Below, one piece after another: positions 1-39,811 of a stretch of 39,811 bases of DNA. The stretch covers positions 1 to 39,811 of the forward strand of contig VBIL01000161.1 in assembly GCA_005879975.1 (NCBI GenBank), given 5' to 3'. The notes below the pieces were generated by a model. It searched no databases. It saw nothing but the letters and a program-made list of their open reading frames with translations, and was not told the origin of the DNA. A program made the position numbers and the translations under genes. Numbering within the stretch: position 1 is the stretch's first letter; every line of letters starts with the position of its first letter. The stretch comes from Chloroflexota bacterium (GTDB taxonomy: Bacteria > Chloroflexota > Limnocylindria > P2-11E).

Positions 1-579
1 CAGTACCCGTTCTCGGGGCTTCGCGAGCTCGTACAGGACTTTGCGCGGCGCGGCAGGGAGGTCCCGTGGCTCAGGCTGGTCATCGTGGGCAGCGGCGAGC
101 TCTACGACGAGCTGCAGCGGATCCGCTCCGCGGGCGGACTTGAGCGGCAGGTCGTCATGACCGGCCAGCGCCCGGTCGACGAGGTCGGCGGTCTCATCGA
201 GGGGGCGGACTTCGGTCTCTTACCGGCCTACCGCAACGAGACGATGGAGCATCTCGTGCCTACGAAGGTAGTCGAGTACATGGAGCACGGAAAGGCCGTC
301 GTCGCCACGCGACTGCCCGGGCTCGAGGCCGAGTTCGGTGCGCTTCCTGGGCTCCTCTACATCGACCGGCCAGAAGAGACCATCGATCGGATCACGGCCC
401 TTGCGGCGAACGGGGGGTCTGGGGAGATCCGACGCGTCGCGCGCGAGCTGGGCGAGACGGCGCGAGACGCGATCCAGAAAGGCGATGACTGGGACACGGT
501 CACGCTGAACTTTCAGTCGATCCTCGAGCGCGAGGAGCCTCCCGACGCCCGCGAGGTCCAGGGTCGCGTCGCCCGATGA
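1..579 (+). CDS. Glycosyltransferase family 4, C-terminal part (5' end outside window)
   Basis: The open frame runs in from base 1, so the N-terminal acceptor domain is missing and the ATG at 85 is internal. What remains is the nucleotide-sugar-binding half of a GT-B fold transferase. It shows a VGSGEL-like phosphate loop, the helix-strand run GLERQVVMTGQRP, and the donor-binding segment ending in PTKVVEYMEHGKAVVATRLPG, which is typical of GT4/Glycos_transf_1. The likely role is assembly of a surface polysaccharide, matching the sugar-nucleotide genes that converge on it. Its last ~360 nt lie antisense to the dehydratase ORF. The recognisable fold ends near 528, and the final 16 residues look like a non-conserved tail. 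Sugar specificity cannot be read from this fragment. Confidence 0.85.
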   Translation, partial: QYPFSGLRELVQDFARRGREVPWLRLVIVGSGELYDELQRIRSAGGLERQVVMTGQRPVDEVGGLIEGADFGLLPAYRNETMEHLVPTKVVEYMEHGKAVVATRLPGLEAEFGALPGLLYIDRPEETIDRITALAANGGSGEIRRVARELGETARDAIQKGDDWDTVTLNFQSILEREEPPDAREVQGRVAR

Positions 580-1521
580 GTACTCGGTCGTGCGCGCAGC
601 GGTCACGCGACCGCTGAGCTCCGGCAGGATCGGACGGATGACGTAGTACTCGCCGCGTTCGATCGTCCGGAAGACCTCCTCCTCTGAGATGAGGATCTCG
701 TGCACCTTTTCTCCGGGTCGCACACCGATGATCTCGATCTTGATCTCGCGATCGCCGACCAGCGCCTTCGCGACGTCCATGACACGGGCCGACGGCACGC
801 GCGGAATGAACGTGTCGCCCCGCTCGCCGGTCACAAGGGCCGCGAAGATCGTGTCGACAGCTTTGTCCAGGGTGAGTAGGAAGCGGGTCATCTCCACGAG
901 GGTGACGGTCACCGGGCCTCCGGAGTTGATCTGTTCGAGGAACAGCGGAACGACGGACCCGCGAGAGGAGATCACGTTCCCGTAGCGCACGCACAGGAAC
1001 TTCGCGCGGTGCCCGAGGTTCCCGTTGATGAAGATGCGCTCCTGAAGCGCCTTCGTCATACCCATCACGTTGACCGGCTTGCACGCCTTGTCGGTCGACA
1101 CCGCGAGCGCCACCTCAACGTTTGTCCCTTCGCTCAGGATCGCGCGGACGACGTTCCCGGCCCCGAGGACGTTGGTCTTCACAGCCTCGATCGGCTCGTA
1201 CTCGCACGAGGGGACCTGCTTGAGCGCGGCGGCGTGGAACACGATGTTGGCCTCGCGGACCGCGCTGGAGATCGACTCGTAGTCGCGGACGTCGCCGATC
1301 TTGAACTCGAGGACCCGCTTGTAATCGCGGAACGCGGCGTCTTCCGTCGGTGCCTTCTGGCGGCTCCACTCGGCGCGCATCTCGTGCTGCTTGGCCTCGT
1401 CCCGCGAGAACACAACGACCTTCGCTGGCTTTCCCAGCTCGCCCGACAGCAAACGGCGCACGAGCGCCCGCCCGAGCGAACCTGTTCCACCGGTCACCAG
1501 CACGCGCTTAGCGTCCAGCAT
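220..1521 (-). CDS. UDP-GlcNAc 4,6-dehydratase-type SDR (CapE/WbjB/FnlA-like)
   Basis: An extended short-chain dehydrogenase with the NAD loop TGGTGSLG at residues 10-17. Further family features are FHAAALKQVPS, STDKA, the MGMTK pentapeptide, VRYGNVISSRGSV and RPGEKVHE. A methionine in place of the usual YxxxK tyrosine, next to the DK pair, is what I recall for CapE-like inverting dehydratases, unlike PseB, which keeps Tyr. The expected product is a UDP-4-keto-6-deoxy-HexNAc for a surface glycan. The ATG lies inside the 3' end of the upstream reductase (14-nt overlap), so the two are probably translationally coupled. The recognisable protein ends near residue 334, the usual family length. The remaining ~99 residues are antisense to the glycosyltransferase, so either the protein has a non-homologous tail or a frameshift near 500-560 removed the native stop. 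Confidence 0.85.
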   Translation of the reverse strand: MLDAKRVLVTGGTGSLGRALVRRLLSGELGKPAKVVVFSRDEAKQHEMRAEWSRQKAPTEDAAFRDYKRVLEFKIGDVRDYESISSAVREANIVFHAAALKQVPSCEYEPIEAVKTNVLGAGNVVRAILSEGTNVEVALAVSTDKACKPVNVMGMTKALQERIFINGNLGHRAKFLCVRYGNVISSRGSVVPLFLEQINSGGPVTVTLVEMTRFLLTLDKAVDTIFAALVTGERGDTFIPRVPSARVMDVAKALVGDREIKIEIIGVRPGEKVHEILISEEEVFRTIERGEYYVIRPILPELSGRVTAARTTEYSSGDATLDLAGVGRLLALEDRLKVQRDRVPVIAFLDRVSRRLAQLARDASDLPRPPVRRKGRDPIDGLFWPVDVEEPRKRTELGLEPGQSRGDDGLSVLHVLDYLRRHEMLHRLVAVGR

Positions 1522-2389
1522 TCACTTTCCTCTGGTACAGCCTCGAATCTTCGGCGAGCTCGGACAGCATGTCATTCCAGGTCGGTCGCATAAGGCCGGT
1601 CCGCGACCAGAAGCGGTCCGAGTTGAGACTGCGATCGGAGACGACGGTCTCGTCCGGTTCCACGGTCGTGGCCGTGCCGAAGGCGTCGTTCAGAGCAATG
1701 AGCAGGTCGTATTTGGATATCGGGGGTCCGGACAGGTGGAAGATGCCGTCCACTCCCGGGCTCGTCTGGGCGAGCTTCCCGACGACGCTGGCCAGGTAGT
1801 TCGTCGTGACCCCGCTCCAGATCACTCTTGCGAATCCGGGAACGCGGGTGCCGGCCCGACCGAGGAACCATTCCAGGAGTCCGGTGAGGTTCTCGAGCTC
1901 GCGGCCGATGATCGAGGTGCGGATCGTGAGTATGCCCGCACCCTCGACCTCCCCGAGGAGCTTGGAGCGCCCGTAAAGGTCCACCGGGTCCGGATCGTCG
2001 TCCTCGGAGTAGTCGCCGCGCCGGCCTGAGAAGACGCAGTCCGTGCTGAAGTGGATGAGTCGAGCGTGCGAGGCCCGGCAGAGCGTTGCGAGTCGATGCG
2101 GGAAGAGTGAATTGACCGAGATGCTCAGGACCGGATCATGCGCGGTGGCGCGCTGTTTGACGATGCCGATCGCGTTTATGACAACGTCCGGCCGTGCGAC
2201 CTCGACCGCCTTGGCGACCGAGTCGAATGCAAGAGCGTCGACGCCTCCGATCGGCCGCGTCGCGCCATAGATCTCCGGGAGCTCTGTGCCCGCCGACCTG
2301 AAGGTGGCCGACACGTCGAAATCAGCGGAGAGGACCTGGCAGAGCTTGTGGCCGAGCATTCCGGAGCCGCCGAGGACCAAGAGACGCAG
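1508..2389 (-). CDS. RmlD-like sugar-nucleotide 4-reductase (SDR)
   Basis: The sequence begins RLLVLGGSGMLGHKLCQVL (Rossmann loop). It continues with DVVINAIG, the HFSTDCVFSG strand with catalytic Ser/Thr, and a DLYGRSKLLGE block holding the Tyr-x3-Lys pair. This is the RmlD/NAD-dependent substrate-binding family of dTDP/UDP-4-keto-sugar reductases. Next to a CapE-like dehydratase it probably reduces the 4-keto intermediate, as WbvR does for UDP-L-QuiNAc/RhaNAc-type sugars (inference). The ORF track fuses it to an open frame running antisense-free through the response regulator. There is no in-frame ATG or GTG between the regulator stop and the Rossmann loop. Candidate starts are CTG at 2389 (MRLLVLGG), TTG at 2380, or CTG at 2425 overlapping the upstream TGA. 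The 2389 start is a guess. Confidence 0.75.
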   Translation of the reverse strand: MRLLVLGGSGMLGHKLCQVLSADFDVSATFRSAGTELPEIYGATRPIGGVDALAFDSVAKAVEVARPDVVINAIGIVKQRATAHDPVLSISVNSLFPHRLATLCRASHARLIHFSTDCVFSGRRGDYSEDDDPDPVDLYGRSKLLGEVEGAGILTIRTSIIGRELENLTGLLEWFLGRAGTRVPGFARVIWSGVTTNYLASVVGKLAQTSPGVDGIFHLSGPPISKYDLLIALNDAFGTATTVEPDETVVSDRSLNSDRFWSRTGLMRPTWNDMLSELAEDSRLYQRKVNAGR

Positions 2390-2421
2390 AGCGTTACGGT
2401 CTGATGGTCCGGCGCGCGCGA

Positions 2422-3132
2422 TCAGTGGATCGTGCCCTTCTCGAGGAGTCCGCGGTTGTGGACATACAGCGCGGCCTGCGTGCGGTCGGTGAGCTCGAGC
2501 TTGCTGAAGATGTTGGAGATGTGCGTCTTCACGGTGCGCTCGCTGATGCCGAGCGCCGCCGCGATCTCCTTGTTCGCGCGACCGCTCGCGACGAGCTTCA
2601 GTACCTCGCGCTCGCGCGCCGTCAGATCGCTGTAGCCCTCGTCGTCGCCCGCGGGACGATCGCCCCCGCGCAACCGACCGAACTCGTCGAGGACACGGCG
2701 CGCGACCGACGGGTAGATCAGCGAGAAGCCATCGGCGACCGTTCGGATGGCGTTCGTCAGCTGACTGCCGGTGACCTCCTTCAGGAGGTAGCCTGATGCG
2801 CCCGCCCGGATGGAGCTGAAGACGAGGTCGTCCTCGTCGTAGTTGGTGAGCACGATGACGCGCGACGACGGGACCGAGTTGCGGACGCGCCGGGTCGCGG
2901 TGACCCCGTCCCAGTCGCCCATCTTGATGTCCATCAAGATCACGTCGGGAAGCAGCTCCTGCGCGAGTGCGAGTGCCTCGTGTCCGTCGCCGGCCTCGCC
3001 CACCACCTCGATCTCGGGTTCGGTCTCGAGGATCGACCGGAGGCCGCTCCGGACGAGCGCGTGATCGTCCGCGATGAGCACGCGGATCTTGCGGCCCGGG
3101 GGCTGGGGGAAGGGGGACCCGAGTGCGGTCAT
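2422..3132 (-). CDS. NarL/FixJ-family response regulator
   Basis: 236 residues. The N-terminal receiver has the acidic pair D22-D23, phospho-acceptor Asp68 in LMDIKMG, Thr in VIVLTNYD and Lys118 in GYLLKEV, so all phosphotransfer residues are present. The C-terminal LuxR-type HTH reads LTAREREVLKLVASGRANKEIA, followed by ERTVKTHISNIFSKL. I chose the ATG at 3132 because its ATGA overlaps the stop of the kinase gene, showing translational coupling. The longer ORF-track start at 3228 lies inside the kinase gene. It is the cognate regulator of the adjacent kinase and probably controls transcription. Its targets are not visible, though the tightly following sugar-nucleotide genes are obvious candidates. 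Confidence 0.93.
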   Translation of the reverse strand: MTALGSPFPQPPGRKIRVLIADDHALVRSGLRSILETEPEIEVVGEAGDGHEALALAQELLPDVILMDIKMGDWDGVTATRRVRNSVPSSRVIVLTNYDEDDLVFSSIRAGASGYLLKEVTGSQLTNAIRTVADGFSLIYPSVARRVLDEFGRLRGGDRPAGDDEGYSDLTAREREVLKLVASGRANKEIAAALGISERTVKTHISNIFSKLELTDRTQAALYVHNRGLLEKGTIH

Positions 3133-5282
3133 CGGCCGAACAGCCTTCCGAGAAAGCTTGCCTTCTCGCTCCGTTCGATGTCCTCGATCGCGCCGTGCTG
3201 CTCGGTGTCCTCGACGGTGTCGGCCCACGCGGGCGTCGCCTCATCGGCGCCGGCCCGGTATGGGATCGACGCGCGGACGATCGTGCCGCGGCCGGGCTCG
3301 CTGCGCACCACCAGCTGGCCGCCGACGCCTTCGGCGCGCTCCCTCATCCCGACGATGCCGTAGTGGCCGCGTTCCTCGGCGGTCGACATCTCGTTCGAGT
3401 CGAACCCTTTGCCGTCGTCTTCGATCGTCGCGACGACCTGGTCCTGGTCATAACGCAGCACGACCTTCGCGTTCGACGCGCCGGCGTGCTGACCGACGTT
3501 GCGCAGACCCTCACCGACGATGCGAATGACGGCGCGCTCGACGAAGGGCTCGAGCTCACGCTCGGGGCCAGTCTCTTCGAAGTCGACGTGGAGGCCGCTC
3601 TGCCGGCGGAGATCGTCGACGAGCCGCGCCACCGTGACCGGCAGGTTCAGACCGCCGGCCTCCTCGGTCTGGCGCAGCGCGGCCATGTACTGGCGGACGT
3701 CTGAGAGCGTCGCACGCGCGTCCCGGGCGGCCTTGGCCAGCTGCGGGCCGAGGACGGAGGGATCGCGGTCGAGCGCCCGCTGGCAGCCCTCGAGGGCGAG
3801 TACAACGCCCGTGAGCTCCTGGGCGAGTCCATCGTGCAGCTCCTGCGCGATGCGGCGCCGCTCGGTGCTCGCCGTGCGCTGCATGAGGTCGGACGACTGA
3901 GACTTCTGGAGCATGCCCGAGAGGTACTCGCCGAGCGTGGCTGCGAAGTCCGCCTCCGCCGGCGTGTACGGCGTGGTCGCGCGTCCGAGGACGAGCACGC
4001 CGAGGACGACACCGGTGTGCATGCCTCCGATCGGCGCGAGCAGGAAGCGCGTCGAGCTGGGGGCGGCCCAGTCGGGCCGGTCCTCCGACATGCCGTATTC
4101 CGCCGTCGCCGTGCGCCGCTCGCGGAGGACCTGCGCAAGCACGGTGTCGGTTCCGGAGGTCGAGAGATCGGATGGGATGACGTCGCCGTAGCCGGTCGAC
4201 GCACGAAGGTGGAGATGATGCTCCTCCGCCTGCCAGACGCCGACCGCGTCGTGGCGCAGGTTGTCGGCGAGCATCGCGACCGCGCTCTCGAGGTCGCTCT
4301 GCGGATCGATGCCGAGGGTCGCGAAGCGCGAGAGCTCGTACAGCACCAGTGCCTGCCGTCGATCCTCCTCGGCCCGCTGGAACTCCTCGGCCGTGAGCAA
4401 GGCCGCGGCGATATCGGACGCGACCTGCGCCAGCGAGTCCACATGAGCCTGTCCGTAGCGCTCCTGCGCGGCGCGGTGCTTCACATTCACCACGCCGAGC
4501 GTCCGCCCATTCGCGCGCAGGGGCACGATCATCGATTCGCTCGCCGTTGGATCGGTTCCGCCCTGGACGTGACCGGAGAGCAGGACCGGCTTCCCACTCT
4601 GCGCGACCCCGCCCGAGATGCCCTCGCCGATCATCTTGCGATCTAGCTTCGCCGCGTCGGAGAGGCCGCGCGAGCTGCGCACCGAAAGCTCGCCCTGGGC
4701 GTTCGCGAGCATGATCGAAACGCCGTCGGCGCTGAACACCTCGGCGAGCTGCGCGGTCGTTTGCTCGAGCAGCTGATCGGGATCGCGTTCGCGCCGGATG
4801 ATCGCCTGCAAGTCGCGCGACGCCTTGAGCTTGGCCTCGGCGTCTTGCTGCTGCCGCTGCGCGCGCCAGAGCGCGTTCGCTTCGGCGAGCTCGAGACCGA
4901 CGAGCTCCGCGACACGACTCAGGCCGGCGACGTCTTCCGGTGAGAACACACGACCGACGAGCATCGCCGCAAGGCCGCCGACGAGCTGATCTTTCCAGAT
5001 CACAGGTGAGACCGCGAGCGTGTCGGCGAGTCGCCCATCGGCAAGCGCGATCGTGACCCCGCTCGTGGCTTGATCGGTCACGCGCTCGGTCATCGCCCTC
5101 GCGAGCATCACAGCGGCGACGCCGTCACTCCACTTCGTCTCAGCCGGGAGATTGTGTGCGACGTACGTCACGTAGCCAGCGCCCTTCATCTGTAGGACGA
5201 CCGCGATCGCGTCGGCGCGCGCGACCTTTGCAAGGTATGCCATGCGTGCAGACCAGAAGTCGGCGTCGAGACGAAGCGTCAC
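3129..5282 (-). CDS. Soluble triple-GAF sensor histidine kinase (HisKA_3/HATPase)
   Basis: 717 residues, GTG start, no transmembrane segment, so a cytoplasmic sensor. Three GAF-like modules cover roughly residues 1-145, 165-300 and 320-465. The HisKA_3 dimerisation helix follows, with the phospho-acceptor His near 483 in ERRRIAQELHDG. The ATPase domain has an N-box variant GEGLRNVGQHAG, a G1 box DDGKGF and a G2 region GHYGIVGMRERA. This is the NarX/DesK-like class that pairs with NarL-type regulators, and its stop overlaps the regulator start. The C-terminal ~40 residues are acidic and non-conserved. The ligand of the GAF modules is unknown. None shows a clear haem or bilin Cys motif, and none has the NKFDE motif seen in the cyclase operon downstream. 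Confidence 0.92.
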   Translation of the reverse strand: MTLRLDADFWSARMAYLAKVARADAIAVVLQMKGAGYVTYVAHNLPAETKWSDGVAAVMLARAMTERVTDQATSGVTIALADGRLADTLAVSPVIWKDQLVGGLAAMLVGRVFSPEDVAGLSRVAELVGLELAEANALWRAQRQQQDAEAKLKASRDLQAIIRRERDPDQLLEQTTAQLAEVFSADGVSIMLANAQGELSVRSSRGLSDAAKLDRKMIGEGISGGVAQSGKPVLLSGHVQGGTDPTASESMIVPLRANGRTLGVVNVKHRAAQERYGQAHVDSLAQVASDIAAALLTAEEFQRAEEDRRQALVLYELSRFATLGIDPQSDLESAVAMLADNLRHDAVGVWQAEEHHLHLRASTGYGDVIPSDLSTSGTDTVLAQVLRERRTATAEYGMSEDRPDWAAPSSTRFLLAPIGGMHTGVVLGVLVLGRATTPYTPAEADFAATLGEYLSGMLQKSQSSDLMQRTASTERRRIAQELHDGLAQELTGVVLALEGCQRALDRDPSVLGPQLAKAARDARATLSDVRQYMAALRQTEEAGGLNLPVTVARLVDDLRRQSGLHVDFEETGPERELEPFVERAVIRIVGEGLRNVGQHAGASNAKVVLRYDQDQVVATIEDDGKGFDSNEMSTAEERGHYGIVGMRERAEGVGGQLVVRSEPGRGTIVRASIPYRAGADEATPAWADTVEDTEQHGAIEDIERSEKASFLGRLFGR

Positions 5283-5291
5283 GCGCGTCTT

Positions 5292-7064
5292 CTATGCGAC
5301 GCCGGCGCCCGCCTCGCCCTCGATACGGAGCTCCAAGGTCGTGCCGCCGCTCCGCGATTTCGCGAAGCGCGGCTGCTCGAGCATGGCGATCGCTGACCAA
5401 AACTCGTCCACGGACATTGGTACGCGCAGTCCGAGCGCGAGCGTCGCGACGCCTCCCCTGAAGTCACGCACGTAGAGCGTACGGACCTGCGCCAGCGACT
5501 GAATGCGGCGCTCGATCTCCACGAGCCGCGCGAAGGACGGGACCGGAGACAGCATCAGCACAATGTTGCTGGTCGGAGCCGCCGGCTCCTCCCTCTGGGG
5601 GGTGAGTTGCTCCGTTTCCGCCACCTGCGCGACCTCTTCGCGCTCTACGACGCTCAGTTCAGGGCTCATCCGAGGCGCCTCCGGCCCTCCGAAGACCTCT
5701 TCCTCTTCGATACCGGGCGCCGCCTGCGCGGCCCGGGCCGCCTCCGCTAGGCGGGCCGCTTCCTGCGCCGACCGCGCGGCGGCCTCAGCCACGCGGGTGG
5801 CCTCGGCGATCCGCTCGGCCTCGGCAGCGCGTCGCGCTTCCTCCGCGCGCGCGGCGACCTCGGCCTGACGGCGGGCATCCTCGGCTTGACGCCGGGCCTC
5901 GTCGGAGCGTCGCGTCTCTTCTGCCCGACGAGCATCTTCCGCGCGGCGCTCTTCCTCGCGCCGGGCGTACTCGGCAGCCCGCGCCTCTTCGGCCGAACGG
6001 CGCGCTTCCTCGGCGGCGCGTGCCGCGAGGGCCGCGCGCTCGGCATCAGCCGCCGCGCGTTCGGCGTCCACCGCGCGCTGGGCCTCCGATGCGCGAGCCG
6101 CCTGCTGCGCAACGCGCATCGCCTCCTGCGCCGTGCGCGTGGCCTCCGCCGCGCGTTCCGCGTCCGCGGCGCGCTGGGCCTCCGCGGCACGGGCCGCTTC
6201 CTGCGCAACGCGCATCGCCTGTTGCGCGGCGCGGGTCGCCTCGCTGGCGGACTCGCGTTGCGCCTCGGCGAGCTCTCGGGCTTCCTGCACCGCGCGCGAC
6301 GCTTCTTCGGTCGAACGCCTCGCCTGCTCGGCGGCGCGTGTGGCCTCGCCCGCGCGCTCCGTTTCCGCGGCGCGCTGCGCTTCGGCCGCGCGCTGAGCTT
6401 GCTCGCGTGCAGCCTGTGCTTGCTCTTGCGCATCGCGAGCCTGCTGGTGCGCGGCGCGCGCCTGCTCTTGCGCGGATCTGGTCTGCTCCTCTGCCGCGCG
6501 AGCCTTCTCTTCCGCCGCGCGTGCCTGCTCCGCCGCCGCACTCGCGTCACGAGCGGCGTCGGCCGCCGCGCCAGCCTGCTTGCGGATGTCGTCGAGAAGC
6601 TCGGTGAAGACACCCTTGAGCGCCTCGGCCGCCATCGTGCGGGCCTCGGCCGCGTTCTCCTCGTGCGTCTTCTCCGAGACCTGTGCGGCGGCGTCACGAC
6701 GAGGACCGCGCAGGGCCGAGAAACCGCTGCGCCGGGTCGTGGCGATCTCATCGACGAGACCGTCACGCTCCTCACGGAGCCGATCGATCTCCTTTAAGAG
6801 GAGCTTCCGCTCCTCGCGCGCCTGCTCGAGGATCTGCTGGGATGCGGCCTCGGCGCGCGCGCGGATCTGGTGCGCCGCCCGAAGTGCGCCCGCGAGAGCT
6901 TCTTTGACGGTCGCGTCGAATTCCTCATAGACGGCGACCCGTTTCCGGGCGGCGTCCAGGTCGGATTCGAGCGTCGCGACGCGCTTGGTAAGCTCGGTCA
7001 CGCGGTCGGAAAGCGCGCCGATGACATCGCCGGAAGCGCTCACATGCTGAGACTCGTCAGACAC
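5292..7064 (-). CDS. Long Ala/Arg/Glu coiled-coil protein with C-terminal alpha/beta domain
   Basis: 590 residues; GTG start with GGAGG 8 nt upstream. The N-terminal ~110 residues form a DivIVA/ATP-synthase-b-like coil (LTKRVATLESDLDAARKR, then AAHQIRARAEAASQQI). Residues ~150-450 are an almost uninterrupted A/R/E-rich coil with degenerate 7- and 11-residue periodicity and an internal 32-residue duplication. After a linker (~450-500) comes a folded ~80-residue domain starting LMLSPVPSFARLVEIERR and containing VRTLYVRDFRGGVATLAL. That domain also occurs at the end of the divergent gene at 7618. No signal peptide or membrane helix is seen. The gene heads the kinase-regulator cluster with a gap of only 9 nt, so it may be a scaffold for that sensor. 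Function not recognised. Confidence 0.85.
   Translation of the reverse strand: MSDESQHVSASGDVIGALSDRVTELTKRVATLESDLDAARKRVAVYEEFDATVKEALAGALRAAHQIRARAEAASQQILEQAREERKLLLKEIDRLREERDGLVDEIATTRRSGFSALRGPRRDAAAQVSEKTHEENAAEARTMAAEALKGVFTELLDDIRKQAGAAADAARDASAAAEQARAAEEKARAAEEQTRSAQEQARAAHQQARDAQEQAQAAREQAQRAAEAQRAAETERAGEATRAAEQARRSTEEASRAVQEARELAEAQRESASEATRAAQQAMRVAQEAARAAEAQRAADAERAAEATRTAQEAMRVAQQAARASEAQRAVDAERAAADAERAALAARAAEEARRSAEEARAAEYARREEERRAEDARRAEETRRSDEARRQAEDARRQAEVAARAEEARRAAEAERIAEATRVAEAAARSAQEAARLAEAARAAQAAPGIEEEEVFGGPEAPRMSPELSVVEREEVAQVAETEQLTPQREEPAAPTSNIVLMLSPVPSFARLVEIERRIQSLAQVRTLYVRDFRGGVATLALGLRVPMSVDEFWSAIAMLEQPRFAKSRSGGTTLELRIEGEAGAGVA
6075..6242 (-). repeat. Direct 96-nt duplication inside the coiled-coil gene
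   Basis: Two consecutive near-identical segments offset by 96 nt encode the 32-residue units beginning ATRAAQQAMRVAQ and ATRTAQEAMRVAQ. The shared anchor gcgctgggcc is at 6075 and 6171. The unit is in frame, so it lengthens the coil without breaking it. Confidence 0.7.
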
Positions 7065-7171
7065 GCGGTCACCCTCCGGTCGCTTGGTCTCTACCCAACT
7101 CCCCGCGTGCGTGCCAAAGCGTATACGACGGCGGCAAGGACAGGCAGAATTCGCTGATCACGCGGCCGAAG

Positions 7172-7615
7172 GTGCTGCTCGTCGTGGGACACCCCAGCAT
7201 CGGCGCGGCGCTCGAAACGCTGCTCCGCATCGAGGACCGCTTCGAAGTGCGACGCGCGCAGTCGATCGAGCAGGCTGTGGCCGGGCTCGACAGCTGGCCC
7301 GCGGACTTGGCACTCGTGGACGGCGTGCTCGTGCCGACCGGCCGCACGGAGGAGCTCGCGATGCCGGCGATCGTGCTCTCGGGGAACCCTGCCGATGGCA
7401 AGCGCCTCGCGTCCCGCTTCGCAGAGGGTCGCGGGTGGCTGCGGAAGGACGCCACCGCGGAGGAGCTCCGCGCGGCGATCGACCGCGCGCTCAGGAGAAG
7501 GGGGCCCTGGGCGCCTAGCGACCGTGGACGTCGGCTGGTCCTGGTCGCGGTCACCGTCGCCGTGCTCTCCATCCTGCTCGCGATCGCGTGGTACGCGTTG
7601 CGGCTCAGAGGGTAG
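7172..7615 (+). CDS. Tail-anchored pseudo-receiver protein
   Basis: 147 residues, GTG start. Residues 1-110 follow the CheY-like pattern: hydrophobic beta1 MLLVV, acceptor-position Asp50 in LALVDG, Ser70 in IVLSG, Lys92 in WLRKDAT, then a final amphipathic helix. The acidic pair after beta1 is replaced by Gly-His (VVGHPS), so Mg-dependent phosphorylation is doubtful. A single hydrophobic helix (RLVLVAVTVAVLSILLAIAW, about residues 121-141) sits at the very C-terminus, giving a tail-anchored membrane protein with the receiver in the cytoplasm. It is divergent from the coiled-coil/kinase cluster and only 2 nt upstream of the next gene, so it is probably co-expressed with it. Likely a phosphorylation-independent docking module; function unproven. 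Confidence 0.75.
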   Translation: MLLVVGHPSIGAALETLLRIEDRFEVRRAQSIEQAVAGLDSWPADLALVDGVLVPTGRTEELAMPAIVLSGNPADGKRLASRFAEGRGWLRKDATAEELRAAIDRALRRRGPWAPSDRGRRLVLVAVTVAVLSILLAIAWYALRLRG

Positions 7616-7617
7616 GG

Positions 7618-8187
7618 ATGCCGAAAGACGACAAAGACGACAAGAAGAAGAAGGAGAAGGGCGACGATGTCGTCGATCTCTCCTCGCGGATCGGCGCGCG
7701 CCAGCCGGGCGACCAGGCACCCGCGAAGCCCCCGCCGCCGCCCGAGCCCCCGGCCAAGCGGCACGATGCGCCGATACCGTCCGCGCCGAAGCCGCGCCTC
7801 ATCCCGACCCGCGAGGATCGCGAACAGACCGCGATGATCCAGAAAGCGATGATCGAAGAGACCTCGGCCCCGCAGCCGGCGATCCCTTCGCCTCGGACGG
7901 CGCCGGGACCTGGAGAGACCGACCTCGTGGTCACACCGCTGCCGACACCCGATGACTGGCACCGCTTCGAGCTCGCGCTCCGCAAGGTACGCGGGGTGGG
8001 GCAGCTCCGCACCGAGTACTACCGTCACGGCGTGCTGAAGGTCCGGGTCAGCTATCAGGGAACGGACCGTCTCGCGACGGCACTGCGCGCCGGGGTACCT
8101 GGGTATCGCGTGCGTGTCATAGGTGAGGACCGCGCGACGTTGCAGATCCTCGTCACATCGGAGTCGGACGAGCGCCGACCGGGATAG
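7618..8187 (+). CDS. Lys-rich N-terminus, Pro-rich linker, C-terminal alpha/beta domain; unknown function
   Basis: 189 residues. The ATG at 7618 follows AGGG and is 2 nt after the pseudo-receiver stop. The first ~20 residues are a charged Lys/Asp tract (MPKDDKDDKKKKEKGDD). A Pro/Ala-rich linker of ~90 residues follows, and then a compact domain starting DLVVTPLPTPDDWHRFELAL with VRGVGQLRTEYYRHGVLKVRV. This matches, strand for strand, the C-terminal domain of the coiled-coil protein at 5292-7064 (P-x-P start, E-x-ALR/RRI helix, V-x-x-L-R/Y turn, GV-x-x-L/V strand, final TLxLxI/V strand). No transmembrane segment. I do not recognise the family. The context suggests a partner of the membrane pseudo-receiver and the coil protein. 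Confidence 0.75.
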   Translation: MPKDDKDDKKKKEKGDDVVDLSSRIGARQPGDQAPAKPPPPPEPPAKRHDAPIPSAPKPRLIPTREDREQTAMIQKAMIEETSAPQPAIPSPRTAPGPGETDLVVTPLPTPDDWHRFELALRKVRGVGQLRTEYYRHGVLKVRVSYQGTDRLATALRAGVPGYRVRVIGEDRATLQILVTSESDERRPG

Positions 8188-8214
8188 GCTGCGCGGCGGA
8201 CCGGCATTAGCCGA

Positions 8215-8220
8215 TAGAGT
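8215..8220 (+). promoter_or_regulatory. Putative -10 element (TAGAGT) for a leaderless aminotransferase mRNA
   Basis: TAGAGT lies 7 nt before the ATG at 8228, which would put the transcription start at or next to the A of the start codon. No Shine-Dalgarno sequence is visible in the gap. No clear -35 box was found. Confidence 0.45.
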
Positions 8221-8227
8221 GGTCGCG

Positions 8228-9508
8228 ATGGCTGACTTCGAAGCCCGAGCTCGCAAAGTCCTCCCGCCCGTCCTTGGGCACTACACCTGGTTGCAGATCG
8301 ATCGCGGCGAAGGAAGCTGGCTCGTCACATCTGATGGCCGCCGCGTCCTGGATCTCACCTGCGGGATCGCGGTCACCGTCGTCGGACACGCGCATCCGCG
8401 CGTGGTCAAAGCGGTGACCGAGCAGGCCGCGAGGCTCATGCACATCTCCACCGGCGTCGCGAAGTACGAGTCGAGCGTCGCGCTCGCGGAGATGCTTGCG
8501 ACGGTTACGCCTCGCGGACTCGATACCGCGTTCTTTGGGAACAGCGGCGCCGAGGCGGTGGAGGGCGCGATCAAGCTGGCACGTCAGACGACCGGTCGCG
8601 AGGCGATCATCGCGTTCCGTGGCGGTTTTCACGGGCGGACCGTCGGTGCCGCGACGCTCACCACATCGAAGGCGCAGTACCGCCGCGGGTATGGCGCGCT
8701 CCTACCCGAGGTCTATGTGGCGCCGTATCCCTACGCGCTGGCGTGCGCGCTCCCGGATCCGCACGATGCCGAGGCCTGCGCCGAACACTGCTATGCGGAG
8801 CTCGAAGCGATGCTCGAGCACGAAGTGCCGCCAGAACACGTCGCCGCGATCTTTGTCGAGCCGGTGCTTGGCGAGGGCGGCTACGTCGCCGCGCCCGCGT
8901 CCTTTATCAGTCGCCTCCGCGAGCTCGCGACCAAGATCGGCGCGCTCCTCGTGTTCGACGAGGTGCAGACGGGCATGGGCCGCACCGGCGCGTGGTTCGC
9001 GGCGCAGAAGTTCGGGGTGACCCCGGACGTGATGACGCTCGCCAAGGCTCTCGGCGGTGGGATGCCGCTCGGTGCGGTGGTGTCGACGCGCGAACGCATG
9101 GAGCGGTGGCGTACCGGCACTCATGGCTCGACGTTCGGAGGAAATCCGGTGTCATGCGCATCCGGGCTCGCGACGATGCAGGTCATTCGCGACGACGGTC
9201 TTGTCGGGCGCGCCGATACGCTCGGCGCGCTCATGGTGGAGGAGCTTGCGGCACTACGATCGCATCCCCGCGTCCGTGAGATCCGCCGTTTCGGCGCGAT
9301 GGTCGCGGTCGAGTTCGACGAGAAGTCGGCGGCGAAGGCTGCGATCGCAGCCGCGCTCGAGAAAGATGTTCTGCTCATCACCTGCGGATTCCACGATCAA
9401 GTGGTCCGCTTCATTCCGGCGCTGAACATCCGCGAGGACGACCTTCGCAAAGGCGTTCGCGTCTTCGTCGAGGCCGCGCGGGCTGTACAAATCGCTGCGC
9501 CCGCTTAG
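8228..9508 (+). CDS. Class III PLP aminotransferase (GABA/ornithine-type)
   Basis: 426 residues, the usual length for the family. It shows the substrate/PLP loop NSGAEAVEGAIK, the FRGGFHGRT motif, VEPVLGEGG, the PLP-oxygen-binding FDEVQTG, and the Schiff-base lysine in TLAKALGGGMP. C-terminal elements THGSTFGGNPVSCAS and GLAT fit 4-aminobutyrate/5-aminovalerate and ornithine-family aminotransferases. It differs from the second class III enzyme in this window (lysJ) by an insertion of ~20 residues after APYPYALACALP, a segment common in GabT-like enzymes. The start at 8228 is preferred over the track start at 8123, which would overlap the previous gene. The amino donor cannot be decided from the sequence. 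Confidence 0.88.
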   Translation: MADFEARARKVLPPVLGHYTWLQIDRGEGSWLVTSDGRRVLDLTCGIAVTVVGHAHPRVVKAVTEQAARLMHISTGVAKYESSVALAEMLATVTPRGLDTAFFGNSGAEAVEGAIKLARQTTGREAIIAFRGGFHGRTVGAATLTTSKAQYRRGYGALLPEVYVAPYPYALACALPDPHDAEACAEHCYAELEAMLEHEVPPEHVAAIFVEPVLGEGGYVAAPASFISRLRELATKIGALLVFDEVQTGMGRTGAWFAAQKFGVTPDVMTLAKALGGGMPLGAVVSTRERMERWRTGTHGSTFGGNPVSCASGLATMQVIRDDGLVGRADTLGALMVEELAALRSHPRVREIRRFGAMVAVEFDEKSAAKAAIAAALEKDVLLITCGFHDQVVRFIPALNIREDDLRKGVRVFVEAARAVQIAAPA

Positions 9509-9514
9509 TCAGCC

Positions 9515-9532
9515 GCGACCGCTTCCGGTCGC
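9515..9532 (+). other. Small hairpin after the aminotransferase stop
   Basis: gcgaccg/cggtcgc forms a 7-bp stem with a 4-nt loop, 6 nt after the stop codon. No T-run follows, so intrinsic termination is uncertain. It may simply protect the 3' end. Confidence 0.3.
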
Positions 9533-9600
9533 AACGGCCAGCCCTCGTTCGCCAGTCCGATACCATATCTGGGGCCGGTGACATTGATGACCCCTAGCCC

Positions 9601-9630
9601 TTGACATCGCCTCATCGACGGGACTAAGGT
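9601..9630 (+). promoter_or_regulatory. Putative nrdJ promoter
   Basis: A perfect TTGACA at 9601-9606 is followed after 18 nt by TAAGGT at 9625-9630, the only consensus -35 box seen in the 321-nt gap before nrdJ. Transcription would start near 9637, leaving a leader of about 190 nt before nrdJ. No NrdR box or cobalamin riboswitch motif was recognised in that leader. Confidence 0.5.
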
Positions 9631-9702
9631 CCGTTGTCTGCGCCGCTAGATGTTGGGCCTGACCGGGCGGCTGGGCCCAGATGTAGTGGTCGAGCGGGAA
9701 GG

Positions 9703-9776
9703 GTAGAAGGAGGGTCAAATAATGACCCGTCGGTCGTTCACTTCCGCGCCCATCGAAAAGCTTCTTCTCCTTCTAC
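9703..9776 (+). promoter_or_regulatory. Leader stem sequestering the leader-ORF ribosome-binding site
   Basis: gtagaaggag (9703-9712), which contains the Shine-Dalgarno of the small ORF, is exactly complementary to ctccttctac (9767-9776), which lies inside that ORF's leucine-codon run. Two further G-U pairs extend it inward (9713-9714 with 9766-9765) and one outward. The 13-bp helix would hide the SD and enclose the ATG at 9722 in the loop. Whether it forms in vivo is untested. Confidence 0.5.
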
Positions 9777-9817
9777 TAAAGGCGATCTCGAGCGCGTCAA
9801 ACATCGCGGCTTTCTAG
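9722..9817 (+). CDS. Putative 31-residue Leu-rich leader peptide upstream of nrdJ
   Basis: An ATG with a strong GGAGGG Shine-Dalgarno (9709-9714) 7 nt upstream opens a 31-codon ORF: MTRRSFTSAPIEK, six leucines, then KAISSASNIAAF. The leucines are encoded CTT CTT CTC CTT CTA CTA, using codons that look scarce in this GC-rich genome, where CTC and CTG dominate. The stop TAG at 9815-9817 overlaps the AGGGGG ribosome-binding site of nrdJ, and only 12 nt separate it from the nrdJ ATG. Termination or stalling here could therefore control nrdJ initiation. It is too short for the ORF track and I know of no homologue. It could be a regulatory leader or a chance ORF; the SD, codon run and pairing together make chance less likely. 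Confidence 0.5.
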   Translation: MTRRSFTSAPIEKLLLLLLKAISSASNIAAF

Positions 9818-9829
9818 GGGGCAATACCC

Positions 9830-12628
9830 ATGGCTATCGCCGACCTTGCGCAGGAGTCCGTTCAACGCGCCGAGCCGCGGGGTCTTCGGTTCACCCGCCG
9901 CTTCACCCGGCCGGGTGTCCATCCGTACGACGAGCTCGAATGGGAGCTTCGTGATTCGGCAATCCCCGGCGAAGGCGGCAACGTCTTCGAGCAGAAGGGC
10001 GTCGAGGTACCCAAGTTCTGGTCGCAGACCGCGACGAACGTCGTAGCGTCCAAGTACTTCCGCGGCAAGCTCGGCTCGCCGGTCCGCGAGTGGAGCGTCA
10101 AGCAGATGGTCGACCGCGTGGTCGACACGATCGCGCGCGCGGGCCTGCAAGGCGGCTACTTCGCGAGTGAGGCCGACCGTGACATCTTCGCCGACGAGCT
10201 CAAATACCTCATGGTCCACCAGAACGCGTCCTTCAACTCACCGGTGTGGTTCAACATCGGCGTCGAAGGCGTCCCCCAACAGGCGTCAGCCTGCTTCATC
10301 CTGTCCGTCGAGGACGACATGCACTCGATCCTCGACTGGTTCGGGAACGAAGGGATCATCTTCAAGGGCGGCTCCGGGTCCGGGGTCAACGTCTCGAGGA
10401 TCCGCAGTCAGCGGGAGCAGCTCTCCGGTGGCGGATACGCGTCGGGTCCGGTGTCGTTCATGCGCGGCGCGGACTCTGTTGCCGGCTCGATAAAGTCCGG
10501 CGGGACGACGCGGCGCGCGGCGAAGATGGTGATCCTCGACGCCGACCACCCGGACGTGCACGAATTCATTTGGTGCAAGGCCAAGGAAGAGAAGAAGGCC
10601 TGGGCCCTCGGCGAGATGGGCTACGACATGAGCCTCAACGGCGAGGCCTGGCACTCCATCCAGTTCCAGAACGCCAACAACTCCGTCCGTGTCACCGACG
10701 AGTTCATGAAGAAGGCCAAGGCCGACGAGGACTGGGAGCTTACCGCGCGTGTCAGCGGAGCGGTCCTCGAGACGGTGAAGGCTCGTGCGCTGCTTCGCGA
10801 GATCGCGGAGGCCGCGTGGGAATGCGGCGATCCGGGCATGCAGTTCGACACGACGATCAACGACTGGCACACGTCGCCCGAGTCGGGGCGCATCAACGGG
10901 TCTAATCCCTGTAGCGAGTACATGAGCATCGACGACTCGGCCTGCAACCTCGCGTCGATGAACCTCATGCGATTCCTCCACAGCGACGGTGAGTTCGACG
11001 TCGAGCGCTTCCGCGGTGCGGTCGAGCTCGTCTTCACCGCGCAGGAGATCCTCGTCGGCCACTCGGACTACCCGACCGCGCGGATCGCTGAGAACGCCCG
11101 GACGCACCGGCAGCTCGGACTCGGATACGCGAACCTCGGCGCGTTGCTCATGCAGCGCGGACTGCCATACGACTCGAACGAAGGTCGGGGCTATGCCGCC
11201 GCCGTGACCGCGCTGATGACCGGTGCCGCATACGCGCAGTCGGCGCGCATCGCCGAGGCGGTCGGACCGTACGAGGCGTATCCCAGGAACAGGGACGCGC
11301 ATGACCGCGTCATCCAGATGCACCGGCTGCACGCCTACCGGATCCGCGACGAGCTCTTGCCTGCGAGCCTCCTTTCGGCGGCGCGCCAGGCATGGGACGA
11401 CGCGGCAGCGTTCGGGAAGCAGAGCGGGTACCGGAATGCGCAGGCCTCGGTCCTCGCGCCGACCGGCACGATCAGTTTCATGATGGATTGCGATACGACG
11501 GGCGTCGAGCCGGACATCGCGCTCGTGAAGTTCAAGAAGCTCGTCGGCGGCGGAATGCTCAAGCTCGTCAACGGGACGGTTCCCGCCGCGTTGCGCCGGC
11601 TCGGCTACACCGAGACCGAGGCCGGTACGATCACGACCTACATCGAGCAGTACGGGATGATCGAAGGGGCGCCGGGTCTCGATCCCGAGCACCTCGCCGT
11701 ATTTGACTGCGCGTTCAAGCCGCAGAACGGCGAGCGCTCGATCCATCACATGGGTCACATCAAGATGATGGGCGCCGTCCAGCCGTTCATCTCTGGCGCG
11801 ATCAGTAAGACGGTGAATCTTCCGGAGAAGGCGAGCGTCGATGACGTCGCTGAGGCATACATGGAGGCGTGGAAGCACGGCCTGAAAGCGATCGCGATCT
11901 ACCGCGACGGCAGCAAGAAGGTCCAGCCGGTCAACACGAGCAACAAAGAAGCGAACACGAAGGCCGGCGCGACCATCGTGGAACGGATCGTCGAGGTGGC
12001 GCGACCGCCGCGCCGGCGCCTAGCTGACACGCGCGCGTCGCTCACGCATAAGTTCTCAATCGAGGGACACGAGGGCTACATCACCGTAGGGCTCTTCGAG
12101 GACAACACACCGGGCGAGCTCTTCGTGACGATGGCGAAGGAAGGTTCGACGCTCTCCGGGATGATGGACGCATTCGCGACGAGCGTGTCGCTTCTCTTCC
12201 AGTATGGCGTCCCCCTTTCGCACCTCGTCGAGAAGTTCGGTCACATGCGCTTCGAGCCCGCTGGATGGACAGGCAATCCCGAGATCGGTTTCGCGAAGTC
12301 GATCGTCGACTACGTCTTCCGCTGGTTGGGGAACCGCTTCCTTTCACAGGAGGAGCGCGCAGCGCTCGGGCTCGTTCGCACCACCGAAGTCGCCGACGTC
12401 GGGCCGCAGCTCGAGCTCCTGAACCGCGTCGTCGAGCTCGCCGCCCCGGACGCGCCTGCGCAGACCGCGAATGGCAACGGACAGACGGAGGCGCCTGCGG
12501 TCCACGCGTACCGTCGACTCAATTCCACACCCGACGCGCCGCCATGTCCGCGCTGCGGCTGGTTGACCGTTCGAAGCGGCACCTGCCACAAGTGCGAGAA
12601 CTGCGGGGAAACGACCGGGTGTAGCTAA
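9830..12628 (+). CDS. nrdJ: Adenosylcobalamin-dependent class II ribonucleoside-diphosphate reductase
   Basis: 932 residues; makes deoxyribonucleotides using B12 as the radical source. The N-terminal region has WFNIGV and the redox cysteine in QQASACFILSVEDDM. The phosphate-binding IIFKGGSGSGVNVSRIR follows. The catalytic finger loop is in NPCSEYMSIDDSACNLASMNL, and GTISFMMDCDTTGVEPD lies further on. A C-terminal segment after ~residue 740 belongs to the long NrdJ form. The last 30 residues carry a CPRCGW-x-CHKCENCG zinc-ribbon/redox tail that recycles the active-site disulfide in long class II enzymes. The ATG at 9830 has AGGGGG 8 nt upstream. A putative promoter and leader ORF precede it and a strong terminator follows, so it is probably monocistronic apart from the leader. 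Confidence 0.97.
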   Translation: MAIADLAQESVQRAEPRGLRFTRRFTRPGVHPYDELEWELRDSAIPGEGGNVFEQKGVEVPKFWSQTATNVVASKYFRGKLGSPVREWSVKQMVDRVVDTIARAGLQGGYFASEADRDIFADELKYLMVHQNASFNSPVWFNIGVEGVPQQASACFILSVEDDMHSILDWFGNEGIIFKGGSGSGVNVSRIRSQREQLSGGGYASGPVSFMRGADSVAGSIKSGGTTRRAAKMVILDADHPDVHEFIWCKAKEEKKAWALGEMGYDMSLNGEAWHSIQFQNANNSVRVTDEFMKKAKADEDWELTARVSGAVLETVKARALLREIAEAAWECGDPGMQFDTTINDWHTSPESGRINGSNPCSEYMSIDDSACNLASMNLMRFLHSDGEFDVERFRGAVELVFTAQEILVGHSDYPTARIAENARTHRQLGLGYANLGALLMQRGLPYDSNEGRGYAAAVTALMTGAAYAQSARIAEAVGPYEAYPRNRDAHDRVIQMHRLHAYRIRDELLPASLLSAARQAWDDAAAFGKQSGYRNAQASVLAPTGTISFMMDCDTTGVEPDIALVKFKKLVGGGMLKLVNGTVPAALRRLGYTETEAGTITTYIEQYGMIEGAPGLDPEHLAVFDCAFKPQNGERSIHHMGHIKMMGAVQPFISGAISKTVNLPEKASVDDVAEAYMEAWKHGLKAIAIYRDGSKKVQPVNTSNKEANTKAGATIVERIVEVARPPRRRLADTRASLTHKFSIEGHEGYITVGLFEDNTPGELFVTMAKEGSTLSGMMDAFATSVSLLFQYGVPLSHLVEKFGHMRFEPAGWTGNPEIGFAKSIVDYVFRWLGNRFLSQEERAALGLVRTTEVADVGPQLELLNRVVELAAPDAPAQTANGNGQTEAPAVHAYRRLNSTPDAPPCPRCGWLTVRSGTCHKCENCGETTGCS

Positions 12629-12679
12629 CTCCCTTTGTCAGGCCCTGGCCGACCCGCCCGTCGGTCAGTTCTGCCTACT

Positions 12680-12721
12680 GCCCCGGCACTCCCTGCTCCC
12701 CTGGGGTGCCGGGGCTTTTTT
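12680..12721 (+). terminator. Rho-independent terminator of nrdJ
   Basis: gccccggcac pairs perfectly with gtgccggggc (10 bp, 16-nt loop), followed directly by TTTTTT. It is the clearest intrinsic terminator in the window, starting 51 nt after the nrdJ stop. Confidence 0.92.
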
Positions 12722-12756
12722 GCGCAGGTGAGAAACACCGGACGAATACGTTAATT

Positions 12757-12839
12757 TGTGGATAACAAGTAAGGACGTTTGCTGCATCGTCCGCGCCCGA
12801 GCGTCATCCACAAGACAGACGTAAGAGTTAAGGACGTCT
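12757..12839 (+). repeat. Non-coding region with DnaA-box-like motifs and dyads
   Basis: This lies in the 369-nt gap between nrdJ and the VanW gene. TGTGGATAA at 12757-12765 is a perfect DnaA box (TTATCCACA) on the minus strand. TCATCCACA at 12804-12812 is a one-mismatch box on the plus strand. The direct repeat taaggacgt occurs at 12770-12778 and 12829-12837. Two dyads are present: ggacg/cgtcc (12773-12792) and agacgt/acgtct (12817-12839). The stretch is less GC-rich than its surroundings. I see no gene in 12722-12997 apart from the start region of the next CDS. Confidence 0.5.
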
Positions 12840-12997
12840 CAAATCAGTCGCGCGAACTACGGAACGACGCTGACACTTCGTTCGTCTAGAAGAGAAGACA
12901 GAGTCACCCGTCGAGCAGACAGCCGACCGCTATGCGGCACGCGCCTTGCTCGATCGATGGGATGAGCGGCAAGACGCTCGGGGAGGTACGAACGCAC

Positions 12998-14818
12998 ATG
13001 GCGGTCTTCGCGCGAAGCGGCGAACGAGCCTCCTCTCGCCGCGGCAGTCCCTGGAAATTTGTTCTCGCGCCGCTCGTCGTTCTGCTGATGGCGCTCGGCT
13101 TCGCGGTCGCCGCCGAAGCGGCATACGCAGAGCGTGCGCTGCCTGGGATGTCCGTTGGCGGGATCGCGATCGGATCGCTCGAGAAAGCCGCGCTCCGCGA
13201 GCACTTGGACCTGGAGCTCGCGGCGCCATGGGCTGGTGCGACGGTCACGCTCTCCGACGGTGGGACGAGTTGGCGGGCGACGAACGCGGATCTGGGGATC
13301 GCCCCCGATCTCGATGCCGCGGTCGGCGCGGCCCTCGCCTACGGCAAGACGGGCAGTGTCCTGGATCGTGTCGGCGCCTGGATCGATGCCCTGCGCGGCG
13401 AGGCCGACATCCCGTTCACGATGCGATCCCGGGGAGACGCTCTCGATCGCTGGGTCGCCGCGGCCGCCCGCGACGTCGATCGGGCGCCGGTCTCGGGTGA
13501 GCTCCGGGTGACGGCCAGGGGTCTCGAAGCCACGAAGCCGGCCCTCGGTCGTGAGGTTGACCGTGTCGCCACCGTCGCCTCACTCCTCTCGGCCGACTCC
13601 CTCGGCGACCGCGAGGTCAGGCTCCGCGTTCGCTTCGCGTATCCAGCCGTCGACGCCTCAGGTTTCGATGATGCATATGCGCTCGCGTCCGCGGTCGTGA
13701 CACCCCTCACCGTGACCGTCGAGGATCGGACATGGAATGAAGGCGCGACTGGTCTCGCGTCGCTCCTTGTCGTCGAGCGCGTCGCGGCGAAAGGCGGCGA
13801 GCTACCGGCGATCCCCGGAGAGGCGATCGCGCCGTCGGTCCGCTATCGCTACACGGTTTCGCTTGCGAACGAGCGCGTCGCGTCGTGGGTCGCGGCGCTC
13901 GGCAAGGTTCTCGATCATCCCGGCAAGTGCGCGAAGTACCAGGTGAGCGCCGAAAGCGCGGTCACCGTCATCCCGTCCGAAAGCGGAGTGCGCGTGGACC
14001 AAGCGAAGCTGCGCGCGCTCTTCCTCGAGGAGCTGCTCCGGCCCGCGGCCGGGCCCACTCGTGAGGTCGCGGCCCCAGCCACGGTCGACGCATCGGCGTT
14101 CACGACCGAACAGGCGAAAGAGCTCGCGCCGAAGCTCTCTCTGGCTTCGACCTTCACGACGTACTACCCGCCGAGCGCGTCGCGTCACGCGAACATCTCG
14201 ACTGGCGCGACGCAGTTCGACGGCGTCGTGGTCATGCCCGGGGAGACCTTCTCCTTCTGGGAGCTGCTCGGCCCGGTCACGGTCGAACGGGGATACTCGT
14301 ATGCCGGGGCGATCATCAACAACAGGTCCGACGAGAACGTGATCGGGGGCGGCCTCTGCCAGGTATCGACGACGATCTTCAACGCCATCTCGCAGCAGGG
14401 CTACGAGATCGTCGAGCGTCACGCCCACGGCTACTACATCGATCGTTATCCGATCGGCTACGACGCGGCGGTGTTCGAGCCGGGCGTGGACTTCAAGTGG
14501 CGCAACGACACCGCGAACCCGGTGTTCATCTACTCGTGGAGCGGCGACACCTGGCTCAAGATCGATGTGTGGACAATCCCGACCGGACGCAACGTCGTTG
14601 TGAGCGGGGCGACGCAGAAGAACTTCGTCCACCCAGCGCCGGACCAGCCGGCCGATCCCGCATTCCTCCGGGGAGCGAGCGTCGACGGCCGCGACGTGTT
14701 CCGCACGCGGACCGTCTACGAGAACGGCAAAGTGCTGCATCAGGACTTCTTCGCGAGCCACTACGCGCCCGTCTGGGGCGGACCGCTCCCGGCGCCCGCG
14801 ACGCCGCCGACGCCTTAA
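12998..14818 (+). CDS. VanW-family protein with peptidoglycan-binding-like repeats
   Basis: 606 residues from the ATG at 12998, which has GGGAGGT 11 nt upstream; an alternative ATG at 12962 would add 12. A basic N-terminus and one hydrophobic helix (FVLAPLVVLLMALGFAVAAEA) act as signal anchor, so the rest is extracytoplasmic. LPGMSVGGIAIGSL opens a PG_binding_4 (YoaR-like) module, and a second such module lies near residues 200-370. The VanW core has FDGVVVMPGETFSFWE, GYSYAGAIINN, GGGLCQVSTTIFNAI, VERHAHGYYI and YPIGYDAAVFEP. A C-terminal G5-like stretch and a Pro tail close it. The family is linked to cell-wall biology and glycopeptide resistance clusters, but its biochemistry is unknown. 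The protein stands alone here, with no van ligase genes nearby, so resistance should not be inferred. Confidence 0.9.
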   Translation: MAVFARSGERASSRRGSPWKFVLAPLVVLLMALGFAVAAEAAYAERALPGMSVGGIAIGSLEKAALREHLDLELAAPWAGATVTLSDGGTSWRATNADLGIAPDLDAAVGAALAYGKTGSVLDRVGAWIDALRGEADIPFTMRSRGDALDRWVAAAARDVDRAPVSGELRVTARGLEATKPALGREVDRVATVASLLSADSLGDREVRLRVRFAYPAVDASGFDDAYALASAVVTPLTVTVEDRTWNEGATGLASLLVVERVAAKGGELPAIPGEAIAPSVRYRYTVSLANERVASWVAALGKVLDHPGKCAKYQVSAESAVTVIPSESGVRVDQAKLRALFLEELLRPAAGPTREVAAPATVDASAFTTEQAKELAPKLSLASTFTTYYPPSASRHANISTGATQFDGVVVMPGETFSFWELLGPVTVERGYSYAGAIINNRSDENVIGGGLCQVSTTIFNAISQQGYEIVERHAHGYYIDRYPIGYDAAVFEPGVDFKWRNDTANPVFIYSWSGDTWLKIDVWTIPTGRNVVVSGATQKNFVHPAPDQPADPAFLRGASVDGRDVFRTRTVYENGKVLHQDFFASHYAPVWGGPLPAPATPPTP

Positions 14819-14881
14819 CCCGCTCCGAGACCGGCCTGACAGCAGGTCGGATAACGAGCCAACAGGCAGGCCGTTAGACGC

Positions 14882-15958
14882 GTGGTGGGACGTCGGACCG
14901 CCAAGGACACAGCAGCGCTGATCGAGGAGGTCGCCCGCGGCGAGCGACTCCTCGAGGAGATCAAGGACCCTGAGCTCCGCGAGACGGTCCGGCTCGCGCT
15001 CCGCCTGCACAAGGATCCTTACAGCGGGCCCGACGCGAAGACTCGCTCCCGAATTCGGTCGCGCGTTTTCCGCACCCTGCGTCCAGGGCCGGCATCTCTC
15101 GCCGACCGCATCGCGATCACATTCGAGATCCTCGCGAAGCCCACGCCGTACGCGATGCGCGCGTTCGCGATCGCGCTCGTCGTCGTCTGCGTCGGCGCGA
15201 GCACGGCCCTCGTGAGCGCGGGCACCGTGGCGGACGACCCGCTGTATTCCGTGAAGATCGCTTCCGAGCAGGTGCGCCTCGCGCTCGCCGCGACGCCGGA
15301 AGATCGTGCGATCGTCGAGTTATCGATAGCCGAGCATCGCCTCGCCGAGGCGGCCACGCTTGCGACCGGTGGCTACGACGATGACGTGATCGTGGCGACC
15401 AGCGAGTACGGCGAGCATCTGGCCAACGCTGCGGCGGAGCTCGCGCAGGTCGAGTCCATCACCCCCGAGACCGCGACGCTCGTCACCCAGCTGCAGCAGA
15501 AGATCGACGAGCACCGCGCCACCGCGGCTGCGGTTTCCGCGCGCCTCGCCGACGATCCGACCACAGCCCCTGCCGCCGCCGCGCTGGCTGTGCTCGCGAC
15601 CACGAACGTACCTTCGCAAGACCTGAGCCCCGCCGCGGCGATCGCGGAGCAGGCGGCGGACGCGGCGGACCGGGCCGCGACTGTCGCCGAGCAGAAGGTG
15701 ACGCCGCGATCGAGCGCGGCACCGCGGGCGACGCCGACGCCGCAGCGGACCGTTGCCACCCAAGCGACGGTCGCCGCGAGGACCCAAGCGCCGCGCGCGA
15801 CCGAGACCCGGCGGGCCGAGAGCGCGCGTGAGAGCAATACAAAGAACGAGCGCGCCGCGGAATCGGCGCGGAAGGCTGCCGACGAAGCGAAGGCCGCTGC
15901 CCAGAAGGCAAAGCAAGGCAGCAAGAAAACTCCCTCACCGACACCTCACCGACGCTAG
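14882..15958 (+). CDS. DUF5667-type membrane protein (anti-sigma-factor-like)
   Basis: 358 residues; GTG at 14882 or 14885. A cytoplasmic N-terminus of ~85 residues rich in charged helices is followed by one membrane helix (AFAIALVVVCVGASTALVSAG). Next comes the DUF5667 signature DDPLYSVKIASEQVRLALA, with PEDRAIVELSIAEHRLAEA. That domain usually sits outside the membrane in putative anti-sigma factors. The last ~130 residues are Ala/Thr/Pro- and Lys-rich and probably disordered. No ECF sigma gene lies next to it, which is unusual for such proteins, so a regulatory role is only an inference. It may instead serve the envelope together with the preceding VanW gene. Confidence 0.75.
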   Translation: MVGRRTAKDTAALIEEVARGERLLEEIKDPELRETVRLALRLHKDPYSGPDAKTRSRIRSRVFRTLRPGPASLADRIAITFEILAKPTPYAMRAFAIALVVVCVGASTALVSAGTVADDPLYSVKIASEQVRLALAATPEDRAIVELSIAEHRLAEAATLATGGYDDDVIVATSEYGEHLANAAAELAQVESITPETATLVTQLQQKIDEHRATAAAVSARLADDPTTAPAAAALAVLATTNVPSQDLSPAAAIAEQAADAADRAATVAEQKVTPRSSAAPRATPTPQRTVATQATVAARTQAPRATETRRAESARESNTKNERAAESARKAADEAKAAAQKAKQGSKKTPSPTPHRR

Positions 15959-15982
15959 ACGCCACGTAGCATCCCCCGCGAC

Positions 15983-17176
15983 GTGAACAGCGCACGCCGC
16001 GCCGACGCCGCCTTCCTCATCGCGATCCTCACCGGCGTCCTTTTCATCGCGTTGCTCGGGCCGCTTGGCCGCCGTCTCGAGATGGTGCACCAGAATGACT
16101 TCTCGGGCTTCTGGTCCGGACCGCGGACCGTTTTGGTCGGTGGCGATCCTTGGGACCCCACGAGCTACGTGAATACAGCGGTCGAGCTCGGGACGAAGAA
16201 GCCCGATGCGAATGTGTACGACTACATGCCGTGGGTCCTCTTCGCGCTTCTTCCGCTCGCCGCGTTGCCTCTGGAGGTCGCTGGGTGGATCTGGATGGTC
16301 CTCTCGATGGTCCTCGCGATCATCGCGCTTCGCGCACTGCTCCGCGCGTTCGTGCCGGGGCGGCCTCTGATCCATGGCGCGCTCGGGCTCGCGCTCTTCC
16401 TCGGACAGCCCGGCTTCCACGCGGTCGTCCTGGGGCAGTGGGCGCTCCTGCTCATGTCGGCGACCGCGGCGGTCGTGCTCGCTGTCCGCGCGGGTCACGC
16501 GCGACGCGCGGCCTTCGCGGCCCTCGCGTTCCTCGCGAAGCCGCAGATCTTCGTGTGGACCGCGCTGGGACTCGCCATTGCCGCGGCCTTCGACCAGCGC
16601 TACCGGCGTTTCGTCCGCTACGCGGTCGTGCTCGGCGGCGCGGTCGTGATCTGCACCTGGCTCGCCTTCCCTGAGTGGTTCCCGGCGTGGCTCGCGGACA
16701 TCCCGCCGCGGCGCACCGGTCGTTCGGCGGTTCTGTTCTCCGCGTTGGGTCAAGTGCTCGGCACGCCGGGAAGGGTGCTCGCGGTGGGGGTCATCATCGG
16801 CGGCGTCGCCCTAGCCTCGGCTTTCGTGCCTGGGAGCGATGCGTGGCTCGCGGTGTGGCTCGCGCTTTCCAGCGCGGGCGCCATCTACAGCTGGTCGTAC
16901 GACCAGGTGCTGTTATTCGTTCCACTCACGATCGCGTGTGGCGTGCTGGTCACTCACGGACGCGAACGAACGATGAGGACGCTGGCGCTCGGTGGAGCCG
17001 CCACGCTTCTCGTCGTTTCGCTGGCGTTCTATGCGATCGGGGTCATCCGACACGATGAGACCTTCAGCGTCGCGATCCCGGTCGCGTTCTTTATCGCCAT
17101 CGTGTGGTCGCTCTGGCCGTATCGCCGCAGCGCGCTAGTCCGCGAGCGCCCGGCGCAGCAGGTCCAGCCCGCCTAG
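15983..17176 (+). CDS. GT87-like (DUF2029) polytopic glycosyltransferase
   Basis: 397 residues with ~9-10 hydrophobic segments. The first extracytoplasmic loop contains the acidic pair in HQNDFSGFWSGPRTVLVGGDPW, the pattern of polyprenol-phosphate-mannose-dependent GT87 enzymes and other GT-C folds. QPGFHAVVLGQWALLL after the fourth segment is also typical. The likely role is adding a hexose to a lipid-linked or secreted glycan on the outer face of the membrane. The GTG start is preceded at 10 nt by TAGCAT, a possible -10. The 3' end overlaps the convergent cinA by 42 nt. Acceptor and donor are not deducible. Confidence 0.75.
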   Translation: MNSARRADAAFLIAILTGVLFIALLGPLGRRLEMVHQNDFSGFWSGPRTVLVGGDPWDPTSYVNTAVELGTKKPDANVYDYMPWVLFALLPLAALPLEVAGWIWMVLSMVLAIIALRALLRAFVPGRPLIHGALGLALFLGQPGFHAVVLGQWALLLMSATAAVVLAVRAGHARRAAFAALAFLAKPQIFVWTALGLAIAAAFDQRYRRFVRYAVVLGGAVVICTWLAFPEWFPAWLADIPPRRTGRSAVLFSALGQVLGTPGRVLAVGVIIGGVALASAFVPGSDAWLAVWLALSSAGAIYSWSYDQVLLFVPLTIACGVLVTHGRERTMRTLALGGAATLLVVSLAFYAIGVIRHDETFSVAIPVAFFIAIVWSLWPYRRSALVRERPAQQVQPA

Positions 17177-18274
17177 GAGCGCGCGCCGCCTTCCGTCCGG
17201 AGGAGAGCGAAACTTCACCGTCAAGCGTCGCGTTCGCTCGGGGGTGATCGCCCGCAGCTCGCTCTCGTCATTTCCTTCTGGGGTGATGAGGAACACGTTC
17301 CCGCCCAGCCCTCGCGCTTCGCGCTCGAGCGCCTCGGCAACCGCTCCGAGCCGCACCACGCCTCCCGCGAACCAGCGGCGCGCGTCCGGCGTATCCGCGA
17401 GCGAGCGCGCGATGTCGCCCATGGACAGCGACTCGGCGACGGCTAAGCGCCAGCCGCGCGCGAGGAGCGCGCGGCCGACCACGACGCCCAGCGTGTCGCT
17501 ATCGACGCCCCACACGTACTCGCCGAGCCGCGCGCGGATCTCGGCCTCAACGCCCGCGATCCGGGCGTCCGCCTCCTGGGCGGACGGCGCCTTATCGGCG
17601 ATTCGGACGTGAACGCCGTCGTTCTTGGCGTACGTCGCGACGGTTGGGCTCGTGGAACGCACGAGCTCGTCGAGCTTCTCCTCGACCGCGCTCTCCCCGA
17701 CGCCAAGGAGCTTCAGGGTTCGGCGCCGGAGCGCGCTTCCCTGAGCGAGCGTCGGCTCGACTTGGTCCTCCCACATCGGAGTCATCTCACGCGGCACCCC
17801 GGGCATCGCCACGATCCGTCTGCCGTCCTTCCGTACGTCCCAACCGGGCGCGGTGCCGTTGGGATTGCGGAGCGCACGCGCGGAAGGGATGAGCCAGGCC
17901 TGCTTGCGATTCCGCTCGGGCATCGGCAGGCCGCGCCCAGCAAACCACGAGCGCAGCTCTTTTTCGAGCTCCGGATCGACGGCTGGGGTCTCGCCAAGCG
18001 CGGCGGCGATCGCTTCGCGCGTCAAATCGTCCTCGGTCGGCCCGAGCCCCCCGGTCACGACCACGAGCTCGCTCCGAGCGAGCGCTCGCTCGAATGCCTC
18101 CTTGGCGCGGCCGAGATTGTCGCCGACGGTCTGCATGTGGAGGCAGTCGATTCCAAGGAGGGCGAGTCGGCCGGCGAGATAGGCGGCGTTCGTGTCAACG
18201 ATCTCGCCCAATAGGAGCTCGGTGCCAACCGAGAGGAGCTCAGCCCGTAGACGGTTGGTCGGTCGCTCTGGCAC
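17135..18274 (-). CDS. cinA: CinA-like protein with degenerate C-terminal amidase domain
   Basis: 379 residues from the GTG at 18274. The N-terminal MoCF/COG1058 domain is intact: GTELLLGEIVDTNAAYLAGRLA, TGGLGPTEDDLTREAI, RNRKQAWLIPSA, PNGTAPGW and MPGVPREM. In CinA this domain hydrolyses ADP-ribose-type substrates. The C-terminal nicotinamide-mononucleotide deamidase domain is eroded. The usual AESCTGG loop reads AESLSMG, the GGVVAYSNxxK segment reads GGVVRLGAVAEA without the catalytic Lys, and the central third of the domain is missing before the GNDESELRA tail. The NMN-deamidation step is therefore probably lost. An alternative upstream GTG at about 18292 would lengthen the N-terminus only slightly. 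Confidence 0.85.
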   Translation of the reverse strand: MPERPTNRLRAELLSVGTELLLGEIVDTNAAYLAGRLALLGIDCLHMQTVGDNLGRAKEAFERALARSELVVVTGGLGPTEDDLTREAIAAALGETPAVDPELEKELRSWFAGRGLPMPERNRKQAWLIPSARALRNPNGTAPGWDVRKDGRRIVAMPGVPREMTPMWEDQVEPTLAQGSALRRRTLKLLGVGESAVEEKLDELVRSTSPTVATYAKNDGVHVRIADKAPSAQEADARIAGVEAEIRARLGEYVWGVDSDTLGVVVGRALLARGWRLAVAESLSMGDIARSLADTPDARRWFAGGVVRLGAVAEALEREARGLGGNVFLITPEGNDESELRAITPERTRRLTVKFRSPPDGRRRALLGGLDLLRRALAD

Positions 18275-18335
18275 GTGACTTGCATCACTTCCCACCGCTA
18301 ACAGAGAAATCCCAACCCTTCCCTTCCTCACCACG

Positions 18336-18370
18336 AACCCCGTCCGCAAGGACGGGGTTTTGTGGCTTTA
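18336..18370 (+). terminator. GC-rich hairpin with T-rich 3' flank in the divergent gap
   Basis: aaccccgtcc/ggacggggtt is a perfect 10-bp stem with a gcaa loop. It extends through a bulge to ccac/gtgg and is followed by ttttgtggcttta on the plus strand. It lies upstream of the zinc-ribbon promoter and could stop plus-strand transcripts running antisense through cinA. Confidence 0.6.
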
Positions 18371-18397
18371 TTGGGTCGCGCGGCCCGCTGAGAGGGC

Positions 18398-18422
18398 TAG
18401 GGTACGCTGCGCTGAAGCGTAC
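18398..18422 (+). promoter_or_regulatory. Putative -10 (TAGGGT) and inverted repeat before the zinc-ribbon gene
   Basis: TAGGGT at 18398-18403 would start transcription near 18410. gtacgct (18402-18408) and agcgtac (18416-18422) form a 7-bp dyad that touches the GGAGG ribosome-binding site at 18423, so it could act as an operator or a weak RNA hairpin. Confidence 0.4.
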
Positions 18423-18433
18423 GGAGGTGCTTG

Positions 18434-18580
18434 TTGGCCAGTGGCTATTGCGTGAAGTGCAAAGCAACACGTGAGATCAAAGACCCGCAACAGATCACGA
18501 TGAAGAACGGTCGCCCCGCCACCCAGGGCGTATGCCCGGTGTGCGGGACCAAGATCTTCAAGATCGGCGCGTCGACCTAA
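18434..18580 (+). CDS. Small zinc-ribbon protein (DUF5679-like)
   Basis: 48 residues, too short for the ORF track: MASGYCVKCKATREIKD, then a central MKNGRPATQG, then VCPVCGTKIFKIG. Two CxxC pairs (Cys6/9 and Cys34/37) form a compact zinc ribbon. I recognise this as the DUF5679-like family common in Chloroflexota and related lineages, where it is often found alone or near topA. The TTG start has GGAGG 6 nt upstream; a TTG three bases earlier is also possible. Function unknown; a nucleic-acid-binding or zinc-handling role would be an inference from the fold. Confidence 0.8.
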   Translation: MASGYCVKCKATREIKDPQQITMKNGRPATQGVCPVCGTKIFKIGAST

Positions 18581-18625
18581 GCCGGTACGAGTCCTGCGGC
18601 ATCCTCCGGGATCCGGAGGTGCGTC

Positions 18626-19066
18626 ATGAAAGTTCGCGATCTAATGACCGGTGACCCGGCCACCGTCGACTCGAATGCGACGTTGGGTGAGGTCGCCACG
18701 CTGATGAAGCAGCAAGACTGCGGTTCCATTCCCGTCGTGGCCGATGGTCGGCTCGTCGGGATCGTCACCGATCGGGACATCGTCGTCCGGGCGGTCGCCG
18801 CGGGGAAAGACCCGAAGACCCTACGCGTCACCGAGGTCATGTCGGCGGATCCGATCACCATCGGCCCGGATGAAGACGTCAAGCAGGCCGAGAAGGTCAT
18901 GGCCGATCGTCAGATCCGTCGCCTTCCCGTGGTCGAACACGGTTCGCTCGTCGGGATCCTGGTGACGGCGCAGATCGCGCGATCCGAGAACGAGAGCACG
19001 ACCGGCAAGACACTGAAGGAGATCAGCGCGCCGGCGAGCGGCAAGGGTTCGCACGCGCGCGGATGA
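18626..19066 (+). CDS. CBS-domain-pair protein
   Basis: 146 residues consisting of two CBS motifs in a Bateman module. The first is VRDLMTGDPATVDSNATLGEVATLM to GRLVGIVTDRDI; the second is VTEVMSADPITIGPDEDVKQAE to GSLVGILVTAQIA. Each repeat ends in the (L/I)VGI(V/L)T-x-x-D/Q strand that contacts adenine nucleotides. A short flexible tail follows. GGAGG precedes the ATG. Stand-alone CBS pairs usually sense ATP/AMP/S-adenosyl ligands and act on a partner enzyme; none is apparent next to it. It lies 45 nt after the zinc-ribbon gene and may share its transcript. Confidence 0.9.
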   Translation: MKVRDLMTGDPATVDSNATLGEVATLMKQQDCGSIPVVADGRLVGIVTDRDIVVRAVAAGKDPKTLRVTEVMSADPITIGPDEDVKQAEKVMADRQIRRLPVVEHGSLVGILVTAQIARSENESTTGKTLKEISAPASGKGSHARG

Positions 19067-19090
19067 CGTCAACAATGTGGACAACCCAGG

Positions 19091-19120
19091 TTGGTGATGC
19101 TGCGGGCCCATCGGTACCAT
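19091..19120 (+). promoter_or_regulatory. Putative tRNA-Lys promoter
   Basis: TTGGTG (19091-19096), 18 nt, TACCAT (19115-19120), placed so that transcription starts right at the tRNA 5' end. Confidence 0.4.
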
Positions 19121-19127
19121 TTCGATG

Positions 19128-19199
19128 GGGCCAGTAGCTCAGCGGTAGAGCAGGGGACTCTTAATCCCTTGGCCGAGAGTTCGAATCTCTCCTGGCTCA
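19128..19199 (+). tRNA. tRNA-Lys (anticodon CTT)
   Basis: The acceptor GGGCCAG pairs with CTGGCTC, with one G-U. The D-arm is GCTC/GAGC. The anticodon stem GGGGA/TCCCT carries the loop CTCTTAA, so the anticodon CTT is at 19160-19162 and reads AAG. The T-arm is GAGAGTTCGAATCTCTC. The 3' CCA is not encoded. Confidence 0.95.
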
Positions 19200-19247
19200 C
19201 TAGTTTTCCGCGGAATGCCCGGGCTCGAATGAGCGTTCCCCTTCGCG

Positions 19248-19685
19248 ATGAGTGAGGAACGCCGGCCCGGGCCCTTCCGTGGTTTCAACCAATCGGTCAT
19301 CGAGGACTTTCGCGCGCACAAAGGTCAGATCAGCAAAGGGCCCTTCACCGGCCGCTCGCTTCTGCTCCTGACGACAAAGGGCCGGAGGAGCGGCGCGGAG
19401 CGCACGAACCCGCTCGCATATACGCGCGATGGCGACCGCTACATCGTGGTCGCGTCCAAAGGCGGCGCGCCGACGAACCCGGACTGGTATCGGAACCTGC
19501 GCGCCCAACCGCGCGTCTCCGTCGAGGTCGGGCCGGAGCGCTTCGAAGCCCAGGCATCCGTCGCGAAGGGCGGCGAGCGGCGGCGGCTCTACGACGCCCA
19601 TGCCTCGCGGATGCCGGCCTTCAAGGAATACGAACAAAGGACCAGCCGCGAGATCCCGGTAGTCGTCCTCGAACGGGCGGGCTGA
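19248..19685 (+). CDS. Deazaflavin (F420)-dependent nitroreductase-family oxidoreductase (Ddn-like)
   Basis: 145 residues forming a split-barrel flavin/deazaflavin reductase. Diagnostic stretches are SLLLLTTKGRRSGAERTNPL (phosphate/F420-binding strand pair), YIVVASKGGAPTNPDWYRNL, and the closing REIPVVVLER strand. The family (Ddn/Rv3547-like) uses reduced F420 to reduce quinones or nitro compounds. Its presence hints that the organism makes or imports F420, though no F420 biosynthesis gene lies in the window. No Shine-Dalgarno is obvious before the ATG. It stands alone between the tRNA and the cytochrome gene. Confidence 0.88.
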   Translation: MSEERRPGPFRGFNQSVIEDFRAHKGQISKGPFTGRSLLLLTTKGRRSGAERTNPLAYTRDGDRYIVVASKGGAPTNPDWYRNLRAQPRVSVEVGPERFEAQASVAKGGERRRLYDAHASRMPAFKEYEQRTSREIPVVVLERAG

Positions 19686-19728
19686 CCCGCCGCATCCGAG
19701 CGCGCGCCCTGCGCGTATTTTCTGGAAG

Positions 19729-20502
19729 TTGAGCAAGCGCCGGTTGGTCCTGGTGGCCCTTCTCGGGGCGATCGTCATGGGCGTGGCGATCCTTGTCGTC
19801 GCGCTGCCGTTCGCGCTGGTCCACCGGCAAGATCTTCCCCTCGAGCGGGCGTACGGCGACGCCGCGGTCTCAGTCATCTCACGGCTTCTCGGCGGCGATG
19901 CCAGCAATCCGCGCGGCAACGATCCCCGGGCTCTTTCCGCGGGACGCGCCGCCTACACCGGATCCTGTGCCGTCTGCCACGGCGCGAAAGGCGACGGCCG
20001 CGGCGTTTTCGGCCCGACGACATATCCCGACGCGACCGACCTCACCGCCGACGCCGCGAAACGCAAGACCGACGCGCAGCTCTTCTGGATCATCAAGAAC
20101 GGTCTCGGTTTCACCGCGATGCCTGCGTTCAGCGACGCGTACAAGGATGAAGACATCTGGGCGATGGTCGCCTACGTCCGTGCGCTGCAGCGCGGTGACG
20201 CCAGCACGATCACGATTCCCGCGCCCACGCAAGCCCAGCTCCTGCTTGCGGATCCGCGAGGCGATCGGATGGCGCGCGGCGCTGCGGTCTATTTCGCGCA
20301 GGGTTGCCATCTCTGCCACGGGCCCGAGGGCGACGCGCCGGGCGATCTCTCTATCCGCGGACGGATCGAGACCGAGATCGTGCGCAAGGGAGACGATCGA
20401 GGCATGCCGTCATATGGGAAGGATCGCATCAGCGACGCGGAGCTGACAGACCTCGAGGTCTACCTGCTTCGCTTCGCGGCGATTCCCTCTAGCCCGGACT
20501 GA
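19729..20502 (+). CDS. Membrane-anchored diheme cytochrome c
   Basis: 257 residues. An uncleaved N-terminal anchor (RRLVLVALLGAIVMGVAILVVALPF) precedes two class I cytochrome c domains. The first has GRAAYTGSCAVCHGAKGDG with axial Met in the GFTAMPAF segment. The second has AVYFAQGCHLCHGPEGD with axial Met in DRGMPSYG. Both face outward and probably pass electrons in an aerobic or nitrogen-oxide respiratory chain; the redox partner is not in the window. The TTG start is preceded at 7 nt by TATTTT, a good -10, so the mRNA may be almost leaderless. The 3' end overlaps the convergent GT2 gene by 43 nt. Confidence 0.9.
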   Translation: MSKRRLVLVALLGAIVMGVAILVVALPFALVHRQDLPLERAYGDAAVSVISRLLGGDASNPRGNDPRALSAGRAAYTGSCAVCHGAKGDGRGVFGPTTYPDATDLTADAAKRKTDAQLFWIIKNGLGFTAMPAFSDAYKDEDIWAMVAYVRALQRGDASTITIPAPTQAQLLLADPRGDRMARGAAVYFAQGCHLCHGPEGDAPGDLSIRGRIETEIVRKGDDRGMPSYGKDRISDAELTDLEVYLLRFAAIPSSPD

Positions 20503-21656
20503 GCGCGCAGCAGCGCGAGCGGATAGATCGTGCCGCGCCATCGCACGCCGCGCGTCTCCGCGAGGTAAACCGAGCGGGCTATCGCATAGGCGAAGCACAG
20601 CGCCGAGAACGGCAGAAGGGCGACGAGCACGATGGCGCTCGGGGTCAGCGGGCCCATCGATTGGCGATACGTTTCGGCCAAGCCGACGAAGAGGCAGGCG
20701 ACCACCCCGACGAGGAGGATCCGGTCGATGCCGTCCAGAGCGAAGATACCGAAAAAAGGCCAGACCATCGTCGCCGCGATAAAGAAGAGCACCGCCAGCG
20801 AATCGAGGACGCGGTACTCCAGGCTCGCGTACAGGCTCTTCTCGAGGCCGGCGAGCGCGGCGTGGAGCGAGGGATACCACTCGACGGCGAGGACCTCCAT
20901 CCCGTTCGCCACGCGCTGCTTGAAGCCGAAACCGCGGATCCGCCGCCCGAGACGAATGTCGTCGTCCGGGCGCAGTGAGAGCGCTCGCATGGTCCCGATG
21001 CGCTCGTAGGCATCGCGCCGCACGAGGTTGAACGCGCCGATGCCGACGCCGCGCTTGCTGTTGGGGTCGTTCGCGAGGTACGCGCCCCAGAGCGTGATGA
21101 AGGCGTAGCCGAAGAACGCGACGAAGGCGCGAAGAACAACGCCGTGCGCGATGAGGCGCGGCGCGAGCGTCAGATGGTCGAGGTTCTGCTGCAACGCGTA
21201 TCCCACCGCGCGACGGAGTGCACCCGGCGCGAAGACCACGTCCGCGTCCGTGAAGAGCAACCACTCGCCCATCGCCCGGTCGGCTCCGCGCCAGAGCGCA
21301 TGGTTCTTCCCGAGCCAGCCCGCGGGAAGATCGTCGACGCGGAGCACGACGAGACGCGACTCGCGCGCCGCGACCTCGCGCAGCACATCACCGGTGCGAT
21401 CAGCGGAGCGATCGTCCACCGCGATCACCTCGAGATCCGGATAGTCCTGGGCGAGCAGTGATCCGAGCGCCCGGCCGATGGATGCGGCCTCGTCCCGCGC
21501 GGGCACGACGATCGAAAGGCGCGGCAGGACGACGCCCGCGCGAGCCGGAGGCAATCGCGGGATCGCGTTCCGATGACGAACGAGCAACACGAACGGGACA
21601 GCGACCGCAAGGAAAACGAACGTGTCAAAGACCGTGACGGCGATCGGGGTCGTCAT
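20460..21656 (-). CDS. Membrane-bound GT2 glycosyltransferase (HpnB-like)
   Basis: 398 residues. One N-terminal helix (VFLAVAVPFVLLV) leads into a GT-A domain: LSIVVPARDEAASIGRALGSL, VDDRSADRTG, LPAGWLGKNHALWRGAD, the metal-binding DADVVF, and the acceptor segment LRPDDDIRLGRRIRGFGFKQ. Three or four C-terminal helices follow. The GWLGKNHA and DDDIRLG motifs are those of hopene-associated HpnB and carotenoid/sterol-type glycosyltransferases, so a lipid acceptor is likely. A TAGCGT box lies 6 nt upstream of the ATG on the minus strand. Confidence 0.85.
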   Translation of the reverse strand: MTTPIAVTVFDTFVFLAVAVPFVLLVRHRNAIPRLPPARAGVVLPRLSIVVPARDEAASIGRALGSLLAQDYPDLEVIAVDDRSADRTGDVLREVAARESRLVVLRVDDLPAGWLGKNHALWRGADRAMGEWLLFTDADVVFAPGALRRAVGYALQQNLDHLTLAPRLIAHGVVLRAFVAFFGYAFITLWGAYLANDPNSKRGVGIGAFNLVRRDAYERIGTMRALSLRPDDDIRLGRRIRGFGFKQRVANGMEVLAVEWYPSLHAALAGLEKSLYASLEYRVLDSLAVLFFIAATMVWPFFGIFALDGIDRILLVGVVACLFVGLAETYRQSMGPLTPSAIVLVALLPFSALCFAYAIARSVYLAETRGVRWRGTIYPLALLRAQSGLEGIAAKRSR

Positions 21657-21662
21657 AAGGTC

Positions 21663-21668
21663 ACGCTA
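21663..21668 (-). promoter_or_regulatory. Putative -10 element (TAGCGT) for leaderless GT2 mRNA
   Basis: Read on the minus strand, TAGCGT ends 6 nt before the ATG at 21656, leaving no room for a ribosome-binding site. Confidence 0.4.
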
Positions 21669-21693
21669 CTCACGCGGTGGTGGTAGCGCGAAT

Positions 21694-21718
21694 GGGGGAG
21701 TTCGCGCGAATCTCCCCC
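21694..21718. repeat. Strong inverted repeat between divergent GT2 and GGDEF genes
   Basis: gggggag and ctccccc flank the self-complementary ttcgcgcgaa, so the whole 25 bp can fold into a long hairpin or cruciform. No T-run follows on either strand. It lies within the N-terminal extension of the long GGDEF ORF, which argues that this extension is not coding. Confidence 0.5.
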
Positions 21719-21810
21719 GTTCGCGTCCCCCGCGCGGGCACGCTCCGGTACGTTCTCGCGGCTTTCAGAGTGCCTCCCTTGGCACCTAGCCTTTTGGGAG
21801 TGATTCCCGC

Positions 21811-21816
21811 TAGGGT
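21811..21816 (+). promoter_or_regulatory. Putative -10 element (TAGGGT) for the GGDEF gene
   Basis: TAGGGT ends 7 nt before an in-frame GTG at 21824, the same geometry as at 8215 and 39157. It supports the shorter start of the diguanylate cyclase. Confidence 0.4.
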
Positions 21817-21823
21817 CCGTGCC

Positions 21824-23857
21824 GTGTTCGCGCGCCGGTCGTCGCGCTCGTACCTCGCCGCTCTCATCGGCGCGGTCCTCGTGTATGTCGCCGAGCAGTT
21901 CGTGCCAGATGCCTATGCGCGCGGCGCCCTCGCGGACCTGGCGTGGACCGGTGCCGCGCTCGCCTCGGTTGTCGGCACGACGCATGCGGTCCGCTGGGCC
22001 AAGCGCGACGACCGTCTGGCGTGGCTCTGCTTCCTGGGCGGGTCGATCGCTTGGCTTCTTAGTCAGCTGGCGCGGGATGCGTTTGAGGTCGGCCGCGCGA
22101 CTTTCCTCCTACACCCCTGGATGGACGTGGGCTTCCTCGCGGCTGCGCCGATCTGGACCATCAGTCTGGTGCTGCTGCTCCGTCGGTACGGCCAGCGCCT
22201 CGCGCTCTACGCACTCGTGCTCGACGTCGGAGCGGTGGTCCTCACGCTCGGGGCAGGCGTGCTCGTGTACCTGTCGAGCCTGGTCCTGGACGTCGCCCAG
22301 GACGATCCGGTCTTCGCGGCAGGCGCTGTCCTCTTTCCGCTCCTCTATGTGGCGGCAACGGGCGCGGCGCTCTCGGTCGTATGGGGCATGCCGGCGAACG
22401 AACCGCGCGCCGCGGTCACATCGCTCTTCCTGGGCCTCGGCCTCAATGCCCTGGCCTTCAGTCTGTATCTGCCGGCGTACCTCTCGTCGACCTTCGTCGC
22501 AGGCACGCCGCTCGATCCGCTTTGGATCCTCGGAATGGCCGCCATCGGCATCGCTGGAGCGCAGTGGGTCGAGGAGCGAGAGGCCAAGGCCGCGTCGGCG
22601 ATGTCGTCTTCGGCCATCCACTTCTCGCGAATGCTGCTTCCTGGGCTGGTCGCGGCGGCGAGCGCGTTCCTGCTGGTCTACACGGACGTACGCGCGCTGC
22701 CCCGTCCGATCGCGGATCTCATCGACGGCGCGATCGCGGTCGCCGTCCTCGTGCTGGCGATACGCGCGGGCCTCGCGCTCTACGCCAACTGGCGCCTCGG
22801 CGAGCTCGAGCGGCGGCGCGCCGAACAGATGGCGGCGCTCTATGACGTGGGACTCGCGACCGCTGGAGAGCTCTCACTCGATGACCTGGCGGCGCTCATC
22901 GCACGGGAAGCGACGGCACTGACGCGAACCGATGGGGCGATGGTCTCCCTCGCCGAGCGGGCGCGCGGGCTGATCGTCCGCGCGCAGCACAACGCGCCCG
23001 CGCTAGGCCTGCGCGTGTCGGTCGGCGAGGCCCTTCGCGGGATCGCGCTCGAGGCGGTCCGCACACGGGATCTCGTGGTCGCCGCCGACTACCGCACGCA
23101 TCCCGACAGCAACCCGTTGTTGCATGGCCTGATCGCCTCGGCGATCGCTGCGCCGTTCATCGCTCGTGGCGAGATCGTGGGGACGCTCACCGCCTACTCG
23201 CGCCAGCGGCGGGTGTTCTCCGAGGAGACCTGCCGGTTGCTCCGCCTCTATGCCGCGCAGGCCGCGATCGCCATCGTCAACGCCGACTTGGTGACCGAAA
23301 CGCGGCGGCTCGCCCGCGACGACGACCTCACCGGCGTGTTGAACCGGCGCAGCCTCATGGAGCGTCTGGGCTCCGAGGTGGCGGAGGCTGCTCGGCATGG
23401 TGACATCTTCGGCGTCGTGCTGTGCGATGTCGACGGGCTCAAGGCGGTGAACGACTCGGCCGGCCACCTGATCGGGAACGATGTCCTGAAGACCGTGGCA
23501 CGGGCGATGCGCGAGTCGTCGCGGGTGGAGGACGTCATCGCCCGCTTCGGCGGCGACGAGTTCGTGATCCTCCTTCCACGCACCGGGCCTCTTCCCGCAC
23601 AGGCGCTTGTCGGCCGCGTTGCGGCGCGTCTCCGCGAGGAGCACTACACCTGGGCCGGGCGGGACAATCCGCTGCCCCGCGTCTCATTCGGCATCGCCTG
23701 GTTCCCCGAGGACGGCCGCGACGCCGATGCGCTGCTGGGAGCTGCGGATGCTCGCATGTACGAAGACAAGGTGCGCGCGCGAACTCTGCGTCAGAGCGAT
23801 GCGGCGGAGGCCGACCAGGCCGGTCCGGCTGCGCTCGGTGTCTCCGTAAGCGGTTAG
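21824..23857 (+). CDS. Membrane GAF-GGDEF diguanylate cyclase
   Basis: 677 residues from the GTG at 21824; the track start at 21677 would add a Pro/Arg-rich stretch over an inverted repeat. Eight to ten hydrophobic helices fill the first ~320 residues (a MASE-like sensor of unrecognised type). A GAF domain (MAALYDVGLATAGELSLDDLAAL to AIAIVNADL) follows, and then a complete GGDEF domain. The GTP-binding run is CDVDGLKAVNDSAGHLIGNDVL, the active loop is FGGDEFVIL, and RVED five residues before it is an intact inhibitory I-site. It should synthesise c-di-GMP with product feedback. It is divergent from GT2, and its stop codon lies within a TAGGCT box that may drive lysW. Confidence 0.9.
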   Translation: MFARRSSRSYLAALIGAVLVYVAEQFVPDAYARGALADLAWTGAALASVVGTTHAVRWAKRDDRLAWLCFLGGSIAWLLSQLARDAFEVGRATFLLHPWMDVGFLAAAPIWTISLVLLLRRYGQRLALYALVLDVGAVVLTLGAGVLVYLSSLVLDVAQDDPVFAAGAVLFPLLYVAATGAALSVVWGMPANEPRAAVTSLFLGLGLNALAFSLYLPAYLSSTFVAGTPLDPLWILGMAAIGIAGAQWVEEREAKAASAMSSSAIHFSRMLLPGLVAAASAFLLVYTDVRALPRPIADLIDGAIAVAVLVLAIRAGLALYANWRLGELERRRAEQMAALYDVGLATAGELSLDDLAALIAREATALTRTDGAMVSLAERARGLIVRAQHNAPALGLRVSVGEALRGIALEAVRTRDLVVAADYRTHPDSNPLLHGLIASAIAAPFIARGEIVGTLTAYSRQRRVFSEETCRLLRLYAAQAAIAIVNADLVTETRRLARDDDLTGVLNRRSLMERLGSEVAEAARHGDIFGVVLCDVDGLKAVNDSAGHLIGNDVLKTVARAMRESSRVEDVIARFGGDEFVILLPRTGPLPAQALVGRVAARLREEHYTWAGRDNPLPRVSFGIAWFPEDGRDADALLGAADARMYEDKVRARTLRQSDAAEADQAGPAALGVSVSG

Positions 23858-23893
23858 GCTTTTCCCTCAAGCGCTGCGACGAGGGGGGAAGCC

Positions 23894-24058
23894 GTGCCGA
23901 AGTGTCCCGAGTGCGACGCCGACGTCACCGTCGGATCCGACGCCGTGAAAGGGGAGATCGTGTCGTGCCCCGACTGCGGCGCCGAGCTCGAGGTGAAGGA
24001 GACCGCGCCGCTCGCGCTCGCGCTGGCTCCCGAAGCGGAAGAGGACTGGGGTGAATAG
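23894..24058 (+). CDS. lysW: Amino-group carrier protein LysW
   Basis: 54 residues, missing from the ORF track. Cys4/Cys7 in [10 protein letters not shown] and Cys25/Cys28 in [12 protein letters not shown] form the zinc ribbon. The C-terminus EDWGE is the invariant tail whose terminal glutamate is amide-linked to alpha-aminoadipate (or glutamate) so that later intermediates stay carrier-bound. GTG start with the very strong GAGGGGGGAA 4 nt upstream. A TAGGCT box at 23855-23860 could be its promoter. The last 8 nt overlap lysX, and all following lys genes overlap end to start, so it heads the operon. Confidence 0.97.
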
Positions 24059-24932
24059 CCTTCGGGGGACTCCGCCCCCCGGCCCCCGGGTCGGCGTTCT
24101 TTTGTCTCGCGTTCGCGTGGAGGAGAAGCTCCTCCTCGCCGAGCTCGAGTCGCGACGCGTCGAAACGAAGATCATCGACGACCGCGAGCTGGTCCTTGCG
24201 CTGGAGCGCAAGCCAGACCTTGGCGTCGACGTGATCCTCGAGCGCTGCATCCAGCACGGCACCGCGCTCTACGCACTCTCCGTCCTGGACACCTGGGGCG
24301 TGCCGACTGTGAACCGGTATGAGGTCGCCGAGATTTGCGGAAACAAGCTGCTCACGACCATGCGCCTCATCCGCGATTCGGTCCCGAGCCCGCGCACGCG
24401 GGTGGCGTTCACGCCCGAGTCCGCGCTCACGGCGATAGAGGAGCTCGGCTATCCGGTCGTCTTGAAGCCACTCATCGGCTCCTGGGGCCGGCTCATCTCG
24501 AAGGTCAACGATCGCGAGGCGGCCGAGGCCATCGTCGAGCACAAGGACGTCCTCGGCACCTACCTGCACTCCATCTATTACATCCAGGAATACGTGCCCA
24601 AGCCCGGCCGCGACATCCGGGCGTTCGTCGTTGGCGACGAGACGATCTGCGCGATCTACCGGTACTCCGACCACTGGATCACGAACACCGCACGCGGCGG
24701 CCGCGCCGAGAACTGCCCCGTCACACCGCAGTTGGCGGAGCTGTGCGTACGGGCCGCCCGCGCGGTCGGCGGAGGGGTCGTCGCAGTCGACGTCCTCGAA
24801 GGACCGGAAGGAATGCTCGTCAACGAGGTGAACTACACGATGGAGTTCCGCAACTCGATCGACACGACCGGCGTGAACATCCCCGCGAAGGTCATCGACT
24901 ACGTGCTTGAGGTGGCCAGGGCGGCCAGGTGA
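24051..24932 (+). CDS. lysX: LysW-aminoadipate ligase (ATP-grasp)
   Basis: 293 residues. Joins the alpha-amino group of 2-aminoadipate to the LysW C-terminal glutamate. RimK-like ATP-grasp features are seen: [16 protein letters not shown] at the N-terminus, [40 protein letters not shown] (nucleotide-binding loop), [28 protein letters not shown], and the metal-binding [12 protein letters not shown]. The GTG at 24051 overlaps the lysW stop by 8 nt, although the first ~12 residues are unusual and a later start is possible. Whether it also accepts glutamate for LysW-dependent arginine synthesis, as some archaeal and bacterial homologues do, cannot be settled from sequence alone. Confidence 0.95.
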
Positions 24933-25963
24933 AAGCCGGCGTGATCGGCGCCGCGGGCTACGCCGGCGGCGAGCTGCTGCGGTTACTGCTCGGGCATCCG
25001 GAGGTACGGGAGGTCGTCGCCGGAAGCGAGTCCCTGGCCGGCAAGCCGGTCAGCACTGCGCATCCGAACCTCCGCAAGCGCACGAGTCTCTCGTTCGTCC
25101 ACTACGAGGACGTCGGAAAGTGCGACGTGCTCTTCCTGGCGCTCCCGAACGGAGCGCACCGTGCCCACGAATTCGACGATCGTGCGGCGGTGTTGATCGA
25201 TCTCTCGAGCGACCACCGCCTTCGCGATCCCGGGGACTACGACCGCTGGTACGGCTCGCCCCACCCGCAGCCCGACCGGCTTGACCGATTCGTGTACGGC
25301 ATCCCGGAGCTTCACCGCCACAAGCTCAAGGCCGCGAAACGGATCACAGGCGCCGGCTGCAATGCGACGGCCTCGATCCTTGCGCTACTCCCGCTCTTCC
25401 AGGCGGATGTCGTCGACCGCGCGCGGCCCGTTGTCATCGAGTGCAAGGTCGGGTCCAGCGAGGGTGGGCGAGAGCCGAGCGAGGACAGCCACCATCCCGA
25501 GCGATCGGGCGTGGTGCGCTCCTTCCGGCCCGTAGGCCACCGGCATACCGCGGAGATCGAACAGGAGCTGCGGCTCGCCGGAGATGCGGTGCGCGTGGAC
25601 CTGTCTGTGACCTCGGTCGAGCTCGTGCGGGGAGTCCTCGCGACGGCCCATGTGTACATCCGCAGCGCGCTCGACGAGAAGGCGGTCTGGAAGATCTATC
25701 GGGAGTCGTACGGATCTGAGCCTTTCGTGCGGATCGTGAAGGACCGCGCCGGGATCTATCGCTATCCCGAGCCGAAGCTTCTCGCCGGCACGAACTTCGC
25801 CGACGTGGGGTTCGCGGTGGACCTCCGGGCCAACCGGGTCGTGGCACTGTGCGCGATCGACAACCTCGTGAAGGGCGCGGCCGGGAACGGCGTGCAGGCC
25901 ATGAATGTCGCGCTCGGCTTCCCGGAAACCGCCGGGCTCGAATTCGTCGGGCTCCATCCGTGA
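24929..25963 (+). CDS. lysY: LysW-aminoadipate 6-phosphate reductase
   Basis: 344 residues; the ArgC-like NADPH-dependent reductase of the carrier pathway. [17 protein letters not shown] is the nucleotide loop. [15 protein letters not shown] carries the catalytic Cys, and [11 protein letters not shown] the active-site His region. TNFADVGF and [22 protein letters not shown] form the conserved C-terminus. GTG overlaps the lysX stop as GTGA. It converts LysW-gamma-aminoadipyl phosphate to the semialdehyde. Confidence 0.95.
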
Positions 25964-26334
25964 AAGCCGTCGGACGCATCGGCTGGATCCAGATCGACTG
26001 CCCCGATCCTGAGCGTCTCGCGGCGTTCTGGTCAGAAGTGCTCGGCGTGGAGATCGACAGCCGACTGGGGTCGCCGCCACAGTTCGTGAACCTGGCACGC
26101 CAGTCTCCGGATGCGCCGCACGTGTCCTTTCAGCGCGTGCCCGAGCCGAAGGCCGTCAAGAACCGCGTGCATCTTGATCTGGTCGTCGATGACGTGAACG
26201 CCGCCACCTCCCGGATCGAGTCACTGGGCGGACGGCGACGAAGACCCGAGGCCGACTTCATGGAGTACGGCTACTCGTGGCGAACGATGGCGGATCCCGA
26301 AGGGAACGAGTTTTGCCTCATCTACGGGGGATAG
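25960..26334 (+). CDS. VOC-superfamily (glyoxalase-like) protein inside the lys operon
   Basis: 124 residues from a GTG that overlaps the lysY stop as GTGA (the track start at 25849 is inside lysY). One VOC module pair: IGWIQIDCPDPERLAAFWSEVLG, VSFQRVPEPKAVKNRVHLDLVV, and WRTMADPEGNEFCLIYG. This fits the Glyoxalase_6-type stand-alone VOC proteins, whose substrates are mostly unknown. The likely metal-ligand positions appear only partly preserved, with His in RVHLDL and Glu in GNEFCL. Its tight coupling shows that it is co-translated with lysX-lysY, yet it is not one of the known steps of the LysW pathway. It may be a hitch-hiker or an accessory such as an aldehyde-detoxifying enzyme. Confidence 0.85.
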   Translation: MKAVGRIGWIQIDCPDPERLAAFWSEVLGVEIDSRLGSPPQFVNLARQSPDAPHVSFQRVPEPKAVKNRVHLDLVVDDVNAATSRIESLGGRRRRPEADFMEYGYSWRTMADPEGNEFCLIYGG

Positions 26335-26364
26335 CGGATCGCGACACGAGACATGGCCGTTCTC

Positions 26365-26370
26365 TAGGCT
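26365..26370 (+). promoter_or_regulatory. Putative internal -10 element (TAGGCT) before lysZ
   Basis: The only gap of the operon (45 nt) contains TAGGCT, 9 nt before the lysZ GTG, with gcgaca about 18 nt further upstream as a weak -35. lysZ has no Shine-Dalgarno, so lysZ-J-K may also be transcribed as a leaderless unit. Confidence 0.45.
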
Positions 26371-26379
26371 GAACGCGAA

Positions 26380-27159
26380 GTGCCGCTCCGGGCCGTCATC
26401 AAAGCCGGTGGAAGCAAGGGGATCGACCGCGACGCGGTCGCGGACCTCGTCGCGGACGTCGCGCGTTCGGATGAGATCGTCCTCGTGCACGGTGCGTCCG
26501 GCGAGACCGATCGCCTCGCCGAGGCGCTCGACCATCCGCAAGAGAAGGTCATCTCACCGTCGGGTCACGAGAGCCGGCGGACCGATCGACGGACGCTTGA
26601 GATCTTCGCGATGGCGGCGCTCGGTGTCGAGAACTTCCTTTACGTGGAGAAGCTCCAGCAGCGGGGGATCGATGCCGTCGGGCTATCCGGTCTCTCCGGG
26701 CGGCTCCTCGTCGCGCGGAAGAAGGATGTGCGTTCCGTGCTCGGCTCGAAGACCGTGCTGCTGCGGGACGACTACACCGGCAAGGTCGAGGCGGTGAACC
26801 TTCCGCTCTTGACGCAGTTCATCGGCCCTGGCCGCGTGCCGGTTGTGGCGCCCCTCGCGCTCTCGACCGAGAACGAGGCGTTGAACGTCGATGGCGATCG
26901 TGTCGCCGCTGCGATAGCCGTCGCGATCGACGCCGACGCCCTCATCATCCTGACGAGCGTGCCGGGTCTGCTGCGCGACATCGCCGACCCGCGGACGCTC
27001 GTTCCCGAGACGACCCTCGCCGAGGCGGAGTCGCTCGCCGAAGGCCGGATGAAGGTGAAGATCCTCGCCGCACGCGAGGCGCTCGAGGGTGGCGTCGACG
27101 AGGTCGTCATCCGCTCGGCGTCCGCGGATCTGGGCATGCGCACCGTGATCCGCTCGTGA
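26380..27159 (+). CDS. lysZ: LysW-aminoadipate 6-kinase
   Basis: 259 residues of the ArgB-like amino-acid kinase family. Shown by AVIKAGGSKGI (phosphate loop), IVLVHGASGETDRLAEAL, ISPSGHESRRTDRRTLEIFAM, VGLSGLSGRLL, VPVVAPLALSTENEALNVDGDRVAAAIA (substrate/ATP loop) and RMKVKILAAREALEGGVDEVVI. It phosphorylates the side-chain carboxylate of carrier-bound aminoadipate. The GTG start is 9 nt downstream of a -10-like TAGGCT and has no ribosome-binding site. The stop overlaps lysJ. Confidence 0.95.
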   Translation: MPLRAVIKAGGSKGIDRDAVADLVADVARSDEIVLVHGASGETDRLAEALDHPQEKVISPSGHESRRTDRRTLEIFAMAALGVENFLYVEKLQQRGIDAVGLSGLSGRLLVARKKDVRSVLGSKTVLLRDDYTGKVEAVNLPLLTQFIGPGRVPVVAPLALSTENEALNVDGDRVAAAIAVAIDADALIILTSVPGLLRDIADPRTLVPETTLAEAESLAEGRMKVKILAAREALEGGVDEVVIRSASADLGMRTVIRS

Positions 27160-28337
27160 CCGCGACGACTCTGCGCTCGACCGCCGAGATCGTCGCCGCT
27201 GAGGACGCTCACACATCCGGCCTCTACATGAAGCGGGGCGTCGTCCTCGTCCGCGGCGAGGGCGCGACCGTCTACGACAGCGAAGGACGCGCGTACATCG
27301 ATTGCGTCGGCGGCCAGGGGTCGGCGAATCTCGGTCACGGCAACGAGACCGTGGCTCGCGCGATCGCGGAGCAGGCTCGGACCCTCGCCTCGTGCACCGA
27401 GCTTTTCTACAACGACCGTCGCGCGGAGCTCTACGACGTGCTCGCGCGCATCCTGCCGTCTCGGCTCGACCGCGTCTTCCTCTGCAACAGCGGGACCGAG
27501 GCGGTCGAGGGCGCGCTCAAGTTCGCGCGTGCCGCGACCAAACGCAGCGGCGTCGTCGCGACGATGCGGGGCTTCCACGGCAAGACCATGGGCGCGCTCT
27601 CGGCGACGTGGGGACCCGAGTATCGCGATCTGTTCGGCCCACTTGTCCCCGGCTTCTCACACGTCCCGTTCAACAAGCCGGAGGCGCTGGACGCCGCGAT
27701 CACGCACGAGACCGCCGCGTTCATCGTCGAGCTCGTTCAGGGCGAGGGTGGCGTCCGGCCGGCGAAGGCCGAGTTCGTGGCTCGGGCCGCCTACTTGTGC
27801 GCGGAGCGCGGCGCCCTCCTCGTCTTCGACGAGGTGCAGACGGGCTTTGGCCGGACAGGGACGATGTTCGCGTCGGAGCAGTATGCGGTCGTCCCGGACA
27901 TCCTTTGTCTGGCGAAGTCGATCGCGGGCGGCCTCCCGATGGGAGCGATCGCGTTCTCAAGGAAGGTGGGCGACCTTCCGAAGCGATCGCATTCCGCGAC
28001 TTTCGGCGGCAATCCGCTTGCGTGTGCGGCCGCGGTCGCGGCAATCGGCGAGATCGTGCGCTGCGACCTCGCGCGAAACGCGCGGGATCGCGGGCAACAG
28101 CTGCGGGACGGATTACGCGCGATCCAGAGCGAGCGGATCCGCGAAGTGCGCGGTCTCGGGCTCTTGGTCGGAGTGGAGCTCAAAGAGAACGCGGCCGTCG
28201 CTCTGCGGGCGCTGCAGGACGATGGCGTGCTCGCCCTCGGCGCTGGGCCTACGGTCGTGCGCTACCTGCCGCCCCTTGTCATCACCGCCCAGGAGGTCGA
28301 CCGCGTCCTCGCCGCTTCGGCGAAAGCGTTCGCGTGA
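27156..28337 (+). CDS. lysJ: LysW-aminoadipate semialdehyde aminotransferase
   Basis: 393 residues; ArgD-like class III PLP enzyme. Features: [83 protein letters not shown] lysine in [14 protein letters not shown], and [16 protein letters not shown]. It transfers the amino group (normally from glutamate) to carrier-bound semialdehyde, giving LysW-lysine. GTGA overlap with lysZ upstream and lysK downstream. Confidence 0.95.
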
Positions 28338-29404
28338 GGCCGAGCGCAGAGGATCTCGCGCTCCTTCGCGGTCTGGTGGAGATCCCGAGCATCTCACGTC
28401 GCGAGGGGGAGGCCGTCGAGTGGCTCGTTGGTCAGATGGCCGACCGCGGCTTCCGTGCGAGCGTCGACGATGCCGGCAACGCGCTGGGCGAGATCGGAGA
28501 CGGGCCGACGCACGTCGTGCTTCTTGGACATATCGACACGGTGCCCGGGGAGATACCGGTGCGCATCGAGGGGGACGAGCTCGTCGGACGCGGCGCCGTC
28601 GACGCGAAGGGTCCCCTTGCGGCGTTCGTATCCGCGGCGACTCACCGCGTGGCGGGTGTGCGGGTAACCGTTGTGGGCGCGGTCGAAGAGGAGTCGCCGA
28701 CGAGCGCGGGTGCCCGGCATCGCGCGACGGGAGCCGCACCCGACTGGTGCGTCATCGGCGAGCCATCCGGCTGGGACGGGGTCACTGTCGGGTACAAGGG
28801 AAGCCTTCAGCTCTGCGTCAGCCTCTCACGCGATCGCCGTCACGGGGCGGCACCCGGACCGACCATCTCCGAAGAGGCTCTCGCGATCTGGGATCGACTG
28901 AAGGCCGCGGCGACCGCGCGCACGACCGACGCCCGCGGATTCGCGCGCCTCGACTGCCGTCTGCTGGGGATCAGCGGCGGCGCGAGCGACGGCCTCCAAG
29001 AGAACGCCGAGCTGCAGGTGGGTTATCGCATTCCGCCGAGCGTCGATGGGGCCGAGCTTGAGCGTCACGCGATGGCGCTCGCGCGCCTGGAGAGCGACAC
29101 GCGCGTATCGACTGAGCGACTCTCGTTCGAGCCGCCGGTCCGCACGTCGCGCGCGAGCCCGCTGGCGCGCGCCTTCGCGCGCGCGATCGCCGACGCGGGC
29201 GCTCAGACCACCTTCAAGGAAAAGAGCGGAACGAGTGACATGAACATCCTCTCCCCCGTTTGGGGGTGTCCGATGGTCGCGTACGGACCGGGCGACAGCA
29301 GATACGACCACACCCCGATGGAGCGCCTGGTCCTTTCCGACTATGCGCGCGCCATTTCAGTGCTAAAAGGGGTGCTCAGCCGAGCGAGCGACCGCATAAT
29401 CTGA
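28334..29404 (+). CDS. lysK: LysW-lysine hydrolase (M20 metallopeptidase)
   Basis: 356 residues from the GTG at 28334; the 700-residue track ORF reads lysJ in another frame before this point. Releases lysine and regenerates LysW. M20 features: [17 protein letters not shown], the metal/catalytic [16 protein letters not shown] (His and Asp), [14 protein letters not shown] (bridging Asp), [16 protein letters not shown] (general-base Glu), [11 protein letters not shown] (Glu ligand), a dimerisation domain in the middle, and YDHTPMERL (final His). It is the last lys gene; 41 nt separate it from the cyclase operon. The genes for the homocitrate-to-aminoadipate half of the pathway are not in this window. 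Confidence 0.95.
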
Positions 29405-29445
29405 CGCCGACCCTGCCCGTGTGCGGCAGAAGGAGGCGCGGTAGC

Positions 29446-30141
29446 TTGCTGACGAAGCGCCACACGCGCCTGCGTGCCGTTGTAGCGATCTTGACGCTCC
29501 TGGCGGTGCTCGTCGGCGCCGGGCTGCTTTCGCTGACCGTTCTTGATACATCGCTCCAGTCGGCGTTCTACGACAAGGCGATCGATGTTTCACCCGCCCA
29601 GGTGCGCAACCAGATCACCATCGTGGCGATCGACGATCCGAGCATCAGCTACTACGGGACGTACCCGCTCCCGCATCGTGCCTACACGGAGCTCTTGAAC
29701 AAGCTGAAGCCGCTCGGGCCGAGCGTCGTCGCGTTCGACGTCGCTTTCTACGACCCGACCAGCAACCCCGAGGAGGATCGCTCCTTCGCGGCCGCGATCC
29801 GTGAGTCGGGGAATGTTCTGCTCGCCATGCAGGGCGCTGGCGATGCGAACCTGGGAGACCACATCGAGCGCTTTCCCGCCTTGCGTCTGCCGGTGCCGAT
29901 CCTCCGCGAGGCGGCCGCGGGTGTCGGAGCGGTGAACATCTTCGCGGACCCGGATGGGCGCGTGCGCGACGCGCAGCTCGTCATCCAGGGACCCGATGGC
30001 CAGACCTACTACTCGCTCCCACTGGTGAGCGCTGCGAAGAAGCTGCGCGCGGAACTCTCGCAGGCGCGTCGCGAGGGAGATCGTTTGGTCGTCCCCGCAC
30101 CCCCTGCAAGAACCCGCTGGAATTCTGTGTCGTCTCGCTGA
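29446..30141 (+). CDS. CHASE2 sensor, 5' part of a frameshifted CHASE2-adenylate/guanylate cyclase
   Basis: TTG start with AGGAGG 10 nt upstream. Residues ~8-30 form a membrane helix, and the rest is an extracytoplasmic CHASE2 domain: DTSLQSAFYDKAID, ITIVAIDDPSISYYGTYPLPHRAYTELL, VVAFDVAFYDPT, GAVNIFADPDGRVR and YYSLPLVSAAKKL. The frame ends at TGA 30141, in the middle of the CHASE2 fold. The missing continuation (FCVVSLKDVVSGAVPKELIAGRLVLVG) is in the -1 frame and runs without a stop into the next CDS. The two ORFs are therefore one broken gene. The switch region contains a C5 run at 30100-30104, a plausible indel or sequencing-error site. Confidence 0.85.
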   Translation: MLTKRHTRLRAVVAILTLLAVLVGAGLLSLTVLDTSLQSAFYDKAIDVSPAQVRNQITIVAIDDPSISYYGTYPLPHRAYTELLNKLKPLGPSVVAFDVAFYDPTSNPEEDRSFAAAIRESGNVLLAMQGAGDANLGDHIERFPALRLPVPILREAAAGVGAVNIFADPDGRVRDAQLVIQGPDGQTYYSLPLVSAAKKLRAELSQARREGDRLVVPAPPARTRWNSVSSR

Positions 30142-30149
30142 AGGACGTC

Positions 30150-31325
30150 GTGAGCGGCGCGGTGCCCAAGGAGCTCATCGCCGGGCGCCTCGTCCTCGTC
30201 GGTGCACATTCACTCTCCGCCGAGCCTGACGACTACCCCGTTCCGAACTCCAGCGGACACAAGATGTACGGCGTCGAGATCTGGGCGAACGCGGCACAGA
30301 CGATCTTTACCAACCGCTACCCGGTCTTGAAGCAGAGCGACATCACGACGCTGGCGCAGCTCCTCATCGTCACGCTCGCCGGTCTGTTGCTCGTGCTTCG
30401 CTGGCGACTCTTCGGCTTCGTTGGGGCGCTCGGGCTGCTCGTCGCGTACATCCTCGGCGCGTACGTGCTCTTCGGCCTCCAGACGCAGGGCCTGGTCGGG
30501 AGCGGTCCGGTGGAGGTCCCATCGATCGCCTACGTCATCCCGGCGGTGTTCTGGTGGGTCATCCTGCTCGGCTACCTGCTGCTCGAAGAACAGTTCGCAG
30601 TGGCCCGCACGCGGGTCACCTTCGGCCGCTTCGTCACACCGTCGATCGCCCGCACGATCATGGACCGGGAGGAGGCTGGAAAGCTGGCGCTGGGTGGCGA
30701 GGAGAAGCGGGTGACTGTGCTCTTTGGCGACATCCGTGGCTTCACGACTCTGTCCGAGGGGATGGGGCCGTCGGACCTCCTCCACCATCTGAATCGCTAC
30801 TTCGACGGTATGGTGGACATCGTGAACCGCTACGAGGGAACGGTGAACAAGTACAACGGAGACAACATCATGGTGCTCTGGGGTGCGCCGCTCGAGGTCA
30901 AGGACCAAGCTCGGAAGGCGGTCGAGTGCGCCCTCGAGATGCAACGCTGGATCGTGTCTGAGCGCGAGCGGGGCGGCCCCGATGTGTCGTTCGGCTTCGG
31001 CATCAACACCGGGCGCGTCGTCGCCGGCTTTCTCGGCGCCAAGGGTCGCATGGAGTACACCGTGATCGGCGACGCCGCGAACATCGCGTCGCGACTCACC
31101 TCGCGTGACATCGCCCGCCGCGATCAGGTCGCCTGCTCGGGCGAGACGCTCGGCGAGCTCGGCGAGGATGTCGAGACCGTCGATCTCGGTGCGATCCTGG
31201 TCAAAGGACGCGCAGAGCCCGTGCCCTGCTGGCAGATCAACCGTCTCGGAGCGATCCGGTCGCCCAGGCCTGCGCCAGCGCCCGATGTGGCGATACGACG
31301 CGCCGCCGTCGCGGGGTATCACTAA
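30150..31325 (+). CDS. Class III nucleotide cyclase, 3' part of the frameshifted CHASE2 cyclase
   Basis: The GTG at 30150 is only the first start in this frame; the frame itself is open further upstream. Order: end of CHASE2 (GRLVLVGAHSLSAEPDDYPVP, KMYGVEIWANAAQTIF), three membrane helices (LLIVTLAGLLLVLRW onward), a short linker with FGRFVTPSIARTIMD, then the cyclase homology domain. Catalytic features are intact: metal-binding Asp in VTVLFGDIRGFTTLSE, second Asp in VNKYNGDNIMVLWGAP, and the transition-state Asn/Arg in VIGDAANIASRL. YTVIGD is preceded by AKGRME, a pattern more like adenylate than guanylate cyclases, but purine choice is uncertain. The product would be cAMP (or cGMP). The next gene starts 4 nt after the stop. 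Confidence 0.88.
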   Translation: MSGAVPKELIAGRLVLVGAHSLSAEPDDYPVPNSSGHKMYGVEIWANAAQTIFTNRYPVLKQSDITTLAQLLIVTLAGLLLVLRWRLFGFVGALGLLVAYILGAYVLFGLQTQGLVGSGPVEVPSIAYVIPAVFWWVILLGYLLLEEQFAVARTRVTFGRFVTPSIARTIMDREEAGKLALGGEEKRVTVLFGDIRGFTTLSEGMGPSDLLHHLNRYFDGMVDIVNRYEGTVNKYNGDNIMVLWGAPLEVKDQARKAVECALEMQRWIVSERERGGPDVSFGFGINTGRVVAGFLGAKGRMEYTVIGDAANIASRLTSRDIARRDQVACSGETLGELGEDVETVDLGAILVKGRAEPVPCWQINRLGAIRSPRPAPAPDVAIRRAAVAGYH

Positions 31326-31329
31326 GACC

Positions 31330-31824
31330 GTGCTCGACGACAAGGTCGCCCTCGTCCTCGTCAAGCTGGGACACCTCGCGGTGCAGAAGGACCGCGAGGC
31401 CTATCTGCGCGGGCTCGTCGACCTCTGCTCGCAGGCGGTCGATGCCGAGCGCTGCACCGTGTACATCGTCAACCACAAGAAGAAGGAGCTCTGGGCGCGG
31501 GTCGCGCAGCGCACCGCCACGGAGATCCGCTTACCGATGGGACAGGGCCTCGCCGGCCAGGCCGCGATGACCGGCGAGACGATCAACGTCCCGGACGCAT
31601 ACGCGGATGCGCGGTTCGACCGAAACGTGGACCTGCGGACGGGATTCCGAACGCTGAACATGCTCGTCGTTCCGGTCTGGGGAAGTGATGGCGGAACGGT
31701 CGTCGGCGTCATCCAGGCGCTGAACAAGCGCAACGGCGCGTTCGAACGGCGTGACCAGATGCTGCTCGAGCAGATCGCCGAGACGGTCGGCCCGGTCCTC
31801 GAACACATCCCCATCGAGGGCTGA
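31330..31824 (+). CDS. Stand-alone GAF-domain protein
   Basis: 164 residues from the GTG at 31330 (the track start lies inside the cyclase). A single GAF domain: AERCTVYIVNHKKKELWARVA, IRLPMGQGLAGQAAMTGETINVPDAYADARF, TLNMLVVPVWG, and VIQALNKRNGAFERRDQMLLEQ. The last run is an NKFDE-like motif with Gln in place of the final Glu. It closely resembles the GAF of the next protein, so they are probably paralogues by tandem duplication. No output domain, so it may bind a nucleotide and act on a partner protein or buffer the ligand. The stop overlaps the next ATG (TGATG). Confidence 0.85.
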   Translation: MLDDKVALVLVKLGHLAVQKDREAYLRGLVDLCSQAVDAERCTVYIVNHKKKELWARVAQRTATEIRLPMGQGLAGQAAMTGETINVPDAYADARFDRNVDLRTGFRTLNMLVVPVWGSDGGTVVGVIQALNKRNGAFERRDQMLLEQIAETVGPVLEHIPIEG

Positions 31825-33071
31825 TGCCGGACGAGCGACGCAACCGCGAGCGGCGCGCGCAGGCTCGCCGGAAAGCCGATCGCAAGGTGACGACGGGGTC
31901 GAAGCTCGACCTCATCCTGGACGTGACCCGCCGGCTCATGTCGATCACCGATCTCGATGCGCTGCTACGTGACATGGCGCAGGCGACGACCACGCTCCTC
32001 GATGCGGACCGCGCGACGATCTTCATCGTCGATCGCGACAAGAACGAGCTCTGGTCTCGTGTTGCGCTCGGCACGGGCGTCGGCGAGATCCGCCTCGCCA
32101 TGGGTGTCGGCATCGCCGGGACCGTCGCAGCGACGGGGGAGACGATCAATATCCCGGACGCCTACGCCGATCCGCGGTTCAATCCCGAGCCCGACAAGCG
32201 CAGCGGCTATCGCACGAGGAGCCTGCTCACGTTCCCGATGACCGGTCAGAACGGTCGCGTCATCGGTGTGTTCCAGGTGGTCAACAAGAAGGGTGGCGAG
32301 CACTTCACCACCGACGACGAAGAGACGCTGAGCTCGCTCGGAGCCTCGGCCGCCGTCGCCGTCGAGAACGCGCAGCTGCTCGCCGGCCAGAAGCGTCTTT
32401 GGGAAACGTTGATCGAGACGCTGGCCGTCACGATCGACGCCCGGGACCAGCAGACCGCCGGCCACAGCCAGCGCGTGACGCGCTACGCGGAAGTGATCGG
32501 ACGCGCGATGGGTCTGGCGGGCATCGAGCTGGAGAAGCTTCGCGCTGCGGCGCTCCTCCACGACTACGGCAAGATCGCCGTGCGCGACGAATTCCTGACG
32601 AAGCCAGGCAAGCTCGACGAGGCCGAGTTCGCCTACATGAAGGCGCATGCCGAAAAGACCGGGGAGTTCCTCGCGCACCTCGAGTTTCCGCACGACATGC
32701 GCGAGGTACCGATCATGGCTGCGCAACATCACGAGCGAATGGACGGGAAGGGTTATCCCCGCGGGCTACCCGCCGAGCGCATCGTGCTGGGGGCGCGCAT
32801 CGTCGCGGTCGCCGACGTCTTCGATGCGCTGACCGCGCCGCGCTACTACAAGCCGGCATACACGCTCGAGAAGACCCTCGAGATCATGGAGACGATGGCG
32901 GGCGACCACCTCGATCCAGCAGTGATCGGGGCGCTGCGCAAGAACATCCACGATCTCGAGTGGACGCTCGAATCGCTGAAGCACACCTGGCCCAAGCCCG
33001 GCGCCCTGGGCGTAGGTCGCGTGCCGGAGGGTCCCGGGCTGTCTCAGCGCGATGAGGAGCCGAAGGTTTGA
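31824..33071 (+). CDS. GAF-HD-GYP cyclic-di-GMP phosphodiesterase
   Basis: 415 residues. A basic N-terminal stretch leads to a GAF domain (~30-190) with GETINIPDAYADPRFNPEPDKRSGYRT and the segment VVNKKGGEHFTTDDEE. The latter fits NKx5Fx3DE, the NKFDE motif of cyclic-nucleotide-binding GAF domains in PDEs and CyaB cyclases. The HD-GYP domain (~200-365) has TAGHSQRVTRYAEVIG, the HD pair in AALLHDYGKIAVRDEFLTKPGKLDEAE, and AAQHHERMDGKGYPRGL with an intact GYP, then IVAVADVFDALTAPR. It should degrade c-di-GMP, probably gated by whatever the GAF binds. In this operon the obvious ligand is the product of the upstream cyclase (inference). Confidence 0.93.
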   Translation: MPDERRNRERRAQARRKADRKVTTGSKLDLILDVTRRLMSITDLDALLRDMAQATTTLLDADRATIFIVDRDKNELWSRVALGTGVGEIRLAMGVGIAGTVAATGETINIPDAYADPRFNPEPDKRSGYRTRSLLTFPMTGQNGRVIGVFQVVNKKGGEHFTTDDEETLSSLGASAAVAVENAQLLAGQKRLWETLIETLAVTIDARDQQTAGHSQRVTRYAEVIGRAMGLAGIELEKLRAAALLHDYGKIAVRDEFLTKPGKLDEAEFAYMKAHAEKTGEFLAHLEFPHDMREVPIMAAQHHERMDGKGYPRGLPAERIVLGARIVAVADVFDALTAPRYYKPAYTLEKTLEIMETMAGDHLDPAVIGALRKNIHDLEWTLESLKHTWPKPGALGVGRVPEGPGLSQRDEEPKV

Positions 33072-33898
33072 AAGTCCGTTTTTGGGGGACGCGCGGCTCG
33101 ATCCCGACGCCCGGGCCGTCGACGGTCCGTTACGGCGGCAACACGGCATGCGTCGAAGTGCGTGACAGCTCCGGCTCGCTCCTGATCCTCGACGCCGGCA
33201 CGGGCCTGCGCGAGCTCGGCCTCGCGCTCATGAACGGAGGCGGCCCGCGGCCGTTCTCCGTGGATCTGCTGCTGTCACACCTGCATTGGGATCACATCCA
33301 GGGCATCCCGTTCTTCCGCCCGGCGTTCGACCCGAAGACGTCGCTGCGCATTCGCGGGCCGAAACAGTCGCGCGCGCTGCGCGAGCTCCTCGGTCTCGGC
33401 ATGGACGATCCGTTCTTCCCGGTGGACCTGGACGACCTGCCCGCGCGGCTCGAGGTCGGTGAGCTCCACGACGGAAGCGAGGAGCACATCGGTCACTTCC
33501 TCGTGAAGGCGGCGAGCCTCTTTCATCCCGCGCCGGCGCTCGCGTTCCGTCTCGAGGCCGATGGCCGCTCGCTGGTCTACGCGACCGACACGGAGGACCC
33601 GTTCTCGGGACGGCCGAACCCGGTCGTCGCGCTATCCATGGGGGCCGACACGCTCATCCATGACGCACAGTTCACCGAGAACGACTTCAAGCCGACTTGG
33701 GGCCACTCGACGATCTCGAGCGCGATCGACGTCGCCGTAAAGGCGAACGTGAAGCGCCTGGTCCTGTATCACCACGATCCGGACCGCACCGACGACGCGC
33801 TCGACCGTATCGCCGTCGAGGCGCAGAAGCAGACGGACGAGCGGGCGAAAGGGATCGAGGTGGTGGTCGCGCGCGAGGGCATGGAGCTCACGATCTAG
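33068..33898 (+). CDS. Metallo-beta-lactamase-fold hydrolase (PhnP/RNase Z-like)
   Basis: 276 residues from a TTG overlapping the HD-GYP stop (TTGA). The N-terminus MKVRFWGTRGSIPTPG and YGGNTACVEV are typical of the cyclic-phosphodiester branch of MBL proteins (COG1235). The metal motif is HLHWDH (His71, His73, Asp75, His76), followed by an Asp in YATDTED and late histidines in WGHSTIS and LYHHDP. The relatives include phosphoribosyl cyclic-phosphate hydrolases, RNase Z and class II cyclic-nucleotide phosphodiesterases. Its position at the end of a cyclase/HD-GYP operon makes hydrolysis of a cyclic nucleotide, or of the linear product of HD-GYP, an attractive but unproven role. Confidence 0.88.
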   Translation: MKVRFWGTRGSIPTPGPSTVRYGGNTACVEVRDSSGSLLILDAGTGLRELGLALMNGGGPRPFSVDLLLSHLHWDHIQGIPFFRPAFDPKTSLRIRGPKQSRALRELLGLGMDDPFFPVDLDDLPARLEVGELHDGSEEHIGHFLVKAASLFHPAPALAFRLEADGRSLVYATDTEDPFSGRPNPVVALSMGADTLIHDAQFTENDFKPTWGHSTISSAIDVAVKANVKRLVLYHHDPDRTDDALDRIAVEAQKQTDERAKGIEVVVAREGMELTI

Positions 33899-33950
33899 AG
33901 AGGGCTCGGAGTCCGGGCAGGTCCGATACTTCGTCCGGGGAGGTGTGCCC

Positions 33951-34280
33951 ATGAACGCGCTCGAAGTTCTCAACCAGACGAAAGACGCGATCACCGTCCG
34001 CCGCGTGTACGGCGAGCCCTATCAGCAGGACGGACTGACGATCATCCCCGCGGCGAACGTAATGGGTGGCGGCGGCGGTGGCGGCGACACCGAGGGCAAC
34101 GGCGGTGGCGGGTTTGGCATGTCGGCGCGTCCCGCCGGAGCGTGGGTCATTAAGGACGGCGAGGCGGAGTGGCGTCCGGCGCTCGATCTCAACCGCGTGA
34201 TCCTGGTGGGCCAGCTGGTGGCGATCGTCGCGCTTCTCACGGTGCGGTCGATCGCGAAGACGCTTGCGAAACGAAACTAG
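33951..34280 (+). CDS. YtfJ/GerW-family protein
   Basis: 109 residues, ATG with GGGGAGG 7 nt upstream and a GATACT box ~25 nt further back. The family pattern is clear: EVLNQTKDAITVRRVYGEPYQQDGLTIIPAANVMGG, a glycine-rich strand (GGGGGGGDTEGNGGGGFG), SARPAGAWVIKDGEAEWRPALD, and a C-terminal hydrophobic helix (VILVGQLVAIVALLTVRSI). In Bacillus YtfJ/GerW acts in spore germination, but homologues are widespread in non-spore-formers, so no spore role is implied. Probably membrane-associated. Confidence 0.88.
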   Translation: MNALEVLNQTKDAITVRRVYGEPYQQDGLTIIPAANVMGGGGGGGDTEGNGGGGFGMSARPAGAWVIKDGEAEWRPALDLNRVILVGQLVAIVALLTVRSIAKTLAKRN

Positions 34281-34284
34281 TCCG

Positions 34285-34367
34285 TGGGCGAGGAGGGACT
34301 CGAACCCTCACGCTCTTTCGAGCACAAGACCCTAAATCTTGCGCGTATTCCGTTTCGCCACTCGCCC
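34285..34367 (-). tRNA. tRNA-Leu (anticodon TAG)
   Basis: Class II tRNA on the minus strand. The acceptor GGGCGAG pairs with CTCGCCC. The anticodon stem CAAGA/TCTTG carries the loop TTTAGGG, anticodon TAG, which reads CTA and, by wobble, other CTN codons. The long variable arm is TGCTCGAAAGAGCGT, and the T-arm GAGGGTTCGAGTCCCTC. The CCA end is not encoded. Confidence 0.95.
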
Positions 34368-34388
34368 GCGTCTAGCGTAGCGGCGGCG

Positions 34389-35315
34389 TTAACTCTTGCG
34401 GCGGTCGACGGCCCAGCTCGATCCGGGCTGGCGCTTCGCGACCTCTTTCACCTCGGCCGCCGCGCGTGCCGCGGCGATCGCACCGTCGAAGCGGCCCGGG
34501 GAGACGTTCACGATGCCGATCGAGATAGACGCAAGCGGGATGCGCCGCAGGACGCCCCTCCGGTCGCGGGCCTCGAGCGATCCGCGTCGCCGATCCTCCT
34601 CGTCGTAGAGCGAGGGCGCGGTCTCGTCGAACCGCCGCGTGATGCACGCCGCGAGCGTCTCCGCCTCCTTTGAAGGAGCGAGCACGACGAAGTCATCGCC
34701 GCCGATGTGGCCGAGGAACCGCTCGCCCTCCATGCCCCAGCTGACCTCGGCGAGGAGCTGTGCGACGCTCGAGATCATGAGGTCGCCGCGGGCGAAGCCG
34801 TAGTGGTCGTTGAACTCCTTGAAGCGGTCGATATCGACGTAAAGGAGCGCGAACCGCTCGCGTCGCGCGAGACGCGACTCGATCTCCTCGGTGATCGTGG
34901 TATTGCCCGGGAGCCCGGAAAGCGGGTTGACCGCCCGGAGGCCGCTCGACCTGCGCACCGCGGCTCCCACGCGCGCAAGGAGCTCGTCAGCGTCGTACGG
35001 CTTGGTGATGTAGTCGTCGGCGCCGGCCTCGAGCTCGGCGAGCCGTTCATCTCTGCCGGAGTGGGCGGATAGGAAGACCGTCGGGAGGAACCGCGTGCGC
35101 GGATCGCGGCGGAGCGCGCGGTGAACCTCCGCTCCGGACATTCCCGGAAGCTCCAGGTCGAGAAGCACGAGATCAGGGTGAGCCGTGCGCACGGAAACGA
35201 GCGCGGCCTCACCGTCGATCGCCTCGCAGCACTCGTAGCCTGCGTCCTCGAGGAGTGCCCGCACCGCACCGCGGTTCGCTTCGTCGTCCTCGACGACGAG
35301 AACGCGTCCCGACAC
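34389..35315 (-). CDS. Response regulator with GGDEF output (GGDDF variant)
   Basis: 308 residues, GTG start. Receiver: VLVVEDDEANRGAVRALLEDAGYE with the acidic pair, LVLLDLELPGMSG acceptor Asp, VFLSAHSG and YITKPYDADEL Lys, all intact. The GGDEF domain follows after PLSGLPGN: YVDIDRFKEFNDHYGFARGD (nucleotide/metal-binding run, Gly-Phe in place of Gly-His) and the active loop IGGDDFVVL. GGDDF is a conservative change that may still be active. There is no RxxD I-site five residues upstream (it reads EGER), so product inhibition is unlikely. A diguanylate cyclase or c-di-GMP-linked regulator; its kinase partner is not adjacent. Confidence 0.9.
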   Translation of the reverse strand: MSGRVLVVEDDEANRGAVRALLEDAGYECCEAIDGEAALVSVRTAHPDLVLLDLELPGMSGAEVHRALRRDPRTRFLPTVFLSAHSGRDERLAELEAGADDYITKPYDADELLARVGAAVRRSSGLRAVNPLSGLPGNTTITEEIESRLARRERFALLYVDIDRFKEFNDHYGFARGDLMISSVAQLLAEVSWGMEGERFLGHIGGDDFVVLAPSKEAETLAACITRRFDETAPSLYDEEDRRRGSLEARDRRGVLRRIPLASISIGIVNVSPGRFDGAIAAARAAAEVKEVAKRQPGSSWAVDRRKS

Positions 35316-35403
35316 GTAATGAGCGTCGGCTGGGGCGGCTTTGCCCGCAATAGGAGAGGCGTACTCGGACCCTCGGACCCTCGGTCGCTTGCACGCCCGC
35401 TAG

Positions 35404-35435
35404 GTCAACAGCCGGTCAACAGGTCAATGCGTCAA
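35404..35435. repeat. Four GTCAA repeats
   Basis: GTCAA occurs at 35404, 35415, 35423 and 35431 (steps of 11, 8 and 8 nt) between the dehydrogenase and GGDEF genes. The last copy overlaps the dehydrogenase stop. Next to it are two copies of cggaccct. Probably fortuitous or a small binding-site cluster. Confidence 0.25.
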
Positions 35436-36328
35436 CGCTGGCGGGCCTCTACTCCGGAGAGGCGCTCGATCACTTTGAGCAGCGCGTGGTTTCCCTCGCG
35501 TCCGCCGCCGTCGTGCTGCAGCGCGTTGTACAGGGCGTGCACGAGGGCGGTCCCGGGCAGAGAAACGTGGTCGACGAACGCGTTGTCGAGCACGAGGCGC
35601 AGATCCTTCTGCTGAAGATCGACCATGAAGCCCGGACGGAAATCACCGGCGAGCATCTTCGGCGCGTAGTTCTGCATCGCCCACGACGAGCCGGCACCGC
35701 CCGCGATGACCTGGCGCGTGCGCTCGAGATCGATGCCCTGGGCTTTCGCGAAGACAAGGGCCTCGGAGACGCCGAGGTTGTTGATGGCGACGGCGATCTG
35801 GTTCGCGAGCTTGCAGGCCTGGCCCGCGCCGTGATCGCCGATGTGGATGATCGTCTTGCCAAGAGCCTGGAAGAGCGGCATGGCGCGCTTCACGTCGGCC
35901 TCGTCCCCGCCGACCATGATCGCGAGCCTGGCTTCGATCGCACCGACCTCGCCGCCCGATACCGGCGCGTCGAGTGTGCGGAAGGGCGGCCGGTTCGCGG
36001 CCGCGCGCTTCGCGAGGTCGCGCGTCGCTGCAGGACTGATGGTGCTCATATCGATCGCCAGCAATCCTTCGTGTGCACCGCTCGCGATGCCGTCGGCGCC
36101 GAACATGACGGCCTCGACGTCGGGCGTGTTTGTGACCATCGTCACCACGATGTCGCTGCGTTCGGCGACTTCGCGGGGGGTGCGAACGGCCGTCGCACCG
36201 GCATCCGCAAGCGGCTTCGCGCGATCGATCGTCCGATTCGTGACCGTGACGGCGAAGCCCGCCTTCAGCGCGTTGCGCGCCATCGGGGTGCCCATGATCC
36301 CGAGGCCCACGAAGCCGACGCGCTCCAT
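35432..36328 (-). CDS. Beta-hydroxyacid dehydrogenase (3-hydroxyisobutyrate / tartronate-semialdehyde reductase family)
   Basis: 298 residues, the family length. VGFVGLGIMGTPMARNALKAG is the NAD(P) loop, and VTNRTIDRAKPL suggests NADP preference by the Arg after the beta2 strand. LDAPVSGGEVGAI is the substrate-binding motif. GDHGAGQACKLANQ carries the catalytic Lys, and FMVDLQQKDLRLVLDNA is the C-terminal helical signature. Candidates are GarR/GlxR tartronate-semialdehyde reductase, MmsB and glyoxylate/succinic-semialdehyde reductases; the sequence does not decide between them. It starts 3 nt after the small upstream gene and is probably co-transcribed with it. Confidence 0.9.
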   Translation of the reverse strand: MERVGFVGLGIMGTPMARNALKAGFAVTVTNRTIDRAKPLADAGATAVRTPREVAERSDIVVTMVTNTPDVEAVMFGADGIASGAHEGLLAIDMSTISPAATRDLAKRAAANRPPFRTLDAPVSGGEVGAIEARLAIMVGGDEADVKRAMPLFQALGKTIIHIGDHGAGQACKLANQIAVAINNLGVSEALVFAKAQGIDLERTRQVIAGGAGSSWAMQNYAPKMLAGDFRPGFMVDLQQKDLRLVLDNAFVDHVSLPGTALVHALYNALQHDGGGREGNHALLKVIERLSGVEARQR

Positions 36329-36331
36329 CAG

Positions 36332-36658
36332 CTAGTTCTTTTGGATGTCATCGTCGCGCGAGAGAAAGACGGTGCGGTCGCCGCTCTCCTCGGACACCAG
36401 GAAGGTGCCTTCTTCCTTCTCGTCCACATTCACCGATGCGACCAGGAGCTCGTCGGTCACGTGGAGAAAGCCCTGAGTGCGCGCGAGCTCGTTCGCGATG
36501 GCCTCGGAGAGCGAGTCCTCCTCGAACGAGTCAACGAGCAGCGTGCGCGCCTTCTTCACAAGCGCGAAGAATTCGAGCGGTTCGAAACGGCGCTCGTGCG
36601 CGAGAAGCACCGCGGTGCCGAGCTCCTCATCGCCTTCATGGATCTCGTAGAAGAACAT
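36332..36658 (-). CDS. Conserved-looking small hypothetical protein
   Basis: 108 residues from the ATG at 36658 (an ATG at 36682 would give 116). The track's 282-residue version is rejected because its first half is antisense to trigger factor. The protein is acidic, with no membrane helix or signal: MFFYEIHEGDEELGTAVLLAHE, LEFFALVKKARTLLVDSF, SLSEAIANELARTQGF, then a strand-rich end FLVSEESGDRTVFLSRDDD. I do not recognise the family. On the minus strand TTTAAT overlaps the trigger-factor promoter region, so both genes may share one divergent promoter area. Confidence 0.65.
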   Translation of the reverse strand: MFFYEIHEGDEELGTAVLLAHERRFEPLEFFALVKKARTLLVDSFEEDSLSEAIANELARTQGFLHVTDELLVASVNVDEKEEGTFLVSEESGDRTVFLSRDDDIQKN

Positions 36659-36682
36659 CTGCGACGGTCGAGCGTACCCCAT

Positions 36683-36688
36683 TAAACT
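36683..36688 (+). promoter_or_regulatory. Putative -10 (TAAACT) for trigger factor
   Basis: TAAACT lies 12 nt before the tig ATG. On the opposite strand the overlapping TTTAAT faces the small hypothetical gene, so the spot could serve both directions. Confidence 0.4.
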
Positions 36689-36700
36689 CAGAGCATCTCC

Positions 36701-38134
36701 ATGCCGGAATCCCCGAAGGCTGCTCCGTCGTCCGTCAAGCACACCCTCCGTCGTGAGGCGGGTTCGCGGGTGACGCTCGACGTCGAAGTCGAAGCGGAGC
36801 GCCTCGCGCGCGCCGCGGATGCCGCGTTCGCGAAACACGTCCAGCACGCCAAGATCCCTGGCTTCCGGCCGGGCAAGGCGCCGCGCGCGATGTACGAGCG
36901 CACGTACGGCAAAGTGCATCTTTGGGAAGACGCGGCCGATGACCTGATGGATCAGACGTACCGCGAGATCGTTGACGCGGAGGGGATCGAGCCGATCGAC
37001 CGGCCCGACGCGAAGGTCACTCAGCTCGAGGAAGGCAAGCCGCTTCGCTACACCGCGACTGTCGTCGTCCGCCCCGAAGTTGGGCTCGGGGACTACCTCG
37101 CGCACGGCGCGAAGGTCGACCCAGCGCCTCCTGGGGAGGAGAACATCGAGCGGACGATCGCGGCGATGCGGGAGAGTCATGCGCAGCTGCGGCCGGTCGA
37201 TCGGCCCGCAGAGAGCGGCGACATTCTGACCGTCGACATTGACGCGTCCCTACCCGGGAAGGCTCTGCCGCCCTTCGCTCGGAACGCGCACATCGAGGCG
37301 GGCAAGGATCTCGGCATCAGTGGCCTCGGCGAGGCACTCGTCGGCATGAAGGCCGGCGAGGAGAAGAAGGTCGACCTCACCTTCCCCGACGACGCGAGCG
37401 AGGGTGAGCTCACCGGGAAGACCGGGACCTTCAGCATCCGACCCTCGCAGGTCGCGGAAAAGGTCCTTCCGCCGCTCGACGACGAGTTCGCCAAGACGGT
37501 GGGCGTCGCCGATCTCGCCGGCCTGCGCAAGGCGGTGCGCAACGAGCTCGCACACGCCGCCTTCCACGAAGCGCGCGACGAGGCTGCGGAGCGCGCGGTG
37601 GAACACGCGCTCGCCACTTCGCAGGTCGAGATCCCCGAGGTCCTCGTCGAAGACGAGGTCGATCACCTGGTCGCTGATCTCAAGGCCCGCGTGAAGGAGG
37701 AGGGGATCACGTTCGAGAAATTCCTCCTGCAGGCTCGCAAGACCGAAGAAGAGATCCGCAAGGAGTGGCGGCCGATCGCGGAACGGCGCGCCAAGTCGCT
37801 CCTCGTGCTCGACGCGATCGCGCGCAAGGAAAGCGTGACCGTCAGTGGTGAGGAGCTGGCCGCGTCCGCCGCGGCGACGCCGCTCGCGCAGGTCGATCCG
37901 CAGGCGCTCCGCTCTCCGGCGGTCCTCGCGTCACTGGCGCGTTCGATACGCAACCGCAAGACCGTGGACAAGCTCGTCGGGCTCGACTCTCCGGACGCCG
38001 AACGCGAGGCGATCAAGAAGGCCGGCGGGGACGTCGAGGAGGAGCCGAAGAAACCCGAGATCATCATTCCTGAGACGAGCGACGCGACGACCGAAGGTCG
38101 CGAGGCGATCAGAGCGTTGCTCGAGAAGAAGTAG
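36701..38134 (+). CDS. tig: Trigger factor, ribosome-associated chaperone/PPIase
   Basis: 477 residues. The ribosome-binding N-domain has VKHTLRREAGSRVTLDVEVEAE and the signature IPGFRPGKAPRAMYERTYG. A FKBP-like PPIase module follows (about 155-245: SGDILTVDIDASL to IRPSQVAEKVLPPLDDEFAKTVG). A helical chaperone domain ends with a Lys/Glu-rich tail. The N-terminus has ~12 extra residues (MPESPKAAPSSV) before the usual start. In many bacteria clpP-clpX follow tig; here the next gene is a convergent lipoprotein, so that linkage is lost. Almost no leader is predicted from the -10 at 36683. Confidence 0.96.
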   Translation: MPESPKAAPSSVKHTLRREAGSRVTLDVEVEAERLARAADAAFAKHVQHAKIPGFRPGKAPRAMYERTYGKVHLWEDAADDLMDQTYREIVDAEGIEPIDRPDAKVTQLEEGKPLRYTATVVVRPEVGLGDYLAHGAKVDPAPPGEENIERTIAAMRESHAQLRPVDRPAESGDILTVDIDASLPGKALPPFARNAHIEAGKDLGISGLGEALVGMKAGEEKKVDLTFPDDASEGELTGKTGTFSIRPSQVAEKVLPPLDDEFAKTVGVADLAGLRKAVRNELAHAAFHEARDEAAERAVEHALATSQVEIPEVLVEDEVDHLVADLKARVKEEGITFEKFLLQARKTEEEIRKEWRPIAERRAKSLLVLDAIARKESVTVSGEELAASAAATPLAQVDPQALRSPAVLASLARSIRNRKTVDKLVGLDSPDAEREAIKKAGGDVEEEPKKPEIIIPETSDATTEGREAIRALLEKK

Positions 38135-38151
38135 CGTGCCTAGCGCCCGCC

Positions 38152-39150
38152 TCAGCGGATAACCGCACCAGCCCAATACCAACGGTCGCCGTTCGCGCGA
38201 AGCAAAAGGTCCACTTCTTCGGCCGTCTTTCCGGGCCGCGTCCAGCTCGAGCGGACATATCGGCTGTCGCCCCCGTACTCGAGCAGCGGCCTCGGGCTGA
38301 CGCTCACCGCGAGGCCAGCGGCCAGATCGCGCCGCAGTTCCTCGGCGTAAGCGACGGCCGGCGCGATGCTTGCGTCAGAGCCGTAGGAGCCTTGCAAGAC
38401 GCAGCTGCCGAGTTGCTCGGCCAACGCCGTCACGTCCTTCTTCGCGAAACCCGCCGCGAGCGCGTCGGCGACGGACTCAGGCGACCGGGGGGTCAGCGGC
38501 GCAGCCGTGGGCGTAGACGCGCGCTCTGACTCGGTAAGCAGGTGGAACGAGCCGACGATCGCCTTCATTGCGGGCACGTTCGTCTGATCGGTGGAGGTCA
38601 GGTAATAGGTCACCACGTACGCGCGATCACCGGAAGTCACGGCGATGTCTTGTCTTTGTTCACCCCGGATCCCCTCGTAGGCGGCGGCGACGGCCGGTCG
38701 GCCGTCCAGGGTCGCTCTGGTGACCGGCGCTTCTGGTGTCTGGGCAAATCCCAGCCCGCCTTGTGCCGCCCACTGCTCGACCGGAAGCTTCTCCGGGTTG
38801 GGGACGACCAGAACGATGACTCCGTCGAACGGGTAGCCAGATCCCCAACGCTCGTCGCGCTCGGACGCCGCCACGAAGATCTGCTGGCTGACGATGGTGC
38901 TCGCGGGATAGAGCTGGCTTTCGGTCGAATTACAAGAGCGCCGCCACGGACGTGGAAGCTCTAGACGGTATCCCTCCGCCGCGTTCTGGTATACGGGCGT
39001 CGTCAGCGGGCTTGCGGCCGGCGACGCCGTGGCTGCTCCGGTCTGGACCCCGACCGTCGGGGTTTCTGTCGGTACCCGCGAGGGCGGCGTCGTTGCCGGA
39101 GCGACGCACGCCGACAGCAGGCTCGCGAGCACTACGGCGCGGCGGATCAC
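38152..39150 (-). CDS. Lipoprotein with PsbP-like domain and second C-terminal domain
   Basis: 332 residues. The signal MIRRAVVLASLLSAC ends in a lipobox (LLSAC), so the protein is lipid-anchored outside the membrane. A Thr/Pro-rich spacer is followed by a PsbP-like domain (PVYQNAAEGYRLELPRPWRR to AIVGSFHLL) found in many Chloroflexota and actinobacterial lipoproteins. A second domain (PESVADALAAGFAKKDVTALAEQLGSCVL to DRWYWAGAVI) resembles NTF2-like or DUF4878-type cystatin-fold units. The GTG start sits 6 nt after a TAGGCT box. Role unknown; probably a binding lipoprotein. It converges on tig with a 17-nt gap. Confidence 0.8.
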   Translation of the reverse strand: MIRRAVVLASLLSACVAPATTPPSRVPTETPTVGVQTGAATASPAASPLTTPVYQNAAEGYRLELPRPWRRSCNSTESQLYPASTIVSQQIFVAASERDERWGSGYPFDGVIVLVVPNPEKLPVEQWAAQGGLGFAQTPEAPVTRATLDGRPAVAAAYEGIRGEQRQDIAVTSGDRAYVVTYYLTSTDQTNVPAMKAIVGSFHLLTESERASTPTAAPLTPRSPESVADALAAGFAKKDVTALAEQLGSCVLQGSYGSDASIAPAVAYAEELRRDLAAGLAVSVSPRPLLEYGGDSRYVRSSWTRPGKTAEEVDLLLRANGDRWYWAGAVIR

Positions 39151-39156
39151 GTGGCG

Positions 39157-39162
39157 AGCCTA
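39157..39162 (-). promoter_or_regulatory. Putative -10 (TAGGCT) for leaderless lipoprotein mRNA
   Basis: On the minus strand TAGGCT ends 6 nt before the GTG at 39150, with no ribosome-binding site between. Confidence 0.45.
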
Positions 39163-39180
39163 AGGGTGGCGGATCACCCA

Positions 39181-39197
39181 AGACGGTCAAACCGTCT
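39181..39197. promoter_or_regulatory. Interrupted palindrome AGACGGT-CAA-ACCGTCT
   Basis: Perfect 7-bp arms around a 3-nt spacer. It lies about 31-47 nt upstream of the predicted lipoprotein start, that is over its -35 region, and 52 nt after the dienelactone hydrolase stop. It could be an operator, or a hairpin terminator without a T-run. Confidence 0.45.
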
Positions 39198-39248
39198 CGA
39201 TCCGCACCGCCGGACGAGCGACGCGCCCGCGCCGCGGTCAGCCAGCCG

Positions 39249-39811
39249 TTAGGCCAGGTATTTGCGGAACCACTCGATCGTGGCGACCCAGGCCTTCTGC
39301 GCCTGCGTCGCGTTGTAGCGATCGCCGTTGGTGTCGTTATGGAAGGCGTGGTTCACGCCGGGATAGACGGTGATCTGGTACGGAACCCCCGCCTTCTTGA
39401 GCTGCTCCTCCATCTGCGGTGCGGTGCCGGTGATCCGCGTGTCGAGCTCGGCGTAGACCGCCGAGACCGCGCTCTTCGTCTTGGCGATGTCCGCGAAGTT
39501 CGCGGGCTGCGGACCGTAGAACGGCACGGCCGCTTTGAGGTCGGCCGCCGCCGCGACCAGGTTCCATACCTCGCCCCCGCCGAAGCAGAATCCGACCACG
39601 CCGAGCGCGCCCGTGGTCTGCCCGCGGAGATAGGTCATCGTCGCGTTGTGGTCGGAGAGCTTGTCCGCGATGGAGCGCTTGCCGAGCTCGGCGTTGTAGG
39701 CCGCGCTATCGGTGAGCTTGTCCGCCCCTCCGGCCCGCGCCGCGAGGTCGATGTTGACCGCGACGAATCCGGCGGTCGCGACCCGGCGCACGACGTCGCG
39801 AATGTGCTCGG
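39249..39811 (-). CDS. Dienelactone hydrolase-family alpha/beta hydrolase (5' end outside window)
   Basis: The reading frame continues past the right edge (EHIRDVVRRVATAGFVAVN), so the GTG at 39791 is not the start. The nucleophile Cys is in GVVGFCFGGGEVW, the acid Asp in YAELDTRIT, and the His in YPGVNHAFHNDTNGDRYN. The order Cys-Asp-His and spacing are those of dienelactone hydrolases (carboxymethylenebutenolidase). About 180 of ~240-290 residues are visible, ending in WVATIEWFRKYLA. The substrate is uncertain, since most genomic DLH proteins are not part of chloroaromatic pathways. Confidence 0.88.
   Translation of the reverse strand, partial: EHIRDVVRRVATAGFVAVNIDLAARAGGADKLTDSAAYNAELGKRSIADKLSDHNATMTYLRGQTTGALGVVGFCFGGGEVWNLVAAAADLKAAVPFYGPQPANFADIAKTKSAVSAVYAELDTRITGTAPQMEEQLKKAGVPYQITVYPGVNHAFHNDTNGDRYNATQAQKAWVATIEWFRKYLA

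Follow-up and report, generated by a model that had tools for sequence, protein, structure and literature searches.

In the 39,811-nucleotide stretch of Chloroflexota DNA analysed here (the window), nrdJ, the gene for a B12-dependent ribonucleotide reductase (RNR), is preceded by a short open reading frame (ORF) that we take, with a probability of about 0.55, to be a self-gated leader coupled to nrdJ by termination-reinitiation and placed under the transcriptional control of NrdR. Comparison of upstream sequences indicates that the leader is conserved within a single family of uncultured Chloroflexota from soil and is not a product of chance. The features of the locus are listed below (SD, Shine-Dalgarno sequence; SD1, that of the leader).

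9601 to 9630, plus strand: predicted promoter, TTGACA, 18 nt, TAAGGT (from the sequence)
9643 to 9658, unstranded: NrdR box 1, CTAGATGTTG, conserved pair C9646/G9655; core same in most relatives
9674 to 9689, unstranded: NrdR box 2, CCAGATGTAG, conserved pair C9677/G9686; same basis as box 1
9703 to 9714, plus strand: SD1 and purine tract, GTAGAAGGAGGG, the 5' arm of the predicted helix
9722 to 9817, plus strand: leader ORF, 31 codons and TAG; orthologues in 18 of 18 leaders
9761 to 9778, plus strand: Leu run of six codons; pyrimidine tract as candidate anti-SD, the 3' arm of the predicted helix
9815 to 9829, plus strand: leader stop overlapping the nrdJ SD (TAGGGGG), and spacer
9830 to 12628, plus strand: nrdJ, class II RNR (NF005122, TIGR02504)

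The leader ORF (9722-9817) encodes the peptide MTRRSFTSAPIEKLLLLLLKAISSASNIAAF followed by its stop. It is led by the SD GGAGGG (9709-9714), carries the Leu codons CTT CTT CTC CTT CTA CTA (9761-9778) and ends in a TAG (9815-9817) that begins the heptamer TAGGGGG, the likely SD of nrdJ, 12 nt ahead of the nrdJ ATG (9830). A preliminary description of this DNA had pointed out the 31-codon ORF, its SD, the six Leu codons and the stop lying over the nrdJ SD, and its coordinates and letters are correct. The exact 10-nt reverse complementarity that it saw between gtagaaggag (9703-9712) and ctccttctac (9767-9776) was likewise confirmed. The nrdJ product matched the NF005122 profile with 1432 bits. 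SD1, which relatives keep together with its purine tract as the 5' arm, has a stronger predicted 16S pairing than the nrdJ SD. No terminator-like site was found in 9500-9900, in agreement with the preliminary description, which had concluded that control would therefore be translational; transcription attenuation of the leuL/ilvL type was rejected on this ground. The leader did not match any curated covariance model in Rfam, including that of the cobalamin riboswitch, and a riboswitch or other known RNA family was rejected. The next gene 3' of nrdJ (12932-14818) encodes a large protein whose VanW-like domain scores below the NCBIfam cut-offs.

To compare relatives, regions upstream of nrdJ were gathered through NrdJ from 61 genomes of the class; the named near relatives are Chloroflexota metagenome-assembled genomes (MAGs). 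Eighteen leaders were obtained from three genera: g1, the genus of the window (11 genomes), g7 (five) and g3 (two). None of the 18 has lost the SD, the start codon, the Leu core, the in-frame length or the stop next to the nrdJ SD; all have SD-led orthologous ORFs of 31-38 codons, whose length changes preserve the frame. The stop lies 16 to 4 nt 5' of the nrdJ start throughout, and at -16 to -13 in 17 of them, which bears out the proposed tie between the stop and the nrdJ SD. Inside the clade, orthologous regions retain both the ORF and the complementarity, whose loss the preliminary description had named as evidence against it. By comparison, then, the family features supported are the leader ORF, a stop that overlaps the nrdJ SD, a constrained Leu tract and the NrdR boxes. 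In addition, all 18 leaders place the stop of an SD-led ORF within or close to the downstream SD, which points to translational coupling.

Leader and nrdJ share one frame in most of these loci, including that of the window (108 nt), where readthrough of the TAG would give a 36-residue extension of NrdJ. Since five leaders (L003, L010, L012, L111, L118) are out of frame with nrdJ, and the stops are conserved, both readthrough into nrdJ and a sequencing error were rejected. The nrdJ genes of seven relatives (G006, G010, G022, G023, G025, G017 and G028; loci L112-L116, L119 and L120) carry an in-frame interruption of about 1.1 kb, located at residue ~360 or at ~154, as expected for inteins; further nrdJ genes have one near ~548. 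The window nrdJ has no such insertion, and leader ORFs occur both with and without it.

Beyond the three genera, nrdJ in g8, g5 and one other-family genome was found without a leader ORF. There the nrdJ start lies, where such a box is clear, 65-85 nt past the first NrdR box, compared with ~180-206 nt where a leader is present, so that in the sister genera without the leader nrdJ sits ~100 nt closer to the boxes. In genus g6, too, the leader is short and contains no such ORF. In the NrdJ tree g1 groups with g7 (starred support) and g3 is their neighbour (weak support), and a single origin of the leader ORF is therefore likely. A scan of 81 more distant nrdJ loci revealed no similar ORF; overlapping frames occurred at one locus only (L087), without a Leu run.

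Pattern and covariance-model searches placed the element at nrdJ in every genome of the genus, once per genome and at nrdJ only, and the covariance model detected no second copy at other genes in 177 genomes of the class. The model was trained on 14 leaders, and all 14 genomes that it matched contain training sequences. In a search of locus DNA it recovered the held-out leaders L114, L009 and L118 (E 2e-5 to 3e-3) and missed the held-out L012. The bare SD/anti-SD pattern gave a few matches elsewhere, at chance level.

The preliminary description did not include the NrdR boxes (~9643-9658 and ~9674-9689), which add a transcriptional layer. TTGACA and, at about equal distance from it, a TAnnnT-like element are present in nearly all relatives, and most carry a promoter and NrdR boxes of similar type 5' of nrdJ. 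The scores of this box and promoter scan are descriptive, because its consensus was derived from the very sequences scanned; a consensus promoter scan did not pick up the -10 element TAAGGT, which is too weak for it. The box cores (C9646/G9655 and C9677/G9686) lie exactly 31 bp apart. In the structure of Streptomyces coelicolor NrdR bound to DNA, the conserved G-C pairs 9/18 and 40/49 show the identical 31-bp spacing (PMC9110341). The nrdR gene is present in 10 of 10 other genomes of the genus and was not found in the window's own assembly, which is 83% complete. The locus thus has the marks of an NrdR-regulated nrd promoter, two boxes about three helical turns apart and an nrdR gene in the genus. 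The likeness to NrdR control of nrd operons (PMC9110341) lies in the paired boxes and the nrdR gene of the genus; NrdR acts on transcription, whereas the leader here would form an extra, post-transcriptional layer. In the predicted transcript both boxes (9643-9689) also fold as an RNA hairpin, because each box is nearly palindromic.

We then considered whether the Leu run is constrained as peptide or as nucleotide sequence. The pN/pS ratio is 0.21 in the Leu columns and 0.76 in the rest of the leader peptide, and a functional small protein was rejected because of this weak constraint outside the run. The central three codons are Leu in all 18 leaders, with nucleotide constraint mixed into this signal; g3 has CTA TTG CTT/CTC in place of CTC CTT CTT, the changes all being synonymous. 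The outer Leu positions vary (V, P, C, Y). The run has six Leu in most members of the genus, 3-4 in g7 and just a Pro-flanked LLL in L012. All 11 genus members have CTC as Leu codon 3 and CTT as Leu codon 4, so that the synonymous sites of these codons are invariant; among the fourfold nrdJ columns in the same genus, this holds for 3 of 51. CTG, which makes up 25% of Leu codons in the window genes, is absent from the run. The conservation of Leu across g3, the invariant synonymous sites and the missing CTG together make nucleotide and amino-acid constraints both plausible on sequence grounds; in g1 and g7 the evidence is better for the nucleotide constraint.

These patterns bear on a leucine (charged tRNA-Leu) attenuator, akin to the model of the preliminary description, in which slow Leu decoding under leucine shortage changes the number of ribosomes reaching the stop, or frees an SD, and thereby adjusts nrdJ. 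The central Leu codons shared by all three genera, with their purely synonymous differences in g3, and the six-codon run of most genus members speak for it, as does the Leu-run leader ORF of actinobacterial leuA, where the run also pairs with an SD (PMC1262725). However, nrdJ is not a leucine gene, the run shrinks in g7 and L012, and the codon choice tracks a pyrimidine tract; moreover, a modelled stalled ribosome leaves access to the nrdJ SD unchanged. Mutations in the S. coelicolor leuA leader are themselves reported to have had effects inconsistent with classical attenuation (PMC1262725). We therefore regard a leucine attenuator as unlikely. The window also contains a tRNA-Leu with anticodon TAG, which reads CTA (34284-34367, minus strand, 24 kb from nrdJ); its link to the leader is only a candidate one.

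The folding of the leader was calculated for an RNA extending from ~45 nt 5' of the ORF to 36 nt inside nrdJ. The single-sequence fold is unexceptional (z = -0.97), and the case for the leader therefore rests on comparison. The mean cost of opening SD1 is 14.9 kcal/mol with no ribosome, 10.9 kcal/mol when the codons are shuffled and 9.3-9.9 kcal/mol when a ribosome occupies the Leu run. Sequestration of SD1 exceeds that in codon-shuffled leaders (Wilcoxon p = 0.001) and in leaders with synonymously recoded Leu runs (p = 0.048), p-values that are optimistic because the tested leaders are related; the observed run exceeds the recoded ones in every leader of g1 and g7 that was tested (11 of 11) and in 0 of 2 g3 leaders. 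The calculation therefore supports the earlier proposal that the leader SD is sequestered by its own Leu run, and self-gating is probably a property of this RNA. Other tests of the same helix gave less. Exchange of cognate for non-cognate partners of SD1 yielded p = 0.10 across 12 representative lineages and p = 0.017 across all 18 leaders, which are not independent, and the minimum-energy folds of L007 and L111 lack the SD1 helix. Pair counting detected no two-sided changes (0) and no covariation better than in shuffles, because both helix arms are too conserved. Thus, of what the preliminary description suggested looking for in an alignment of upstream regions, the conserved ORF and Leu run were found, and covarying stem pairs were not seen above controls.

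An ordinary coupled leader is another way to read these data: the ORF would deliver ribosomes and raise or buffer nrdJ initiation, and the SD complementarity would be a by-product, arising wherever many Leu codons stand together in a genome rich in CTC. In such a genome every run of Leu codons would show some pairing with an SD; by duplex energy alone, the observed codons are mostly no better for SD1 than random Leu codons, and those drawn at genome usage pair with it nearly as well. The lack of proof by covariation also fits. We consider this reading doubtful: it would leave unexplained the invariant synonymous sites of Leu codons 3 and 4, the missing CTG and the stronger sequestration in every g1 and g7 leader tested against recoded runs.

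The preliminary description further proposed that ribosome occupancy switches the SD helix between open and closed and sets reinitiation at nrdJ. In the model the leader SD does open, but access to the nrdJ SD does not change: its opening costs ~8.1 kcal/mol, and 8.2-8.5 kcal/mol once the Leu run carries a ribosome. This result weighs against a double anti-SD switch, in which the distal Leu codons pair with the stop and nrdJ SD (CUUCUA:UAGGGG) and stalling opens nrdJ in an erm-like manner. RNAalifold on 11 genus members does predict this second helix (kept in 92% of cells), and pairing falls, when both helices are taken together, if their partners are slid. Yet the observed run pairs no more strongly with the nrdJ SD than do random Leu codons or non-cognate partners, the swap of cognate for non-cognate partners has no effect there, and no two-sided changes were found. 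Because the recoding, partner-swap and opening-energy tests give it no support, we did not adopt the second helix and consider the double switch very improbable. The strength of the nrdJ SD is about equal to that in genera without the leader (p = 0.19); nrdJ may therefore not need coupling, and a weak nrdJ SD was dropped as proof of it.

Two further observations concern the leader start. Codon 2 is ACC, invariant in the genus, and in most same-genus leaders GGGTC 5' and GACCC 3' of the start (9712-9728) could form a small hairpin with the AUG in its loop, possibly a second layer on leader initiation.

The mechanism that we favour, the self-gated leader coupled to nrdJ, may work as follows. The nrdJ mRNA would begin at the NrdR-controlled promoter and carry a short ORF translated ahead of nrdJ. 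The Leu-codon stretch would act as an anti-SD segment that folds onto the leader's own SD, so that ribosome-free leader RNA closes its own entry site, and a ribosome crossing or pausing on the Leu codons would keep the helix open for the next. Ribosomes that finish the leader would stop inside the nrdJ SD, 12 nt 5' of its start, and either reinitiate or aid the next initiation. RNR synthesis would then be tied to ribosome loading, and perhaps to the speed of Leu-codon decoding, atop dATP sensing by NrdR. We infer that the leader is translated and coupled to nrdJ, and likewise the direction of the response. Leucine starvation could have opposed effects, as fewer completions would lower nrdJ expression and more open leader SDs would increase loading. 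Leucine sensing by the leader is possible; that its Leu codons both sense decoding and lock their own SD, placing a class II RNR under leucine control, we hold to be improbable.

The closest known system is the LEU element of actinobacterial leuA (Seliverstov et al. 2005, PMC1262725), which shares the Leu-run leader ORF and the pairing of the run with an SD, translational control being one reading of it; the two would operate in a comparable manner. The nrdJ leader does not belong to this class, because in leuA the partner of the run, at a pseudoknot base, is the main gene's SD (PMC1262725), whereas at nrdJ the partner is the leader's own SD, which lies 5' of the run. The regulated gene is, in addition, an RNR in Chloroflexota; the element was found upstream of nrdJ only, not of leuA, and a search of the window's own genome with a leuA model gave weak matches only. 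Classical leaders of the leu/ilv type, to which the E. coli leuL leader peptide belongs, use terminator/antiterminator folds and control the biosynthesis of the amino acid that they sense. The Corynebacterium ilvB upstream ORF (uORF; PMC10272879) resembles the nrdJ leader in being a short leader ORF with branched-chain codons as the candidate signal. Unlike the leu/ilv leaders, that of nrdJ contains no terminator and is not linked to the synthesis of leucine. The erm-type translational attenuators include ermC. That of ermB (PMC8274638) likewise combines a leader ORF, an SD-sequestering helix and a ribosome position that selects the helix. The difference is that folding here supports gating of the leader's own SD and not that of the downstream gene. 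The iraD uORF (PMC5574718) is likewise short and coupled in translation to the gene that follows it, but there CsrA represses through the uORF, whereas the candidate controller at nrdJ is the leader's own coding sequence. We place the nrdJ leader as a variant of leader-ORF translational control in which the leader's own SD would be gated.

Bacterial RNR is known to be controlled mainly at transcription, by NrdR and others, or through B12 riboswitches and allostery. No precedent for control of nrdJ or other nrd genes by a leader peptide or uORF was found in the literature searched, and no Leu-run leader of a class II RNR, as the preliminary description had supposed. The leader is a small, testable construct and would, if the proposed mechanism is true, be of unusual design, the same codons being a message read by the ribosome and a lock on its entry site. 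If leucine control of the class II RNR were also true, it would link dNTP supply to translation status. With a conserved translational leader at nrdJ, RNR control would gain a direct link between the state of the ribosomes and the supply of DNA precursors.
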